Source: Planctomycetales bacterium (GTDB lineage Bacteria > Planctomycetota > Planctomycetia > Planctomycetales > Planctomycetaceae). From it: a DNA stretch of 64,000 bases. Positions 1-64,000 of this stretch are shown here, piece by piece. Each line of letters opens with the position of its first letter. The stretch's first letter is position 1. Location: assembly GCA_026400835.1 (NCBI GenBank), contig JAPLOA010000080.1:124001-188000 (forward strand), read 5' to 3'. The notes under the pieces are model-generated. The model did no database searches. It was not told where the DNA came from and saw only the letters and a list, made by a program, of their open reading frames with translations. Both the position numbers and the translations under genes were made by a program.

Positions 1-306
1 CTGACACTGATGTCCGGTCTCGTACCTGACAATGAAGCCGCATTGAAAGTGTTTACTGAAGTTCGGGACAAAAGTAGTCTGATTCCGGAGAAGCAATATC
101 TCGTACTTCTGGGAATGCTGGGCCGCGCTTACGCATTAAAGGAACTGGAACGCAGTGAAGACTATGCCGCTGCGGTCACTGAGATTCGTGACACGCTTCC
201 GCGTAATCAGCAGACGTTTGAACTCGATGAAAGCAAACTTGAGCTGGATCTCGATCGTGCGCCCGAAGAACTTCGACGGTTCTGCCATCGCATTCTGGAC
301 GAATAG
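1..306 (+). CDS. C-terminal end of an unrecognised protein (partial)
   Basis: The reading frame is open from the first base of the window and ends at a TAG at 304-306, so the start lies upstream. The visible 101 residues are charged and look helical, with many Glu, Leu and Arg and no transmembrane segment. I do not recognise the family. The epimerase gene begins only 5 bases after the stop, so the two are probably cotranscribed. No function can be assigned from this fragment. Confidence 0.6.
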   Translation: MTLMSGLVPDNEAALKVFTEVRDKSSLIPEKQYLVLLGMLGRAYALKELERSEDYAAAVTEIRDTLPRNQQTFELDESKLELDLDRAPEELRRFCHRILDE

Positions 307-311
307 ACCTG

Positions 312-1514
312 ATGCATATTCATCGGATTACAGCTTTCCAGGTTCCCATTGCACTTCGGAAGCCAGTACGTCACGCGTCTCACGAACGCTTTGCCAACGA
401 CACGCTGATTATTCGCTGCGTGATGAATGATGGCAGCGTCGGCTGGGGAGAAGGGCTGCCTCGTACTTATGTCACCGGCGAATCCATTGAATCCGCATGG
501 CGGCATCTCGAAGCCACGGACTTCAGTCCATTCCGTGAACAGCAGTTTTCCGATACAGGACAACTAGCGGTAGCCATCGATCAGTTCAAACTCGCTGATG
601 TAGAACCCGACCACGGAATTCGTATCCGCGAATGTTTCGGGAACTCAGTTCGCTGTGCTCTTGAGCTGGCAATTCTGGACGCAGCCTGTCGTGTCGAGAA
701 CTGCTCAATCGGGCAATTGATCGCGAAGCTTCCCGGGACGGATGGAATTCTCACTGCTCGCGATGACGTGTTCTACAGCGGTGCAATCACCTCGATGTCG
801 TCCGGCAAACAGATCGTTTCCGCACTGAAGATGCGGCTCTTTGCATTCCGCACGGTTAAAGTGAAAGTCGGCGCGGCCGGTATTGATGACGAAGCCTGCC
901 TGCGACGAGTCCGACGGATCGTTGGGCCAAACGTTGACCTTCGACTGGATGCCAATGAATCCTGGCGGTGCGAAGATGTTTGTCTAAAAATGCAGCCTCT
1001 TCTGAAGTACAACGTGACCAGTCTTGAGCAACCGGTACCCCATTCTGATGTCGCCGGACTCCGACAAGTACGCTCGGAGCTGAACCTGCCCGTCATGCTC
1101 GATGAATCACTTTGTTGTCGCGAGGATGCAGAACGAGCGATCGCTGGCGGCTGGTGTGATCTGTTCAATATTCGCCTTTCCAAATGTGGCGGCCTTTTAA
1201 GATCAGTTCGATTAGCAGCAATCGCCCGGCAACAGGGTCTTGGCTTTCAACTGGGATGCCAGGTTGGAGAGACGGGCATTCTTTCTGCAGCTGGCCGGCA
1301 CTTCGCCTGCAACGTTGATAATCTTCGGTATCTGGAGGGCAGTTTCGATCGTTTTCTGGTACGCGATGCTCTGACTGAACAGGATCTGACATTTCAATAC
1401 GGCGGACGAGGCAAACGATTAGCGGGCCCTGGTTTGGGGGTTGATATCAACGAATGTCGAGTACGCCAATTGGCGGTACGAACCTCCGAACTGATTACTC
1501 CGCAGTCGCGTTAA
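312..1514 (+). CDS. Enolase-superfamily epimerase/cycloisomerase (mandelate racemase/muconate lactonizing group)
   Basis: This is a 400-residue cytoplasmic enzyme of the muconate-lactonizing/dipeptide-epimerase branch of the enolase superfamily, which abstracts a proton alpha to a carboxylate using Mg2+. The catalytic KxK pair is K183 and K185 (KVKVG). The three metal ligands are D213 (LDANES), E239 (LEQPV) and D264 (LDES), and the second base is K291 (KCGG). All are at family spacing, so it should be active. The specificity (L-Ala-D/L-Glu epimerase, other dipeptides, or o-succinylbenzoate synthase) cannot be read from motifs. The gene lies 5 bases after the partial gene upstream. Its stop codon overlaps that of the convergent beta-propeller gene at a shared TTAA. 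Confidence 0.85.
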   Translation: MHIHRITAFQVPIALRKPVRHASHERFANDTLIIRCVMNDGSVGWGEGLPRTYVTGESIESAWRHLEATDFSPFREQQFSDTGQLAVAIDQFKLADVEPDHGIRIRECFGNSVRCALELAILDAACRVENCSIGQLIAKLPGTDGILTARDDVFYSGAITSMSSGKQIVSALKMRLFAFRTVKVKVGAAGIDDEACLRRVRRIVGPNVDLRLDANESWRCEDVCLKMQPLLKYNVTSLEQPVPHSDVAGLRQVRSELNLPVMLDESLCCREDAERAIAGGWCDLFNIRLSKCGGLLRSVRLAAIARQQGLGFQLGCQVGETGILSAAGRHFACNVDNLRYLEGSFDRFLVRDALTEQDLTFQYGGRGKRLAGPGLGVDINECRVRQLAVRTSELITPQSR

Positions 1515-2845
1515 TCGCCAATGCAATAGAGCCGAGTAAATGTCCGAAGAAACAAGTGCCCCTCTGCTGCAGACGGCGATGCTCTCATTCCCTCGCTCAG
1601 ATGATTCTTCGAAATCAGCTTGAAGGAATCAGTGGCTTCCACAACGTAGCAATCACCTTCCTCGTTGCAGAAGTAGATCCGACCATTACCGGCAATTGGT
1701 GATGCAGTAAATGTTCCTTCAATGCGGTCTTTCCAGATTTCTTCACCGGTCTTCACGTTCACGCAATTCACGACACCGTTATTCAGAACACTGAAGATGC
1801 GATCCCCGATCAGAATTGGAGCACTCAGGTCGGAGTTACCCTTATCGCGATTCCAAACGACGTGAGATACGGAAACATCGCCCCGCGTGGTATCGTCAAG
1901 TCGCACACTCAAAAGATTCGACCCTCGGGAACCCGTGTTGAGGATCGTGTGGCCCTCAAAGAACATCGGAGGAGATGACGCATTGAAGTCGTCATGACGG
2001 ATCGTCCATAACTCTTCCCCCGTCAAGGCGTTGTAGGCAAATGCAGCTCGAGACCCGATCGAAATCAGGTGAGTTCTGCCATTCACATCGACGTAGCCAG
2101 GAGTGCTGTAGGCTTTACGAAGATCACCTTCGAGTTTCGGCTGACCATTCTCGTCCAGGTCTCCGTAATCCGTGGTTCGATCCGTTCGCCAGACAGTCTT
2201 TCCCGTGTTCTTGTCCAATGCCATTACGAATTGAGCATCGATCCCATCAAAGGTCAGGATCAAATGATCCCTCCAGATGATGGGTGACGAACCTGGACCT
2301 CGAAAATGTCGGCACTTGATGTCTTTTCGTTCCCACACCACTTCCGCAGTCTCAGGATTCAGGCGAGCCGTACCATAAGTTCCGAAGTGCACATAAACCG
2401 CATCCTTCTCCAACGCGCACGAAGGTGAAGCGTAAGTGTTGACTTCATTCTTGAGAGGTTCCGGTTCGGCGTTCTCATACATCAACTTGTGATGGAGCAC
2501 TTTACCACTGGACTGTTCAATGCAGTAGATGAATTGTTGCTTCCCATCCTTCGTTGCTGCCGTCAGCCAAACCTTTCCAAATCCAACGACAGGGACTGAA
2601 TGCCCGAACCCTTCAAGATCCAGCTTCCAAGTGATATTTTTTGCGGGCTCTTCCGACCACTCCGTCGGCAAACCTACAGCATCTTCGGCTGGGATCAGGG
2701 AGTTTAAACCGGGACCTGTGCGTGCAGGCCAGTTGAGACGATCAGAGGCTTCTCCGGTCATCGAGATAAGGATCAGCAGCATTCCGGACAGAAGAATCGA
2801 AAAGGAAGAACAACTTTTGCCATTGGACAGGGCTGCAGACGTCAT
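1511..2845 (-). CDS. Secreted PQQ-like beta-propeller repeat protein
   Basis: The protein has 444 residues from the start chosen here. That Met begins a clear signal peptide (a hydrophobic stretch ending near MTGEASD). The frame stays open 29 codons further upstream, but that part does not look like a leader. The body contains repeated blade motifs such as GKVLHHK, TGKTVWRTD, TGEELWTIR and TGEEIWKD, the signature of PQQ-binding-like/BamB-like eight-bladed propellers common in planctomycete secreted proteins. No PQQ ligand residues or haem motif are evident, so it is probably a structural or binding propeller rather than a dehydrogenase. It converges on the epimerase gene. Confidence 0.8.
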   Translation of the reverse strand: MTSAALSNGKSCSSFSILLSGMLLILISMTGEASDRLNWPARTGPGLNSLIPAEDAVGLPTEWSEEPAKNITWKLDLEGFGHSVPVVGFGKVWLTAATKDGKQQFIYCIEQSSGKVLHHKLMYENAEPEPLKNEVNTYASPSCALEKDAVYVHFGTYGTARLNPETAEVVWERKDIKCRHFRGPGSSPIIWRDHLILTFDGIDAQFVMALDKNTGKTVWRTDRTTDYGDLDENGQPKLEGDLRKAYSTPGYVDVNGRTHLISIGSRAAFAYNALTGEELWTIRHDDFNASSPPMFFEGHTILNTGSRGSNLLSVRLDDTTRGDVSVSHVVWNRDKGNSDLSAPILIGDRIFSVLNNGVVNCVNVKTGEEIWKDRIEGTFTASPIAGNGRIYFCNEEGDCYVVEATDSFKLISKNHLSEGMRASPSAAEGHLFLRTFTRLYCIGD

Positions 2846-2970
2846 CGCAGAGAACTCACAGGAAGGAATCGAAAAGTAGAAAAGGCGGGCTGATCTGAGC
2901 CAAAGGCTAGTGGTCTTGCGGTTTCGATTCAATCAGCGAACAAAAAAGTCACCGGGAATTGGCAGCCTGC

Positions 2971-3003
2971 CAAAAAAAAGACCAACCCAGGAGAGGTCGG
3001 TCT
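2971..3003 (-). terminator. Rho-independent terminator of the small ATC-start gene
   Basis: On the minus strand, a 9-bp stem AGACCGACC/GGTTGGTCT (with one G-T pair) spans 3003 to 2979. It is followed by a run of eight T (the A tract at 2972-2979 on plus). It sits 8 bases after the stop codon of the 53-residue gene at 3012-3173, supporting that gene as a real transcription unit. Confidence 0.8.
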
Positions 3004-3011
3004 TCAGAATT

Positions 3012-3173
3012 TTATTCCTCACGGTCTTCGGAAGGAAACGCATAGCTTCTGGATGGGGCAGGGGAAAAGGACCCATCTTTCTTCTGGTCCCGCTTCTTAC
3101 GTTTCTCATCAGCTCGCTGTCGCTTTTCCTGCTCACGCTGACGCTTGGCGAAGGTATTCTGGTTTTTTGCGAT
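3012..3173 (-). CDS. Small charged protein, probably initiated at ATC
   Basis: This 53-residue product begins (I/M)AKNQNTFAKRQREQEK and is extremely rich in Lys, Arg, Glu and Gln up to residue 33, then has a Ser/Pro tail. It resembles the small conserved bacterial proteins that start MAKxxNTFxKRxRExEKK (from memory). That pattern places the initiator exactly on an ATC codon at 3173-3171. A GGAG Shine-Dalgarno lies six bases before it (3183-3180 on minus), and no ATG, GTG or TTG occurs nearby in frame. The frame is open further upstream to a Met at 3419, but that extension looks noncoding. A terminator follows immediately. The function of the family is unknown; the composition suggests nucleic-acid or ribosome binding. 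Confidence 0.65.
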   Translation of the reverse strand: MAKNQNTFAKRQREQEKRQRADEKRKKRDQKKDGSFSPAPSRSYAFPSEDREE

Positions 3174-3444
3174 TTTAAACTCCGAGTGAAAACGTCTGAA
3201 CCCGCTCGCCTCACAATCGCAGAGTCTCACAGACTCCACATGATCATCGCCAGCGGCAGACCCGTGAATGATACCCGAATGGCAGCGCAAGTGATACAGG
3301 CATGATGAAATCTGACTTCCGACGCGACCACTCCGTGCGCGGCCACGATTGAGGTAATGATCTGAATCATTAATCCCGCGAACACCCGGCCTCAATTTAC
3401 ACTGCTCAAAAAACAACACTCACACGGAACGTCAAAAACAAGAA
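3174..3444. other. Intergenic region upstream of the small ATC-start gene
   Basis: It should carry the promoter of the 53-residue gene. A long minus-strand frame crosses it in continuity with that gene, but its composition (many Cys, His, Ser and Arg) and lack of a ribosome site argue against translation. I see no RNA gene or repeat here. Confidence 0.4.
3180..3183 (-). promoter_or_regulatory. Shine-Dalgarno GGAG that decides an ATC start
   Basis: On the minus strand, GGAG is followed by TTTAAA and then ATC GCA AAA AAC. The six-base spacing is ideal for initiation at the ATC and wrong for any other codon in the frame. Confidence 0.6.
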
Positions 3445-3474
3445 GAGCCCACATTTCTGTCGAAATGCGGGCTC
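3445..3474 (-). terminator. Rho-independent terminator of the 28-residue gene
   Basis: A 12-bp stem runs GAGCCCGCATTT/AAATGTGGGCTC with a CGACAG loop and one G-T pair. It is followed on the minus strand by the T-rich TTCTTGTTTTTG. It lies 32 bases after the stop of the lysine-rich microgene at 3507-3593. Confidence 0.75.
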
Positions 3475-3506
3475 CGAAGACAGCCGTCAGCGCTGTTCAA
3501 AGGATG

Positions 3507-3593
3507 CTACTTCCTGGCATCAGGCTTTTTTACTTCCTTTTTGACTTTCTTGTTCTTCTTGTCGTTCTTCTTGCTGTTGTCACCTTTGCCCAT
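3507..3593 (-). CDS. 28-residue lysine-rich microprotein
   Basis: The ATG at 3593 is preceded by a strong AAGGAG (3605-3600) at a six-base spacing, and the frame ends in TAG at 3507 with a terminator after it. The product starts MGKGDNSKKNDKKNKK and contains 14 Lys in 28 residues. The MGKGD beginning recalls the tiny ribosomal protein bTHX and related planctomycete microproteins, but the remainder does not follow the bTHX pattern, so I do not assign that function. It is too short for ordinary gene callers. It lies directly upstream of the other lysine-rich small gene but has its own terminator. Confidence 0.65.
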   Translation of the reverse strand: MGKGDNSKKNDKKNKKVKKEVKKPDARK

Positions 3594-3890
3594 GGGATTC
3601 TCCTTCTTCTCTGTTGGCCTGCATGAATTCAATCACCTGACGTGTCGCCAGGAATTGACTTCGGGGCTTCTTTTCAACGTCCCCGGTCTGTGAAGAATAT
3701 CACATGAGAGTCTCGGAGAAACCCCTGAGTCGCTCAGAATTTGAGCATCGAAGGCATCTCCAGTTATTCAAGACATGGAATTCAGCACGAACTGCAAATC
3801 GGCCTGAAGCTTGCAGTCACCCCGGAAACAGTTAGACCACGTCCTCTGCGTTCCATAATTCCCGCCCCAAAACTCGCCTCGGAGAAACTC

Positions 3891-5264
3891 GTGATACTCA
3901 CTCGGATCGTTACAGTTACCGCCTTGTGCTTTCTTCTGAATCCCACTGTTTCAGCGCAGGAAACATGGAAGGCCGGAGTGGCCAAAGCCAATATTACGCC
4001 GCCACAACCCATGTGGATGTCCGGTTACGCTTCGCGTAGTAAACCGGCTGAAGGCAAAAGCCACGACCTTTGGGCCAAAGCCGTCGTTCTCGAAGATCCT
4101 TCGGGAAAGCGAGTGATTCTGGTCACCATGGATCTCGTCGGCATTGATCGAGAAACATCGCAGCAGATATGTGGTCGGCTGCAGAAAGAACATAACATTG
4201 ATCGCTCTCAGATTGCTCTTTCCACTTCACATACTCACTCAGGACCCGTTGTGGGAACAAATCTCCTTGCGATGTTCGCACTGGATGAGCCAAATCTGCA
4301 ACTGATTCGAGACTACACTGTCTTCCTTGCTGATTCCGTCGCCAAAGCAACCAGCGATGCCATAGCATCAATGGCTCCCGCTTCAATCAGCACCGGGGAG
4401 TCTCAAGCTTCATTCGCTGTCAATCGACGCAATAATCGCGAGCCTGATGTGCCGATGCTCCGAGAAAAAGGACTGCTCGTCGGGCCGGTCGACCACGATG
4501 TTCCTGTACTCTCGGTAAGAAGTCCGGAAGGAAAACTCCGAGCTGTCGTGTTTGGTTATGCATGCCACTCGACTGTCCTTAGCCTCATGGACTGGTCCGG
4601 GGACTGGCCCGGCTTTGCTCAACTGGAAGTTGAGAAGCGGCATCCTGATGCTATCGCAATGTTCTGGGCCGGTTGTGGAGCCGACCAAAACCCACTGCCT
4701 CGCCGCACAGTCGAATTGGCTGCCGAATACGGTCGACAAACGGCGGACGCTGTGGATCGAGCCCTGCAAAGCCCAATGACTCCCGTCGCTGGTTCACTCA
4801 AATCTGTTTATCGCGAAATCGATCTGGCGTTTGCCCATATCCCGACGGCGGAGGAAATTCAGAAAGACATGAAGTCATCCGATGTCTACATTGCCCGCCG
4901 GGCAATGACGCTCGAAAAGGTGATGGCTCGTGACGGAAAGCTTTCGCCGACCTATCCGTATCCCATTCAGATGTGGGGGATCGGTGATCATGTGAAGATG
5001 ACTTTTCTGGGCGGTGAAGTCGTTGTTGACTATGCTGTGCGTCTGAAGGCTGAGTTACCGGGTCGATCGAACTGGATCTCCGGATACAGCAACGATGTGA
5101 TGGGGTACATTCCTTCCGGTCGCGTCCTGATGGAGGGTGGGTACGAAGGTGAATCCTCAATGATCTACTATGGACAACCGTCCAAATGGGCTCCCGGAAT
5201 CGAAGAGAACATCGTGAGTACCGTGCAGGAGATCAGCAAAGAAATATCTTCTGGAACAAAGTGA
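3891..5264 (+). CDS. Secreted neutral/alkaline ceramidase-like protein
   Basis: This is a 457-residue protein of the neutral/alkaline non-lysosomal ceramidase N-terminal-domain family. The GTG at 3891 is chosen because GGAG lies six bases upstream and a classic signal peptide (ILTRIVTVTALCFLLNPTVSAQE) follows. The frame extends 50 codons further upstream without signal-like sequence. Family features are KANITPP near the mature N-terminus, the STSHTHSGP zinc-histidine motif, and the later ACHSTVL and WAGCGADQNP motifs. Only the N-terminal ceramidase domain is present, as in many planctomycete paralogues, so the substrate may be another amide or ester. The dgkA-like gene follows after 9 bases, suggesting a lipid-related operon. 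Confidence 0.8.
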   Translation: MILTRIVTVTALCFLLNPTVSAQETWKAGVAKANITPPQPMWMSGYASRSKPAEGKSHDLWAKAVVLEDPSGKRVILVTMDLVGIDRETSQQICGRLQKEHNIDRSQIALSTSHTHSGPVVGTNLLAMFALDEPNLQLIRDYTVFLADSVAKATSDAIASMAPASISTGESQASFAVNRRNNREPDVPMLREKGLLVGPVDHDVPVLSVRSPEGKLRAVVFGYACHSTVLSLMDWSGDWPGFAQLEVEKRHPDAIAMFWAGCGADQNPLPRRTVELAAEYGRQTADAVDRALQSPMTPVAGSLKSVYREIDLAFAHIPTAEEIQKDMKSSDVYIARRAMTLEKVMARDGKLSPTYPYPIQMWGIGDHVKMTFLGGEVVVDYAVRLKAELPGRSNWISGYSNDVMGYIPSGRVLMEGGYEGESSMIYYGQPSKWAPGIEENIVSTVQEISKEISSGTK

Positions 5265-5273
5265 GTCATTGAC

Positions 5274-5657
5274 TTGAAGAATCATGCCCCCAAGTGGTCT
5301 CTGCGAGACAGACTTCGAAGCTTTACGTTCGCCTTCTCCGGACTGAAGATTGTCCTGAAGACTCAGCACAACTCCTGGATTCATCTGGCCGTGACAGGAG
5401 TTGTGCTCGCAGCAGGCGTTTTGCTACGCATCAGTCCCATCGAATGGTGCCTTCTGACACTGGCCATGGCCAGTGTCTGGATCACCGAGACTCTGAATAC
5501 TGCGGTTGAATTCCTGACGGATCTCGTTTCTCCTGAGTTCCATCCGATAGCCGGACAAGTCAAAGATCTTGCCGCAGCCGCTGTCCTTATTGCTGCAGTC
5601 GGAGCGGCTGTTGTCGGAGTGATCGTCTTCCTTCCATTAGTGCTTCAGCGGCTGTGA
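5274..5657 (+). CDS. dgkA: Diacylglycerol/undecaprenol kinase family membrane protein
   Basis: A 127-residue integral membrane kinase of the DgkA family, which phosphorylates diacylglycerol or undecaprenol with ATP. There are three hydrophobic segments, at about 36-52, 56-72 and 99-124. The active-site motif ETLNTAVE gives E72, N75 and E79, and KDLAAAAV supplies the conserved Asp98. In the N-terminal motif, where homologues have a metal-binding Glu (NERNxRIH-like), this protein has Gln31 (TQHNSWIH), which could reduce activity. The start is a TTG with only a weak ribosome site; no better in-frame start is visible. It follows the ceramidase-like gene by 9 bases. Confidence 0.85.
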   Translation: MKNHAPKWSLRDRLRSFTFAFSGLKIVLKTQHNSWIHLAVTGVVLAAGVLLRISPIEWCLLTLAMASVWITETLNTAVEFLTDLVSPEFHPIAGQVKDLAAAAVLIAAVGAAVVGVIVFLPLVLQRL

Positions 5658-5752
5658 GCAGTTGGTTGCTCCCTGAGCAATCTGAGCAGTTTCATGTCAA
5701 GCAATCAGCTCTCATAGCAGAGTTGAGATATCAACCAATCCGGCAACTCTTA

Positions 5753-8752
5753 CTACTTCAGCGAGTTCAAGTACGCCAGCAGATCAGCCGCCTGCTGGGG
5801 CGTCATGTCTCGAAGCAGAAGTTCAGGCATTATTGATTTCTGTTGCGAAGTCATCGACTCCACGTCGGACATCGCAATCCGAATCTCTTTGTTCTGCACA
5901 GACTTCAGCACAATCTCTGTCTCTGATCTTTCGACAAGCAAGCCTGTGTGGACAAGACCGTCGACCGTCTCAACCACCTGAGGGATGTATTTTACATCAA
6001 TAAATCGAGAAGGTTCCAGCAGATGTGTCAGCATTTCTGGTGGCGTGTATTTTTTTGCGATCTGACTCAAATCAGGGCCAAGTGTTTCCCCAGTCTCTTT
6101 GATTTTGTGGCAGTTTCGGCATGACGTTGAACCCTCTCGCAGGAACAACTGACGTCCTCTTTCTGAATCGGCCTCCATGGCCAGCAGTTCAGCAGAGTTT
6201 ACGGCCGTCCCAAGCCTCTTAGCACGCTTCGATGCTGGAATAAATCTTTCAAAGAGATCTCTCACTTCAGGCTGAGTGCTCTGACTGGCCAGAGCGACAA
6301 CTTCGTGCCGAAGTTCATGGGGTGCTTCTGAATGCTGCACCCACAGCATTAACTCCATCGCGCCTCGGGTTGTTGATGTCAATTGTTGGATTGCAGATTG
6401 ACGCGTCTCAGACGACGAAGTTAAAAGCGATGCCAACAAAGCGGAGTTTTCTGAGTTCACAGTTGGAGTCGGCGTCTCCGTCGCGGGCATCTCCCGAATC
6501 CACTCGCGGATCATTGAAACAGCAATTTCATCAATCTCTTCTGAACCAATCCGCGGCATACGTCCGCTGCCGGTTTTCGCGAGACGGTAATGCAACACCG
6601 ATCCTGACGGATCACCCGGACGAATCAACGCAGCGTCTGAAATCCCAAATGCCCCCTGACCGGGCTTCGCATTCACCAGCTTTGTATCTTCCAGTTTCAC
6701 GTCATAAGCGAGGTCAATGATCGCGCTTCCCCCGGCATGTGGCTGATGACAATGCGCGCAGTTCACGTGCAGGTATGAGCGAACTCGATCATTCAGTGAG
6801 GCTGTCGTCTTGTAGGGATCAGAAAATCGTGCTGCTTCCTTAAGAGCGGTTGGGATCTTTCCACTAATCCAGCCGGCCTTCTGCAAAGACACGAGTTGGT
6901 TCTCAGAATCACTTCCGTCGGATTGACGATTCAACTGCATCAGTGACAGCCCCAACGGCGACGCGGTCTGAATGCCTACACTCGTCGTCTTCATCTCGAC
7001 CCATGGATTGTGACACATCTGACATTCGCTGCGAGCCGCGAATCGGTAGGTCTGCTCACGAAGCCCTTCTGGTGCCGACGAATCCTGAACACTCAGCAAT
7101 CTGCTGAACCCCGATGAAGGTACCAGTTCGGCATCGGTCTGATCATTACTCCATGCGTAGGTATAAGGTCGCCAGCTATCGGCTTCTCGATGCAGTATTT
7201 GTGTTTCCAATCGACGCCGAGTTGTGGGGTCGCCTTTGGTCATTTCGATGCTGACAGTTTTCGCCAGCACAGCGCCATTGGGGATCATCCACTTTGAATC
7301 AGATTCAATCTGAACCGGCTCTATCCCGGGAATCGCCATCCAACGTTCCGACTGAGTGTGATCTGCCCAATGGTGTGCATTGATTTCATATTGCATAACA
7401 CCAGCCGCAGGAGTTTGACTGACCACATCGGTAAACAGACCAGTTTCACTCAGCTTGCGAGGAAACGTCGCATGCAGTCCATCATCAGGGTTCGGAACAA
7501 GGCGATAAATCTGTTGAGTTCGCTGATAGTCGACGAGATAGATCTCACCAGAATTGTCCTCGCCAAAGGAAACAAGTTGCAGAGGAGTCTGGGCAAGCTC
7601 CTTCTGCCAGGTTACTTGACGCCCGTCATGCTTCAGGCCCCAGACCTTTCCAGATTGAAAATCTCCGTACACATACACACCCTGCAATTCCGGTAGTCGA
7701 CTTCCGTGGTAAACAAAACCTCCGGTCATCGAAGCCGCTTCGGAATGTGCATGAAACACGACCGGAGGCGAAATTGGCGCCGGTCCACGTTTCGACTCAG
7801 GAAGTGCCGGTTGCGGACCTTCCATAATCGGCCATCCATAATTCGCGCCACGTTCCACTCGATAAATCATCTCCCACAACTGCCAACCCACATCACCAAC
7901 CCATAGATCGCCTTTCACACGGTCGAAGCTCATTCTCCAGGGGTTACGAAAGCCAAAAGCCCAGATTTCCGGACGGGCATTTTCCATCTCAACGAACGGA
8001 TTGTCGGCTGGAATCCCATAGGGGCGATTCGCAGAAGGATGATCTACATCAATCCTCAGGATGTTCGACAACAGATTGGTGACGTCTTGCCCCGCCATCA
8101 GCGGATCCGGTGGAGAAGGGGCACCACCATCTCCTGTCGAAATATAAAGATAGCCTTCCGGACCAAACTTCAGACTGCAACCGTTATGGCCGCCGGACCA
8201 CCAGCGAATGATGACTCTTTCAGAAGCCGGATCAATCGTTGGCGGCTTAGCAGTCGTTCCATCAGCACTCGCAGCAACGTCACCCACAATCGTAAACTCT
8301 GACACAAACGTTCCGTCAGCCTTGTCATTGCCCTGAATGTAGCAGATGTAGACTTTGCGATTGGCTTCAAAGCCCGGGTGAAATGTGATCGCGTACACAG
8401 CAGTCAAATCCGGGTTCGACTCTTTCAAATCCACCACGAGGTCGGCGGTACCAATATCCTGACGGTTGGGAAAAGATAAAATCCTGCCTGCCTGTTCTGC
8501 CACGAACAAGCGATCCGAACCCGGAGCAGGCGACAGATCGAGCGGCTGCACGAACTTCAGGTTCGGAAACGCCAACTCGGTCCGATAGGGAGGGGCAGGA
8601 TCCGGTGAGCCCGAAATCTTCGAAGTTGACCAGGCTTCTCGAACCTCAGTTTTCTCCTCCTGCGCTGAAGCTGGAACGGCAATCCCGACTAACGCTGCCA
8701 GAATTACCAACGGCAGAGACAACATTCGACCATTCCGAGAATCATTCAACAT
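5753..8752 (-). CDS. Glucose/sorbosone dehydrogenase-type propeller fused to multihaem cytochrome c
   Basis: This 999-residue exported protein starts at ATG 8752 (GGAG upstream), with a signal peptide ending near VPASAQ. Residues about 45-400 form a GSDH-like soluble quinoprotein propeller (KFVQPLDLSPAPGSDRLFVA, SGGHNG, FGFRNPWRMSFD). A central domain precedes three CxxCH haem sites: C577/C580/H581 (CQMCH), C665/C668/H669 (CAHCH) and C878/C881/H882 (CRNCH). The last sits in the planctomycete haem-binding domain with LGPDLSQIA. It probably oxidises sugars or alcohols in the periplasm and passes electrons through its own haems. The order propeller, middle domain, di-haem, terminal haem recurs in planctomycetes. 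Confidence 0.85.
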   Translation of the reverse strand: MLNDSRNGRMLSLPLVILAALVGIAVPASAQEEKTEVREAWSTSKISGSPDPAPPYRTELAFPNLKFVQPLDLSPAPGSDRLFVAEQAGRILSFPNRQDIGTADLVVDLKESNPDLTAVYAITFHPGFEANRKVYICYIQGNDKADGTFVSEFTIVGDVAASADGTTAKPPTIDPASERVIIRWWSGGHNGCSLKFGPEGYLYISTGDGGAPSPPDPLMAGQDVTNLLSNILRIDVDHPSANRPYGIPADNPFVEMENARPEIWAFGFRNPWRMSFDRVKGDLWVGDVGWQLWEMIYRVERGANYGWPIMEGPQPALPESKRGPAPISPPVVFHAHSEAASMTGGFVYHGSRLPELQGVYVYGDFQSGKVWGLKHDGRQVTWQKELAQTPLQLVSFGEDNSGEIYLVDYQRTQQIYRLVPNPDDGLHATFPRKLSETGLFTDVVSQTPAAGVMQYEINAHHWADHTQSERWMAIPGIEPVQIESDSKWMIPNGAVLAKTVSIEMTKGDPTTRRRLETQILHREADSWRPYTYAWSNDQTDAELVPSSGFSRLLSVQDSSAPEGLREQTYRFAARSECQMCHNPWVEMKTTSVGIQTASPLGLSLMQLNRQSDGSDSENQLVSLQKAGWISGKIPTALKEAARFSDPYKTTASLNDRVRSYLHVNCAHCHQPHAGGSAIIDLAYDVKLEDTKLVNAKPGQGAFGISDAALIRPGDPSGSVLHYRLAKTGSGRMPRIGSEEIDEIAVSMIREWIREMPATETPTPTVNSENSALLASLLTSSSETRQSAIQQLTSTTRGAMELMLWVQHSEAPHELRHEVVALASQSTQPEVRDLFERFIPASKRAKRLGTAVNSAELLAMEADSERGRQLFLREGSTSCRNCHKIKETGETLGPDLSQIAKKYTPPEMLTHLLEPSRFIDVKYIPQVVETVDGLVHTGLLVERSETEIVLKSVQNKEIRIAMSDVESMTSQQKSIMPELLLRDMTPQQAADLLAYLNSLK

Positions 8753-8948
8753 CACTCAGAACTCCAGCATAACCCGGGACTATCAGAATCTGAATAGAGC
8801 CGCAAAGTCTAGACCGAGGCAGGGGATCAAAAAAGCGATCGGGCATCACGACCTGCTCCGAGATCAGTTCGTTCGTCGTCCGCTCCCCCGCTGGACTGCG
8901 GATCGGGGGCAGATCCGAACTCAAACGGTGAACACGATCAATGGAAAA

Positions 8949-8994
8949 CACCGCAGTTCACAAACTCTGAAAACAGAGCACGCGAGCTGCGGTG
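8949..8994 (-). other. Nested inverted repeats downstream of htrA
   Basis: The outer arms CACCGCAG (8949-8956) and CTGCGGTG (8987-8994) enclose a second pair, CTCTG/CAGAG (8965-8978). This could fold into a stem with an inner hairpin in the transcript after the protease stop at 9038. There is no T tract, so a factor-independent terminator is not established. Confidence 0.3.
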
Positions 8995-9037
8995 GATCAT
9001 TGGCGTCATTTAATGAAAGATTCGGCTCGTCTGTTTG

Positions 9038-10198
9038 TTATCGAGTATTGAACGTGTTGCGAGCATCTTCAGCGGTGCGGAAGTCTTCACGATCAGTCAA
9101 CTGCACGATTTTCTCGGTCTTCTGTCGAGCACGATAAACTTCCATGGTGACAGAAGAGCCGATATCCGACAAACTCACGAGGTTGATCAGGTGGTTCTCA
9201 TCGACAACTTCGACTCCATTGTAAGAGAGAATCACATCGTCCGGTTTCAGACCGGCAAGAACAGCAGGGCTGCTGCGGTGAGAGTAGACTCGGGTGATTC
9301 TAGCCCCGCGAGCACGGGACATGCCCAGTCTCTGAGCAGCCTCATCCGAAAAACTATTATCCAGCTCAACCCCAAGATAAGCACGGCGAACTTTCCCGTA
9401 GGCAACCATCTGTTCGAAGACTCGACGAACAAGATTACTGGGAATGCTGAACCCGATGCCTTCGTTGCCACCACTGTTAGAGGCGATCGCAGTATTGATT
9501 CCCACAACGTTCCCGTTGACGTCAATCAGTGGACCACCGCTGTTGCCAGGATTAATCGCCGCATCCGTTTGAATGAAGTCCTGATTCGTGACTGACTGGT
9601 CTGCAGTCAGTGAAAGATCACGGCGGCCTTTGGCACTGACAATCCCCATCGTCACTGACTTGCTCAGCCCGAATGGACTTCCGACCGCGAGGACAAAGTG
9701 TCCCATCTCGACCGAGCTGCTGTCGCCCCAACGTGCCGTTGGCTGACCACCGTCCGGAATCTGCATAATTGCGATGTCGCTCTCGGTGTCGCGATAAACT
9801 CGCAACGGATGGACAGTCGCCCCGTCAGAGAGAACAACGTCAATGGCCGGCATCTCTGCTCCACGGACGACGTGATTGTTTGTAATCACGAACAGGCCTT
9901 TGACAGCCTCGCTTCTCATAATGACGCCAGACCCGGTTTCTTCGACCTTGCGTTCGTTCTCAACCCGAATGGCCTGAATATGAACGGCCGACGGCATAAT
10001 GTCGGCTGCGATTTGTGAGATATGGTTGCCGCTGTCGACCAGAGCCATGGCCCGGGCAGGGAGCACCGTTCCTCCGGCTCCTTCAGCAGGAACCGCATTC
10101 GCAGAGGCAGTAAACCTCATCGAATCAAGGTGCCCTCCGACCGCAAGTCCGATCGAAAGCATGGCTACATAAGCCGCTATTGAACTACGTCGCGCCAT
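9038..10198 (-). CDS. HtrA/DegP-like periplasmic serine protease with PDZ domain
   Basis: The protein has 386 residues from ATG 10198 (GGAG nine bases upstream). The N-terminal hydrophobic segment is a signal peptide or anchor. The trypsin-like domain has the catalytic triad H109 (TNNHVV), D141 (ESDIAI) and S220 (GNSGGPL), with the oxyanion region NPGNSGG intact. A single PDZ domain follows at about residues 270-360 (RAYLGVELD, SPAVLAGLKPDDVILSYNG). This one-PDZ layout matches DegS/HtrA-type regulatory or quality-control proteases. It is transcribed divergently from the secreted-hydrolase operon at 10612. Confidence 0.9.
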   Translation of the reverse strand: MARRSSIAAYVAMLSIGLAVGGHLDSMRFTASANAVPAEGAGGTVLPARAMALVDSGNHISQIAADIMPSAVHIQAIRVENERKVEETGSGVIMRSEAVKGLFVITNNHVVRGAEMPAIDVVLSDGATVHPLRVYRDTESDIAIMQIPDGGQPTARWGDSSSVEMGHFVLAVGSPFGLSKSVTMGIVSAKGRRDLSLTADQSVTNQDFIQTDAAINPGNSGGPLIDVNGNVVGINTAIASNSGGNEGIGFSIPSNLVRRVFEQMVAYGKVRRAYLGVELDNSFSDEAAQRLGMSRARGARITRVYSHRSSPAVLAGLKPDDVILSYNGVEVVDENHLINLVSLSDIGSSVTMEVYRARQKTEKIVQLTDREDFRTAEDARNTFNTR

Positions 10199-10611
10199 CA
10201 ACGGACTCTCCGACGGAAAGTTTCACATCCTGTGGCGCGGCTCCTTCCGCATTCGAAATCATTCAGATCGCTGAATCCGCAAAGACAACCTGACTCATGG
10301 AATCAGACGGTCTTCCTCGGATCCGGTTCTCCGAGCACACTCATCCATCGAGAGGCTCTGGAATCGTCCAGATGTCGTATCGAACTGCCGATTCGGCAAA
10401 GGCAAATCGAATTCGGTGGAATCTGCCGAAACGCTATTACACTGAACAGGCACGGATTCTAACCGGAATAACCGTCAGAGTTTTGAAGAGTTCCGTTCAC
10501 TGGATTCTGTGCCCAGCCACTTCGGGAATTTCTCCCGGATTGCGCATCGCTTGTAATCGTTTCTGAAACGATTACCCTCGCCGGCCCACTCGTCTCTCGG
10601 AGGGCTCCTTT
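10199..10611. other. Divergent intergenic region between htrA and the secreted-hydrolase operon
   Basis: About 410 bases hold no convincing gene and must contain the promoters in both directions. The only clear structure is the 10-bp perfect inverted repeat at 10553-10575 near the plus-strand gene. Confidence 0.5.
10553..10575. promoter_or_regulatory. Perfect 10-bp inverted repeat, candidate operator
   Basis: The half sites GTAATCGTTT and AAACGATTAC flank a CTG spacer, so the site has exact dyad symmetry over 20 of 23 bases. It ends 36 bases before the ATG at 10612 and there is no T tract after it, so an operator for a dimeric repressor or activator is more likely than a terminator. LacI-family and similar HTH dimers bind sites of this shape, but the regulator is not identified. 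Confidence 0.55.
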
Positions 10612-12798
10612 ATGCGTCGCGCTGAATGTGTGTTTTGGATATTCGGAACACTGATCGTCTCGTCTGTGCTGCATGCCGACCAGCCTGTTTTTCGTCGCCA
10701 TGTCATCAATGCCGACTCCACCAACTGCGCCTGTGCGGTGTTGGATGTGAATGGCGATGGTAAGCTCGACATTGTCGCAGGCAACTTATGGTATCAGGCG
10801 CCGAACTGGGATAAACATCCTGTCCGCGAGGTTGAACAGATACGCGGTCGTCCTGATGACTATTCGAATCTTCCTTTGGACGTGAACAAGGATGGTCATA
10901 TCGATTTGGTAAGCTGCAACTATCGAAGCCAGTCGTTGTACTGGATTCAGAATCCAGGTCCGGCAGCAGCCACCGATGCAACGTGGATCAAACATGAAAT
11001 CGCCAAACCGTGCCCAATGGAAACAGGCCGATTGGCTGACATCGATGGCGATGGAAACCCGGATGTACTTCCTAACGGTACTCAGTTCGCCGCATGGTGG
11101 AATCTGGAGCCGGGCTCGGAGCCAAAGTGGAGTCAGTTTCCTCTGCCTGAAGAACTGGCCGGACACGGACTCGGTTTCGGCGATATCAATGGCGACGGTC
11201 GCAACGACGTCATCGGCCCCAAAGGCTGGGCCGAGGCACCAGAAGATCGACGAAACGGTCGCTGGACTTTCCATTCCGAATTCAACTTATGGAAGGGCGC
11301 GTCGATTCCAATCCTCGTGGAGGATGTTGATACGGATGGTGACAATGATCTGATCTGGGGTCGTGGTCACCGGTTCGGCCTTTATTGGATGGAACAGGCC
11401 AAAGATTCCGAGGGCAACAGACGCTGGATCCGCCATGCAATCGACACGAGCTGGTCACAGGCTCATAGCCTGCTTTGGGCAGATCTTGATGGAGATCAAC
11501 GGTCGGAACTGATCGCGGGCAGTCGTTACCTGGGTCACGATGGAAAGGATCCCGGCGAATACAATCCTCTTGTTGTTTGCTCCTACCAGTACCTGCCTGA
11601 AACACGGACGTGGAAACGGACCGTTATCTCCTCGGGAGACAATGTTGGATTCGGGCTTGATCCCAAAGTCGCAGATCTCGACGGCGATCAGGATCTGGAT
11701 CTGATCTGTCCGGACCGTAGCGGACTGCATGTCCTCGAAAATCTGCTGAGGAATCCGGCTGGAAGTCCTCCTGACTCGGCAAAGCCTGCAATCACAGCAG
11801 ATAATTACAATCACGCAGACGTGTCCACAGTCAAAGACCGAGACGGCAACAGCCGCCTCATCAACACCCCCTTTGAGATGGGTCTGCGGCGAACACATAT
11901 TCTTGACGGCATGTCTCTCGCAATGGGACCGCTCCCTGCCTCAGAACAGCGTGTGCCTCTGGAGATGGATGTACTCATGGAGGAATCAACGGACAAGTAT
12001 CTTCGAAGGAGAATTTCTTTTGCGTCAGAACCGGGTGACCGAGTTCCTGCGTGGCTGCTGATTCCAAAAGATCTCGAGTCTCCTGCCGCTGCGATGCTGT
12101 GTCTGCATCAGACCACAGGAATAGGAAAAGGGGAACCGGCTGGTCTGGGAGGACTCGAAAACCTGCACTACGCTCATGAACTCGCCGAACTCGGTTTCGT
12201 TTGCCTCGTCCCTGATTACCCGTCGTTCGGAGACTATCCGTACGATTTCAAAGTCAAGGGTGCTCACTACGACAGCGGCTCAATGAAGGCAATCTGGAAC
12301 AATATTCGTGCGATCGATCTCCTGGAATCACTCGAAGAGGTTGATCCCGATCGAATTGGCTGCATCGGACACTCACTCGGTGGCCACAACACGTTGTTTA
12401 CTGCCGCGTTCGACTGCCGTATCCAAGCATCCGTGACCAGTTGCGGATTTACAGCGTTTCATCACTATTACGAGGGAAATCTCGCAGGCTGGACAAGTGA
12501 CCGCTACATGCCGCGCATTCGAGATGAATACGGGAACGACCCAAGTCGAGTTCCTTTCGACTTTTATGAAGTCCTTGCGGCGATCGCTCCTCGTTCGATC
12601 TTTGTGAATGCACCAATCTCAGACAACAACTTTGAAAATAGTGGCGTTCGTAAGGTTGTCAAGGAAGTTGAAAAAGCCCAGAAGATCTATGGTGAACAAG
12701 CTGGCGTGATCACCGCTCGCTACCCGGAATGTGAGCATGATTTCCCGGATGAAGTGAGAGCTGAAGCCTACCAATGGCTGAAAGAACAACTTCAATAG
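10612..12798 (+). CDS. Secreted FG-GAP/VCBS repeat protein fused to an alpha/beta hydrolase
   Basis: A 728-residue exported protein with a signal peptide at residues 1-22. The N-terminal half is a beta-propeller of FG-GAP/VCBS repeats with calcium loops (DVNGDGKLDIV, DVNKDGHIDLV, DIDGDGNPDVL, DINGDGRNDVI, DVDTDGDNDLI, DLDGDQDLDLI). From about residue 455 follows a dienelactone-hydrolase/acetyl-xylan-esterase-like domain. Its nucleophile is S588 (GHSLGGH), with candidate D671 (ISDNNF) and H709 (CEHDFP) completing the triad. The propeller probably binds substrate or cell surface and the hydrolase cleaves an ester. GGAGG lies eight bases before the ATG. It is the first gene of an operon with the two genes that follow. 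Confidence 0.8.
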   Translation: MRRAECVFWIFGTLIVSSVLHADQPVFRRHVINADSTNCACAVLDVNGDGKLDIVAGNLWYQAPNWDKHPVREVEQIRGRPDDYSNLPLDVNKDGHIDLVSCNYRSQSLYWIQNPGPAAATDATWIKHEIAKPCPMETGRLADIDGDGNPDVLPNGTQFAAWWNLEPGSEPKWSQFPLPEELAGHGLGFGDINGDGRNDVIGPKGWAEAPEDRRNGRWTFHSEFNLWKGASIPILVEDVDTDGDNDLIWGRGHRFGLYWMEQAKDSEGNRRWIRHAIDTSWSQAHSLLWADLDGDQRSELIAGSRYLGHDGKDPGEYNPLVVCSYQYLPETRTWKRTVISSGDNVGFGLDPKVADLDGDQDLDLICPDRSGLHVLENLLRNPAGSPPDSAKPAITADNYNHADVSTVKDRDGNSRLINTPFEMGLRRTHILDGMSLAMGPLPASEQRVPLEMDVLMEESTDKYLRRRISFASEPGDRVPAWLLIPKDLESPAAAMLCLHQTTGIGKGEPAGLGGLENLHYAHELAELGFVCLVPDYPSFGDYPYDFKVKGAHYDSGSMKAIWNNIRAIDLLESLEEVDPDRIGCIGHSLGGHNTLFTAAFDCRIQASVTSCGFTAFHHYYEGNLAGWTSDRYMPRIRDEYGNDPSRVPFDFYEVLAAIAPRSIFVNAPISDNNFENSGVRKVVKEVEKAQKIYGEQAGVITARYPECEHDFPDEVRAEAYQWLKEQLQ

Positions 12799-12843
12799 AA
12801 ATTCAGGACCAACCCAACGCTTTCAAACGAGGAAACCTTCTCG

Positions 12844-14259
12844 ATGCGATCATTCTTGTTTTGTCACCTGATGACCTGTGGAATGTTGTTCATGGCATCT
12901 TCAGCAATGTCGGACGATTTCATGCTGTCTCTCCGTCGTCAGCAAAAGTCAGAGGCCAACGACCAACAGTTCGTCCGCATCACAGAAAAAGAGTCGTGGT
13001 CGCCCGCAGAAACAGCGGTGATTGTTTGCGATGTCTGGGACAAGCACCATTCCATTAACGCCGTTCGCCGGATGGAGGAGTTCCTCCCACGGATGAATGA
13101 CGTCCTGAAGGAAGCTCGTCGGAAGGGTTCCGTCATCATTCACTCGCCCAGCGACTGCATGCCAGCCTATGAAGGTCATGTCGCACGTGAACGAGCGATC
13201 GAAACCCCTGCCGCGAAAGTCCAACCAGCCGATATTGAATTCTGGTGTTCCAGAATTCCGACTGAAGAACAAGCGGTCTATCCGATCGACCAGTCTGATG
13301 GCGGTGACGACGACGAGCCAATTGAACACGCGAAGTGGGCCGCTGAACTCAAAACGCTCGGCCGAAATCCGGGACTTCCGTGGAAATCACAGAACTCAGG
13401 AATTGAAATCGATGAACAACTCGATTTCATCAGCGACAAAGGTGATGAAGTCTGGAATATTCTCGAAGCACGCGGAATCAAGAACATCATTCTGGTCGGA
13501 GTCCACACCAACATGTGTGTGCTCGGTCGGCCTTTTGGACTTCGACAGTTAGCTCGCAACGGCAAGAATGTTGTGCTCATGCGAGACCTGACGGATTGCA
13601 TGTACAATCCAAAGTCCTGGCCGTATGTCGATCACTTCACGGGAAATGATCTGATCATTTCACATGTCGAACGATTCGTCTGCCCAACCATCACCAGCGA
13701 TCAGATTCTGGGAGGCAAGCCGTTCGCGTCTCAGTACGACAAGCGTAAAGCACGTGACGTGATGAGCACGGAGGCGGTTGCGGCCGATGGCTGGTCCTTC
13801 AATAAACACTGGACGACTGCGATCGCAGCTGCTTCGCTGAAAGAAGCGTCTCACGGGGTCATGGAATCGGTCGACCAGCCGATCTGGTATCGCTGCACTG
13901 TTCGAATTCCCTCCGCATGGCTGTCTGATTCCGGTTTGCAGCTCGTGATGGCAGACAACACCAGCAGGACAAAAGCATGGCTGAACGGAACGCTGCTGGA
14001 AGTAACATCTGATGGTTCGCACTTTGTGATTCCCCGCGACGCTGTATTTGCCGACGATATCAATCTGCTGGTGATTCAGAACGCCGGCACAGAGTCCGGA
14101 TCGCATCTACTTGCACCACCGTTACTGCAGTCCGGCAACCGCTCGCTCAAATTGGCCGGACGATGGCAGTTTCGCATCGGTGGCGATGAATCGCTGTCAA
14201 ATATTCCGCTGCCAGCAAAATTTGGTATCGGCTCAGATGTCTTGTTTGAAGCGAAATGA
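12844..14259 (+). CDS. Exported isochorismatase-like cysteine hydrolase with C-terminal beta domain
   Basis: The 471-residue protein begins with a signal peptide (MRSFLFCHLMTCGMLFMASS). The isochorismatase-like fold covers about residues 50-290, with the catalytic Asp D63 (VCDVWDKHH) and nucleophile C225 (VGVHTNMCVLGRP). The family hydrolyses amides, ureides or vinyl ethers. An extra C-terminal region of about 150 residues (WYRCTVRIPSAWL, AWLNGTLLEV) resembles the galactose-binding/sulphatase-associated beta-sandwich found in secreted glycoside hydrolases. Such a fusion and a periplasmic location are unusual for the family. It is 45 bases downstream of the FG-GAP hydrolase gene and upstream of the spherulin-4-like gene. 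Confidence 0.75.
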   Translation: MRSFLFCHLMTCGMLFMASSAMSDDFMLSLRRQQKSEANDQQFVRITEKESWSPAETAVIVCDVWDKHHSINAVRRMEEFLPRMNDVLKEARRKGSVIIHSPSDCMPAYEGHVARERAIETPAAKVQPADIEFWCSRIPTEEQAVYPIDQSDGGDDDEPIEHAKWAAELKTLGRNPGLPWKSQNSGIEIDEQLDFISDKGDEVWNILEARGIKNIILVGVHTNMCVLGRPFGLRQLARNGKNVVLMRDLTDCMYNPKSWPYVDHFTGNDLIISHVERFVCPTITSDQILGGKPFASQYDKRKARDVMSTEAVAADGWSFNKHWTTAIAAASLKEASHGVMESVDQPIWYRCTVRIPSAWLSDSGLQLVMADNTSRTKAWLNGTLLEVTSDGSHFVIPRDAVFADDINLLVIQNAGTESGSHLLAPPLLQSGNRSLKLAGRWQFRIGGDESLSNIPLPAKFGIGSDVLFEAK

Positions 14260-14347
14260 CCTGTTCTATCGCTCGACGGAGCGAACAACTCACACTGCCT
14301 CGACGCTGCCAGCCAGCGTTTTCATTCATCGATTCGATCGAAACCTG

Positions 14348-15292
14348 ATGCGGAATAACAGCTTCTCCGGATTCGGCAGGCACCCGATGACATCACTCAG
14401 TCTGGCCCAACGATACCTGCCTGCGATCTTCTTTTTTGCTGTCGTGACCATAGCAGCATTGATACCGCAGGTCCGCGGACAACAGGGAGAAACCCGGAAC
14501 TCTGTCACCCCGGCCGATCGCATCGAGAAGGCACAGCAATTTCATTTGCGTGCTGCGGAGAAAACGGGGCTGCTGATTCCACTCTATATCTATCCCGCCA
14601 ACGTTCACACGAACAAAGACTTTAATCGGGTGATCGAGCTAAAGCGGCAATACTCCGAAGTTCCGTTCTGGGTTATCGTGAATCCGGCATCCGGCCCCGG
14701 CACTTCAATCGACCTCAACTACACAAAGGCGATCGACCGACTCATCGGCGCGGGATGTATCGTGCTGGGCTACGTCCCAACCAGCTACGGAAAAGTCCCC
14801 GTCGAAACCGTACAAGCGAATATGAAAACATGGCAGAGGTTCTACCCCGGAATTCAAGGAATCTTTTTCGATGAAATGCTTTATGAAGACACCGAGACTG
14901 CAGTAGAGCATCAAGTCACGCTCAATCAATCAGCGCATAACCTTGGCTTCTGGCCGACAGTGGCAAATCCAGGCACGGACACGCCTGGCCGATACTTTGC
15001 GGCTGAGTCGGCAAACGTCATCGTGATTCACGAAAGCGAACAATGGCCGACGGAAGAAAAGCTTCATGGTAATTACTTCGGAGGCTATTCCGATTATCCG
15101 CCATTTTCCCGTGCAACGCTCATGTACGGGCAGAAGCAGTTGAACGCCAATGATATTCGAATGGCGCAGAAGTACACTCGCTGGATTTATTTGACTCAGG
15201 ACACCTACAAACCCGGCGACTCAGATCATCCCAATCCATGGGATCAGCTATCTGAACATCTGGAAGAACTTTGTCGCATATTGAGCGACTGA
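14348..15292 (+). CDS. Secreted spherulation-specific family 4 (spherulin-4) protein
   Basis: The product is 314 residues. The ATG at 14348 is used; a second ATG at 14387 starts even closer to the signal peptide (LPAIFFFAVVTIAALIPQVRG). The mature part matches the spherulin-4 TIM-barrel family: LLIPLYIYP, VIVNPASGPG, VLGYVPTSYG, then IQGIFFDEM with the acidic pair D175/E176 and the late HESEQWP. Characterised fungal Sph3 proteins with this domain are GH135 endo-alpha-1,4-N-acetylgalactosaminidases whose catalytic residues include this DE pair, so a glycanase role is plausible but inferred. It is the third gene of the run that starts at 10612. Confidence 0.75.
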   Translation: MRNNSFSGFGRHPMTSLSLAQRYLPAIFFFAVVTIAALIPQVRGQQGETRNSVTPADRIEKAQQFHLRAAEKTGLLIPLYIYPANVHTNKDFNRVIELKRQYSEVPFWVIVNPASGPGTSIDLNYTKAIDRLIGAGCIVLGYVPTSYGKVPVETVQANMKTWQRFYPGIQGIFFDEMLYEDTETAVEHQVTLNQSAHNLGFWPTVANPGTDTPGRYFAAESANVIVIHESEQWPTEEKLHGNYFGGYSDYPPFSRATLMYGQKQLNANDIRMAQKYTRWIYLTQDTYKPGDSDHPNPWDQLSEHLEELCRILSD

Positions 15293-15320
15293 GAGCGTCA
15301 CTGCGTCAAACCCTGAAAAG

Positions 15321-17057
15321 CTAGCTTTTCTTCAATGTTCTGCGCGCAAACTCAATGGCCTGCATCAGTTGTTCAATGTCACTCTGCGTGTTGTAAGCCG
15401 CAAGACTCACACGCGTTGTCGCGGAAACTCCGAGATGAGTATGTAACGGCATCGTGCAATGATGCCCGTGGCGGGTGAACACACCTTTTTGATCGAGCAA
15501 TGCCGCAAGATCTTCCGGATGAACATCGTCGATTCGAAAGCTGACAATGCCTCCCCGATGCTCTAACGCCGGTCCATAAATAGTGATCCGCGGAACAGCC
15601 ATCAGCCGTTCCATCGTCGACTTCAGCAGTGTTTGCTCATAATGATGGATCGCTTCGAGGCCGATGCTCTGAACCCAGCGAACAGCCTCGCCCAACGCAA
15701 TCGCCTGAACGATCGGCATTGTGCCAGCTTCAAATTTGGCCGGGGCAGGGGACCATGAGGAGTTCTCAATACGCACCTGGGAGATCATGTGCCCCCCGAA
15801 TATGATCGGATCCATCTCTTCCAGCCGCTCGGGTTTTCCGTACAGAATTCCCACCCCGGTCGGCCCGTAAAGCTTGTGACCGCTGAACACGAGGAAGTCA
15901 GCGTCGATGGCCTGCAGATCAGTCGTCATATGTGGAACGCTCTGCGCGCCGTCGACGACAACACAAGCTCCCACCTGACGAGCACGTCGCACGATTTCAC
16001 CAACCGGATTCACCGTGCCCAGCATGTTGGACATGGCTGTTATCGCAACGATCTTTGTCCGTGAGTTCAGAACCTCGTCGAGACGCCCCAGGTCCAGCCG
16101 TCCATCAGCAGTCAACGGAATCAGCCGCAGTGCCGCTCCCCGCTCTTTCGCGAGTTGCTGCCACGGAACAAAGTTAGCGTGATGCTCCATCACTGTCGTG
16201 AGAATTTCATCACCCGGCTGAACATATCGCCGCCCCCAGCCAAACGCGATCATATTCAGACCGACCGTTGTACCCGGAGTAAACACGATCGATGAATCAC
16301 TGGCCGAATTGAGGAACCGGGCAATTGCCGTTCGAGCACCTTCGAATTCTTCGTCGATTCGCAGACCGAATTGGTATGTCCCGCGATGAGCATTCGCGAA
16401 ATACTGTTCTTCGACTTCACGTTCTTTATCAATCACAACCTGCGGCTTCTGAGCCGACGCGCCGCTGTCAAGATAAACCGGAAGTTGGCCACTGGCGAGG
16501 GGGCGATTCAGCACCGGAAACTGGCGACAAATTTCATCAACATTGAAACTCTGGGCCGTTGCACCTGAACTCTTCATCGGCACGGCACAAGATTCAACAT
16601 GGACAACGGGCGAGACTGTCGCCCTCGCACCGCCGACACCAGCGAGGTGCCGCTGAGCCAGCAACAGAATTCTCTCAACCATTCCCCGCAAGCCATTGCG
16701 GCGTTGCGGACTGATATGCTGCTGCAGGTCCAGCCGCTGAAACACGCCGAGAATGTCATAATCCTGAATTTGCTGTGCCGTCTTCGAATTGAAGGCCGCC
16801 TGCAGAATCGCAATCAGACCACGTACAATATTGGAATCGCTGTCGGCCCGAATCGTAAAGGCCGCCTCTGCCCCCGTCCCATTGATCTCTGCAATCAACC
16901 AAACCTGGCTTTGACAGCCATGAACCTTATTAAGTTCCGTACGTGCATCCACGGGAAACGATGGTAAATCATCTCCCAGTTCCAGCAGGTATTGCGACTG
17001 ATCTTCCCGATCAAGGTCAGCAAACTCTTCAAAGATCTCTTCAAGCGTGGGCAACAT
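15321..17057 (-). CDS. SufE-SufS fusion: cysteine desulfurase with built-in sulfur acceptor
   Basis: This 578-residue protein joins two Fe-S assembly activities. Residues 1-140 are SufE, with its acceptor Cys48 in VHGCQSQVW. A linker follows, and residues about 170-578 are a SufS-type class V aminotransferase fold. The PLP lysine is K395 (SGHKLYGPTG) and the persulfide-forming C534 lies in HHCTMPLH. All key residues are intact, so sulfur could be passed from Cys534 to Cys48 within one chain or across a dimer. The start ATG directly follows the mrp stop (TGA|ATG), so the two genes are translationally coupled. Confidence 0.9.
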   Translation of the reverse strand: MLPTLEEIFEEFADLDREDQSQYLLELGDDLPSFPVDARTELNKVHGCQSQVWLIAEINGTGAEAAFTIRADSDSNIVRGLIAILQAAFNSKTAQQIQDYDILGVFQRLDLQQHISPQRRNGLRGMVERILLLAQRHLAGVGGARATVSPVVHVESCAVPMKSSGATAQSFNVDEICRQFPVLNRPLASGQLPVYLDSGASAQKPQVVIDKEREVEEQYFANAHRGTYQFGLRIDEEFEGARTAIARFLNSASDSSIVFTPGTTVGLNMIAFGWGRRYVQPGDEILTTVMEHHANFVPWQQLAKERGAALRLIPLTADGRLDLGRLDEVLNSRTKIVAITAMSNMLGTVNPVGEIVRRARQVGACVVVDGAQSVPHMTTDLQAIDADFLVFSGHKLYGPTGVGILYGKPERLEEMDPIIFGGHMISQVRIENSSWSPAPAKFEAGTMPIVQAIALGEAVRWVQSIGLEAIHHYEQTLLKSTMERLMAVPRITIYGPALEHRGGIVSFRIDDVHPEDLAALLDQKGVFTRHGHHCTMPLHTHLGVSATTRVSLAAYNTQSDIEQLMQAIEFARRTLKKS

Positions 17058-18122
17058 TCAGAGAATTTCCAGTACAGGACCTGTGGGAGATTTCACAATC
17101 TCTTTGAAGACCTGCATCGCAACGTTCTGGCACATCTTCCGCAAAGCATCACGCGAAGGACTGTCGTCAAGCATCATCTGCATCACCTGACCTCGGTCAC
17201 TGTATTCACGAATCGCAGCGTTCAGAGGAATCTCACCGAGAAACGGAATCTTGAGTTCCTGTGAAACCTTCTGCACTCCACCACGGCCGAAGATTTCTCC
17301 CGTCATGTTCTCGACAAATCCGAGAATCGGGACATTCACCTTCTGATACATGTCCACAGCCTTGATCGCATCCAGAAGAGCGACCTGCTGCGGCGTACAC
17401 ACGACGACGGCTCCGGCCAGACCAACCTGCTGAGCAAGAGTCAGAGAGACGTCACCCGTTCCCGGAGGAAGATCAATGATCAGATAATCCAGTTCGCCCC
17501 AGGCCGTATCCTTCAGAAACTGCGTGAGAGCCTTGTGCAGCATCGGCCCACGCCAGACGACGGATTGCCCCTGTTCAATGAAGAACCCCATTGACATGAG
17601 CTTAACGCCCGCTGCGTCGATCGGCTCCATTCGCATAAACTTATTGCCATGCTCATCGGCCATCTCAGTGGCGGCGGGACGGCCATCCGCATTCATCATA
17701 TGCGGGATGCTGGGGCCATAAACATCCGCATCCATCAAGCCCACTCGGCAGCCAAAGGAATGGAGTCCACACGCCAATGCAGCTGCGACTGTGCTCTTAC
17801 CAACACCACCCTTGCCACTGCCCACCGCAATAATGTTGTGAACATTCAGGCCGATGCGCCCACCCGCATCTTTCCCTCTGACAGTCGAGTGGAGTTCAAT
17901 CCGGGGCTCAAGTTCCGGTGCGGCGAATTTGATTCTCTGTCGAATCAGGTCTTCCAGCTTTTTGCCATCAGGATAGGCAGGAGTCGGCAGTTCAATGCGA
18001 ACCCGAGCATCATTGCCGTTGACGAAGGTGTCTCGCACCATCCGAAGTTCGCCGAGAGGTTTCTCGGTGATTGGTTCGATAACGTTCGAAACGAGAATCT
18101 GTAGTTGCTCAGCGGTTGGCAT
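17058..18122 (-). CDS. mrp: Mrp/ApbC/Nbp35-family P-loop ATPase lacking the CxxC motif
   Basis: A 354-residue cytoplasmic ATPase of the Mrp family, which carries or inserts Fe-S clusters. A short N-terminal MIP18/DUF59-like domain (1-85) precedes the deviant Walker A GKGGVGKST, DADVYGPSIPHM, and the IDLPPGTGDV motif. In most homologues a CxxC in the segment after VENM binds a bridging cluster. Here the text is VENMTGEIFGRGG with no cysteine, so the usual ligands are absent. It is the upstream partner of the SufE-SufS fusion with no intervening base, which still points to Fe-S metabolism. Confidence 0.88.
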   Translation of the reverse strand: MPTAEQLQILVSNVIEPITEKPLGELRMVRDTFVNGNDARVRIELPTPAYPDGKKLEDLIRQRIKFAAPELEPRIELHSTVRGKDAGGRIGLNVHNIIAVGSGKGGVGKSTVAAALACGLHSFGCRVGLMDADVYGPSIPHMMNADGRPAATEMADEHGNKFMRMEPIDAAGVKLMSMGFFIEQGQSVVWRGPMLHKALTQFLKDTAWGELDYLIIDLPPGTGDVSLTLAQQVGLAGAVVVCTPQQVALLDAIKAVDMYQKVNVPILGFVENMTGEIFGRGGVQKVSQELKIPFLGEIPLNAAIREYSDRGQVMQMMLDDSPSRDALRKMCQNVAMQVFKEIVKSPTGPVLEIL

Positions 18123-18134
18123 GGGATATGACGT

Positions 18135-18317
18135 TTAAGGCAAAGTGTTGTTGGGCGGCAAATCGGTCAGCCCACGCATCGTACGCTCGCTCAACGTCAG
18201 TTCAACCGGTGGGCAGTTGGTAGTTAATGCGATTCGCAGAAACCGCAGAGTGATCCCCGGACCGTAGAAGTAATTCCCACACAAAGTGTGCAATGTCACG
18301 CCCAAATTCTCGCGCAT
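18135..18317 (-). CDS. Small hypothetical protein upstream of mrp
   Basis: A possible 60-residue product (MRENLGVTLHTLCGNY to the end at TAA 18135) lies 12 bases before the mrp start on the same strand. Codon choice in this part looks coding-like. The frame stays open upstream to 18425, but that part looks noncoding, and an alternative GTG exists at 18332. There is no clear ribosome site and I do not recognise the family. It could be the first gene of the mrp operon or just leader sequence. Confidence 0.35.
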   Translation of the reverse strand: MRENLGVTLHTLCGNYFYGPGITLRFLRIALTTNCPPVELTLSERTMRGLTDLPPNNTLP

Positions 18318-18521
18318 CTCGACAGAAACCACGCTTCGGGCGATTTCAGACGTACGGGTCGGTTTATGACACCGCAACAAGCTGTTGGATTTGAATCTGT
18401 CGCTCCGCAGGCAGCACCGAGACATAAAACCAAAGCCACATGCTCAAACCTCAGCAACTGCAACCCACAACTCCAGTTCAACCAACACAGCGAAACAACG
18501 CAGTATCACCAGTCGGTCTTT

Positions 18522-19319
18522 TCAGTACTGCGTTTCGGGGGCCGGAGGTTTCGGCGGCTTCAAAGTCCACAACTGCAGCATCTCCACGATGAAGGAAAAG
18601 CACATTGCAAAGTAGACGTATCCCTTGGGAATATGATGCCCAAAGCCTTCTGCCATCAACAGCAGACCAATCAACATCAGAAATGACAGAGCAAGAATCT
18701 TGATCGTTGGATTGCGTTCGATAAACACAACGATCGCCTTCGAGAACGCCAGCATCCCCATCACGGAAAGAATAATCGCAGTTACCATAATGGGGATTGG
18801 ATGCTTCAGACCCTCAGTCATCCCGACCGCAGTGATGACCGAGTCCAGCGAGAACACAACGTCGATCATCAGAATCTGGAACAGCACGGCTTGTAGCGAA
18901 CTGATCTTTTTCGGCTTGTCATCCGAACTGCCTGCATCCTGCATCTTGTGATGAATTTCACGAGTACCCTTGAACAGCAGGAACAAACCACCAAAGATCA
19001 GAATCAGATCTTTTCCAGTCACCCGATGCCCCAGCATCACGAACAACTCTTTGGTCAGCGTCATGACCCAACCAATAGCCAGCACCAGCAGGATCCGAGA
19101 GACCACCGCCAACATCAAACCTAAGGTTCTGGCTTTATCCCGCTGTGCTTCGGGTAACTTACCACAAAGGATGGCGATGAAGATCACATTGTCGATGCCC
19201 AACACCATCTCAAGAGACGTCAATGTCAGCAGGGCAGCCAGAGATTCTCCGTTCAGATATGCATCCATCAGTCCTGTCCCTGTCTTCCAAATCTCAATGC
19301 CGATCATCATGCCGATCAT
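18522..19319 (-). CDS. TerC-family integral membrane protein
   Basis: Up to 265 residues with about seven hydrophobic segments. Signature motifs are LEMVLGIDNVIFIAIL and DVVFSLDSVITAVGM, the paired acidic motifs of the TerC/YkoY/MeeY family. Members are named for tellurite resistance but several export manganese or help load metals onto exoenzymes. Two starts are possible. ATG 19319 gives 17 extra residues, while ATG 19268 (MDAYLNGESLAALLTLT) matches the usual family N-terminus better. It is followed by the small gene and mrp on the same strand but separated by about 200 bases. Confidence 0.85.
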   Translation of the reverse strand: MIGMMIGIEIWKTGTGLMDAYLNGESLAALLTLTSLEMVLGIDNVIFIAILCGKLPEAQRDKARTLGLMLAVVSRILLVLAIGWVMTLTKELFVMLGHRVTGKDLILIFGGLFLLFKGTREIHHKMQDAGSSDDKPKKISSLQAVLFQILMIDVVFSLDSVITAVGMTEGLKHPIPIMVTAIILSVMGMLAFSKAIVVFIERNPTIKILALSFLMLIGLLLMAEGFGHHIPKGYVYFAMCFSFIVEMLQLWTLKPPKPPAPETQY

Positions 19320-19487
19320 CGAATCTTTCGTCGAAGCTCGGTCGAAGCATAGAAGAGTCGTTCATTTCTGCAAAACGAAGATTCGGCTGAGATTGAACAA
19401 CTGAGAAATTGCAACTGCGTTATGACGCAAAAAAACCTGAGTGCACAGGCCAATTCAAACGTACATTCCAAGTCTGACAAAACACAG

Positions 19488-19518
19488 AACCCTCTGACAA
19501 ATACATCGTCAGAGGGTT
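19488..19518 (-). terminator. Terminator hairpin after the HDOD gene
   Basis: A perfect 11-bp inverted repeat AACCCTCTGAC/GTCAGAGGGTT with a 9-base loop is followed on the minus strand by CTGTGTTTTG. It lies 48 bases after the stop at 19567, so it most likely ends the HDOD transcript before terC. Confidence 0.7.
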
Positions 19519-19566
19519 CATGAATTGAAGTTGCTCACCAGCAAATATCAAAGACAACTCAGCTTC

Positions 19567-20493
19567 TCAGAGCTTGGCCATGTTTCCCGCAACAGCATCG
19601 GCATCCTTCAGAATTTCGGTCGCATCTGCAGAAATCAGAGTAACCGCGTTAGTCACACCCAACCGTTCCAGAAGAATCAGCCCTTTATTGGTCGAAGTGT
19701 CGTAGTTTTCCGGAGTGTCGAATCGCTGCAAATGATTCGCAATGTCATCCGCTGCAGCCACGAGAGCAACGAGACGACGGTCGCCGGTTGCATGATCCGG
19801 ATTATGATGGTGCCGAATGACTTCGATCAGAACAGGAGGCAAGCCGCTCTTCGCCGCAAAACAGGCACCGGCTTCCGTATGGGACGTTCCAATGATGGAG
19901 AACTCGTGATCAACGATTGCAGACGATTCTTCAAAAGTCAGACCGTCAAATTCCTGGAACTCATCGCTGAAGCATGAAGCCAGAAGTGTTCGACCGATAT
20001 CGTGCACCAGGCCAGCCGTAAATTCTTCACCGTCATAGCCAAGCAGCAGACGCTGATTGAGCGCATGGCAAACTGCAGCAGTCACGTACCCATGTCGCGC
20101 CAGAGATTCTCGGATCCATTCCTGCTTCATCGACATCCGGCCCATGAGGCTGGAAATACACGATGTGAGGATCAGGTTTCGACAGGTCCGCATTCCAAGG
20201 CGTATCACCGCCTGACGTACATTCGAAATCGGCTTGCCGCCACTATAGAATACGCTGTTAGCGAAGCTCAAAATGCCTGACAACAGCGAAACATCACGCC
20301 CGATCAGAGCTACAAATTCGTTGATGGAACAGTCCGGATCTTCAGAGATTTTGACTGCCCGCACAGCCAGCCATGGCAATACAGGCAGAGGCCCATCGGC
20401 CTCAAGCCGTTGCTGCACATGCGGCGGAAGAAGAAAAAGGTTGGTTGTATCAGCGGCAGAACTCGTGGACGCGGCGGCGGTCTGAAGAGACAT
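19567..20493 (-). CDS. HDOD-domain signalling protein
   Basis: The product is 308 residues. The start at 20493 is chosen because GGAG lies seven bases upstream; the frame extends 11 codons beyond it. Residues about 25-230 match the HDOD fold, a degenerate HD domain used in bacterial signalling (LPVLPWLAVRAVKISEDPDC, LLSGILSFANSVFYS, AVIRLGMRTCRNLIL, TAGLVHDIGR, VDHEFSIIGTSHTEAGACFA, VIRHHHNP). No catalytic metal-binding set or output domain is evident, so it probably acts by protein contacts. It is a stand-alone gene with its own terminator. Confidence 0.85.
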   Translation of the reverse strand: MSLQTAAASTSSAADTTNLFLLPPHVQQRLEADGPLPVLPWLAVRAVKISEDPDCSINEFVALIGRDVSLLSGILSFANSVFYSGGKPISNVRQAVIRLGMRTCRNLILTSCISSLMGRMSMKQEWIRESLARHGYVTAAVCHALNQRLLLGYDGEEFTAGLVHDIGRTLLASCFSDEFQEFDGLTFEESSAIVDHEFSIIGTSHTEAGACFAAKSGLPPVLIEVIRHHHNPDHATGDRRLVALVAAADDIANHLQRFDTPENYDTSTNKGLILLERLGVTNAVTLISADATEILKDADAVAGNMAKL

Positions 20494-20863
20494 TAGCAGA
20501 CTCCGGTAGTCAATCAGCAGGACCAAAGGTGTCTAAATGCAGTAATTCAATTGCAAAAATGCCTTGAACGATCTGCTCTCTTTCCTGATCGACGCCCCAA
20601 AACGTTCCTTGCCGACCTTTCCAGGAATTCGTCATCCGAGAGGCTTAATGCGGGAATGCCGCGTTGAACATGACGATTAGTCCAATCTCACCCGCCTCAA
20701 ATCGCCACAATCAGAGATCACAAAAACACCGGGACAGGAAACTCGTTTGACGGTCCACACATCTGAATTGAAGATCCCGTTGACGGAGACAGACCCTCCG
20801 CAAGTCTCATAGTATTCGCAGCGCGAACTTATCCCCAAAACCGTAACTCGACCCGAGCATGCC
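20494..20863. other. Intergenic region between the HDOD gene and the M42 peptidase gene
   Basis: About 370 bases between divergent genes hold no supported ORF, RNA gene or strong repeat. It should contain the promoters of both neighbours, but I could not identify them with confidence. Confidence 0.4.
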
Positions 20864-21913
20864 ATGCCTGACCAGTTTCTTAAAGATCTCCTGTTGACTC
20901 CTGGTACCTCCGGACAGGAAGAAAGAATTCAAAAGGTCGTTCGTGGTTTTGCGGAAGGATTCGCCGACAAAGTCGAGACCGATGTCTTCGGCAATGTGTC
21001 AGCGACGGTTAATCCAGAAGGAAGAACCACGATCCTGCTGGATGCTCACTGTGATCAGATCGGTCTGATCGTTAAGCACATCGACAGCTATGGTTTCATC
21101 CGAGTCAACCCGATCGGCGGATGGGATTTACAGATCCTGCTTGGCCAACGAATGCTGGTTCACACAGCGACCGGCCCCGTCCCGGGAGTCATCGCTCGAA
21201 AGCCAATCCACCTGCTGGATCTCGAGGAACGCAAAACGGTCCCAAAAATGAAAGAACTCTGGATCGATATTGGTTCCACCTCGGAAACAGAAACACGGTC
21301 TCTTGTGAGGATCGGCGACACCGTAACACCAGAACCCTGCCTGCGTGAACTTCGCAACGGTCGACTTGCCGGAGTCGCCATGGACGATCGAACAGGAATC
21401 TGGGTGATCATGACAGCTCTCAGAAAAATTGCTCAGGGAAATCCGTTTGCCAAAGTCGTCGCGGTGTCTTCTGCTCAGGAAGAAATCGGCCTTCGCGGAG
21501 CAACCACCAGTGCTTATAATGTCAAACCGGATATTGCGATCGCCGTTGATGTCACGCACGCGACCGATTGTCCGGGGATTGATCAAAACGAATTCGGGCG
21601 TATCGAAATCGGAAAAGGAGCGGTCGTCGTTCGAGGCCCCAATGCCAACCCCCGAGTCGTGGATTTGCTCATTCAGCAGGCTCAGGAAAAATCAATTCCT
21701 ATCCAGATTAATGCGTTGGGGCACCCAGCCAGCAACGATGGTGCGGCCATTCAAATCAGCCGAGGCGGATGTGCGATGGGCCTTGTAACTATTCCGAATC
21801 GCTACATGCACAGCCCGGTGGAGCTGGTTGCTGAATCAGATCTGGAGAACGCTTCAGACCTGATCGCTGCCTTCTGTCTGGCTATTCGCAAAGATTCCAG
21901 CTTCGTTCCTTAG
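20864..21913 (+). CDS. M42-family zinc/cobalt aminopeptidase (FrvX/PepA-like)
   Basis: A 349-residue cytoplasmic metallopeptidase of family M42, which forms dodecameric tetrahedral aminopeptidases. The metal and catalytic residues are all visible: H62 (DAHCDQIG), D174 (MDDRTG), E206/E207 (AQEEIG), D229 (AVDVTHATD) and H316 (RYMHSP). Length and order match active family members. The ATG at 20864 lacks a strong ribosome site, but the N-terminus (FLKDLLLTPGTSGQEE) aligns with the family from its first residues. It is monocistronic; the TPR gene begins 217 bases later after an 8-bp inverted repeat GCCGGCTC/GAGCCGGC (21923-21980). Confidence 0.9.
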   Translation: MPDQFLKDLLLTPGTSGQEERIQKVVRGFAEGFADKVETDVFGNVSATVNPEGRTTILLDAHCDQIGLIVKHIDSYGFIRVNPIGGWDLQILLGQRMLVHTATGPVPGVIARKPIHLLDLEERKTVPKMKELWIDIGSTSETETRSLVRIGDTVTPEPCLRELRNGRLAGVAMDDRTGIWVIMTALRKIAQGNPFAKVVAVSSAQEEIGLRGATTSAYNVKPDIAIAVDVTHATDCPGIDQNEFGRIEIGKGAVVVRGPNANPRVVDLLIQQAQEKSIPIQINALGHPASNDGAAIQISRGGCAMGLVTIPNRYMHSPVELVAESDLENASDLIAAFCLAIRKDSSFVP

Positions 21914-22130
21914 CGAATAAATGCCGGCTCAGCGACATCCCACGCTTCCCAGTACCCCGAGATTCCCAGATCGAGCCGGCGGTGATTTCGAATCCCAAAA
22001 ACTCGGGAGAATTCCCATCGAAGCAGTTTTGGTAAATCTGATATACCACGCGCGAGGCAGTCGGGGGTTCACAACTGGAACTTGCGGCTGAACTGAATTT
22101 AAGCCGATCAGATTTTGGCTCCCGGATTGA

Positions 22131-23261
22131 ATGAAAACAGGCCGTCCCATGCAGAAGACAATTCCCGGTTTTACTCTCATTATCTGTGCATTGTTGACCA
22201 TGTCTTCAATCAACGTCGTCAACGGGCAGCAGTCAAACGATCCTCGACAGAACAAAAAGATCATTATCTCCAAAGCTGGCGCTGAAATGAAGACGCCGCA
22301 GGCCGTTGTCTGGCGCGGCTATCTTGGCGAAGTCTTTACTGTCGCCCAAACTAATGGCGAATGGTTGTGGATCAAAGAGAAGGGCGGTTGGCTTTGGGAG
22401 AAAGAAGCTGTCTACTTTGACACGGCAATCGAAGAACTCTCTCAACGAGTGAAAGCGGCACCGACGGCCGAGAACTATCACTTGCGCGGTGTAGCATTCC
22501 TTGCCCATGAAAACTACGACAATGCGATTGCGGATTTTTCAGAGAGCCTTCGCAAGAGCCCAAGAAATGTTGGTGCGTTAAACAATCGCGGACAGGCCAG
22601 CTATCTCAAAGGTGACTACAAATCAGCGGTAACCGATTTCTCCGGAGCCGTTGTGATGGACCCAAAGAACTTCCTCGCATTCAACAATCGTGCGCTCACT
22701 TATCTGGAAACGGAAGAACTTGACCTCGCTCTTTCCGATCTGCAGTCCGCCCTGAAACTTGTTCCGGAGTATCCCGAAGCACTCAATAATCGAGGCATTG
22801 TTTATCAGAAGATGAAAAAGTATGACGAAGCAATTTCCGACTTCACAGCAGCTCTCAGGATTGATCCTCGCTACACCGACGCGCTGGGAAATCGAGCGTA
22901 CACGCTACAGCTCAAAAAAGAGTATGGAAAGGCGATCGCAGATCTTGAACTCGCCATGAAATCCAACCCCGACAGCTATGAAGCCATCAACGATCTTGCC
23001 TGGCTTCTTGCAACGGCAACTGAACCCAGCGTGCGAAGCGGGGCACGATCGCTGGAACTTGCGACTCAGGCCTGCAACATGACCAACAATAAGCAGTGGA
23101 ATACGCTCGACACATTAGCGGCAGCGTATGCTGAAACCGGACAATGGGACAAAGCCAAAGAATGGCTGTCGACCGCAATTGCCAACGCCCCGGACAAAGA
23201 GAAACCCCGTCTGCAGGGCCATCTGGATCTCGTGATTGGCCAAATGCCGATCCGGCAGTAA
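22131..23261 (+). CDS. Exported SH3-like plus TPR-repeat protein
   Basis: The 376-residue protein begins with a signal peptide (TIPGFTLIICALLTMSSINVVNG). ATG 22149 is an alternative start with AGG seven bases upstream. Residues about 40-95 resemble a bacterial SH3-like module (WRGYLGEVFTVAQTNGEWLWIKE). From about 115 to 310 there are at least five 34-residue TPR units (AENYHLRGVAFLAHENYDNA, ALNNRGQASYLKGDYKSA, AFNNRALTYLETEELDLA, ALNNRGIVYQKMKKYDEA, ALGNRAYTLQLKKEYGKA). A C-terminal unit with WNTLDTLAAAYAETGQWDKA follows. It probably scaffolds protein complexes in the periplasm. Confidence 0.85.
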   Translation: MKTGRPMQKTIPGFTLIICALLTMSSINVVNGQQSNDPRQNKKIIISKAGAEMKTPQAVVWRGYLGEVFTVAQTNGEWLWIKEKGGWLWEKEAVYFDTAIEELSQRVKAAPTAENYHLRGVAFLAHENYDNAIADFSESLRKSPRNVGALNNRGQASYLKGDYKSAVTDFSGAVVMDPKNFLAFNNRALTYLETEELDLALSDLQSALKLVPEYPEALNNRGIVYQKMKKYDEAISDFTAALRIDPRYTDALGNRAYTLQLKKEYGKAIADLELAMKSNPDSYEAINDLAWLLATATEPSVRSGARSLELATQACNMTNNKQWNTLDTLAAAYAETGQWDKAKEWLSTAIANAPDKEKPRLQGHLDLVIGQMPIRQ

Positions 23262-23807
23262 AGCAGGGGGCAAATAACGACAACTGCGCCAGTTGAACGC
23301 TTTCGCGGCGCTGACTTCTTTCGCGGGACCAGCCATTTGTCGTCCTCGTCAGAGCCAAACGGAGAGCGAGTTGCAACACGAGATAACTCGTGGCACATGC
23401 GCGGCAGGCAGATGTTGATGGCTCGTTTTTTGGTCTTCAGCTTCAAGATCACCGATTTCGTCAACGCAATCTCAAGCAAACGATGTGGGGGCTTAGCAGG
23501 TGGCACACAACATCTCTCGCCTCGATCATGCTTGATGCCGCCCTGCGTGCAAAGCTTCAACCGCCATCCTGAGGTAAAAGCCAATGGTAGGGATCGTTGC
23601 GCATCTGACAACTTATCTGGTGAGTCGGAATGTATGAAGTTTGTCGGCCGAGCGATTCCGTTGAGCCTGTGCCTCACGTAAACCTTGCCGGAGAATTCAT
23701 GCTGCCAAAAGACTACGGGCTATGTTCAACGAGGACGCTTTCAGGTTTTTTCGTATCCCGGGGTCTGTTCCGGTTCGAAAACACCAGACGTTTCTCGGAA
23801 ATAAACT
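23262..23807. other. Long intergenic region before the HD-GYP regulator
   Basis: Nearly 550 bases hold only short overlapping frames on both strands, with no ribosome sites and no recognisable protein. One minus-strand frame (23066-23677) runs into the TPR gene and looks like an artefact. The last 100 bases presumably include the promoter of the regulator. I see no tRNA or repeat. Confidence 0.4.
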
Positions 23808-25367
23808 ATGTCCAGCATCAAGACCAACTCCGCAGATTCAGTTCTCGACGAAATCCGATCAACGATTGCCTCGTTTGAGTCGCTCAGGAGTTCCGGCGGG
23901 CTGCAACGAGTCGCGACGTTGGAAACTCAGGCTCAGGCTCAGTCGAATCCATTTGCTTCGCTGCTCGGAACCTCAGATCCAGCGAAGGATGCACCACTGC
24001 CGCAAGTCCATACGTCGGTTATATCTGCTGCTGCGGTTCCTTCCAAACTACCCAACGCCTCATTCTTGGCCTCGCCTTCGAGCGAGTTCTCCGGTCGTCC
24101 AGCCAGCGAATCCAGCTCACGAAAAGCCGCCCAGAATCGAGACGACGACTATAAACCAGTCCGTGGTCCCGCAAAGTCCTTGGTCACAGTCCGTGCGGTC
24201 GACAAGACAGCGAAGATCATGATCGTGGACGATGAACCGCTGAACGTCATGACTTTTCGTCAGCATCTGAAGATGGAAGGCTACGAAAAGTTTGTCACAA
24301 CAAGTGATGCCAGAGAAGCCTTGCATCTTCTGCGAAAAGAATTGCCTGATGTATTACTTCTGGACATTCGGATGCCGGAGGTCAGCGGCCTCGATATTCT
24401 TCGAGTGATCGGCCTCGACCCGATTCTTCAACATATCCCGGTACTGATCCTGACTGCTGCCTCTGACCCAGCCACTCGAAAGCAAGCCCTGGATCTGGGC
24501 GCGAGTGACTTTCTGCAGAAGCCAATTGATCCCAACGAACTCCTGCCACGCGTTCGAAATGCTGTTGTGATCAAGAAGCATTATGACATGGCTTCAAGTG
24601 AAGCAGCTCGCCTTGAACAACAGGTTGAACGTCGAACTCGCCAGCTCGAAGCAACTCGTCAGCAACTGATTCTCTGTCTCGCTCGTGCTGCCGAACATCG
24701 TGACAACGATACAGGAAACCACGTAATTCGGGTTGGTCGGTATACGGCCATTATTGCCAAGCAGATGGGCTATCCGGAGAATCGCCTGGAAATGCTGGAG
24801 CAGGCCGCTCAACTGCATGACGTGGGCAAAATCGGCATCCCCGACTCAATTCTGTTCAAGCCAGGTAAACTCGGATTCGACGAATACGAGCTGATGAAAA
24901 AGCATTGCGCTCTGGGTCGGCAAATCATCGAACCGATTTCCGAAAAAGAATGGAACATTCTGAAGACTCATACCCGAATTGGCGAGAGCATGCTGCACGT
25001 TCGGTCATCATCGCTGCTGATGCTGGCTGCTCGAATCGCACAGACTCATCACGAACGCTGGGACGGCAAGGGCTATCCGCTTGGTTTGTTGGGTGATGAT
25101 ATTCTGCTCGAAGGCCGAATCGTTGCCGTCGCCGACGTGTTTGATGCGTTGTCCAGCAAACGTCCTTACAAGGATCCGTTCCCTCGCGAGAAATGTTTTG
25201 ACATCCTGCGGGAAGGCCGCGGCACGCAATTTGACCCGGCTGTCATTGATGCGTTCCTTGACTGTTCAGAAGAAATCGTTGAGATTCAGCTGTTGCTGAT
25301 GGACGAAGAAGATCGCATTCCGAAGGGCGAATGGGAAAATCTCGCTCAGTCGGCAGCAAAAGCCTGA
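23808..25367 (+). CDS. Response regulator with HD-GYP c-di-GMP phosphodiesterase output
   Basis: A 519-residue cytoplasmic regulator. Residues 1-125 are a Ser/Ala/Pro-rich, probably disordered leader. A receiver domain follows (KIMIVDDEPLN), with the phosphoacceptor D186 (LLLDIRMPE) and Lys in LQKPID. A coiled segment (about 265-285, rich in Glu and Arg) leads to the HD-GYP domain. That domain has H337/D338 (LHDVGKIGIPD), HHERWDGKGYP with GYP from G422, and VADVFDAL. The metal-binding set appears complete, so hydrolysis of cyclic di-GMP on phosphorylation is expected. The cognate kinase is not adjacent; the c-haem kinase at 33636 is one candidate in the window. Confidence 0.9.
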   Translation: MSSIKTNSADSVLDEIRSTIASFESLRSSGGLQRVATLETQAQAQSNPFASLLGTSDPAKDAPLPQVHTSVISAAAVPSKLPNASFLASPSSEFSGRPASESSSRKAAQNRDDDYKPVRGPAKSLVTVRAVDKTAKIMIVDDEPLNVMTFRQHLKMEGYEKFVTTSDAREALHLLRKELPDVLLLDIRMPEVSGLDILRVIGLDPILQHIPVLILTAASDPATRKQALDLGASDFLQKPIDPNELLPRVRNAVVIKKHYDMASSEAARLEQQVERRTRQLEATRQQLILCLARAAEHRDNDTGNHVIRVGRYTAIIAKQMGYPENRLEMLEQAAQLHDVGKIGIPDSILFKPGKLGFDEYELMKKHCALGRQIIEPISEKEWNILKTHTRIGESMLHVRSSSLLMLAARIAQTHHERWDGKGYPLGLLGDDILLEGRIVAVADVFDALSSKRPYKDPFPREKCFDILREGRGTQFDPAVIDAFLDCSEEIVEIQLLLMDEEDRIPKGEWENLAQSAAKA

Positions 25368-25502
25368 TCGCATTCCTGCATTCGGGGAGCAGAATCCTTT
25401 CCTGTACGGCCATCCGTTGCTTTTGGGGAGACCATTGAGCGACAATGAGAAGCTCGCCGCACGGTGCGCCAATCATTTGACCAGGCCACGCAGGAACCTG
25501 AA

Positions 25503-28500
25503 ATGTCTCTCCGTTCAAAACTGACCTTGCTTTGCTTCTGTCTGCTCCTTGCCACTGTCGCTGGTAAGTCCATTCCTGCTGGACAGTCGCAACCAGATGA
25601 ACAGAACGCTGCCCCTGCGAAGTCAGGCAACAAGGGTGAGACAAAATCACCTGGCCTGGATCAGGAAGTTTTTTTTCGCGACAAGGTACTGCCTCTGCTC
25701 GAATCGCGTTGCTTTGAGTGCCATGGTGACAATGGTGAAGTGGAGGGGGAACTCCGTTTGACGTCGCGAAAGGCGATGTTGATTGGCGGCGAAAGTGGTC
25801 CGGTCATTGTGCCATCCGATCCCGAGAAGAGCCTGCTGATTCAGGCTGTCCGCTACGAATCCTTTCAGATGCCTCCGCGTAACAAGATGCCGGACGCAGA
25901 GATCGAGATTCTGGTGCAATGGATCAAAGGCGGCGCTGTCTGGCCGGCAGACATGGAAAAATCCACCGCTCCCGTTGGAAAGTCCGAGTTCCCGCTGCAG
26001 GAACGGATCGCTTCCCACTGGGCTTGGAAAAAAATTGTGCGTCCGGAAGTACCGAAGGTCAAAAATAAAGAATGGCCGGACGGAGAAATCGATCAATTTC
26101 TGCTTTCGAAACTGGAGCATGTCGATCTCTCACCCGCGCCCGAAGCGGACCGAAAAACGATTCTGCGGCGACTCAGCTTTGACATTGTGGGGCTTCCTCC
26201 GACGATCGAACAGCAGGATCGATTTCTGAATGATCCTGCCGAAATATCTGTAGCGATGGAGAAGATTGTTGACGAACTTCTGGCATCCCCGCATTTCGGT
26301 GAACGATGGGCTCGGCATTGGTTAGATCTGATGCGTTATGCAGAAACGCTGGGCCATGAATTCGACTATCCGTTACCCTATGCATGGCGATACAGAGATT
26401 ATGTGATCCGCGCTCTGAACAGTGATGTTCCGTACAATCAGTTTGTACGCGAGCATATTGCAGGCGACCTCATGGAGAATCCTCGCCGACATCCGGAGCT
26501 GGGATTCAACGAGTCCATCATTGCCACGGGATTTTGGTATCTCTGTGAAGATAAACACGCGCCAGTGGACGTCAAGGCCGAAGAAGCCTCGCGAATTGAC
26601 AATCAAATTGACGTCTTTGGGAAATCATTCCTCGGCCTGACGATCGCCTGTGCCCGATGTCATGACCACAAATTTGATGCGATCACGGCTGCTGATTATT
26701 ACGCTCTTTCAGGTTTTTTGCAGAGTTCACGGCGCCGCGTTGAGTGGCTTGATTCTCACCAGGAGACTGCACAGCTCACCGAACTGCTTAACTCCTCTCG
26801 AAACAACGTTGCGCAGAAAATTCAGACCGGGCTTGAAGAGCTCACAACTCAGCAGCTTGAGCTGATGCTGGCTGATGCGATGAGGCCTGCCGCTGGAGAA
26901 AACGAAGATCAGCGAATTGCGACGTTGCGAGCGATCCTTCAGGACCCTCGCTCGAAAGAACTGAATCATCCCTTGTCACTGCTGGCGGCCTTCACTCAAT
27001 CGCCAAATGAACAGGCTCCGGAAGATAGAATTCAACAATGGATCAAAAGACGCAACGACGCCGTTGTAAACTTGAGTCCCGCCAGGAAGACTGCTCCAGA
27101 AGGCTGGATTGAAACCTCTGCAGGATCGCCCACAGTCGTTGCGGCAAACCTGCGTGATGGCCTGCCTTCCGGGTGGCGTGTGTTCGGGGCGGCCTTTGCC
27201 CATTTTGCCCCCGATCTTTCGGGCGTTGCATCGGATCCCCCCCACGAGGACCTGAAAGACGGACATCAACTGGCGTTGTCGATTGTACGAGCAGACAGCA
27301 ACAGTTTTGTGGCTGATTCGCCAAAGTCGGTCAGTTCCGGAGTTCTGTCCCCCAAACTCAGAGGCCAGCTGCATTCACCGGAATTCGTGCTCACACATCC
27401 GGAGATTCAGATTCTTGCCGCCGGCCGAAACTCACGAGTCCGGCTCTGTATTGACGGCTATGTGATGAACGAATTTACGGAACTATTGTTTGGTGGCTGT
27501 CGTCAGCCAATCGATACCGATGGCCAGTTTCGCTGGATTCGGATTGCAGGCGACGTCAAACGGTACATCGGACATCGATGCCACCTTGAGTTTCTGGACG
27601 AAGGAGATGGCTGGGTTGCTGTGCGTGAAGTTCGTCTGATGGGTAATCCTGACGAAGCTGCTGTCACTCCGCAGGAAATCTGCAGCACGAACATCAACCT
27701 CCCGCTCGTGGCTGAAAACCATATCAGCCAGATCCTGCATAACATGGTGGAAGAGCTCAAGAACGATTCGGAATGGATCTCCGTGGCGACAACAGCAAAA
27801 CTGTTTTCTTTCGAAGATAACGCAGGGTTTGAAAGCGCCACCCAGCAATGGCAATCCCTGCTGGAACGCCCTCAACCCGGTGATCCCGTGCTTGTGATGT
27901 GTGACGGAACCGGCGAAGATGAGTACTTGTTTATTCGCGGTAACCATAATAACCGAGGCCCCACGGTTGGCAGACATCTTCTCACAGCGCTCGATGCAGC
28001 TCAGCCCCTTGTTGATGCCTCTGGAAGTGGTCGAAGGGAGCTGGTCGACCGACTACTCTCCGACGACAATCCATTTCCCGCGAGAGTGATCGTGAACCGA
28101 ATCTGGCAACATCTGTACGGGCGGGGCATTGTGGCCAGCTCAGACAATTTCGGAGTGCTTGGTGAGGCACCTACACACCCGGAATTGCTCGATTATCTGG
28201 CTGATGAATTTCGGACAGATGGCTGGTCACTGAAACGCCTGATTCGGCGCCTGGTGCTCACGCGTGCGTATTGCATGAGCAGTCAACGAAATGAGTCGGC
28301 CGAACTAAAGGATCCATCGAATCTTTTGCTGCACCGATATTCTGTACGACGTCTGGAAGCTGAAGTCCTGCGAGACGCCATGCTGAGCGTTTCAGGACGG
28401 TTGGATGAGACTCTGTTTGGCCCCTCAATACCGGTTCATTTGAATAGCTTTATGCAAGGACGAGGACGACCGGGACAATCGGGACCACTGGATGGTGCAG

Positions 28501-28910
28501 GACGACGAAGCATCTACCAGGGTGTCAATCGGAACTTCCTGAACCCTTTTATGCTGACGTTTGATACACCCCAGCCTGCCACTGCTGTTGGTCGACGCAG
28601 CATCTCGAATGTCCCTGCTCAGGCATTGATGCTGATGAATAATGAATTCGTTCATCAGCAGTCGTCCGTCTGGGCCGCACGACTCCTGAAGGAAGTGCCA
28701 ACAGGAGGCGATGACATTTTGCGTACCGCGTTTCGACAGGCCATGAGCCGTATCCCGACTCCGGAAGAGCTGACCGCTTTTCAGGAGTTTTCAAATGCTG
28801 TGGCGGCGGAGCGGAATCTGCCTCAGGAAAACTGTCTAACCAATCCTGATGTTTTGACAGATGTCTGTCATGTGCTGCTGAACCAAAAAGAGTTCCTGTT
28901 CATCAATTAG
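25503..28910 (+). CDS. Planctomycete cytochrome C1/DUF1549/DUF1553 (PSCyt1-PSCyt2-PSD1) secreted protein
   Basis: The product is 1135 residues. The ATG at 25503 has AGGA seven bases upstream and a signal peptide (LTLLCFCLLLATVAG); the frame also opens 39 bases earlier at a GTG. Domain order is the planctomycete standard. PSCyt1 comes first, with one haem site C70/C73/H74 (CFECHGDNGEVEGEL). DUF1549 follows (FDIVGLPPTIEQ, ERWARHWLDLMRYAE, CARCHDHKFDAI, which contributes a second CxxCH). A divergent middle segment comes next, then DUF1553 (NRIWQHLYGRGIV, GEAPTHPELLDYLA, SNVPAQALMLMNN). Its enzymatic role is not established; genes of this class usually pair with a DUF1501 partner, which is missing here. 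Confidence 0.9.
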   Translation: MSLRSKLTLLCFCLLLATVAGKSIPAGQSQPDEQNAAPAKSGNKGETKSPGLDQEVFFRDKVLPLLESRCFECHGDNGEVEGELRLTSRKAMLIGGESGPVIVPSDPEKSLLIQAVRYESFQMPPRNKMPDAEIEILVQWIKGGAVWPADMEKSTAPVGKSEFPLQERIASHWAWKKIVRPEVPKVKNKEWPDGEIDQFLLSKLEHVDLSPAPEADRKTILRRLSFDIVGLPPTIEQQDRFLNDPAEISVAMEKIVDELLASPHFGERWARHWLDLMRYAETLGHEFDYPLPYAWRYRDYVIRALNSDVPYNQFVREHIAGDLMENPRRHPELGFNESIIATGFWYLCEDKHAPVDVKAEEASRIDNQIDVFGKSFLGLTIACARCHDHKFDAITAADYYALSGFLQSSRRRVEWLDSHQETAQLTELLNSSRNNVAQKIQTGLEELTTQQLELMLADAMRPAAGENEDQRIATLRAILQDPRSKELNHPLSLLAAFTQSPNEQAPEDRIQQWIKRRNDAVVNLSPARKTAPEGWIETSAGSPTVVAANLRDGLPSGWRVFGAAFAHFAPDLSGVASDPPHEDLKDGHQLALSIVRADSNSFVADSPKSVSSGVLSPKLRGQLHSPEFVLTHPEIQILAAGRNSRVRLCIDGYVMNEFTELLFGGCRQPIDTDGQFRWIRIAGDVKRYIGHRCHLEFLDEGDGWVAVREVRLMGNPDEAAVTPQEICSTNINLPLVAENHISQILHNMVEELKNDSEWISVATTAKLFSFEDNAGFESATQQWQSLLERPQPGDPVLVMCDGTGEDEYLFIRGNHNNRGPTVGRHLLTALDAAQPLVDASGSGRRELVDRLLSDDNPFPARVIVNRIWQHLYGRGIVASSDNFGVLGEAPTHPELLDYLADEFRTDGWSLKRLIRRLVLTRAYCMSSQRNESAELKDPSNLLLHRYSVRRLEAEVLRDAMLSVSGRLDETLFGPSIPVHLNSFMQGRGRPGQSGPLDGAGRRSIYQGVNRNFLNPFMLTFDTPQPATAVGRRSISNVPAQALMLMNNEFVHQQSSVWAARLLKEVPTGGDDILRTAFRQAMSRIPTPEELTAFQEFSNAVAAERNLPQENCLTNPDVLTDVCHVLLNQKEFLFIN

Positions 28911-28979
28911 TCGCCAACTCTTTTGAATCGGTTCGTCCCGAAGTCCAAAGAGTAAAGAGTTACAAATTCATCGCAGGTG

Positions 28980-29402
28980 ATGCTTTCTTACGGAGACAGC
29001 AGCCGTGCATTCATGGAATCCAGGATGTCGTCAGACCGAATTCATGACCAACAGCCGAATGTCGAATCAACGGAACCAGCAAACGTCGCGGCATGGGCCG
29101 GAATTCTCTTCGGGATTGTTGCCGCAATTCTTTACGGCGTGTTATTTCTCATGCTGCACGAACTGCCTTCGTCCCGGCAGGAACTTACAGATATAACAGC
29201 CAACGCCCCGACTCTGACGAGGCTTCTGGTGGTTGGTGGCAGTGCCGGACTTCTCAATATTGTTTCGCTTATTCTCTGCCTGACGGGATACGTAATTCAA
29301 GGGCGTTCACGATTCGAGGCAATTGCCGGAACCGCTGTTTCAGGATTGATGCTGCTTGCAGTATTCTCCGTGATTATCGTCAGCCTCTTGCTTACAGCCT
29401 GA
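28980..29402 (+). CDS. Small membrane protein with three hydrophobic segments
   Basis: The ORF gives 140 residues from ATG 28980; later ATGs at 29013 or 29025 are also possible. After a polar N-terminus there are three hydrophobic segments, at about residues 36-58 (AAWAGILFGIVAAILYGVLF), 82-103 and 115-139. I do not recognise the family. The layout suggests a DUF4190-like or generic planctomycete membrane protein. Its stop lies 23 bases before the ppk2 start, so the two may be cotranscribed. Confidence 0.6.
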   Translation: MLSYGDSSRAFMESRMSSDRIHDQQPNVESTEPANVAAWAGILFGIVAAILYGVLFLMLHELPSSRQELTDITANAPTLTRLLVVGGSAGLLNIVSLILCLTGYVIQGRSRFEAIAGTAVSGLMLLAVFSVIIVSLLLTA

Positions 29403-29425
29403 ACAGACTCCTCGGAGTTGACACA

Positions 29426-30232
29426 ATGCCCACCTTTGATCGTCACCTGATAAAACCTGGCCAGAAGATTATCCTGCGCAAGACAGAGACTGACGGGAAA
29501 GTGTTTGAGAACGACCGTGAACGTTGCGAGAAAGCACTGGTTGAGTTCCGAGCCAGAATTGTCTCCCTTGGCGAAAAACTTTACGCTGAAGAACGACAAA
29601 AACTTTTGGTTATCTTTCAGGCTATTGATGGCGGCGGGAAAGATGGCACGATCCGGTCCGTCACTCAGGGTACGAATCCTCAATGGGTCGAAGTGACCTG
29701 CTTCAAGAAGCCGAGCGAAGAAGAACTGGCCCACGACTACCTTTGGCGAATTCACAAAGCTGTGCCACCGGCAGGAAAAATCGGGATTTTCAACCGCTCA
29801 CATTACGAAGACGTGCTCGTTGTTCGAGTTCATAAGATCGTCAGGGAGAGCGTGTGGAAACCTCGCTATAGCCAGATCAATGCCTTCGAGGAAATGCTTG
29901 CCGAATCAGGCACTCGCATCATCAAGTTTTTTCTTCATATTTCAAAGGATGAACAGAAGCAGCGATTTCAGGAGAGGATCGACACTCCGGAAAAACGATG
30001 GAAGTTTGATCCGGCCGATCTTGAGAAACGCAAGTTCTGGGATGGCTATGAGAACGCGTTCGAGGACATGCTGGAAAAATGTTCCACCTCACATGCGCCT
30101 TGGTATGTTGTCCCGGCGGATCAGAACTGGTACCGTGATTATGTCGTTGCCGGCATCATTGCCGAAACGCTGGCTGACATGGCTCCCAAATTTCCTGATC
30201 CGCCAGATGTCACGGGAGTCGTGATTGAGTAG
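29426..30232 (+). CDS. ppk2: PPK2-family polyphosphate kinase
   Basis: A 268-residue kinase that transfers phosphate between polyphosphate and nucleotides. The start at 29426 has GGAG eight bases upstream and gives the family N-terminus; the frame itself runs back into the preceding gene. Walker A is QAIDGGGKDGTI. The Walker B/lid region is FNRSHYEDVLVVRVH, followed by KFFLHISKDEQKQRF and KWRKFDPxDLExR-like text. The KDGT form and the SHYEDVL motif fit the class that phosphorylates AMP/ADP (class III-like), though substrate direction cannot be proved from sequence. Confidence 0.9.
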   Translation: MPTFDRHLIKPGQKIILRKTETDGKVFENDRERCEKALVEFRARIVSLGEKLYAEERQKLLVIFQAIDGGGKDGTIRSVTQGTNPQWVEVTCFKKPSEEELAHDYLWRIHKAVPPAGKIGIFNRSHYEDVLVVRVHKIVRESVWKPRYSQINAFEEMLAESGTRIIKFFLHISKDEQKQRFQERIDTPEKRWKFDPADLEKRKFWDGYENAFEDMLEKCSTSHAPWYVVPADQNWYRDYVVAGIIAETLADMAPKFPDPPDVTGVVIE

Positions 30233-30334
30233 CCTTCTTTATGGAAACGACACGAGCAACACTGGCCGGCGAACCACTCAGGCCCCGGCAGTTCGCTCGC
30301 TGTATTCGTGCCCCCACTGATTGCAGTCGCAAAA

Positions 30335-31618
30335 TCAGTTGAACCAGGCCATAAACAGGAAGAAGTTTCCGTTAAAGGCATCCATGATTCTTCGCCAGGC
30401 ATCCGGATCAGTTCGTTCCCCTTTCTCAAGGAAAGGCTGAAGGCCCGTGCCTTGAAGCCACAGGATGAGATCGAGGCGAACTGGCTCCTGGAATATTTTC
30501 CGAACGTTGATTCCCAGTTCGGGATGCTCCGGGAAATCACCATCGAAGAACATTGCTCCCCCGTCAATCCCGCGCCAGAATGGCAGTAATTTCTTTCCCC
30601 GCAGGATCGCGTCTGCTTCATCCAGAAATGCCTGCCACCCCACAAGGTTTTGTTGCGACACGCGCAGTTCTCCGAGTGCAGCAGACTGGCGAGGATTAGG
30701 CAGCCATTCTCGATCGTTGTCGGTTTCCGCGTTGATCAGTTTCCAGGATTCGCGACTCAGACTGATCACCGACTCCAGATGGCCGAGTGCCGTCTTCATT
30801 CTCTCGGGCTCAATACACGCATAGTTGACAGTATGAATCAGAGCGATCACATCAAGAATGTTTTGGGAATTGAAGCCATTAAACGGTCCGGCTCCCTCTG
30901 TTTGCAGAAACTCGTATGGCGACTGAACGCTCGGATAAAACAAATGAGCCGTCCGCTCAAACTGATCTCTCCAGTCATACGCCAGCACCATCTCGCCCAA
31001 CGCGGACATCACATGGCAATAACCTCTGAGCCATAAAACATCTCCGTCATCGAAAGCAACGACCAGCTGATTCACTGTGGCCGCTGCTTCTTCAGGACGA
31101 CTACCGCCGTTAAGAGCATTGAGAATACTCCAGATCGATTCTTCGTCTGTGCCAACACCATCACCGTCAAGGTCGAGCCGAATCTGACCGATTTTCAGAG
31201 GCAACTTGATACCGGACGTTTTCACCCCGGCAAGAGTCTGTTCGGCTTTGCTTAATCCCGAAAGAAATTCCTGAATCGTTGAGCGCGCTGACTCACATGA
31301 AATCTGTTCCGGCTTATCGTTCTCCGGGATCGGCAATCGCATGAAGGGAATCGCACGTCTGCGATTTCCGAGCAAGCCATATCGATACTGGCTTTGCCCT
31401 AACGCCTCTACCGCCTGAAAAAACTCAGTCACTCCCAAACCAAACCGAGATAACCCGTCATCAGGATCAGCATCGACGGCAGCCTGCATCGCGGCTGCGC
31501 CTTCCGCCAGACGGCCCTCCACCAGGAATTCTTCGATGGCCGGAGGAGCTGCCGCAGTAGGCCGGGATACTCCGGAAAAACTTAGCAGCGAACAGAGGAA
31601 CAGGCATCGCTGAAACAT
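30335..31618 (-). CDS. Exported hypothetical protein with EF-hand-like loop
   Basis: A 427-residue product. The second of two adjacent ATGs (31618) is preferred because GGAGG lies five bases upstream and it opens a signal peptide (CLFLCSLLSFSG). The N-terminal mature part looks like a TPR-type helical repeat (AAMQAAVDADPDDGLSRFGLG). A calcium-binding-like loop DLDGDGVGTDEE occurs near residue 155, and the remainder is helical with many Trp and Leu. I do not recognise the family. It converges on ppk2. Confidence 0.65.
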   Translation of the reverse strand: MFQRCLFLCSLLSFSGVSRPTAAAPPAIEEFLVEGRLAEGAAAMQAAVDADPDDGLSRFGLGVTEFFQAVEALGQSQYRYGLLGNRRRAIPFMRLPIPENDKPEQISCESARSTIQEFLSGLSKAEQTLAGVKTSGIKLPLKIGQIRLDLDGDGVGTDEESIWSILNALNGGSRPEEAAATVNQLVVAFDDGDVLWLRGYCHVMSALGEMVLAYDWRDQFERTAHLFYPSVQSPYEFLQTEGAGPFNGFNSQNILDVIALIHTVNYACIEPERMKTALGHLESVISLSRESWKLINAETDNDREWLPNPRQSAALGELRVSQQNLVGWQAFLDEADAILRGKKLLPFWRGIDGGAMFFDGDFPEHPELGINVRKIFQEPVRLDLILWLQGTGLQPFLEKGERTDPDAWRRIMDAFNGNFFLFMAWFN

Positions 31619-31660
31619 CATGACCTCCATAAAAAATGCATCAGTGCCTACTCCAGCACT

Positions 31661-32455
31661 CTACCAGATCTGCCACCAGGGCCTCTTTCTTTCAGGCTGA
31701 GAGAGAGGTCGCGGCGGGACATTACCAGATTGAAGGACAATATTCTCGGGCAGCAATACACAGCTTAGCTCCCCATCAATTCCTCCGGTTGTGTCCGTTG
31801 CAATCAACCCGTTCCTGAACAAGACCTCGGGAACAGGGACATGCCCGATCACTATGGTTACCGGAGAGTCCATCGGTGGCCCGGCACTGATATAGTCTTT
31901 GGAGTACAACCAGGGAGGATGACTCAGACTGAAATCTCGCTGGCGAAGAATCTGAACCTGCGTCTCAAACGGCATGTTTCTGTCAAGCCCCGCATGAACA
32001 AACAGGTAGTCTCTGTGCTCAATACTCCACGGCAAGTCAGACAGCAGTCGCCGATGCTCGTCCGGAAGAGCCTTTCGGAGTGCATTAACGTCACCATGCG
32101 GCACCCCATAGGACTCGAAAGTCGTGTGGGAATCATAGTGGTTCGTCCACCGCTTTTCGAAATCCACGTAGTCGGGTTTTTCGAACAGTCCCAGAGTCCC
32201 AGCCATCGCCAGTTCATGATTTCCACATAGCCACGTGACGAACTCATGGTTCTTTGAAAGATCACAGTACAACTCAACGGTACCTGCCGGATCCGGGCCT
32301 CGATCCACAAGATCACCAATGAAAACAATCCAGCGTCGATGAATATCAGGCAATCGCGACAACTGCCCAATAATTTGCCTAAGCTTGTCCGTCTGACCAT
32401 GGACATCGCCAATCACCGCAACGGGTCCATCAATACGTTGGGGAACAGAAGGCAT
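31661..32455 (-). CDS. Calcineurin-like metallophosphoesterase
   Basis: A 264-residue cytoplasmic phosphoesterase. The dinuclear metal motifs are all present: GDVHG (D17, H19), GDLVDRG (D48, R52), GNHE (N79, H80), and later VHAGLD and IGHVPVPEV. This order is that of the PP1/PP2A-like and diadenosine-tetraphosphatase-like bacterial phosphatases such as PrpE/ApaH relatives. The substrate is not determined. The gene precedes the EF-hand-like gene by 42 bases on the same strand. Confidence 0.85.
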   Translation of the reverse strand: MPSVPQRIDGPVAVIGDVHGQTDKLRQIIGQLSRLPDIHRRWIVFIGDLVDRGPDPAGTVELYCDLSKNHEFVTWLCGNHELAMAGTLGLFEKPDYVDFEKRWTNHYDSHTTFESYGVPHGDVNALRKALPDEHRRLLSDLPWSIEHRDYLFVHAGLDRNMPFETQVQILRQRDFSLSHPPWLYSKDYISAGPPMDSPVTIVIGHVPVPEVLFRNGLIATDTTGGIDGELSCVLLPENIVLQSGNVPPRPLSQPERKRPWWQIW

Positions 32456-32741
32456 AAGATTCTTATCTGACTAAGTGTGAGACCGCGTCCCGCGACCTGA
32501 TTTCGAAATATGCCAACAGCCGTTCAAACCAATGAAACAGAGAGACTCTGCCGCTCGACGTTGATCAAGCCATGGTCCTCTTTTTGAAAAGCTTTCTCGA
32601 CTGAATGCTAATCGACTCCTAATCAAATTTCAGCCGTCCGCCGTAAGTTGTCCCGGCCAGACCAGATCCTGCCACAATTGAGATCTGCCCAAGACGTAGT
32701 TTAACGTGGGGAGTTTGGCGACCCAGGATTTTATTGCACGC

Positions 32742-33440
32742 TCAGCGATTCAGCTCTTCAGAACCACCATTACGCCGGCTCCAGTCCATGAGCCATTTTC
32801 GAGGGATCCCAATATCTGAAATCCAGATGACTCCCGTATAATGAGGTGCTGAATCCCGCAGAAATCCGCTCTTCAATGCAACAAACGTGACTGTCCAATC
32901 AGCTTTCACACAGGGCCCAATGACCACCCCGGAGTCACAGTCGAAACCAGTTGGAATATCAACGGCCAGTACCATCGCACCAGATTCATTAATTGCATCA
33001 GCTAACTCTGAAAAGGGCGATCTGAGTTGTCCCCTGGTTCCGGTGCCAAGCATTGCATCGACGATTAGATCCTGATCCGACAACTGTGTGATGAACTGCA
33101 CCATATTTTCTAAAGAGGGTTCATTCACGGCAATTCCGCATCGGTTCAGGAAACGGAGGTTTTGGGCCGCATCCTCCGACAGACTCTTTCCGTTCCGAAT
33201 CAAATGCACCGTAGCGTCAATCCCGCGAGCTGCCAGAAGTCGAGCGACTGCCAGGCCATCGCCACCATTGTTCCCGGGACCTGCCAGGATCAAAATCGAC
33301 CGCCAGATGCCAGCTTGCTGAATTCGGTCACAGACACCCCTCGCAGCATTCTCCATCAATAACAAGGAAGGAATCCCCAATTCCGTGACAGCATCCTGAT
33401 CCACACGGCGACTTTCAGCACTTGAAAAAGCTCGCAACAT
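32742..33440 (-). CDS. nnrE: NAD(P)H-hydrate epimerase
   Basis: A 232-residue YjeF_N-domain enzyme that epimerises damaged NAD(P)HX. Motifs are MENAARG, AGPGNNGGDGLAVARLLA, VDAMLGTGTRG, and VDIPTGFDCDSG with the catalytic Asp. Unlike E. coli NnrR, the C-terminal NnrD dehydratase domain is absent, so the partner enzyme must be encoded elsewhere. It is transcribed divergently from the haem kinase 195 bases away. Confidence 0.88.
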   Translation of the reverse strand: MLRAFSSAESRRVDQDAVTELGIPSLLLMENAARGVCDRIQQAGIWRSILILAGPGNNGGDGLAVARLLAARGIDATVHLIRNGKSLSEDAAQNLRFLNRCGIAVNEPSLENMVQFITQLSDQDLIVDAMLGTGTRGQLRSPFSELADAINESGAMVLAVDIPTGFDCDSGVVIGPCVKADWTVTFVALKSGFLRDSAPHYTGVIWISDIGIPRKWLMDWSRRNGGSEELNR

Positions 33441-33635
33441 AATTCTGACCCCTTGCGATTACGATTCGAACGCGAGAAACGCGGGTACAGTGATGACGAA
33501 CGCTACGACAAATTCATAAGATAGCATGGCAGGTCTGGCGGCGAATTCAGACCGGAAGCCTGCCTGGATTTGATCTGTAACCTGATTCTGAGAAGATATC
33601 GGGAGTGTCTTCGGCACATACGCAGGAACGGATTC

Positions 33636-35621
33636 GTGATTTCTTATCGAGCCCTCAAGAAGCTGATCGGCGAAAGCAGCCTGGAAAGAAAGTGTCGCTT
33701 TCTTTTCGGGTTCGCGCTGCTGTTCCTTATTACCGCGAGCTTCTGGCTTTACGCGTCTCGTACGCGCCGACTCATTGAGTATCAACAACTGCTCCGTGCA
33801 AAGGACATGGTATCGCAGGTACTACCTCTGGTTCACTATCCGAAACTTATCACGGCATCGGTAAGCCCCGAAGAACCTTCGTCGCTGAAGTCGGAGGACG
33901 AAGGTCGAGAAAAGAACAATCGAGAAGACGAAATCGACACATCGTCTTTGGACTCAAATCACAGGAGTTCCGTGGGCGACTCATCGCTTCCACCAAACGT
34001 TGTGCTCTTCAACAGGACCCTGAACGAACTCCCCGGGACTTCAGACAAAACTCTTTGGGGACTCACGTCTGCAACGGATGAGCTCCCCGACAACGAAGAC
34101 GGATTTGAAGCACGCCGAAGGTTCCTGGACCAGGAATCTCCAGAAGATGAGTATTACATTTTTAAGGCCGCTGAAGCGGATCGCCCGCGAGAGCTTGTCT
34201 ATTTTGCCGCAATAAGAAATGCAAAATCATGCCAGGCTTGCCATATCATGGACGGAAACAAGGCGCTGACAAGTCCAATTGCTCGACAAGAGGCTGAGAC
34301 TTCTGTGCCGGAGGACAAGCCTGTTAAGCCTTTAGAGACCATCGAATCATCAAAAGAGCAGGGCACACGAGAATACAAACCACCGCTTCTCAGCATCGCA
34401 AGGATTCAAATCTCCCTGGAGGCAGTTGACGCGCAACTGAGTCGTAACAGGGCCATTCTTCTTGCGACGGGTATCGTAACATCTTTTCTGGCGATGTTGG
34501 CCGCATATGCCATCGTGCGTTACATCATTGTTAAACCCGTACAACACCTCAAAGACGTCAGCGACGAGATCGCTCGCGGCAATTTGAATCTGCGTGCGGA
34601 TATCAGTACCGGTGACGAATTTGAAGAACTCAGCCATGCGTTCAATCGCATGCTCAGGCACATGATGACCGTCAATGATGAACTCAGATCACTGAACGAC
34701 AGTCTGGATGGAAAAATCGATCAGCTCGCTCAGGCGAATATGGAACTCTTCAACAACAACAAACTGAAAGACGATTTCCTCGCGACCATCAGTCATGAAT
34801 TGCGAACACCTCTGAACAGCATTCTCGGCTTCAGTGATATCCTGCAAAGCGCCGTGAACCTTGATGAACGCCAGAAACGCTACGTCCACAACATCCAGAC
34901 ATCAGGCCAGTCCTTAATGGTGCAGATCAATGATCTGCTCGACCTTGCAAAGATCGAAAGCGGCAAGATGGATCTGCATCGAACCGAAGTTCAAATTGCA
35001 GACCTGCTGGAACTTCAGATGCAGCAGATCATGCCACTCGCAGACCGCAAAAACATCGACCTCCGAATCGAACCGCCACCGCAACCACTACCACTTCTGC
35101 AACAGGATCGAAGCAAGATCAACCAGATCCTGACAAATCTTCTGTCCAATGCGATTAAGTTTACGCCGGAGGGTGGACGAGTCCGTATCGCTTCGCGTCT
35201 GTCAGAATCTGATTTAGTTGAGTTCAGTGTTGAAGACACAGGAATCGGTATCCCTCTTCAGGAGCAGGAACATATCTTCGAGAAGTTTCGGCAGGGGTCG
35301 ACGGGTTCCGGCTCAAGAGATCATGTGAAGCGAGAATATGAGGGAACCGGACTTGGACTCTCAATCGTGCGTGAACTTGCTCGCCTTCTTGGTGGAGATG
35401 TCTCCCTCCGAAGTGAGTTCGGTAAAGGCAGTCTGTTCATCGTCAGACTTCCCATTATCGCGCCGGACAAGAAGAAAATGGAAACAGTTGAAACTGCGAT
35501 CGAAACCCGAACATCACCTGCGATGCCATTAATCACCACTGTAGACCTGATGGATTCCACGGGGCTCGACATCAGAGTCACCAACCCAGAGCAAGTTCCT
35601 TTAGACGTCCAATCAATCTGA
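33636..35621 (+). CDS. Membrane sensor histidine kinase with a periplasmic c-type haem site
   Basis: The 661-residue form starts at a GTG with AGGA eight bases upstream; the frame opens earlier at a TTG. Order: TM1 (about 20-38); a periplasmic sensor of about 230 residues with a CxxCH site C199/C202/H203 (SCQACHIMDG); TM2 (about 270-295); a HAMP domain (IIVKPVQHLKDVSDEIARGN); a coiled linker; HisKA with H387 (TISHELRTPLNS); and HATPase_c (NQILTNLLSNAIKFT, DTGIGIP, GTGLGLSI). The sensor resembles Tll0287-like/DUF3365 haem sensors. It probably detects redox state or a diatomic gas and phosphorylates an unlinked regulator. Confidence 0.88.
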   Translation: MISYRALKKLIGESSLERKCRFLFGFALLFLITASFWLYASRTRRLIEYQQLLRAKDMVSQVLPLVHYPKLITASVSPEEPSSLKSEDEGREKNNREDEIDTSSLDSNHRSSVGDSSLPPNVVLFNRTLNELPGTSDKTLWGLTSATDELPDNEDGFEARRRFLDQESPEDEYYIFKAAEADRPRELVYFAAIRNAKSCQACHIMDGNKALTSPIARQEAETSVPEDKPVKPLETIESSKEQGTREYKPPLLSIARIQISLEAVDAQLSRNRAILLATGIVTSFLAMLAAYAIVRYIIVKPVQHLKDVSDEIARGNLNLRADISTGDEFEELSHAFNRMLRHMMTVNDELRSLNDSLDGKIDQLAQANMELFNNNKLKDDFLATISHELRTPLNSILGFSDILQSAVNLDERQKRYVHNIQTSGQSLMVQINDLLDLAKIESGKMDLHRTEVQIADLLELQMQQIMPLADRKNIDLRIEPPPQPLPLLQQDRSKINQILTNLLSNAIKFTPEGGRVRIASRLSESDLVEFSVEDTGIGIPLQEQEHIFEKFRQGSTGSGSRDHVKREYEGTGLGLSIVRELARLLGGDVSLRSEFGKGSLFIVRLPIIAPDKKKMETVETAIETRTSPAMPLITTVDLMDSTGLDIRVTNPEQVPLDVQSI

Positions 35622-36605
35622 AACCCGGGCAGACGTTCCGGAAAAACTCATCTCGCGATTTCGCAGGAAATGCGGACGTCGGATGCGATGACTGATCCGG
35701 TTAAGAATCCGGCGAGCCTGATCAGTTGGATCTCGGGAGATATCTGCAGAAAAGCCAACAACGTCGCCAATCCCAAAGACACCACTACACCACGTCTCCA
35801 GGGACGATGCACACCAGAGACGTCCAAGTTCATCGGGCTCAACTCCAACGTCTGCTAAACCAAGGTGCTCAGTGAACCCAACCGACCTTCGAAAATCGAG
35901 CACCTCATCAGAGCGACCTGACCGAGATTGTTTCCGGACGTACTCATCTCCATTTCTGTCATCGATGATTCGCACACCCGCTGCAATAGCCAACTCCTGC
36001 ATCACACAATCTGCATGGCCATCGGTTATCAACCGAGACTCTACCCCGATCAGACTCAACAGTGCGGAAAAGCCCGCACCCAACTGATCCCCGCCGAGAA
36101 TTGTCACAGCGTCGGGAAACATAGCGCCCAGCAAGAGGGATTCAGGCCGGGAGGATGGCATTAATCCTAATGGACGATGGGTAGCGGTCCGTCGTGTGCC
36201 ACACCCCACGACAACATTGTCCGCGTTCAAAACAGCCCTGGAGCAATCCATCCCACTAGTGATCATCACACTATTGCAGCTTAAAAGCCTGGCCTCACCG
36301 ACACGCACGTCGACACCTAACCGCTCCAGGATCGCCATGTAATCCATGATCTCGGACGTGAGGGCATTTGTCAGCAGTCGCTTCACCAGACCAGGTGAGC
36401 ATCGGCGCACCGAGCTGGGCAGCCGCGATCCAGTGCCATCATTCAGTAATTGCTCGACCAGACGCCGTAAAGCAATACTAATCATCCATTCAGAGTGTCG
36501 CTGCTCTGGAAGGATTGCAAGCACACGCTTGCCCAAAGATCCCGCCATACACGAAAGTTCCATTGCCGCTTCGTCATTGCCAATCACAGCAATGTCATAT
36601 CTCAT
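35613..36605 (-). CDS. Degenerate FAD/NAD(P)-disulfide-oxidoreductase-like protein
   Basis: A 330-residue product from ATG 36605, chosen for GGGAG eight bases upstream. It follows the outline of soluble transhydrogenase SthA/lipoamide-dehydrogenase relatives: YDIAVIGNDEAAMEL, LGKRVLAI, NVVVGCGTRRTA, TILGGDQLGAGFSALLSLIGV, FGIGDVVGFSA. However, the FAD-binding GxGxxG reads GNDEAA. The redox disulfide/CVNTGT segment is replaced, and the C-terminal dimerisation domain is missing. It has no stop or frameshift, so it is a divergent paralogue rather than an obvious pseudogene. It overlaps the haem kinase 3' end by 9 bases, tail to tail. Confidence 0.65.
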   Translation of the reverse strand: MRYDIAVIGNDEAAMELSCMAGSLGKRVLAILPEQRHSEWMISIALRRLVEQLLNDGTGSRLPSSVRRCSPGLVKRLLTNALTSEIMDYMAILERLGVDVRVGEARLLSCNSVMITSGMDCSRAVLNADNVVVGCGTRRTATHRPLGLMPSSRPESLLLGAMFPDAVTILGGDQLGAGFSALLSLIGVESRLITDGHADCVMQELAIAAGVRIIDDRNGDEYVRKQSRSGRSDEVLDFRRSVGFTEHLGLADVGVEPDELGRLWCASSLETWCSGVFGIGDVVGFSADISRDPTDQARRILNRISHRIRRPHFLRNREMSFSGTSARVSD

Positions 36606-37062
36606 GACAAAATCTCCCAAAGACTCGCGGCCATTTGTGCAGGCAGAACAAGATGTCAGCACATTCGCCAACTGGCGCAGTAGAGTTTAATGAACGCATA
36701 CTCTGGGTAATCTGGTCGGCACTTTGGTGATCAGGAGATAAACTCCGCTCAGGCAAAGTAGACAAACAAGGAAAGACCGCCCCCGAATTTACCGATCGCA
36801 TCGATTCTACCAGCATTATTGAAGTCGATAGATTTCAGCAGAGACACCGGAATCCCCACCACGATGATCCCGACAAACCGTCTAACCCGTGAAACCATGT
36901 CTCCGATTCGTCTCGATTCGAGTCGTTATGAGGGTCTACCAGCAAGTCCCATGAACGTTTCTGCGATCAAGCGACGCGAACGGACACACTGGCGGCGAGG
37001 ATGCGGTCGCCTGTTGGTTCCAAAATTCTCGCTTCTGTTCTTGCAAAGATTGACGCACAGCC
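36606..37062. other. Intergenic region between divergent flavoprotein-like and HDOD-GGDEF genes
   Basis: About 457 bases with only short, unsupported frames on both strands. Promoters for both divergent genes must lie here. No hairpin with a T tract, tRNA or repeat was seen. Confidence 0.4.
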
Positions 37063-38646
37063 ATGACTACTGACTTCTCGCAGTTCACGCGAATTCCCTC
37101 TTTGCCAACGGTTGCGATTGAAGCATTGAAACTATTTCACGACACGAATAGTTCCAATGAACAATTGGTCTCTGTGATCAGGAAGGATCCCGCGATGGTA
37201 GGGAAACTCCTGAAGGTTGCGAATTCTTCGAAATACGGGACAAGAGGTGAAGTCACCGATCTTGGTCGAGCCGTGATGTTGATGGGACGAACCGCAGCGG
37301 CCCCACTGGTACTGAGTTTCTCGCTCGCCAAACAGTCCATGGAGAACTCTGACCATTTAGAGCACTACCGCCGCTTCTGGCTGCGATCGTTTGTTCAGGC
37401 AACAGCGGCCGAACTGCTTGCATCTCAGTATGGGTCACCCGCCTTCCGCGGCGAATGTTATACTACCAGTATTCTGGCGGGTCTTGGCAAACTGGCCATA
37501 CTAAAGGCGGAGCCGGTTAAGTACCTCGAATGCTTGCGGCGAGCTAAATACGAAGGGATTCCGCTCCCGCGTGTTGAACAGGAAACTTTCGGATTCAATC
37601 ATTCCAAATTGTCTTCAATCCTGCTTCAGCAGATGGGACTTCCTGAGCGCTGCCACGCGGCAATTCGAGGAATCAACGACCCAAATATGACAGCGCTAAA
37701 GGCTGGCGGTGAAAAACATCCGCTTCTTGAAATTACGCGTCTGGCAGATGCTGTCGCCAGCTTGCTCTGCGATGAGACCCCCGCGATTTCATTGATTCAT
37801 CTTGAAGAATCATTGGCCAATTTCATGTTGCCAAAACAATTGTCTGTTGAAGAAGTTGTTGGAGGCGTGCAAGAGCTGCTCGATGCGACCGCTCAATCCT
37901 TCGATATAAGTCCTGATCAGTTACCATCGACGAGCGACCTGCTTCAGGACGCCCTGGAAGAAATGTCCAGACTGGCCGATCTTGCGAGCCAGGAGAACAG
38001 TTCCCAATCAATCCCGATCGAATTGCTTGAAGAAAATGGTCGGTTGAAGCGTCGAGTGGCAGCCCTGCTGCATGTATCCCGGGTTGATGCTCTGACAGGG
38101 ATCTGCAACCGGGCCTGTCTGCTTCAGGAACTTTCTGAGCGAGCAGCGCTGCATCGAGTCCGTGGCTGGTCCCTGGGCATGGCAGTGATTGATATCGATC
38201 ACTTCAAGAAGATCAATGACAAGTATGGGCACCAAGCCGGCGATCAGGCATTGAAGACTGTGGCCGAAACGCTTCGAAACACGATCCGAGATTCTGACAT
38301 TGTGGGGCGTTACGGTGGAGAAGAATTTGTGGTGCTGCTTGAAGACTCCAATTCCGTCGGTCTGGCCGTTGTCGGAGAACGATTGCGGAGCAAGATTCAG
38401 CAGTCTGTCTGCGTATTCGAGGGAAAAACGATTCCTCTCACTGCCAGTGTTGGCCTGGCCGAAGGCAATGTCATTGGCCCTGAACAGGAATTTGGCGAAA
38501 AACTATTCGCCGCCGCAGACGCAGCAATGTATCGGGCGAAACACTCCGGCCGAAACTGTTTCGTTGTCGACTCGCTGGTGCAGGAAGGCGATTGCCTGAG
38601 AACACGCGAACGCAGCCGATCCAAGCCGGAAATAGTTACGATCTGA
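37063..38646 (+). CDS. HDOD-GGDEF protein, diguanylate cyclase
   Basis: A 527-residue cytoplasmic protein. Residues about 8-210 form an HDOD domain (IPSLPTVAIEALKLFHDTN, MVGKLLKVANSSKYG, ILAGLGKLAIL, FNHSKLSSILLQQMGLPE). A linker with a coiled region (about 320-345) leads to a GGDEF domain at about 346-510 (LTGICNRACLLQEL, IDIDHFKKINDKYGHQAGD). The active loop is GGEEF at 418-422. The product-inhibition I-site RxxD is intact (R409, D412, five residues before the loop). It should synthesise cyclic di-GMP with feedback control, opposing the HD-GYP protein at 23808. Confidence 0.92.
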   Translation: MTTDFSQFTRIPSLPTVAIEALKLFHDTNSSNEQLVSVIRKDPAMVGKLLKVANSSKYGTRGEVTDLGRAVMLMGRTAAAPLVLSFSLAKQSMENSDHLEHYRRFWLRSFVQATAAELLASQYGSPAFRGECYTTSILAGLGKLAILKAEPVKYLECLRRAKYEGIPLPRVEQETFGFNHSKLSSILLQQMGLPERCHAAIRGINDPNMTALKAGGEKHPLLEITRLADAVASLLCDETPAISLIHLEESLANFMLPKQLSVEEVVGGVQELLDATAQSFDISPDQLPSTSDLLQDALEEMSRLADLASQENSSQSIPIELLEENGRLKRRVAALLHVSRVDALTGICNRACLLQELSERAALHRVRGWSLGMAVIDIDHFKKINDKYGHQAGDQALKTVAETLRNTIRDSDIVGRYGGEEFVVLLEDSNSVGLAVVGERLRSKIQQSVCVFEGKTIPLTASVGLAEGNVIGPEQEFGEKLFAAADAAMYRAKHSGRNCFVVDSLVQEGDCLRTRERSRSKPEIVTI

Positions 38647-38696
38647 GTGAATGTGTCGTTACCCGGGCGGCTTGATACTTTCCGCAGAATCATTTT

Positions 38697-38721
38697 CCCC
38701 GTCGAGAAGACGGGGATTTTT
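38697..38721 (+). terminator. Strong Rho-independent terminator after the GGDEF gene
   Basis: The stem CCCCGTC/GACGGGG (38697-38703 and 38709-38715) with a GAGAA loop is followed by ATTTTTC. It lies 50 bases after the stop codon at 38646. Confidence 0.85.
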
Positions 38722-38811
38722 CATTTGTCCGGCATTTGAATTCGGAGACCGCTGCATCACGTTGCAACATGGACTCGCAAAACGACATCTTTCGCTGACC
38801 TAAGGCTTCTT

Positions 38812-40047
38812 CTATTCATCCGAGCCTTTTGCAGCATCCGTTTTTTCTGCAGCAGACTTATACTTTTCAAGGCCGACAGCCAACCGCTGCTTCTGATCAG
38901 CGTCTGTTGAGGCGTCAACAGCCTTCGTCTGGAAGGCAATAGCCTCTGCCACGTTTCCAATTCGCGAATGCACACGAGCGATCGTCTCCAGGACAGAGAT
39001 ATCCTGCTCCTTTGTCAATTCCACAGCCCGTTGAATCGTGGAAAGGGCAAGTTCAAGATCAAGACCAGGCTTGTCTGTTGCGGTGGCCAACATCCATGCC
39101 ACATCGTCCAGGATTCGCACATCCTCGCCTGCCACATCGGCCATCATCTTTGCCGACTTATTGGCCTCATCAAAGAGAGGAACCTGCATCGCAATCTTGA
39201 AACGCGTCTTCAGGAGCGTACTATTGCCTGGAAATTGTTTCAGCATCTCATCAAGCAGAACAATGGCTCCCGCAACATCTCCGGCCGCCATCGCTTCATC
39301 AAGTTTAGGTCCAACAATTATAAACGCCTTATTCAAAGCTTTCGTTTCCAAAGCAGTTTTCTTCGCAAGTGCCGAATCCCAACTGCCCTCAACGATCTGC
39401 TTCAAGGGACCATCAATCTCCATGGGATGCCCGATCCACTCGATATTCCCTGTCTTGCCGACGATGAAAGCACATGGGATCCCGGCTTGTCCAGAGGCAT
39501 TCATAAAGATGGTGTTTGTTTTACCATCATCATCCGTAGCTATGCGATACGTGAGAACATCACTCCAGGTCTTGTCACCCTGACCAGCCAGATTTGTCAT
39601 GAACTTCGTAACCGTGGCATCATCCTCCGCTGTTACTCCGACGAAGGTCACGCGATCACCATACTCTGCCTGCAATGAAGCAATGTGGGGCATACTCTTC
39701 AGACAAGGACCACACCACGTTGCCCAAAACTCAACAACATAAACTTTCTCCGGGACATATGCAGTCACGGGCTCACCATTGATCCATTTAGAGATTGCAA
39801 TCATTGGCGCTGGATCGCCGATCAGCAACTCTGATGAATCCTCGACCATCTCGCTGGGTTCTTCCAGATTCAGACTGGCGACGTCAGTCCCCTCATCGCT
39901 CTGCGACTCGGAAGTGGCGGGTGACGCTTTCTCCGACTTAGCGGAGGTTACTGGTGATTCCACATCGGCACAGCCAACGACAACTGCCGAGAAAACCAGC
40001 AGGGTGACCATGCGAAAAGAACGAAACCTCGAATTGAGCAGAACCAT
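38812..40047 (-). CDS. TlpA-type thioredoxin lipoprotein with helical repeat C-terminus
   Basis: A 411-residue product from ATG 40047. A lipobox (VFSAVVVGC) gives a lipid-anchored Cys near residue 26, followed by a Ser/Glu-rich linker. Residues about 80-225 are a TlpA/ResA-like thioredoxin fold with CxxC at C112/C115 (ATWCGPCLKSMP). The C-terminal part is TPR-like helical text (MLKQFPGNSTLLKTRFKIAM, LDDVAWMLATATDKPGLDLELA). It probably reduces periplasmic disulfides, such as apocytochromes; the many c-type cytochromes in this window fit that idea but do not prove it. Confidence 0.85.
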   Translation of the reverse strand: MVLLNSRFRSFRMVTLLVFSAVVVGCADVESPVTSAKSEKASPATSESQSDEGTDVASLNLEEPSEMVEDSSELLIGDPAPMIAISKWINGEPVTAYVPEKVYVVEFWATWCGPCLKSMPHIASLQAEYGDRVTFVGVTAEDDATVTKFMTNLAGQGDKTWSDVLTYRIATDDDGKTNTIFMNASGQAGIPCAFIVGKTGNIEWIGHPMEIDGPLKQIVEGSWDSALAKKTALETKALNKAFIIVGPKLDEAMAAGDVAGAIVLLDEMLKQFPGNSTLLKTRFKIAMQVPLFDEANKSAKMMADVAGEDVRILDDVAWMLATATDKPGLDLELALSTIQRAVELTKEQDISVLETIARVHSRIGNVAEAIAFQTKAVDASTDADQKQRLAVGLEKYKSAAEKTDAAKGSDE

Positions 40048-40385
40048 GAGAAACAACCCCACAAATCACGGCAACGGAAAAGCATGACCTGAACCAGACC
40101 TTGAAACAACGTGATTTCGGCCCAGGATTCGTTCATCGTAACCATTTGACAAAAATCGGCTACTGCAAACTCTGATGGCGGTGCCCGGAATAAGGCTTGA
40201 CGCTATAACCTCCGTGGCTGGCGGGGCCGGACGCCCGCCGTTCTCTTTACCGAACAAAAGATTTAATTCGGCACGCAGCCTTCGATACATTTTCGTGCAA
40301 ATCGAAATCGGCGTTCTTAAATCAAAGCCATCCCCCCTCCACTACCGTTTTTGATTGCTCGATCACCCGACTGGAGTGAACCACT
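40048..40385. other. Divergent intergenic region before the aminotransferase gene
   Basis: About 340 bases between the TlpA-like gene and the aminotransferase. No ORF is supported. GGAG nine bases before 40386 is the ribosome site of the aminotransferase; promoters were not identified. Confidence 0.4.
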
Positions 40386-41711
40386 ATGACTCGTGTTCCC
40401 AAGTCAATGGCGCTCTATGAGCGCGCGCTGCAACTGATTCCCGGGGGAACGCAACTGATCAGTCGGCGCCCCAATCGGGTCGCGTATGGGGTCTCACCGA
40501 TCTATGCCGTCGAAGCAAAAGGCGCGAGGTTTCGAGACGTTGACGGGAATGAGTACATTGACTGGATCAGCGGCATCGGCGCAATCCTGCTGGGGTATGC
40601 CGACCCGGTTGTAGATGACGCCGTCAAGGAGCAGATCTCGAAGGGCACGATGTATTCGGTCAATCATGAATTGGAAATCGAGCTGGCGGAGGAACTCTGC
40701 GACTGCATTCCTTGTGCGGAGATGGTGCGTTATGCAAAGTCCGGGGGTGAAGCGTGTGCCATGGCAGTGCGAATCGCCCGCGGTGCCACGGGAAAGGATC
40801 TCATTCTGTTCTGCGGCTATCACGGCTGGCACGACTGGTATCTCGCAGCCAATCTTGCGGAAGAAGCGAGCCTGAACTCTCATCTCTTTCCGGGGATTGA
40901 ACCGATCGGAGTGCCCAAAGCGCTCGCCGGTACAGCACTTCCTTTTCCCGGCGGGGACTTGATAGCTTTGGCTGAAATGCTGGATCAACATAAGGGCCGA
41001 GTCGCCGCGATCATGATGGAACCTCTGCGATCCGAGGTCCCGGCTCCGGATTATCTGAGCGGCGTTCAGCAACTTGCCAAAGAACACGCAGCCGTTTTGA
41101 TCTTTGATGAAGTGTCGGCTGGTCTTCGATTTGGAATGGGGGGCGCTCAGGGTTTTCTGGGCGTGACCCCTGACCTTGCGGTCTTCGCCAAGTCGATTTC
41201 CAACGGTTATCCGATGGCGGCAGTTGTAGGTCTGCGAGACATAATGGAACCCGCCGCCCGAATGTTTATTTCCAGCACTTACTGGAGCGACACCATCGGG
41301 CTGCGGGCCGCACTCACGACTCTGAAGGAAGCACGCCGTCGAAACGTTTCAAGCCAGCTTTGGAAGTTTGGTGCCGAACTCAAGAGTTCTCTCAACGCCG
41401 CTGCCGCGGCCTGCGGGCTGTCAGCCGAATGCACCGGAATTGATGTGCATCCTGCGATGCACTTTAAAGTCCCGGATGAGATGCGAAGCGAAGTCACGAC
41501 TTTATACATTCAGGAAATGGCCAAGCGAGGCTGCCACGGCTATGCATCATTTTATTTGAATGCCGCTCAAGGCTCGTCAGAACTCGAACAGACGACTCAG
41601 GCTGCCAAAGAAACCTTCACAATCATCGCGGAATCGATTGCGGCAAAAAACGTCGCTTCAAAGCTGGAATGTTCATTGCAGAAGGATGCCTTCCGACGAC
41701 TTGTGCGTTAA
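40386..41711 (+). CDS. Class III PLP aminotransferase, glutamate-1-semialdehyde aminomutase-like
   Basis: A 441-residue cytoplasmic fold-type I PLP enzyme. It starts with PGGTQLISRRPN, then DVDGNEYIDWISGIGAILLGY, KSGGEACAMAVRIAR, GYHGWHDWY, IFDEVSAGLRFG and FAKSISNGYPMA, where K269 is the PLP lysine. It resembles GSA aminomutase (HemL), but GSAM landmarks around the gating loop differ, so it is more likely an aminotransferase or aminomutase acting on another substrate. The ClpP-like gene follows after 32 bases. Confidence 0.85.
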   Translation: MTRVPKSMALYERALQLIPGGTQLISRRPNRVAYGVSPIYAVEAKGARFRDVDGNEYIDWISGIGAILLGYADPVVDDAVKEQISKGTMYSVNHELEIELAEELCDCIPCAEMVRYAKSGGEACAMAVRIARGATGKDLILFCGYHGWHDWYLAANLAEEASLNSHLFPGIEPIGVPKALAGTALPFPGGDLIALAEMLDQHKGRVAAIMMEPLRSEVPAPDYLSGVQQLAKEHAAVLIFDEVSAGLRFGMGGAQGFLGVTPDLAVFAKSISNGYPMAAVVGLRDIMEPAARMFISSTYWSDTIGLRAALTTLKEARRRNVSSQLWKFGAELKSSLNAAAAACGLSAECTGIDVHPAMHFKVPDEMRSEVTTLYIQEMAKRGCHGYASFYLNAAQGSSELEQTTQAAKETFTIIAESIAAKNVASKLECSLQKDAFRRLVR

Positions 41712-41743
41712 CTCGAAGTTAACAGACTGGAAACAATCGAATA

Positions 41744-42352
41744 ATGGAAACGGACAAAGTGCCGAGCATTCGGAATCAGGGACCTTCACCAACGTGGTAT
41801 CGACGTGATCATCGCCACGATCTCAGTCGTTGGGAAATCCCCCTTTGTGGAGAGTTGACGGAGCGTCAGGCCGACTTGCTGGAACAGGTCGCTGAGGTGC
41901 CTCGTAACAGTCGCGGTCTGATGTACTTTGATTCGTGCGGTGGCAGTGTGTATACCGGCCTCGCCCTTGCCACGCTGATGCGAGTCCGTGGACTGCGAGT
42001 GACCGGAGTTGTCATCGGAGAATGTTCCTCAGCCGCTTTGCTGCCATTTGCTGCCTGCCAGAAACGGTTTGTCACTCCACATTCCACACTTCTGTTCCAT
42101 CCAATGCGATGGCAGTCGGATGAAGATGTGCGTCTTGAGGAAGCCACGGAATGGGCGCGTCATTTTAAGGACCTGGAGGCACGCCTCGATACGCTGCTAC
42201 TCGATTTATTTCGTGTGGAGCAATCCACTCTGCATGGATGGACTCGCCCTGGAAGATTCGTTTCAGGATCAGAACTCGCGACCGCCGGGCTTGCGGAACT
42301 GTTTGATCCTTTCAAAGACTCTGATCCCTGGAAAACAATCTGTGCTCTGTAG
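41744..42352 (+). CDS. ClpP-like protease-fold protein with an altered catalytic Asp
   Basis: A 202-residue protein of the ClpP/crotonase fold. Recognisable parts are [18 protein letters not shown] (the ClpP SPGGSVxAGxAI strand-helix), [12 protein letters not shown] with nucleophile candidate S96, and [11 protein letters not shown] with H119. In E. coli ClpP the catalytic Asp171 lies in ERDRFLS; here the aligned text is [10 protein letters not shown], placing Gly170 at that site. The SerHisAsp triad is therefore incomplete. There is no propeptide, signal or axial IGF-loop feature that I can identify. It is cotranscribed with the class III aminotransferase, an unusual partner. Confidence 0.75.
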
Positions 42353-42430
42353 ACAATGCACTGAACTTCAGAGACAGATGGTCTCTGACGAGAACTAAAA
42401 AGAAGCTACCACCTTGGTCGGGAGATGTTC

Positions 42431-43291
42431 ATGTTGTTTTTGAGACGTTGTTGCTTGGCGGTTCTGACATTTTTTTTCCTGACATCTCTATCTCTGAATG
42501 CGAGTGAAAAGGCGAAGTCCAGAATCCTGATGGTGACTCAGAGCCAGGGCTTCATGCATGGCAGTGTCCGGCGCCCCGATGGAACGGAGGCCGAGAAAAA
42601 ACTGGCGGTGTCGGAAATCGCGATGATTGAACTTGGTCAAAAGACAGGGCTCTTTACCGTCGACTGTACTCAGGATGTGGCGGCTGACTTCACGAAAGCC
42701 AATTTGCAGAACTATGACATCGTGATGTTCTACACAACAGGTTCGTTACCTATCGCAGAAGAAGATCGCGAATACTTCTTTAAAGAATGGCTCACGGCGA
42801 AGGGGCACGGTTTTATCGGGTTTCACTCAGCAGCAGACACTTATGGTGACTATCAGCCATACTGGGATATGGTAGGAGGAACATTCAATGGTCATCCGTG
42901 GAATGCCGGAGATACCGTAACAATTACGGTTCATGAGCCCGAGCATCCCACAATGAAACCGTTCGGCAAAGAATTCACCATCAAAGACGAGATCTACCAG
43001 TACAAGAACTGGCAACCGGAGAAAGTCCGTGTTCTGATGAGCCTTGATATGTCCCGTTGCAAACCTTCCGCCCCCTACCACGTGCCGGTGGCCTGGGTCA
43101 AATCTTATGGTGAAGGCCGAGTCTACTTCAACAATCTTGGGCACAATGAATCCACATGGGCTGATAGCCGATATCTCGAATCCATTACTGCAGGAGTGAA
43201 ATGGATCCGAGGCGACCTGGAGGCCGAATCCGCTCCGAATCCGGAACTCTCCGCAAAAGAAGAGGAGAAGGCTAAGGCAGCGGCTCAGTAA
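42431..43291 (+). CDS. Secreted ThuA-domain protein
   Basis: A 286-residue exported protein of the ThuA (trehalose utilisation-like) family. The ATG at 42431 is preferred: GGAG lies six bases upstream, while the in-frame ATG at 42425 abuts GGAG directly. A signal peptide is followed by ILMVTQSQGFMHGSV, YDIVMFYTTGSLP, GHGFIGFHSAADTY, VGGTFNGHPW and PVAWVKSYGEGRVYFNNLGHNE. This is the class I glutamine amidotransferase-like fold without the usual Cys nucleophile. Secreted ThuA proteins are common in planctomycetes and act in carbohydrate catabolism by association only. The Ala/Lys/Glu-rich tail is probably disordered. Confidence 0.85.
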   Translation: MLFLRRCCLAVLTFFFLTSLSLNASEKAKSRILMVTQSQGFMHGSVRRPDGTEAEKKLAVSEIAMIELGQKTGLFTVDCTQDVAADFTKANLQNYDIVMFYTTGSLPIAEEDREYFFKEWLTAKGHGFIGFHSAADTYGDYQPYWDMVGGTFNGHPWNAGDTVTITVHEPEHPTMKPFGKEFTIKDEIYQYKNWQPEKVRVLMSLDMSRCKPSAPYHVPVAWVKSYGEGRVYFNNLGHNESTWADSRYLESITAGVKWIRGDLEAESAPNPELSAKEEEKAKAAAQ

Positions 43292-43376
43292 CCGGCCATT
43301 GCTCATTAGCCTGCCAACTTAAAGCGGCCGACCATGGCTTGTCATAGCTGGTGCCCAACATAACGCTACTGCTCCA

Positions 43377-43406
43377 GGGCCTCAGAGAATCGGGCCTCAG
43401 AGAATC
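43377..43406. repeat. Perfect 15-bp tandem duplication
   Basis: The unit GGGCCTCAGAGAATC occurs twice without a gap, at 43377-43391 and 43392-43406. About 60 bases further on, GGTGGCA recurs three times at 12-13-base spacing (43460, 43472, 43485). Both lie in the 420-base noncoding stretch between thuA-like and pckA; otherwise this stretch holds nothing I can identify. Confidence 0.7.
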
Positions 43407-43712
43407 GCGTCCGGGATTGGCCACGATTGGGCCTTGTCTCTTGTATCACGTCATGTCCCGGTGGCATTTTTGGTGGCACTTGATGGTGGCACTGGGATTG
43501 CTGATCGCCTGAATCGGAACACTTATTGGATCCACAAGTCGTTTCATGTGCATCACTGCACGATGGGGCGAGCGATCAGGCACAGAAGCGGGCACACAAG
43601 AGGCAACTCCGAAATGCCACACCACTTTCGAAAAAACAGCAGGACAGGTCTGGCTCTTCACTTTTGCACATATTGTCCGCCCCGGCAGTACTCGCAAACT
43701 CACAAGGCTTAA

Positions 43713-45308
43713 ATGATCATGGATAAGAATTTCTCTTTGTCCCGTCATGGAATCACAGTCAACGACATCTGCCGGAACATTTCTCCGGGCAGCCTTTACG
43801 AAGAAGCCATTCGTCATGAACCGGGAACAAGCATTTCTGACACTGGCTGCCTGATTGCCTACTCGGGCGAAAAAACGGGGCGATCCCCCAAGGACAAGCG
43901 TGTTGTCCGCCATCCGGATTCCGAACAGAACGTCTGGTGGGGACCTGTTAACTTTCCGCAGGATGAGTCCACATTCTGCATTAATCGTGAGCGGGCTGTT
44001 GATTACCTGAATACTCGATCACGAATTTATTGCGTCGACGCTTACGCTGGCTGGGATCCGGAGACCAGAATCAAAGTCCGCGTCATCTGCGCTCGACCTT
44101 ATCATGCTCTGTTCATGCACAACATGTTGATCCGTCCGACTGACCTCGAACTGGAAACATTTGGTGAGCCCGATTTTGTGATCTACAACGCCGGCGGTTT
44201 CCCGGCGAACCGTTACACAACCGGCATGACGTCTCGCACCAGTGTTGACCTGAGTCTGGAACGCAGGGAAGTTGTTCTCCTGGGAACTGAATACGCCGGT
44301 GAGATGAAGAAAGCTGTCTTCACCTTCATGAATTACTTTCTCCCGAGCAGAAGCATCTTGTCAATGCATTGCTCGGCAACCTGCGATCGCCAAACGGGAT
44401 CCTCTTCGGTTCTGTTCGGTCTTTCCGGCACGGGAAAAACGACGCTTTCCGCCGATCCCAAACGCAGCCTGATCGGCGACGATGAGCACGGATGGTCCGA
44501 CAATGGCATCTTCAATATCGAAGGAGGATGTTACGCCAAAGCCGTCTATCTGACGCGCGAGTCAGAACCTGAGATTTTTGAAGCCCTGCGATTCGGAGCT
44601 GTGCTGGAGAATGTCGTTTATGACAGGTCCCATCACCATGTCGATTTTAACGACACCTCGATCACACAGAATACTCGAGGAGCTTACCCCATCGAGTTCA
44701 TGCGAAACGCAAAGATCCCCTGCGTGGCCGGTCATCCCACGGATGTGATTTTTCTGACCTGTGATGCTTTTGGAGTGTTGCCGCCGGTCTCCAGATTGAC
44801 GCCCGAGCAAGCCATGTATTTTTTCATCAGCGGGTACACTGCGAAAGTCGCTGGTACAGAAGTTGGTGTTTCCGAGCCGGAGGCCACGTTCTCCCCATGT
44901 TTCGGTGGACCGTTCCTTGTGTGGCATCCGGGTGTGTATGCCAAACTGCTGGCGGAGAAGATTCGTCGTCACAATGCCAATGTCTGGCTTGTGAACACAG
45001 GCTGGTCGGGCGGAGCCTACGGGATCGGCAGCCGCATGCCGCTTCGGTTCACACGTGCAATCATCGACGGAATTCACTCCGGGTGCCTGCAATCGGCCCC
45101 GACTGTGCATGATGACTTGATGAATCTTGCAGTAGTCTCCGCATGTGACGGCGTGCCGGCTGAGATGATGCAACCGCGGCTTTCCTGGAGAGACGCATCA
45201 GCCTTCGTGGAAACTTCCAGAAAACTGGCGTCACGATTTCGGAAGAACTTTGAACAATATGCGTCGGAAGTGAGCAACGACGTCACAAACGCTGGGCCTC
45301 GCGGGTAG
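43713..45308 (+). CDS. pckA: ATP-dependent phosphoenolpyruvate carboxykinase
   Basis: A 531-residue enzyme converting oxaloacetate and ATP to phosphoenolpyruvate, CO2 and ADP, the first step of gluconeogenesis. Landmarks are YSGEKTGRSPKDKRVV, the kinase-1 P-loop GLSGTGKTTLSAD with K242, IGDDEHGWSDNGIFNIEGGC, and NTGWSGGAYGIGSRM. Length and motifs match the ATP type rather than the GTP type. A second in-frame ATG at 43719 could also serve as start. It is probably monocistronic. Confidence 0.95.
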   Translation: MIMDKNFSLSRHGITVNDICRNISPGSLYEEAIRHEPGTSISDTGCLIAYSGEKTGRSPKDKRVVRHPDSEQNVWWGPVNFPQDESTFCINRERAVDYLNTRSRIYCVDAYAGWDPETRIKVRVICARPYHALFMHNMLIRPTDLELETFGEPDFVIYNAGGFPANRYTTGMTSRTSVDLSLERREVVLLGTEYAGEMKKAVFTFMNYFLPSRSILSMHCSATCDRQTGSSSVLFGLSGTGKTTLSADPKRSLIGDDEHGWSDNGIFNIEGGCYAKAVYLTRESEPEIFEALRFGAVLENVVYDRSHHHVDFNDTSITQNTRGAYPIEFMRNAKIPCVAGHPTDVIFLTCDAFGVLPPVSRLTPEQAMYFFISGYTAKVAGTEVGVSEPEATFSPCFGGPFLVWHPGVYAKLLAEKIRRHNANVWLVNTGWSGGAYGIGSRMPLRFTRAIIDGIHSGCLQSAPTVHDDLMNLAVVSACDGVPAEMMQPRLSWRDASAFVETSRKLASRFRKNFEQYASEVSNDVTNAGPRG

Positions 45309-45462
45309 TCGATTTACGGGGAGAAGACAGAGGGCTCTCCAGATCGAGCATCCAGTTGTCACAGAGTTTCCGACGTTTGGGGCTTTCATCCTGAACCATG
45401 TAAGAAACCGTCGTTTCAGTGAATAAGCTGCCGATTGTCCGGCAATTGAGCTTGATCGACAC
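45283..45462 (-). CDS. Possible small protein overlapping the pckA 3' end
   Basis: A 59-residue frame from a GTG at 45462, with AGGGCGG seven bases upstream, to TGA at 45283. It overlaps the pckA tail by 26 bases on the opposite strand. The text (SIKLNCRTIGSLFTETTVSY, then SPKRRKLCDNWMLDLESPL) has protein-like composition, but I recognise no family. It may equally be chance. Confidence 0.3.
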   Translation of the reverse strand: MSIKLNCRTIGSLFTETTVSYMVQDESPKRRKLCDNWMLDLESPLSSPRKSTTREAQRL

Positions 45463-45591
45463 ACGCAAACCGCCCTGAACCACCAATCTGCAAATTGTTC
45501 AGAACAGCCGTGTGTGAACGAGATGTCAGATGGGTAAGATGTACCCTCGCTATGCTGGTTGTATTTGAATTGCAGATTCTCTGAGTAGCTC

Positions 45592-45804
45592 ATGATGAAT
45601 AAGCCCGTTTTGTGTCCAATCTGCCTCAAACCAGCGACGGATCCTTCGAAATTACCGTTCTGCACTGAACGCTGCCGCAGCATTGACTTTTTCCGCTGGT
45701 GGGAGGGATCTTACGCCATCAAGGAGGAGTTGAGTGAGGAGTTGAATCTGGAACTGCAGAACCGTTTTGTGGATTCAGATGCCGAAAGTGAACACTTCGA
45801 TTAA
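45592..45804 (+). CDS. yacG: YacG-type zinc-binding DNA gyrase inhibitor
   Basis: A 70-residue protein with the YacG four-cysteine zinc site: C8 and C11 (CPIC), C24 and C28 (FCTERC). It is followed by the family signature RSIDFFRWWEGSYAI and an acidic C-terminal tail. YacG binds the GyrB C-terminus and inhibits supercoiling in E. coli. The gene stands alone after pckA. The start could be either of the two adjacent ATGs. Confidence 0.9.
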   Translation: MMNKPVLCPICLKPATDPSKLPFCTERCRSIDFFRWWEGSYAIKEELSEELNLELQNRFVDSDAESEHFD

Positions 45805-46325
45805 GGCTTGGAGAAGTTTCATACGGGGCATTCTTGGCCATCTGCCCCCGAATTATCCGAGAAATCTCGAATCCTGCTACAAACGAGCATCTTTACTCAA
45901 TCGCCACGAATCGTTTTTCCACGCGAACGCATGAAACACGTGCACACATCTGCACGTTAACGTTGCCTAACGGGCAATATTGGCCGATCAAAGAATCGGA
46001 AGATCAGGGGGAATACCCCCTTTTGGGATGGGCAGCCCGAGGTAGGGGTTTGTCAGATTTTCATCCAAAACGACGCGTGAACCAGCACTATTCCAGTGAA
46101 AACCTGTTGCCTGCTCATGCGCTTCCCCTCATCATAGGCGACCGTATTCAAGAAAACTCAGGGAAATATTGTCCTTACACCTTCTTGCGCCGTTAACTGA
46201 GGATCGGATCCTCGTCCTACGGTTGAAGATTGGACTTTGTTTTGACTGAATGGTTGTTTTTTGGGCTCGAAATCTGAGCAGTCGTTGGTCAGATCCGGAC
46301 ATCTAGTTGAAAAGGTCAGTGGTAA
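45805..46325. other. Upstream region of the giant surface-protein gene
   Basis: About 520 bases with no convincing gene; a 120-codon plus-strand frame (45834-46196) lacks a ribosome site and family resemblance. It contains a weak hairpin GGGGG/CCCCC followed by TTTT (46007-46024), which may end the yacG transcript. It also holds a near-palindrome GAGGATC-G-GATCCTC (46199-46213), which could be an operator for the giant gene. Confidence 0.4.
46007..46024 (+). terminator. Weak terminator candidate after yacG
   Basis: A five-G/five-C stem with an AATA loop is followed by only four T. It lies 200 bases after the yacG stop. Confidence 0.3.
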
Positions 46326-49300
46326 ATGACTCATCGCCCTTCTCGCATTGCTCGCTGTTTTCGCCTGTTTGGGGAGTTGGGAAGCGCGGATGGTCGGCGT
46401 CGCGCTAAAGTGGGGGGACAAGTTCCTTCTGAGTCCCTTGAGACTCGGCAGATGCTCGCGGCCGATCTGACCAGGTTAGTGTACGACGCGACTTTGCTGG
46501 ATCAGGACGCAGCGTCAACGACCGTAGACAGTTTTTTTGTGGCGTTTGATAAATCGATGAGTGCCACAGCCATCAAGAATGCCACGGGTGCTAAATCCGT
46601 GGATGCGTTCCCGCTGATTCCAAACAGCTTTAATTTGACTTTTGACTCATCTATGTCCCTGGAGCAGGCTGCGGGGGCATTCAGTTCCATTTCTGGCTTC
46701 AAGTACCTCTATCCCAATCTGCCGCTTGAACGAGTCGTCAAATTTGTTCCGAACGACCCGTTGTTCGTCTCGCAATGGCACCTGCAGAATACAGGGCAGA
46801 CTGGCGGAACCGTTGGTGCTGATGCGAACATCACAGGAGCCTGGGACACACAAACCGGTGCGGGTGTTGTCATTGGGATTGTTGACGATGGAGTGCAACT
46901 TGCTCATCCTGACCTGGCCGCAAATGTTGCCAGTGGCCTCAGTTATGACTATGTGTCTAACGACTCAGACCCTACGCCGGCAGCGAACTCTGGTGACGAT
47001 CATGGGACTGCAGTAGCAGGCGTTGCAGCTGGCGTTGGAAACAATTCTTTAGGAATCACAGGCGCGGCTTACGAAGCGTCAATTGCCGGCATCAGACTTC
47101 TGGGATTTAATCAGACGGCAGCGACCGAATCAGCCGCTTTGAATCATCGCACTCAATCAATTCACATATACAACAATAGTTGGGGTCCTGTAGACTTTCC
47201 GGTCATCGCAGCAATGCCGCCACAGGTAGAAGCTGCGTTGAGCGCTGGGACACGACTTGGCCGAGGTGGGTTGGGATCGGTCTACACATGGGCGGGAGGA
47301 AATGGTCGCTCAGGTGGAGACTATTCAAACTACGATCAGTATGCTAGTTCTCGCCATGTAATCGCGGTGGGTGCCATCACACATGACGGACGGCAATCGT
47401 CTTACAGTGAAAGCGGCTCGAATCTGCTCGTTTCGGCTTATTCCAGCTCTCCTGGGATTGTGACAACGGACCTCGTGGGTGCCGACGGCTACGATGCAAC
47501 AGATTACACCAGCACCTTTGGCGGTACTTCATCAGCAACTCCGCTCGTCTCTGGCGTCGTCGCGCTGATGCTGGAAGCGAACCCGAATCTATCCTACCGG
47601 GATGTGATGGATCTACTTGCTCGGACGGCGGAGCATAACGATCCAACTGATGCGGGATGGACTGTGAATGGTGCTGGCCTGAGAGTGAATCACAAGTATG
47701 GATTTGGTGCCATTGATGCTCAGGCAGCGGTCAACGCTTCACTAACTCATAATCCGCTGGGACCTCTTTCGAGCCGGTCCACTCCAGTGGTTCGAGTGAA
47801 CCGTACAGTTCCAGACAACACTACAAGCGGAATTGTTGCGAATGTCACGACGAACATTCAGTTGAACCTTGAACACGTGGAACTGGTCCTTAACGCATCG
47901 CATCAGAATCGCGGTGACCTCGCAATCACATTGGTTTCTCCGAGCGGTACACGTTCGGTGATGGCCCTTGCCCGAACTCAGGACTCTGGAAACAATTATA
48001 CGAACTGGGTTTTTACAACGACAAGGAACTGGGGAGAGCGCTCAGACGGAACATGGACTGTTGAAGTGGCTGACCTGCTGACGGGAACCACGGGATCGTT
48101 CACTGATTTCCAACTGCGATTCCACGGGACTGAACTGCCGTTGTCAATGACCATTAATCCAGCCTCTATCGCGGAAAACGCCGGTGCGGGCGCAGCAACG
48201 GGCACCGTAACAAGAGGGTCAGGGGTTAGTCTTGCTCAGCCACTCGTTGTCACATTAACAAGTAGCGACACATCAGAAGCAACGGTTCCCGCCACGGTAA
48301 CAATTCCAGCCGGTGCCGCTTCGGCGACCTTCCCGATTCGCGCAATCGACGATACATTGGCTGATGGAACACAGCGAGTCGACATACAGGCATCCGCAAC
48401 GATTACTGGAACACTGAATACCGTTTCTTCACCGCTCAACGTCCTCGATCATGAGACTTTGACGATGACGATCGACAAGTCTCAGATTGCAGAGACTGCT
48501 GGGAACGGGGCCGCGGTGATTACAATCACCCGCAGCAACACCGACGTTGCAGCTCCCAATTCCTTCGCTGTCGTCAATAACCGACTTCTTGAGCACAATC
48601 CATCCGGGGTTCAGGTAAGTGATCGCGCAATCCCCTGGCCAACAGGCGCTCGCCCGGTCGGTGAAATCGCCAGGGACCTGGTTGTGATGGAGAACGGTCG
48701 CATCGCAGTTCATGATGGAACTTCGACGGGCTATGTCTCGATCCTGAATCCGGCAAACGATGCATGGCAGCATATCCTCGTTCCGGGGCTTTCCTCAGAC
48801 CCGGCGGTTTCTGGCAGCGGAGGCATCTCGTCATCGGGCGATTTCGTATTCCTGTCAGACATGTCGACATCCAACGCCGACCCATTTGGCGTCGTGAGGG
48901 TCGATACGATTACTCAAAGTGTCACACGATTTGCGAACAAGTCGCTTGGATATCGGATGTTTGTGAAGGATGTCTTTGGCGACAACATCCTTGAAATCGA
49001 CCTGCAGACAGGTACCACTCTCAACACCATCCCAATACCCGCCGCGCTCGGCACAGGCTCTGATTTCGACAATGGCATGGCGTTCGATGGAACGAGTCTT
49101 TGGCTCACCGGCGGTTCTCTTGCACCAAATTCGCTCTATAAAATCGACCCGGATAACGGGGCGGTGCTGGAAACTCACTTCGTCAGCACTTTTGGCGTGA
49201 GTTCCTGGGATGGTCTAGCATGGCTGAATGATCAGCTATATTTGCTGAGTGGCAGCGTAAACAGCGTTATCGCAGCATACGACCCGGTCCAGCGGCGAAT

Positions 49301-52300
49301 TACGAGTACGCTGGACATTGACAGCATAAACTCCGTCAGTTTGACCATCTGGAAAGGACTGGCTGGCATTAAGGGACCGGATCGTCTGGTTGCGACTACC
49401 GTTCTGGGAGATCTGATCGTTGAAATTGATCCCCGAACGGGGGTGATTACCAATCAGTGGCAGAGAGGAATCAACTCGACTCCATACGGTATCGGTGCTG
49501 CAAATGGTGAAATCTACATTGGTGAATTTCTGAATGGATTGGTTGAAGTCTATGATCGCCAGGGCACATTGCAGAGGATTATGGACGTCAATCTGGCATC
49601 GATCGAAGGTCTGGCAGCATTAGGCGGTGACGATGTTCAGGGACTGGTGCCGACAAATTATCGTTACCGAGATATTTACTCCGGCCTCGACAGTAAGTTC
49701 TATGTCCTTGATTCCGCTGGCACTGTGTTCGGCCGGTACGATTCCACGACGTTGGCTGTGGATGAATTCTTCGATCTTGCAAGGCCGGTGAATGCTATAG
49801 CCGTAGCAGCCGATGGCAGCATTTGGGGTGCTGGTGGGGATGGCATACTTTATCACTTCAGTGCCACAGGAACCTTGATTGAGCAACTGACAATCGGATC
49901 GGTCTCGCTCATTGACATTGACCTGAACGTTTCCGGCCAGATACTTCTCACGTCGTCCGCTGGCAGAGTTTACAAGACGAGTACGTCGCTCGTCGCTCCA
50001 ACCTCGTTCTCTGCGGGCTCATCTCCTGCGTTTGCCAGTTTCGGACGACACCAGACGCTGCCTTCCGGTGACCTTTTTGTGCAGCTGACAAACAGTGATC
50101 CGACAGAAGCCTCTATACCACTTTCAGTCGTTATCCCGGTCGGACAGCAGTCAGTAACAGTTTCGTTGGATGCAGTCGACGACAATATCACGGACGGCAC
50201 TCAGACGGTAACATTTACGGCGTCTGCGATAGGTTATGCTTCTGTCGCGTCAGCCTCGATTGGTGTTCTGGACGCGGAATCTGTGGGAGTCAATATCGTC
50301 GCCGGATCAATCTCCGAGGCCGCTGGATCTGGTGCGACTCAGGCACAGATTTTTCGCACGGACATTGACGGACCGTTCAGCTACGTCGGCCCCAGACAAG
50401 TGTTTGCCAACAACGCGGCTCAGACAATTCTGGATAACGACAAGATCAACTCTTACATCAACGTTCCCACTCAGACTTCGCGTTTGACGGACGTTAACGT
50501 GACACTCAGCCTGACTCATTCTTTCCTGGCCGACCTTGATGTTTATCTTGTCAGTCCTCGCGGCACCCGAATTGAACTGGTGAGTGACCTGGTCTCAAAT
50601 GAGCCAGACATGATCTCTACAACCTTAGACAATGTTGCACCCAATGGAATACTCACCGGCAGTTCGCCATTTACGGGCAGATTCCGACCGGAAGGGACGC
50701 TTGAGGATTTGAATGGCGAGAATCCATCAGGAGTCTGGACACTCGAAATCACCGATGATAATCCTACAGACTTCGGAACTTTGAAGTCGTGGGCTTTGAA
50801 TATCGAAACAATCGGCCTCGCACCGATGACTGTCAACCTCACAAAAACCGGCGATACTGATGAGATTGATGTGCAGACCACTGTGGTGATTCCTGCAAAT
50901 CAATCCAGTGTTTTTGTTCCCATCAACGCTGTCGACGATACTGTTCTGGACGGTACCAGGGTATCGGGAGTGAGAGCCACCACCACATCATCGGGATACA
51001 TTTCCGGTTCGGACACCGTGAATGTCCTCGATCGTGAAATACTCCAGTTCACGGTGAACAAGTCGACCGTTCCTGAAACAGCCGGCGCTGGTGCGATTAC
51101 GGGCACGCTGACAAGACTCAACACGGACATCAACGCCAGCTTTACGGTATCACTGACAAGCAGTGACTCATCAGAAATCACTGTACCTGCGACGGTCACC
51201 ATACCGGCTGGCAGGTCATTCGTGACTTTCCCGATTACCGTTGTGGATGACACGATTTCTGATGGAACTCAGACCGTCACCGTCCGGGTAGTGACATCGC
51301 AGTACGTCGTCGACAAAAATCAGATCATTTCGGTAACCGATGTTGAACCAAAACTCGTCCTGTCGAGCAGTATTAGTTCAGTGGCTGAAAATGCCAGGAC
51401 CTTCAGCGCTACGGTTACCCGGCAACAGCAGACCGACATTAGCCAACCAGTGATCGTGAGTCTCTCCGTCTCATCGTTCACGGGGTTGTCCTCTCCGATC
51501 AGAGTTCCGGCAACAATCACGATTCCAGCCGGTCGAGTCGACCAGACATTCGTCGTAACGGTGTTGGACGACCAACTGCTGGACGGGACACAGACAGCAA
51601 CGGTTCGGGCCCGGGCTACAGGCGCCACGGAAGGGACAATCACGTTCCAGATCACAGACTACGAAACGCTGTCGCTTAGCCTCAGCAAAACTGCTGTCCG
51701 CGAAGACGCTGGTCGGGCGGCCGCCAGAGGCACTGTGACGCGAAGCAATCTTGACTATGCTTTCCCGGTGACAGTGACATTAACCAGCAGTGATGTGTCT
51801 GAAATCAAAGTTCCCACCACCATCACGATACCTTCCGGTCAACTGAGTGTCAGCTTTGACATTGAGGCTGTTAACGACCCATCCCTCGACGGGTCACAGA
51901 CCGTCAGGATTTCTGCCTCGGCATTAAACTATGTAGGTGCATCGTCAACAATCACAGTTGACGACCATGAACCTCCGGTGGTCACGGCTCCGGCGGCAGT
52001 TATCGTCGATCCAAACCCAACCGTGCAGTGGATTGCAGTTCCAAATGCAACGCGTTACGAGGTGCTGTTGCAGAACCTTAGCACAGGGTCAGAACAGCGT
52101 TACCAGGTTCCAGGTACGAGTACAACTTTCAAAATTCAGAAGCCGGTTGCTGATTCACTGGGTCTTGGTCGATATCGAGTCCTTGTTCGCGCCTATGATC
52201 AATTGGAGCGAGCAGGATACTGGAGCATTGCACGTGACTTCCGCGTCGTGACAGCCCCAACTATTATTGGACCATCCACGACCTCGTCACTCGTCTCCGG

Positions 52301-53678
52301 CACTTTCCCCGAAATCGTTTGGACCCCGGTTTTGGACGCATCGGGTTATGAACTCACGGTCCATAATCTGACTACGGGAAAAATGAATGTCATCTCACAA
52401 AAGAATATCCCCACGACTAGTTACCGGGCAGTGGAGGTACTTGGAACAGGAACTTTTCGGGCTACCGTCCGTGCGTTTCTCTCTGTGGCATCGCAGGGGC
52501 AGGCTCCGGTCATTGACTACGGTAACTTCAGTGCGTCATTAGACTTCACAGTGCTCGCAGCCCCGAGTGTGTTGACTCCAGTAAGTGGGGGAACTTTTGA
52601 CCGCAGTCCGATACTGAGCTGGTCACGAATCACTGGTGCAGCCACTTATGACGTCATGGTGCGTAATGCTCAGACACAGGTCATTGTGTTCCGGGATCAA
52701 TCGGTGCCGAGTACAAGCATCCGGATTCCTCAGGACCTGCAGAATGCAAACTACGAGGTTCTGGTAAGAGCACAGAGCGGACGATTCTACAGTAACTGGT
52801 CGGCCTCAAGATTCTTCGCGGTTGGTGCATCTCCAGGAATCACCTCACCGTTGGCTAACGAAAAAGCGGGGGCGCAGCCAAAGTTCGTCTGGACCAGCAT
52901 CACAGGTGCGGAGCGGTACGAGGTTCGCGTCCTTAATCGGGACACAAATACTTATGTGATCCAGGTCGGCAACGTCACTGGCACTTCATACACGCCGACG
53001 ACGAAACTGCCCCTTGGAGAGTATCAGGTAACAGTTCGTGCCATCAGCCTGCTCGGTGAAATCACCAACTGGAGTGCTCCAGTGAACTTCGTGGGCGGGG
53101 CAGCTCCTGTAATCAGCAGACCGACTAATAACTCTTCAAGTGGCAGAATGCCTTCTATCGCGTGGTCCGCAGTAGATGGAGCGACAGCTTACAACGTGAA
53201 GATTGTTAATCTTGCGAGCAATGTTACAGTCGTAGCGACGGGAAACTTATCGAGTACCGTCTTTACCCCCACAACAAATCTTGCTGCAGGCAAGTATCGC
53301 ATATGGGTTCGTGCGGTGAGTGCTCAGGGACATTTGTCCAACTGGAGTACTGCTGTTGACATTACCGTCGCCAGCAATGTTATCGTCGAAGAAGAGTTGA
53401 CGATGCTGGGAACTCCGGTCGTGGCTGCGGCCCTGTCGGTACGGCAGGTAGAGTCCGTCCCATCGGGTGCAGAATCCACTGTTCGTGAGAATTCCTCGTC
53501 GACGAAGTTTATCTCCGCAGCAATTCAGAACGTTGCTGAAGAAGCGAATTCGGCAGCGGATGTTATCGAAGCAGAAACGATTGCCTCTGCCACCGACCAT
53601 GTAATGGCCGCCTGGGACGTTTCTGACTGGTGGAATACGACTGCGATTGTCAACGAGCAGAATAATGAAGCGATCTGA
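46326..53678 (+). CDS. Giant secreted subtilase with P-domains, nested Calx-beta-like repeats and Fn3-like repeats
   Basis: A 2450-residue surface protein. The N-terminus is basic and carries the planctomycete export motif LETRQMLA (38-45). The S8 subtilisin domain (about 165-475) has D187 (VDDG), H226 (DDHGT) and S402 (GGTSSATP). A P/homoB domain follows (485-605). Then come six Calx-beta-like repeats. Repeat 1 spans about 606-711. Repeat 2 (712-744 plus 1248-1318) is split by a beta-propeller (745-1247). Repeat 3 (1320-1349 plus 1501-1568) is split by a second P-domain. Repeats 4-6 (1573-1880) are intact. Five Fn3-like repeats of about 90 residues (1888-2349) end in WS-type strands, followed by an acidic tail. 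Its roles in adhesion and proteolysis outside the cell are inferred. A terminator follows. Confidence 0.9.
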   Translation: MTHRPSRIARCFRLFGELGSADGRRRAKVGGQVPSESLETRQMLAADLTRLVYDATLLDQDAASTTVDSFFVAFDKSMSATAIKNATGAKSVDAFPLIPNSFNLTFDSSMSLEQAAGAFSSISGFKYLYPNLPLERVVKFVPNDPLFVSQWHLQNTGQTGGTVGADANITGAWDTQTGAGVVIGIVDDGVQLAHPDLAANVASGLSYDYVSNDSDPTPAANSGDDHGTAVAGVAAGVGNNSLGITGAAYEASIAGIRLLGFNQTAATESAALNHRTQSIHIYNNSWGPVDFPVIAAMPPQVEAALSAGTRLGRGGLGSVYTWAGGNGRSGGDYSNYDQYASSRHVIAVGAITHDGRQSSYSESGSNLLVSAYSSSPGIVTTDLVGADGYDATDYTSTFGGTSSATPLVSGVVALMLEANPNLSYRDVMDLLARTAEHNDPTDAGWTVNGAGLRVNHKYGFGAIDAQAAVNASLTHNPLGPLSSRSTPVVRVNRTVPDNTTSGIVANVTTNIQLNLEHVELVLNASHQNRGDLAITLVSPSGTRSVMALARTQDSGNNYTNWVFTTTRNWGERSDGTWTVEVADLLTGTTGSFTDFQLRFHGTELPLSMTINPASIAENAGAGAATGTVTRGSGVSLAQPLVVTLTSSDTSEATVPATVTIPAGAASATFPIRAIDDTLADGTQRVDIQASATITGTLNTVSSPLNVLDHETLTMTIDKSQIAETAGNGAAVITITRSNTDVAAPNSFAVVNNRLLEHNPSGVQVSDRAIPWPTGARPVGEIARDLVVMENGRIAVHDGTSTGYVSILNPANDAWQHILVPGLSSDPAVSGSGGISSSGDFVFLSDMSTSNADPFGVVRVDTITQSVTRFANKSLGYRMFVKDVFGDNILEIDLQTGTTLNTIPIPAALGTGSDFDNGMAFDGTSLWLTGGSLAPNSLYKIDPDNGAVLETHFVSTFGVSSWDGLAWLNDQLYLLSGSVNSVIAAYDPVQRRITSTLDIDSINSVSLTIWKGLAGIKGPDRLVATTVLGDLIVEIDPRTGVITNQWQRGINSTPYGIGAANGEIYIGEFLNGLVEVYDRQGTLQRIMDVNLASIEGLAALGGDDVQGLVPTNYRYRDIYSGLDSKFYVLDSAGTVFGRYDSTTLAVDEFFDLARPVNAIAVAADGSIWGAGGDGILYHFSATGTLIEQLTIGSVSLIDIDLNVSGQILLTSSAGRVYKTSTSLVAPTSFSAGSSPAFASFGRHQTLPSGDLFVQLTNSDPTEASIPLSVVIPVGQQSVTVSLDAVDDNITDGTQTVTFTASAIGYASVASASIGVLDAESVGVNIVAGSISEAAGSGATQAQIFRTDIDGPFSYVGPRQVFANNAAQTILDNDKINSYINVPTQTSRLTDVNVTLSLTHSFLADLDVYLVSPRGTRIELVSDLVSNEPDMISTTLDNVAPNGILTGSSPFTGRFRPEGTLEDLNGENPSGVWTLEITDDNPTDFGTLKSWALNIETIGLAPMTVNLTKTGDTDEIDVQTTVVIPANQSSVFVPINAVDDTVLDGTRVSGVRATTTSSGYISGSDTVNVLDREILQFTVNKSTVPETAGAGAITGTLTRLNTDINASFTVSLTSSDSSEITVPATVTIPAGRSFVTFPITVVDDTISDGTQTVTVRVVTSQYVVDKNQIISVTDVEPKLVLSSSISSVAENARTFSATVTRQQQTDISQPVIVSLSVSSFTGLSSPIRVPATITIPAGRVDQTFVVTVLDDQLLDGTQTATVRARATGATEGTITFQITDYETLSLSLSKTAVREDAGRAAARGTVTRSNLDYAFPVTVTLTSSDVSEIKVPTTITIPSGQLSVSFDIEAVNDPSLDGSQTVRISASALNYVGASSTITVDDHEPPVVTAPAAVIVDPNPTVQWIAVPNATRYEVLLQNLSTGSEQRYQVPGTSTTFKIQKPVADSLGLGRYRVLVRAYDQLERAGYWSIARDFRVVTAPTIIGPSTTSSLVSGTFPEIVWTPVLDASGYELTVHNLTTGKMNVISQKNIPTTSYRAVEVLGTGTFRATVRAFLSVASQGQAPVIDYGNFSASLDFTVLAAPSVLTPVSGGTFDRSPILSWSRITGAATYDVMVRNAQTQVIVFRDQSVPSTSIRIPQDLQNANYEVLVRAQSGRFYSNWSASRFFAVGASPGITSPLANEKAGAQPKFVWTSITGAERYEVRVLNRDTNTYVIQVGNVTGTSYTPTTKLPLGEYQVTVRAISLLGEITNWSAPVNFVGGAAPVISRPTNNSSSGRMPSIAWSAVDGATAYNVKIVNLASNVTVVATGNLSSTVFTPTTNLAAGKYRIWVRAVSAQGHLSNWSTAVDITVASNVIVEEELTMLGTPVVAAALSVRQVESVPSGAESTVRENSSSTKFISAAIQNVAEEANSAADVIEAETIASATDHVMAAWDVSDWWNTTAIVNEQNNEAI

Positions 53679-53733
53679 TTCCAAATCGATGATCAGAATC
53701 GACAGGGGTTCGGTCAGAATTTGGTGACATAAG

Positions 53734-53770
53734 TTGACCCGGTCTTCCTTGAAGGCCGGGTCAATTTTTT
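53734..53770 (+). terminator. Strong Rho-independent terminator of the giant gene
   Basis: The stem TTGACCCGG/CCGGGTCAA (53734-53742 and 53756-53764) is followed by six T. It lies 55 bases after the giant-gene stop and excludes any rsmE start within it, supporting the ATG at 53800. Confidence 0.88.
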
Positions 53771-53799
53771 ACGCGTCACGTGATTGCAGGAGATGCTGG

Positions 53800-54534
53800 A
53801 TGCTCCACTGGGCTTACTGCGAAAACTTACTGAGTGATCATATCACAGTCGCTGACGCTGAAGCTCATCACCTGATTCACGTCCTCCGATTTCGTGTTGG
53901 TTCTGAATTGATACTGTTCGACGGCCACGGCACAGAAGCGACAGCCAAAGTTGTTTCATTGACACGTCGAGATCTCACGTGCTCAATTCTCTCCCGTACC
54001 CTGCATGTTCGTCCGTCTCGTCCTGAGTTGATTGCAATCGCCTCACCCCCGAAAGCTGACCGCCTCAAGTGGATGGTGGAAAAGCTCACGGAAATCGGTG
54101 TCGATCGACTCGTGTTGCTGAATACATCGCGAACAGTGACCACACCGGGAGAAACGCGTCTTGATAAGATTCACAGCACCATGATTGCCGCCTGTAAACA
54201 GTGCCGACGGCCATTCTTTATGGAACTGAGCCCGCTCCAGTCGATCGAAACCATACTTTCCGAGCTGAAGCATGGAATCGCCAGCCCGTTCATCTGTGTC
54301 GCACATCCCGGCGCGAGCGTTACTCTGGAGGATGCCTGCAGTCCGGCCGAACAGACTGGACCAGCCGCAATCATGATCGGACCAGAGGGTGGATTCACAG
54401 ACGACGAAGTCCAACAAGCCCTCACCTTCGGTGCAGTCGCGGTTTCCTGGCCAAACACAATCCTGCGCATCGAAACTGCTGCGATCGTCTTCGCCACGTT
54501 AATGATGTCACGGATTCATAGAAGCCAGCCGTAA
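53800..54534 (+). CDS. rsmE: 16S rRNA (uracil-1498-N3)-methyltransferase
   Basis: A 244-residue SPOUT-family methyltransferase for U1498 of 16S rRNA, acting in the cytoplasm. The ATG at 53800 has AGGAG seven bases upstream; the frame extends back into the terminator, which rules out earlier starts. Motifs are HHLIHVLRFRVG, KADRLKWMVEKLTEIGVD, the S-adenosylmethionine site MIGPEGGFTDDE, and the knot strand ILRIETAAIV. Length is normal for RsmE. Confidence 0.92.
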   Translation: MLHWAYCENLLSDHITVADAEAHHLIHVLRFRVGSELILFDGHGTEATAKVVSLTRRDLTCSILSRTLHVRPSRPELIAIASPPKADRLKWMVEKLTEIGVDRLVLLNTSRTVTTPGETRLDKIHSTMIAACKQCRRPFFMELSPLQSIETILSELKHGIASPFICVAHPGASVTLEDACSPAEQTGPAAIMIGPEGGFTDDEVQQALTFGAVAVSWPNTILRIETAAIVFATLMMSRIHRSQP

Positions 54535-54807
54535 CAGCAGGAACCCGCATTGTCAGGCGAACCGGTCAAAGAAGAATCGACCGTTTGACAATACGAAGAC
54601 GACTGCAGCCGCCATTCAACTGGAACCTCTTTCCAAATCTACCGAGAGCGATTGTCCCTTACGGCAAACGATTTTTTTTCCGGCATAGCTGGAGATTTTC
54701 GTCCAGCGAATAGCACAGGGTGGTACTTTTCAACTGTTGCTTTGTTTGGCAGCACGTCAGGACATGCCTGTTCGATCGCTAGGTTTTGCTGAGGAAAGGT
54801 GCTTCCG

Positions 54808-55311
54808 ATGGGAAGACGATCTTCTTTTTCTGCTTCCGGACTCTTCATCACGGCTGTCTGTCTGATGTACACGGCTGCTCATGCCAGTGATGGTCAGGTC
54901 CCGCAGACATTGTCGATGGGTATTCCGAGCTATGGCGGATTCGAAGTATCACAACCGGCCCCCGGCTCCGTAGCCATGACTCAACATGCATTGCCGCTGG
55001 CTCCCCTGCCTCCGGGCACTGTGGGACAAACATACAGTCGCCCCTCTCATCCAGTGCCGGTTGACGAGCATCCGCGAACAGCGATGCTGGCCGTTCGCGA
55101 TGATGGATCCATACCGTTCCTGAGCGTTCAGAACATGGGTGGTATCAAAATGAAGAGTGGAATCTGGTTGCTCGAATCCCGACGTCCACTTGATCCCGGC
55201 GCGTGCCAGATCGTTCGCGTCGAAGCACGAAAAACGGCTGCCGATATCGAACCCTATGCGACTCGATTTGTTCGTCTGATTCCGGGCCGAATCGTTTATC
55301 TCGATTTTTGA
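54808..55311 (+). CDS. Exported hypothetical protein
   Basis: A 167-residue product from ATG 54808 (AGG eight bases upstream; an in-frame GTG at 54799 is possible). It has a signal peptide (SGLFITAVCLMYTAAHAS), a Pro-rich low-complexity stretch (LPLAPLPPGTVGQTYSRPSH), and a C-terminal region with IPFLSVQNMGGIKMKSGIWL. I recognise no family. The release-factor-like gene starts 10 bases after its stop, so the two may be cotranscribed. Confidence 0.7.
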   Translation: MGRRSSFSASGLFITAVCLMYTAAHASDGQVPQTLSMGIPSYGGFEVSQPAPGSVAMTQHALPLAPLPPGTVGQTYSRPSHPVPVDEHPRTAMLAVRDDGSIPFLSVQNMGGIKMKSGIWLLESRRPLDPGACQIVRVEARKTAADIEPYATRFVRLIPGRIVYLDF

Positions 55312-55321
55312 TTGTGCCCAC

Positions 55322-55825
55322 ATGCATCCAAGTCGGTTGCCGGAATCGCTTCTGCTGGAACAATGTCTCGTGCGTCGCACTCGCCATACTGGGCCCGGTG
55401 GACAGCATCGTAACAAGGTTGAAACCGCGATTGAGATTGTCCATACGCCGACCGGGATTACAACGTTTGCTGCTGAACGTAGAAGTCAGGAGGCGAATCG
55501 TCAAGTAGCCGTTTTTCGAATGCGGCTGCTGCTGGCGATTCGCCTTCGTGCCATTGAATCTGCTGAAGTAATTCCTTCCAAACTTTGGAGCTCACGCTGT
55601 CGCAATCAGCGGATCTCGTGCAGCGAAACTCACGAAGACTTTCCAACGTTGCTGGCCGAGGCTCTGGATGCCGTTGATGCCAAGGAATACGATGTGCGAC
55701 GCGCCGCTGCAGCACTTGGTTGTTCCACGACACAACTGGTTCGATTCATCGCGAAGAATTCAGAGGCGTGGACTTCTGTCAATGCGGAGCGTGTGAGTCG
55801 CGGCCTCAATCGCTTGCAGCCGTGA
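55322..55825 (+). CDS. GGQ peptide-release-factor-like protein with HTH-like tail
   Basis: A 167-residue protein with the catalytic domain of class I release factors. RRTRHTGPGGQHRNKVETAI places the peptidyl-tRNA-hydrolysing GGQ at residues 26-28, followed by AERRSQEANRQVAVFRMRLL. There is no codon-recognition domain, as in ArfB/YaeJ and mitochondrial mtRF-R types. Instead of ArfB's Lys/Arg-rich tail, the C-terminus (about 113-167) reads DVRRAAAALGCSTTQLVRF, which resembles a Fis-like helix-turn-helix. A ribosome-rescue role is inferred from the GGQ alone. Confidence 0.8.
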   Translation: MHPSRLPESLLLEQCLVRRTRHTGPGGQHRNKVETAIEIVHTPTGITTFAAERRSQEANRQVAVFRMRLLLAIRLRAIESAEVIPSKLWSSRCRNQRISCSETHEDFPTLLAEALDAVDAKEYDVRRAAAALGCSTTQLVRFIAKNSEAWTSVNAERVSRGLNRLQP

Positions 55826-55882
55826 TTTCACCGGCCACAATGCAGCCGGTCAGCTCCAAACTCTATTGTGACAGGACTTGTC

Positions 55883-56602
55883 ATGCCCCCTGCAGATTAT
55901 CCCGCCTCCAATTCGCATTCCTCCGCGAATAGCTCTGATCCAAATCCTGCAAAGATCACTCTTGCCATGATGCGAGAGGTTCTTTCTGTTCCGTTGTTCT
56001 GCGACGCTCTGGACTCCTTTGGTTACACCCGGCAGTCGCCTCGACTACCCATCGTTCCCATCACTATGCCGGATCTGACACTGATCGGTCGCAGCAAGAC
56101 GTCGCTGTGGGCTGACATGGCGCACCCCGATCCCGAGCCTTACAAGCTGGAACTGGCCGCTGTCGATTCCTGCCGGCCCGACGACATTCTCGTATGTGCG
56201 GCGTCTGGTTCGAATCGCTCAGGCATCTGGGGCGAACTCCTGACGACGGCTTCGCGCAATACGGGATGTGTCGGAGTCATTGTCGATGGCGCGGTTCGCG
56301 ATGTTGCAAAAATGAAGGCCATGCAATTCCCGGTCTTTGCGCGAGGCATGAATCCTTACGACAGTCGCGACCGGCAACGAGTGATCGATATTGATATTCC
56401 CATCGAGCTTGATGGTATCCGAATCCAGCCTGGCGACCTGATTGCAGCCGACATCGACGGGATCATCGTCATTCCGCAGGCCGTTGAAGAACAAGTCGTT
56501 CGAGCCGCATGGAACAAGGCTCACGCAGAAAATGAAGTTCGCGACGCGATCCGCAATGGCATGTCGGCGACCAAAGCATTTGAGACGTTCGGCGTTCTTT
56601 AA
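55883..56602 (+). CDS. RraA-family protein (aldolase/RNase E regulator-like)
   Basis: A 239-residue protein from ATG 55883 (AGGA six bases upstream; a GTG at 55868 is an alternative). It has the RraA/HMG aldolase fold, with SGIWGELLTTASRNTGCVG (the GxxWGEL metal/substrate loop), VIVDGAVRDVAKMKAMQFPV and DGIIVIPQ. The family includes divalent-metal 4-hydroxy-4-methyl-2-oxoglutarate aldolases and the RNase E inhibitor RraA. The intact DGxxRD motif favours aldolase-type chemistry, but the substrate is unknown. Confidence 0.82.
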   Translation: MPPADYPASNSHSSANSSDPNPAKITLAMMREVLSVPLFCDALDSFGYTRQSPRLPIVPITMPDLTLIGRSKTSLWADMAHPDPEPYKLELAAVDSCRPDDILVCAASGSNRSGIWGELLTTASRNTGCVGVIVDGAVRDVAKMKAMQFPVFARGMNPYDSRDRQRVIDIDIPIELDGIRIQPGDLIAADIDGIIVIPQAVEEQVVRAAWNKAHAENEVRDAIRNGMSATKAFETFGVL

Positions 56603-56607
56603 GCATG

Positions 56608-56641
56608 CAAAAAAATCGCCCTCGAAACATCGCGAGGGCGA
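56608..56641 (-). terminator. Terminator of the peroxiredoxin gene, possibly bidirectional
   Basis: The arms TCGCCCTCG (56616-56624) and CGAGGGCGA (56633-56641) form a 9-bp stem. On the minus strand it is followed by seven T, after the peroxiredoxin stop at 56672. On the plus strand it is followed by CTTCTT and may also help end the rraA transcript. Confidence 0.8.
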
Positions 56642-56671
56642 CTTCTTAATCGTCCGGGACAACCCGAAAAT

Positions 56672-57271
56672 TTACTTGTCGCCCTTCTTCAGGCGAGCAA
56701 TAACTTCCATAATCGCCTTGCTGTCGTCGGCGGCCACGACAGACGTGTTTTTCGAGGCAATCCTGCCATCAGTGCCAATGACGAATGTCCAGCGTTTGGC
56801 AGTCACGTGTCGCGTCAGGACTTCCTCCTTGCCATCAATCGTCGCCTTGACCGACTTCTCTTCACGAGTCACGGGGACTCCAAACGCATCCGCAACTTTC
56901 CCATCTACATCGGCAAGCAGAGCAAAGTTCAGATTATGAGCTTTCTTAAACAGCCGATGATTCGCGGCCGAGTCACCGCTCACGCCAACAACCTCGACTC
57001 CTTCATCTTCGAGTTTTGGGAAGTCATCGCGAAAAGCACAAGCCTGCTTCGTACAGCCTCCGGTCATATCCGCCGGGTAAAAATACACGACGACGATCTT
57101 CTTTCCGAAGTGGTCCTGCGGCCTCCACGGTTCACCTTTATCATCTTCCACTTCAAACACAGGCGCAGGATCGCCTACCTTGAGATCAACTTTTTCAGTT
57201 GCAGATGCAATGACAGCACTGGCATTCATCATAAAAACGCTGACCAGGGAACAGGCAACGAACTTCAACAT
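56672..57271 (-). CDS. Exported peroxiredoxin (BCP/AhpC-TSA type)
   Basis: A 199-residue thiol peroxidase with a signal peptide (MLKFVACSLVSVFMMNASA). The start at 57271 is set by AAGGAG eight bases upstream; the frame opens 22 codons earlier. The peroxidatic Cys is C73 and a possible resolving Cys is C78 (MTGGCTKQACAFRDDFP). Conserved YFYPADMT and VSGDSAANHRLF place it in the BCP/PrxQ subgroup. Export suggests a role against periplasmic peroxide. Confidence 0.88.
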   Translation of the reverse strand: MLKFVACSLVSVFMMNASAVIASATEKVDLKVGDPAPVFEVEDDKGEPWRPQDHFGKKIVVVYFYPADMTGGCTKQACAFRDDFPKLEDEGVEVVGVSGDSAANHRLFKKAHNLNFALLADVDGKVADAFGVPVTREEKSVKATIDGKEEVLTRHVTAKRWTFVIGTDGRIASKNTSVVAADDSKAIMEVIARLKKGDK

Positions 57272-57442
57272 CGAGATGGCTCCTTCGAGGAAAGTTATGG
57301 TGGAATTGGTCAAGCAGGAAAGAGAACAAGGCAGCAAATTTGTTTACCGGACTCAACTTCGAAACCGAACAGAATTTGCACAAGTCATATCATCAGAGAA
57401 TATCAGCGGCTGGCATACGGGCAACGGAAGCTTCAACACAAA

Positions 57443-58753
57443 TCAGGTGACTTCAAAACCACTTCTCTGAGGTCGACTAAGGAACTTATTGGCTTCTTCG
57501 TCTTCCAGGAATGTCTCCACCGAGGGGTTCCAATTCAATGTTCGCCCCAGTCGCAATGAGATATTCGCCAGATGACAGGTTGACACGCTGCGGTGCTGAC
57601 TTTCAATGTCTGAAATTGGGCTTCGGCGAGATTCAACGCAATCAAAGAAGTTTCCCATGTGATTGATAATCGCATCAAGCTTCCCGGAACGTTCCGGCCG
57701 AGTCAAATTATCAAAGTCATAAACACTGAACTGCTCTCGCGGCAATGGATTCGTTGCCAGATCGTCGATCGGCTTTCCAGTAATGCTGCCACGATTCACA
57801 AACAACCGTCCTTTCGTTCCGGTGAACAGAATTCCGTTTCGTCCAGTGTCGCTAACCGTCAGCACAACTCCATTTTCGTATCGAATTACGGAATCAAAAT
57901 CAACGGGCACCGTATAGCCATCCGCCACATCCGGAAACGTTGCTTTGCCCGAGATCTCAACCGGCAATGAATTGATGGCCCACTGCGCGATGTCAATATG
58001 GTGAGCACCCCAGTCAGTCATTTGGCCGCCGGAATAATCCAGCCACCAGCGAAAGGTGTAATGAGACCGTTCTGCCAAATAGGGCACATCTGGTGTCTGC
58101 CCCTGCCAAAGATTCCAGTTGAAATGCTTCGGAACGGAAACTCGTTCGAACGGCCCCCCGACCTCATTCTTACCAAGGACAACCTCTACAGTCTGCAGTT
58201 TTCCAATGCGCCCGGCTCGGATCAATTCAACCGCTTGTCGAAATCTGTGATCACTTCGCTGCCACGAACCAACCTGGATCACTTGATTTGATGAGGCCGC
58301 GACGTCCCGAATCTTCTTACCTTCATCAATCGTGAGCGTCAGGGGCTTTTCGCAGTATACATCTTTCCCTGCACGGCAGGCATCAATCACCATCTTCGAA
58401 TGCCAGTGATCGGGAGTCCCGATCAGTACAACATCGACATCCTTGGCTGCCAGCAACTCAACGTAATTTTCGAAGATCTTCGGTGTGCTTCCGAAAGACG
58501 CTCGCGCCTGTTCCCGCACATGACGATCCACGTCACAAACCGCGACGATATCACCGTACTCGCGAGCTTTCTCTGTAATGACGGTTCCCTGATATCGCAG
58601 TCCAATCGCGCCGATCCCAGGTCGCTCTATGCTATGCCGAGGCATTGATGCGGCGCACGTTTTACTGAATGTTACTGGAGGAATAAAGCCCATCGAGGCA
58701 AAGGCCACTGAAGCCCGCAAAGCTTGTCTTCGTGTCGTCATGCGATGTTTCAT
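57443..58753 (-). CDS. Gfo/Idh/MocA-family oxidoreductase with Tat signal
   Basis: A 436-residue NAD(P)-dependent oxidoreductase. The N-terminus has a twin-arginine motif (TTRRQALRAS) with a hydrophobic stretch, so export by Tat after cofactor loading is likely. The Rossmann loop is GIGAIGLRYQG, followed by GTPDHWHSKMVIDACRAG and the catalytic CEKPLTLTIDEG. The second domain has WWLDYSGGQMTDWGAHHID. Planctomycetes have many such secreted paralogues, probably acting on sugars. AAGG lies six bases before the ATG. Confidence 0.9.
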   Translation of the reverse strand: MKHRMTTRRQALRASVAFASMGFIPPVTFSKTCAASMPRHSIERPGIGAIGLRYQGTVITEKAREYGDIVAVCDVDRHVREQARASFGSTPKIFENYVELLAAKDVDVVLIGTPDHWHSKMVIDACRAGKDVYCEKPLTLTIDEGKKIRDVAASSNQVIQVGSWQRSDHRFRQAVELIRAGRIGKLQTVEVVLGKNEVGGPFERVSVPKHFNWNLWQGQTPDVPYLAERSHYTFRWWLDYSGGQMTDWGAHHIDIAQWAINSLPVEISGKATFPDVADGYTVPVDFDSVIRYENGVVLTVSDTGRNGILFTGTKGRLFVNRGSITGKPIDDLATNPLPREQFSVYDFDNLTRPERSGKLDAIINHMGNFFDCVESRRSPISDIESQHRSVSTCHLANISLRLGRTLNWNPSVETFLEDEEANKFLSRPQRSGFEVT

Positions 58754-58864
58754 AAATCACCTTGAGCTTTCTTTTTCTCTGATGAAGTCTGGCGAACGAT
58801 CGTAAAGTACGATTGCGAATTCGAGTTGAAGACGAAGCCGTATCCTGTTTATTTCGAGACTCGC

Positions 58865-59587
58865 TTATTTCGGAGCGGGTTGTGCTTCTGCTTCACCTGG
58901 CACAGTCTTCAGAACGCGCGTTACAGCAGCAGCCCAGATCTTGTAACCCCTCTCGTTCATATGCAGGCCATCGTCATTCAGCAGATCGGCATTGGGCACC
59001 CTTTCCGCCGTCAGCATTGGCCCCCACACGTCAGCGTATTCCAGAAGAGGATCGTTATCGCAGTCTGCCTTGATCAGTGAGTTCGTCTGCTGAATTTTTT
59101 CGGCAAGCGTCCAGCGTTTCACGCTGGGCTTGATGCCGATGTAGACAATCTGTCGACATTCAGGAAGCTTCGCACGAACTGCAGCAACAAACTGTCGAAA
59201 ATCGTCGTAAACGGTTTCAGGAGTCTTCCCGGAAGCAATATCGTTGTCGCCCGCGTAAATCACGACAGCCGTCGGTTTTACCGGGACTACGATTCGATCA
59301 AAAAAATGCACGGAATCGGACAGAAATGATCCGCCGAAACCATGGTTCGCGGTCACCAAATCAGGGAAGTAGTCTTCCAGCTTCCAGAGCCGTATGCTGG
59401 AACTACCAACGAACAGCACCGCGCCCGAAGTCGACTTTCCCGAGGCAATTCTCTGCTCAATCTCAACAATCGATTTTTCCCATCGAGCAGGCGACTTTTC
59501 GTCCGCCCGAACTAACATCGGCAGCAGCCCGAAACACAGACAGCCGACAAGTGAAATGCATCGCGACCGAGAATAGGAGTGTTTCAT
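58865..59587 (-). CDS. Secreted SGNH/GDSL-type hydrolase
   Basis: A 240-residue exported esterase-like enzyme from ATG 59587, which opens a signal peptide (ISLVGCLCFGLLPMLVRA); the frame extends 19 codons upstream. The four SGNH blocks are FVGSSSIRLW (block I, the Ser in 61-64), NHGFGGS (block II Gly), YAGDNDIA (block III Asn) and LNDDGLHMNERGY (block V, Asp and His). It likely deacylates carbohydrate or lipid esters. It is transcribed divergently from the phosphodiesterase gene. Confidence 0.87.
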   Translation of the reverse strand: MKHSYSRSRCISLVGCLCFGLLPMLVRADEKSPARWEKSIVEIEQRIASGKSTSGAVLFVGSSSIRLWKLEDYFPDLVTANHGFGGSFLSDSVHFFDRIVVPVKPTAVVIYAGDNDIASGKTPETVYDDFRQFVAAVRAKLPECRQIVYIGIKPSVKRWTLAEKIQQTNSLIKADCDNDPLLEYADVWGPMLTAERVPNADLLNDDGLHMNERGYKIWAAAVTRVLKTVPGEAEAQPAPK

Positions 59588-59680
59588 GAATCGGATTCCC
59601 TCGCGTGTTGATTTTCGGATACCGCAGGTCAGCATACGCGACAAAGACTAAATGTTCCATCGCCGGAGACTTCTGAGATC

Positions 59681-61084
59681 ATGACAATCAAAGCGCGACA
59701 TCGTCGACTCATGGTGATCAACGTTGTTGGTCTCACCAGTCAAATGATCGGTGAGAACACTCCGAACATCAGCGGACTCCTGAAGACCGGTTTTTCTCGT
59801 CCACTGCAGACGATATTTCCAGCCGTCACCTGCTCCGTTCAGGCAACGCTCCTGACGGGACTTCTGCCGTCTCAACACGGTATCGTTGCCAACGGTTGGT
59901 ACTTCCGAGATCTTGCCGAGGTGATGTTCTGGAAGCAATCGAATCATCTGATTTCCGGGGAACGCATTTATCATTCGGCTCGTCTTCGAAATCCCGAACA
60001 CACAACCGCCAAAATGTTTTGGTGGTACAACATGTATGCCGATGTCAACTGGTCAGTCACTCCTCGACCTTCATACCCATCAGACGGCCGCAAGATTCCC
60101 GATATCTACAGTGCTCCTGCAGAGTTCCGAGACAAGCTTCAGCAGAAGCTGGGAAAGTTTCCGCTGTTCAATTTCTGGGGCCCAACGGCTGACATTCGCA
60201 GCACCGCCTGGATTGCAGATGCAAGCGTTGACGTTTTTAAATCCTGCCAGCCGTCACTGATGCTCGTCTACCTTCCGCACCTGGATTACAACCTGCAGCG
60301 TTGGGGACCAAACGATCCGAGGATCTCTGAAGATGTACGGCTCGTGGATCATGAAGCGGGCAAATTAATTGCCGCCGCCGAGGCTGCTGACGCAGATATC
60401 GTTGTGCTGTCAGAATATGGGATTACCGAAGTTCACCGCCCCATTCATCTGAATCGAATTCTTCGAGATGCGGGTTTGCTGGCTGTTCGACGCGAATCCT
60501 GCGGCTGGGAGACTCTCGACTGTGGCGCTTCGCGGGCCTTCGCCGTGGCCGATCATCAGGCCGCTCATATCTACATTAAAGATCCTGCTGATACCGCACG
60601 CGTCCGCAAACTGCTGGAGCGTATTGAGGGTGTCGAAAAAGTGCTTGATCGCGACGGCCAACGTCTCGCCGGAATCGCTCATGAGCGAAGTGGTGAGCTA
60701 ATCTGCATCAGCCAGTCGGACGCGTGGTTCACTTACTATTTCTGGCTGGACGATAATCTGGCCCCGGATTATGCCCGGACTGTCGACATTCATCGCAAAC
60801 CGGGTTACGACCCCGTTGAGCTTCTGGTGGACCCCCTGATTCAATTCCCCAGGATCCGTGTTGGGCAGCGGCTGGCCCGAAAAATGCTCGGTTTTCGATA
60901 CTATATGGACCTCATCGGTCTTGATGCGTCCATCGTGAAGGGCAGCCATGGCCGCGTTCCTGACGCAAATCGAATCGAAGAGGACGGTCCCGTTCTCGTT
61001 TGTTCCTCGAAACGTGTGGAACGTGACGAATTACACGCAACTGATGTTCGAAATCTGCTTCTCGACCTGCAATTTGGTGTTTGA
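59681..61084 (+). CDS. Alkaline-phosphatase-superfamily nucleotide pyrophosphatase/phosphodiesterase
   Basis: A 467-residue enzyme with no signal peptide. The NPP-type nucleophile T50 lies in FPAVTCSVQATLLTGLLPSQHG. Later metal ligands fit PHLDYNLQRWG, LSEYGITEVHRPI and KGSHGRVPD. The family cleaves phosphodiester bonds using two zinc ions; cytoplasmic bacterial members have uncertain substrates. The ribosome site is weak. The PilB-like gene starts 161 bases downstream on the same strand. Confidence 0.85.
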   Translation: MTIKARHRRLMVINVVGLTSQMIGENTPNISGLLKTGFSRPLQTIFPAVTCSVQATLLTGLLPSQHGIVANGWYFRDLAEVMFWKQSNHLISGERIYHSARLRNPEHTTAKMFWWYNMYADVNWSVTPRPSYPSDGRKIPDIYSAPAEFRDKLQQKLGKFPLFNFWGPTADIRSTAWIADASVDVFKSCQPSLMLVYLPHLDYNLQRWGPNDPRISEDVRLVDHEAGKLIAAAEAADADIVVLSEYGITEVHRPIHLNRILRDAGLLAVRRESCGWETLDCGASRAFAVADHQAAHIYIKDPADTARVRKLLERIEGVEKVLDRDGQRLAGIAHERSGELICISQSDAWFTYYFWLDDNLAPDYARTVDIHRKPGYDPVELLVDPLIQFPRIRVGQRLARKMLGFRYYMDLIGLDASIVKGSHGRVPDANRIEEDGPVLVCSSKRVERDELHATDVRNLLLDLQFGV

Positions 61085-61245
61085 CACTGGAGGATCGCCA
61101 GGCTTCCCGCAAAAATGCAGGACGAGCAGCAATGCGACTCTCAACGCGAGTTTCGAGGTGGTCTCTCAGGGCTGCCTCGGGGCGTTTCCAAATAAAGTTG
61201 TTTCGACAGAGTTCAGAATCAGTTAGACATAGAGGACTCCAGACA

Positions 61246-62631
61246 ATGGCTGGCCCACCAAAACCAGATCCCAAAAAAGCAGATGCCGGCAAGAAACCTG
61301 CAGAAGATACATCAGAGCAGGAAGATGTTGAGCAGGTACTTTTTCAGGGGCCGCTTTTTGGGCGTGAGTCCAATCTTAAAGCCAACGCAAAACTTGTTCA
61401 GGCCGCACTCGTTCCTGTGAAACAGATGATGTCCGACGCCTTGGCTCGTCGTGCCCATACGCTGCTGATGGAACCGCGCGAAGGTCGGCTCAGTATTCGA
61501 CTCGTCATTGATGGAATGCCATATCCTGCCGCCGCTGTGCCGGGACAAAAAGGCGTGGCGATGGTTCAGATGCTGAAACTGCTGGCAGGCCTTGATCCCA
61601 ATGATCGCAAGTCACCTCAGGCAGGAGGCATCAAAGCAGAATTCGACGGCTTGCCTTATAACCTGATGGTGGAGTCAGTCCCGGCCGGTGGCGGTGCAGA
61701 GCGAGTTCGAGTCAAGATCGAGAACAAGAAAGTCGTACGCCAGAAACCATCCGAAATTGGCCTTCCCGATCAGCTGAAGGCGAAGATCCGCGATTTCACG
61801 TCCTCGCGTAGTGGCGTCATTCTGATTTGTGGACCACCAGACTCGGGAGTTACCACACTTTCCATCGTGACGCTTCACAGTGTCGACCCATACCTTTACT
61901 CCGTTTATAATCTCGCGGACATGAAGGGGAAGGAACTGATCAATGTCACTGAGTTCAAGCCAGAACCAGGGCATGATCTGGAGTTAACTTTTGACCGCAT
62001 TCTCCGCCGTGAAGCCGATGTAGTCTTCTTGAATCCCCTGACTTCCCCACAAGACGCCCAGACTATCTTCCAGTACGCAGATCGTCTTTCGCTCATCATG
62101 GAGATTCCAGCCAACACACCGACAGAAGCCGTCAAGAAGTTGATTGAATGGGTCGGCGTCGATGAGGTGATCAAGGGCCTGAAATGCGTGATTACTCAGA
62201 AGCTGATTCGCAAACTGTGCGATGACTGCAAGCAGGCTTTTCGTCCGAATCCAATGCTGCTTAAAAAGCTGGGGCTGCCACCCGAAACATCAGTGCTCTA
62301 CCGTGCTCCGCTTCCGCCACCTCCCGATGACCCCAAAGCACAAACAGTGGAAGAACTGTGTGCGGACTGTGACGGGGTTCCTTACCATGGTCGAGCAGCC
62401 GCATTCGAAATGCTGGAGATGACCGACACGATGAAAGAAGTCTTCGCGGCCGGCGCTGCGCCCGAGGCAATTCGTAAACAAATGGCAGAAGATGGCCAGA
62501 CCACTCTGCAGAAGGATGCCATCCGACTTGTGGCTGAGGGAAAAACTTCTCTTGAAGAAATTCAACGAACGTTCAGCCCAGGCGGTCCACAGAAAAAGGC
62601 TCCACCAAGGCCAAGACCTCCCGGAAATTGA
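61246..62631 (+). CDS. GspE/PilB-family protein with degenerate ATPase motifs
   Basis: A 461-residue protein from ATG 61246 (AGAGGA nine bases upstream). It follows the type II secretion/type IV pilus ATPase outline, but Walker A reads GPPDSGVTTLS, with Val202 in place of the essential Lys. The Walker B region reads READVVFLNPLTS, with Asn-Pro-Leu-Thr-Ser where homologues have Gly-Glu-Ile/Leu-Arg-Asp. The tetracysteine zinc site is kept (C325, C328, C372, C375; CDDC and CADC), as are TQKLIRKLCDDCKQAF and YHGRAAAFEMLEMTD. The C-terminus is Pro/Lys-rich. It should assemble or regulate rather than hydrolyse ATP. Confidence 0.85.
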   Translation: MAGPPKPDPKKADAGKKPAEDTSEQEDVEQVLFQGPLFGRESNLKANAKLVQAALVPVKQMMSDALARRAHTLLMEPREGRLSIRLVIDGMPYPAAAVPGQKGVAMVQMLKLLAGLDPNDRKSPQAGGIKAEFDGLPYNLMVESVPAGGGAERVRVKIENKKVVRQKPSEIGLPDQLKAKIRDFTSSRSGVILICGPPDSGVTTLSIVTLHSVDPYLYSVYNLADMKGKELINVTEFKPEPGHDLELTFDRILRREADVVFLNPLTSPQDAQTIFQYADRLSLIMEIPANTPTEAVKKLIEWVGVDEVIKGLKCVITQKLIRKLCDDCKQAFRPNPMLLKKLGLPPETSVLYRAPLPPPPDDPKAQTVEELCADCDGVPYHGRAAAFEMLEMTDTMKEVFAAGAAPEAIRKQMAEDGQTTLQKDAIRLVAEGKTSLEEIQRTFSPGGPQKKAPPRPRPPGN

Positions 62632-62803
62632 GAGAATTTCCAGGTCATGACAAACTGACCGCTGACGATATCGGCCCGCGAGACGAAAGCTCCAGTGGCC
62701 TCTAAAAGATCACGATCAGAAACGCCGTTTTATGACCGCGTCAGGGACAACGCTGAAACATCGGACCAGTTCAAAACTTCATTCGCAGGAAAGTACTGAT
62801 CTC

Positions 62804-63973
62804 ATGCAGAGGTCTTCTGTTGCTATATTGATGGTGTGCCTGTTCGGATTGAGTACTCTCCACGGAGCAGAGGAACTTCCGGGGCTGGCTACAGAGAAAC
62901 CTGCTGACGGCTTCTCTGTGCAGACAGAGCAGGGGTGGATGATCGCGTATGAGATGGCGATCCCCGGAACCGAAGTTAAGTTTCGGATGGTCCCAGTTCC
63001 GGGCGGCGAGTATGTGATGGGAAGTCCGGCGACTGAGTCGCACCGAAAGGACGATGAGGGTCCCCGGAGAAAGGTCGTCGTCGCTCCATTCTGGATGGCT
63101 GAGTGCGAAGTCACATGGGCTGAGTTCCGTCAGTTCATGGAATTGTACCGTGTTCTCAAAGAGCTTCAGGCCAACAGAATCCGCACCGTCACTGACGCCA
63201 ATCGAATCGATGCTGTCACCGCCCCGACGCCCCTCTACATGCCGGACTTTACGTTCGAATTCGGAGATGACCCCAAGCTGCCGGCAGTCTCGATGACTCA
63301 GTATTCTGCAAAGCAGTATACCAAGTGGCTCTCAGCGATTTCCGGCCAGCAGTTTCGCCTGCCAACAGAAGCGGAATGGGAATACGCTTGCCGCGCAGGG
63401 AGTACGACTGCGTATTCGTTCGGTGATGATCCAGCAATGCTGGCAGAGTACGGCTGGTTTGAATCCAACACCGAGAAAAAAGGTTCTCGCCTCGTTCGAC
63501 AGAAGAAGCCAAACGCATGGGGGCTTTACGACATGCACGGCAACGCCGCAGAATGGGTGATCGATGGTTACGCGAATTACATGCCTCAGGATGTAGTTGT
63601 CAATGCGGCGAAAGACTGGGCACGAACAGACAAGCCTGATCCGCGAGTTGTCCGTGGTGGATCATGGGAGTTCCCTGCTGCCGACTGTCGTTCCTCAGCA
63701 CGACTGGCTTCTGATGACGAAGCATGGAAATATCAGGACCCAAACCTTCCACTGAGCCCGTGGTGGTATACCGACGACCCGGCTCGCGGGGTTGGGTTTC
63801 GCTTGCTGCGTCCACTGCAGCCATTGCCTCGCATGGAAATTGAAGACTTCTGGAAGATTGACGCCGAGGATATTCAGTATGACGTCGATGACCGACTCAA
63901 TGAAGGTCGAGGAGTTCTCGGGTTGGTCGATAAGGATTTGCCACAAGCGATCCTTGACCTCAAAAAGAAGTAA
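62804..63973 (+). CDS. Exported formylglycine-generating-enzyme (SUMF1)-like protein
   Basis: A 389-residue exported protein; the start at 62804 opens a signal peptide (SSVAILMVCLFGLSTLHGA), while the frame continues 24 codons upstream. The FGE-sulfatase fold is clear: VPGGEYVMGS, EVTWAEFRQFM, RLPTEAEWEYACRAGSTTAYSFGDD, NAWGLYDMHGNAAEW, RVVRGGSW. Of the two copper-binding active-site cysteines of true FGE, only the one in DCRSSAR seems present, so it may be a binding or structural member. The last 60 residues form an extra acidic tail. It ends 27 bases before the window edge. Confidence 0.87.
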   Translation: MQRSSVAILMVCLFGLSTLHGAEELPGLATEKPADGFSVQTEQGWMIAYEMAIPGTEVKFRMVPVPGGEYVMGSPATESHRKDDEGPRRKVVVAPFWMAECEVTWAEFRQFMELYRVLKELQANRIRTVTDANRIDAVTAPTPLYMPDFTFEFGDDPKLPAVSMTQYSAKQYTKWLSAISGQQFRLPTEAEWEYACRAGSTTAYSFGDDPAMLAEYGWFESNTEKKGSRLVRQKKPNAWGLYDMHGNAAEWVIDGYANYMPQDVVVNAAKDWARTDKPDPRVVRGGSWEFPAADCRSSARLASDDEAWKYQDPNLPLSPWWYTDDPARGVGFRLLRPLQPLPRMEIEDFWKIDAEDIQYDVDDRLNEGRGVLGLVDKDLPQAILDLKKK

Positions 63974-64000
63974 TGTCGGATGCTCAGCTCGGGATCCGAC

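Follow-up and report, generated by a model that had tools for sequence, protein, structure and literature searches.

The window, a stretch of 64,000 nucleotides of bacterial DNA, carries on its forward strand an open reading frame (46326..53678) encoding a giant planctomycete protease of 2450 residues, which is probably secreted. A Planc_extracel motif at residues 36-47 is weak (18.2 bits, against a Pfam cut-off of 25.5). The subtilase (S8) catalytic domain (residues 178-461; 46857..47708; Pfam PF00082, E 1.6e-44) is followed by a first P-domain (residues 515-599; 47868..48122; PF01483), which lies C-terminal to the protease and is not inserted in another domain. Then comes a stalk of six Calx-beta-like repeats, R1 to R6, of about 101 residues each, of which R1 (residues 606-711; 48141..48458) and R4, R5 and R6 (residues 1573-1883; 51042..51974) are unsplit. 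The C-terminal region includes a fibronectin III-like part (52611..52808; Pfam fn3, E 1.4e-5). Different heads are found on the 16 genes with this stalk: S8 in eight and M36 in three, with five lacking an assignment.

The repeats were analysed with a profile built from 52 unsplit repeats (R1, R4, R5 and R6 of 13 relatives), from which the window and every R2 and R3 were excluded. The scores of the unsplit repeats of the window, namely 114.5 bits for R1 (profile positions 1-101 at residues 606-710) and 112.9, 87.6 and 119.5 bits for R4, R5 and R6 (positions 1-101 each), as well as the counts of R2 and R3 over 14 genes given below, come from an earlier repeat profile, which was picked by match length and may include a piece of a split R2.

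The host profile matches the calcium-binding domain 1 of NCX1 with E values of 5.2e-4 to 8.5e-4 (four sequences, positions 8-90 or 9-90) and is outscored there by a protein-asparaginase domain (E 1.2e-5). The Pfam Calx-beta cut-off (PF03160, 27 bits) is reached neither by R4 (17.5 bits) nor by the whole protein (12.1 bits), and at E up to 0.01 the family is found in only three of 32 unsplit repeats (best E 0.0017). In these 32 repeats, E12, D99 and E101 are invariant and D70 and D74 nearly so; the conserved acidic residues presumably correspond to the ligand positions of the NCX1 calcium site.

An earlier note on this DNA had claimed that R2 begins at residues 712-744, breaks off and resumes at residue 1248. 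Positions 48558-50066 do correspond to residues 745-1247 of the open reading frame, and the peptides quoted in that note are found at residues 712, 740 (DVAAP) and 1248. The two pieces match complementary parts of one repeat profile: the N-half (residues 712-744; 48459..48557) fits positions 1-33 with 27.8 bits, and residues 1248-1318 of the C-half (residues 1248-1319; 50067..50282) fit positions 33-101 with 77.7 bits. None of 1000 shuffles of either half reached the observed score (maxima 10.1 bits for the N-half and 10.4 for the C-half), and the best match of the profile to the 503 residues in between was only -3.8 bits. R2 thus has the A1-B-A2 form of a domain insertion, two complementary halves around a foreign domain.

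The same arrangement recurs in relatives. With the earlier profile, the R2 C-half was recognised in all 14 long genes and the N-half in 13; the latter has a score of 3.1 bits in L036 and was not found in L044. Pairwise alignments of the whole stretch extend into both R2 halves in all 13 relatives. The abutting of the halves at a single profile position, this recurrence and an unsplit R2 in two genes (see below) bear out the proposal of a host and a guest rather than a simple concatenation. On our reading, the N-half comprises strands A, A' and B and the C-half strands C to G, and the sequence evidence supports R2 as a discontinuous domain whose chain departs from the sandwich in the B-C loop. 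We take this split point to be the B-C loop of NCX1 calcium-binding domain 1 and, following Calx-beta topology, assume that the guest is attached on the side opposite the calcium loops of the sandwich. A split Calx-beta repeat was also sought in proteins of the same genome, encoded on contigs C35 and C32, and these candidates were dismissed on reading the sequences, which contain no recognisable guest.

The guest had been described as a single NHL/SMP-30-like propeller of about 500 residues. Its length (503 residues) and its propeller-like nature stand, but it consists of two propellers, one nested in the other, and its family matches are below the Pfam cut-offs: SGL (SMP-30) scores 16.7 bits against 26.3, and NHL is not among the Pfam families matched by this guest with E values of 1 or less. 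The nesting was overlooked in the earlier description. The profile matches of the guest blades include designed as well as natural propellers, in keeping with a beta-propeller fold.

The outer propeller, of about 265 residues, is broken at position 137 of its 268-position profile, which was built from four unbroken copies. Part 1 (residues 745-876; 48558..48953) matches positions 13-137 at residues 751-873 (87.7 bits) and part 2 (residues 1104-1247; 49635..50066) positions 137-268 at residues 1112-1240 (78.8 bits). Between them lies the inner propeller, of about 227 residues (877-1103; 48954..49634), matching its own profile over positions 10-219 at residues 886-1103 (148.4 bits). By our count, part 1 comprises the N-terminal strands and about two blades, the inner propeller about five blades, and part 2 about three blades and a closing strand; the outer propeller would have six blades on this reading. 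In all 14 genes the outer profile is found in two parts, and the inner match falls in the gap or overlaps some of part 1, which is the A1-B1-C-B2-A2 order of a nested insertion; L042, L043 and L044 have weak inner matches (18.1, 31.1 and 23.7 bits).

Could the guest instead be one propeller of ten or eleven blades, entered in a single insertion, with blades lost or gained in relatives? All its blades are consecutive and propeller-like. In addition, a Foldseek search with a model of R2 and its guest returned propellers of many sizes among the 50 matches listed, with TM-scores of only 0.13-0.25 over the query, a result unable to separate one ring from two, and the outer parts are unclear in the AlphaFold model. 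Against this, four free-standing units of 217-230 residues (L047, L048, L049 and L051) align with the inner unit over its full length, and in L057 that unit occurs at a different place between blades. The outer unit is likewise found free-standing (L052, L054 and L055). Its profile is unbroken across at least 200 positions in seven genomes; it is broken in 22 of the 170 genomes of the order, the second part beginning at profile position 133-138 in every one of the 22. As the confidence of the AlphaFold model also changes close to the inner boundaries, a single large propeller appears very improbable, and we retain the two nested propellers.

Relatives also present the R2 site in other states. 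Between R1 and a split R3, L056 and L060 carry a whole repeat without a guest (residues 615-715, 108.2 bits, and residues 808-906, 88.6 bits, respectively; both over positions 1-101). In a comparison confined to the C-terminal 70 residues of each of 85 repeats, the best matches of these empty repeats were R2 halves (the top five for L056, the top three for L060). The median scores to R2 and R6 are nearly equal (68.2 vs 69.1 bits for L056; 59.7 vs 58.8 for L060), and the identity of the empty repeats as R2 therefore rests on their best matches and on gene order. In L023, the outer propeller alone occupies the R2 loop, between host halves at residues 343-372 and 638-709; the inner profile has no match in this gene. 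In a tree of 23 R3 regions, well-supported branches force at least two changes, be they gains or losses, for the empty label, so that a single event is insufficient to account for both empty genes. Of the 27 genes available, the tree omits L036 and L044, which have two P-domains, as well as L016 and L020, in which R3 is incomplete or absent; L064 entered it with the label filled, but its contig stops within R2. A single scan of viral contigs revealed no relative; a scan of genome contigs gave one, cut off inside R2.

The pairing of the R2 halves in one sandwich is drawn from sequence and model confidence. This leaves room for a plain chain of domains, in which the N-half would cap R1 or the guest and the C-half would be a truncated repeat. 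The end of the guest, FASFGRHQTLP, indeed resembles strand B, and unanchored alignments place the repeat there. A second strand B at this point, suggested when unanchored MAFFT set part of the N-half of unsplit repeats against SAGSSPAFASFGRHQTLP, was nevertheless rejected: because free-standing outer propellers keep similar ends (FSSFFVAF, RVFVSF and NFVSF), this end is best read as the guest's own closing strand. Moreover, in L056 and L060 a guest-free R2 matches the repeat over its full length, and residues of the presumed calcium site are invariant in the N-half and the C-half alike, E12, D575, D579 and E607 being conserved in all 14 split R2 repeats. Unpaired halves are thus a most implausible account, and a single R2 sandwich is preferred.

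The claim that the next repeat is split in the same way also holds, more firmly for its second half. Residues 1499-1571 of the R3 C-half (residues 1499-1572; 50820..51041) fit profile positions 32-101 with 64.4 bits, a score matched by none of 1000 shuffles. The N-half (residues 1320-1348; 50283..50369) fits only positions 6-28, with 10.8 bits; this barely exceeds the top shuffle of 1000 (10.4 bits) and is therefore weak on its own. It scored above 3 bits in six of the 14 long genes with the earlier profile. The R3 guest (residues 1349-1498; 50370..50819) is a proprotein convertase P-domain (PF01483, E 1.1e-16, 61.2 bits against a cut-off of 21, positions 2-86 of 86), an identity not named in the earlier note, and its best Foldseek matches are furin. 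Across relatives, one P-domain or, in L036 and L044, two of them interrupt R3 at the corresponding position.

An AlphaFold model, based on an alignment that was in effect one sequence, had a mean pLDDT of 62.4 and a pTM of 0.45. The R2 halves have block pLDDT values of 78-92 and the expected strands, although the input alignment placed the halves together by construction. The inner propeller is modelled with block values of 51-86, mostly 66-86, and the outer parts poorly (20-70); confidence rises and falls near the boundaries of the inner propeller.

In the architecture that the sequence evidence supports, the chain exits R2 between strands B and C and enters the outer propeller, which is interrupted between its second and third blade by the complete inner propeller; the outer propeller is then completed and the chain returns to strand C of R2. 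The two halves would fold together into one beta-sandwich. R3 is opened at the corresponding position by the P-domain. The division of NCX1-like acidic residues between the N-half and the C-half of R2 suggests both the single sandwich and a calcium-stiffened stalk, which would stand behind exchangeable protease heads. The guests would be held laterally by two chain connections, at the sandwich end away from the calcium loops, and may act as binding domains, a role suggested by analogy, through which the protease at the N-terminus would be brought together with surfaces or substrates. Taken jointly, the split R2, the nested propellers, the split R3 and the calcium-stiffened stalk with binding guests are held with considerable confidence.

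With the same architecture, the guests might be inert spacers or steric shields, spacing the stalk or protecting it from protease. No catalytic or ligand site was noticed in an unsystematic look at the guests, and two genes without propellers retain the remainder. However, the guest sequence is conserved over four genera (38 invariant columns per 503 window residues in 14 sequences), and each of the two propellers is also present in other large proteins that are probably secreted. Inert guests therefore seem rather unlikely, and binding guests are preferred. A wider reading, offered tentatively as something short of an even chance, is that the B-C loop is a standing dock for guests up to five-fold the size of the host and themselves nested, cleanly gained or lost while the stalk fold is kept. 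Bacteria would then have an equivalent of the integrin head, with the steps (no guest, a single guest, one guest nested in another, a different guest) present in living relatives. Since there are relatives with the site empty, once filled and twice filled, natural rather than designed proteins could be used to test in which order the insertions took place, what they cost the host fold and how such a chain folds.

Several known systems invite comparison. NCX1 calcium-binding domain 1 shares the conserved acidic motif that aligns with the window repeats, but its aligned chains have no domain at the place where R2 is split. In furin and Kex2, the P-domain directly follows the protease, whereas here a second copy, about 750 residues past the first, is housed in a Calx-beta-like repeat. 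The hybrid domain of integrins is a beta-sandwich, as the host repeat would be. In integrin heads, the alphaI domain is inserted in the alpha-subunit propeller, likewise between the second and third blade (blades counted by us in the present protein) and likewise optional, and betaI is inserted in the hybrid domain (PMC11659783). The comparison is one of architecture, and it differs in that one propeller of the present protein receives another, the receiving propeller being in turn the guest of a sandwich. The BapP adhesin of Pseudoalteromonas tunicata, compared by its published description, combines a five-bladed propeller of 226 residues and Calx-beta repeats in one protein, but the propeller is N-terminal and the repeats follow (PMC12153261), whereas in the window gene the propeller is inserted. 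Among the papers listed in searches of the open-licence PMC literature, none was seen to describe a propeller nested in another propeller or in a Calx-beta domain. Nested insertions (A1-B1-C-B2-A2) are catalogued in ECOD, up to six levels in cyanobacterial RNA polymerase, and the main text of that survey does not use the word propeller (PMC13114784). The same text gives inserted domains as smaller than their hosts (median 115 vs 199 residues; PMC13114784). In domain insertions the host is usually the larger partner, whereas in the window gene a host of about 101 residues carries a guest of 503, which is itself one propeller nested in another.

The open reading frame at 46326-53678 on the forward strand of this genome (7.58 Mb in 112 contigs) encodes a probably secreted protease of 2450 residues, in which a subtilase domain (residues 178-461) and a first P-domain (residues 515-599) are followed by a stalk of six Calx-beta-like repeats (R1 to R6, residues 606-1883 by the repeat profile) and by a C-terminal region containing an fn3 match. 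The C-terminal part of a relative, L001, is nearly identical to that of this protein.

On the sequence comparisons, R2 is a single repeat broken by a guest (residues 745-1247), the host-guest arrangement that the earlier note had proposed. A first profile, derived from uninterrupted repeats and run on 14 long genes (the window gene and L032-L044), found R1 and R4-R6 whole, and the C-terminal halves of both R2 and R3, in all 14. The N-terminal half of R2 scored at least 8.9 bits in 12 of these genes and 3.1 bits in L036, and was not found by this profile in L044; that of R3 exceeded 3 bits in 6/14. When residues 712-1318 were aligned pairwise to the 13 relatives one by one, every alignment spanned the guest and extended into both R2 halves. 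A second profile, trained on 52 repeats from 13 genes with the window gene and all R2 and R3 repeats excluded, placed residues 712-744 at model positions 1-33 and residues 1248-1318 at positions 33-101; none of 1000 shuffles equalled the observed score for either half, and the best score of the guest against this profile was -3.8 bits.

The strongest evidence for a host and a guest comes from two genes in genomes of the same genus, L056 (G118, S8 subtilase head) and L060 (G122, M36 fungalysin head), because there a complete repeat occupies the same gene position with its loop vacant. The uninterrupted R2 (residues 615-715, 108.2 bits, and 808-906, 88.6 bits, respectively) is preceded in both by R1 and followed by an R3 holding a P-domain. 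When the last 70 residues of these repeats were compared with 85 repeats, the best matches (the top five for L056, the top three for L060) were C-terminal halves of R2 from genes whose loop is filled. Median scores against R2 and R6 were nearly equal (68.2 and 69.1 bits for L056, 59.7 and 58.8 bits for L060), so that calling the empty repeats R2 depends on the best matches and on gene order.

R3 is broken at an equivalent place, between profile positions 28 and 32 vs 33 for R2. Its guest is a P-domain (Pfam score 61.2 bits, cut-off 21), for which Foldseek ranked furin first and Kex2 further down. A P-domain lies within R3 in all seven other genes scanned, and two lie there in L036 (residues 1345-1738) and L044 (residues 1613-2027). 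About 110 additional residues precede the P-domain in R3 of L042 (residues 1522-1690).

The repeat profile matched NCX1 calcium-binding domain 1 (E 5.2e-4 to 8.5e-4) and a protein-asparaginase domain (E 1.2e-5). Since the tested repeats did not reach the Pfam Calx-beta cut-off, they are named Calx-beta-like. The split position is what we take to be the B-C loop of NCX1. E12 in the N-terminal half and D575, D579 and E607 in the C-terminal half, invariant or nearly so in split R2, align with the NCX1 calcium site, where the matching residues presumably act as calcium ligands; calcium, if bound, would link the two halves. The window's own genome also encodes, as L050 (G000:C35:103835-112111), an open frame of 2759 residues that combines ELWKSDGT-type with Calx-beta repeats; of its six matches to Calx-beta, four individually exceed the Pfam cut-off.

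The R2 guest is itself composite, an inner propeller (residues 877-1103) interrupting an outer one (745-876 and 1104-1247); we count five inner and six outer blades from the strand patterns. The inner part aligns end to end with free-standing units of 217-230 residues in L047, L048, L049 and L051, which in the first three adjoin what we read as GGxGxD-type repeats. By eye, a metalloprotease-like motif region (HEIGHALGFGT or close) follows the free-standing inner propeller in L045, L047 and L049. Units resembling the remainder of the guest, 257-283 residues long and without the inner unit, occur in L052, L054 and L055, and L023 carries such an outer unit in the Calx-beta-like loop itself. Profiles were made from these four outer units (268 positions) and from the four free-standing inner ones. 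In the window protein the outer profile is broken at position 137 of 268 (residues 751-873 match positions 13-137, residues 1112-1240 positions 137-268), and residues 886-1103 match the inner profile. The same order, two outer parts with an inner match in between, was found in 14/14 genes; inner scores are low in L042 (18.1 bits), L044 (23.7) and L043 (31.1), and in L038, L040 and L041 the inner match overlaps the first outer match. In L057 (residues 817-1223) the inner unit sits between the outer unit's N-terminal strands and its first blade, rather than between the second and third blades; that contig stops shortly afterwards, leaving both the outer propeller and the host repeat incomplete. 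The inner unit is best read as a separate domain, because this module occurs alone, is absent, and sits at two places inside another. The outer propeller of L053 is split across two reading frames, perhaps through assembly error or decay.

In genome searches with the outer profile, in which 8 or 15 candidates were scored per genome, 31 of 170 genomes of the order gave a match and 22 a two-part one. The second part begins at position 133-138 in all 22; the first ends at 135-141 in 15 and at 177-191 in the other seven. An unbroken copy (at least 200 positions) was found in seven of the 170, one of which, G015, also has a split copy. Among 294 genomes sampled across the phylum, with 8 or 15 candidates likewise scored per genome, the split unit was found only in the window's own genome, and partial matches in five others.

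The AlphaFold model of R2 with its guest used an alignment of the window's own pieces only, and the alignments for R2 and R3 set the host halves together, so the models are no independent test of their pairing. The R2 model as a whole reached a mean pLDDT of 62.4 and a pTM of 0.45; block values were 79-92 at residues 711-740 and 78-92 at 1251-1319, against 51-86 (mostly 66-86) for the inner propeller and 20-70 for the two pieces of the outer one. In our reading of this model, strands A, A' and B lie ahead of the guest and C to G behind it. For R3 with its P-domain, pLDDT was 74-93 in the host halves and 28-64 in the guest (mean 65.3, pTM 0.51).

The stalk is shared by 16 genes (the window gene, L032-L044, L056 and L060), whose heads (46326-48140 in the window) are unrelated to one another and are by Pfam S8 in eight and M36 in three; those of the remaining five (L040-L044) received no Pfam peptidase assignment. 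Two of these five carry a pre-peptidase C-terminal domain. Because the same stalk stands behind S8, M36 and Pfam-unassigned heads, the guests would serve the stalk and not one catalytic mechanism. We propose that they are putative binding domains, carried laterally on a stiff stalk, the likely target being a surface or a substrate polymer.

No description of a propeller within a propeller, or of a propeller within a Calx-beta domain, was found in the open-licence literature searched. Nested insertion as such is already known: nested domain insertions are described up to six levels, the inserted domains being usually smaller than their hosts (PMC13114784).
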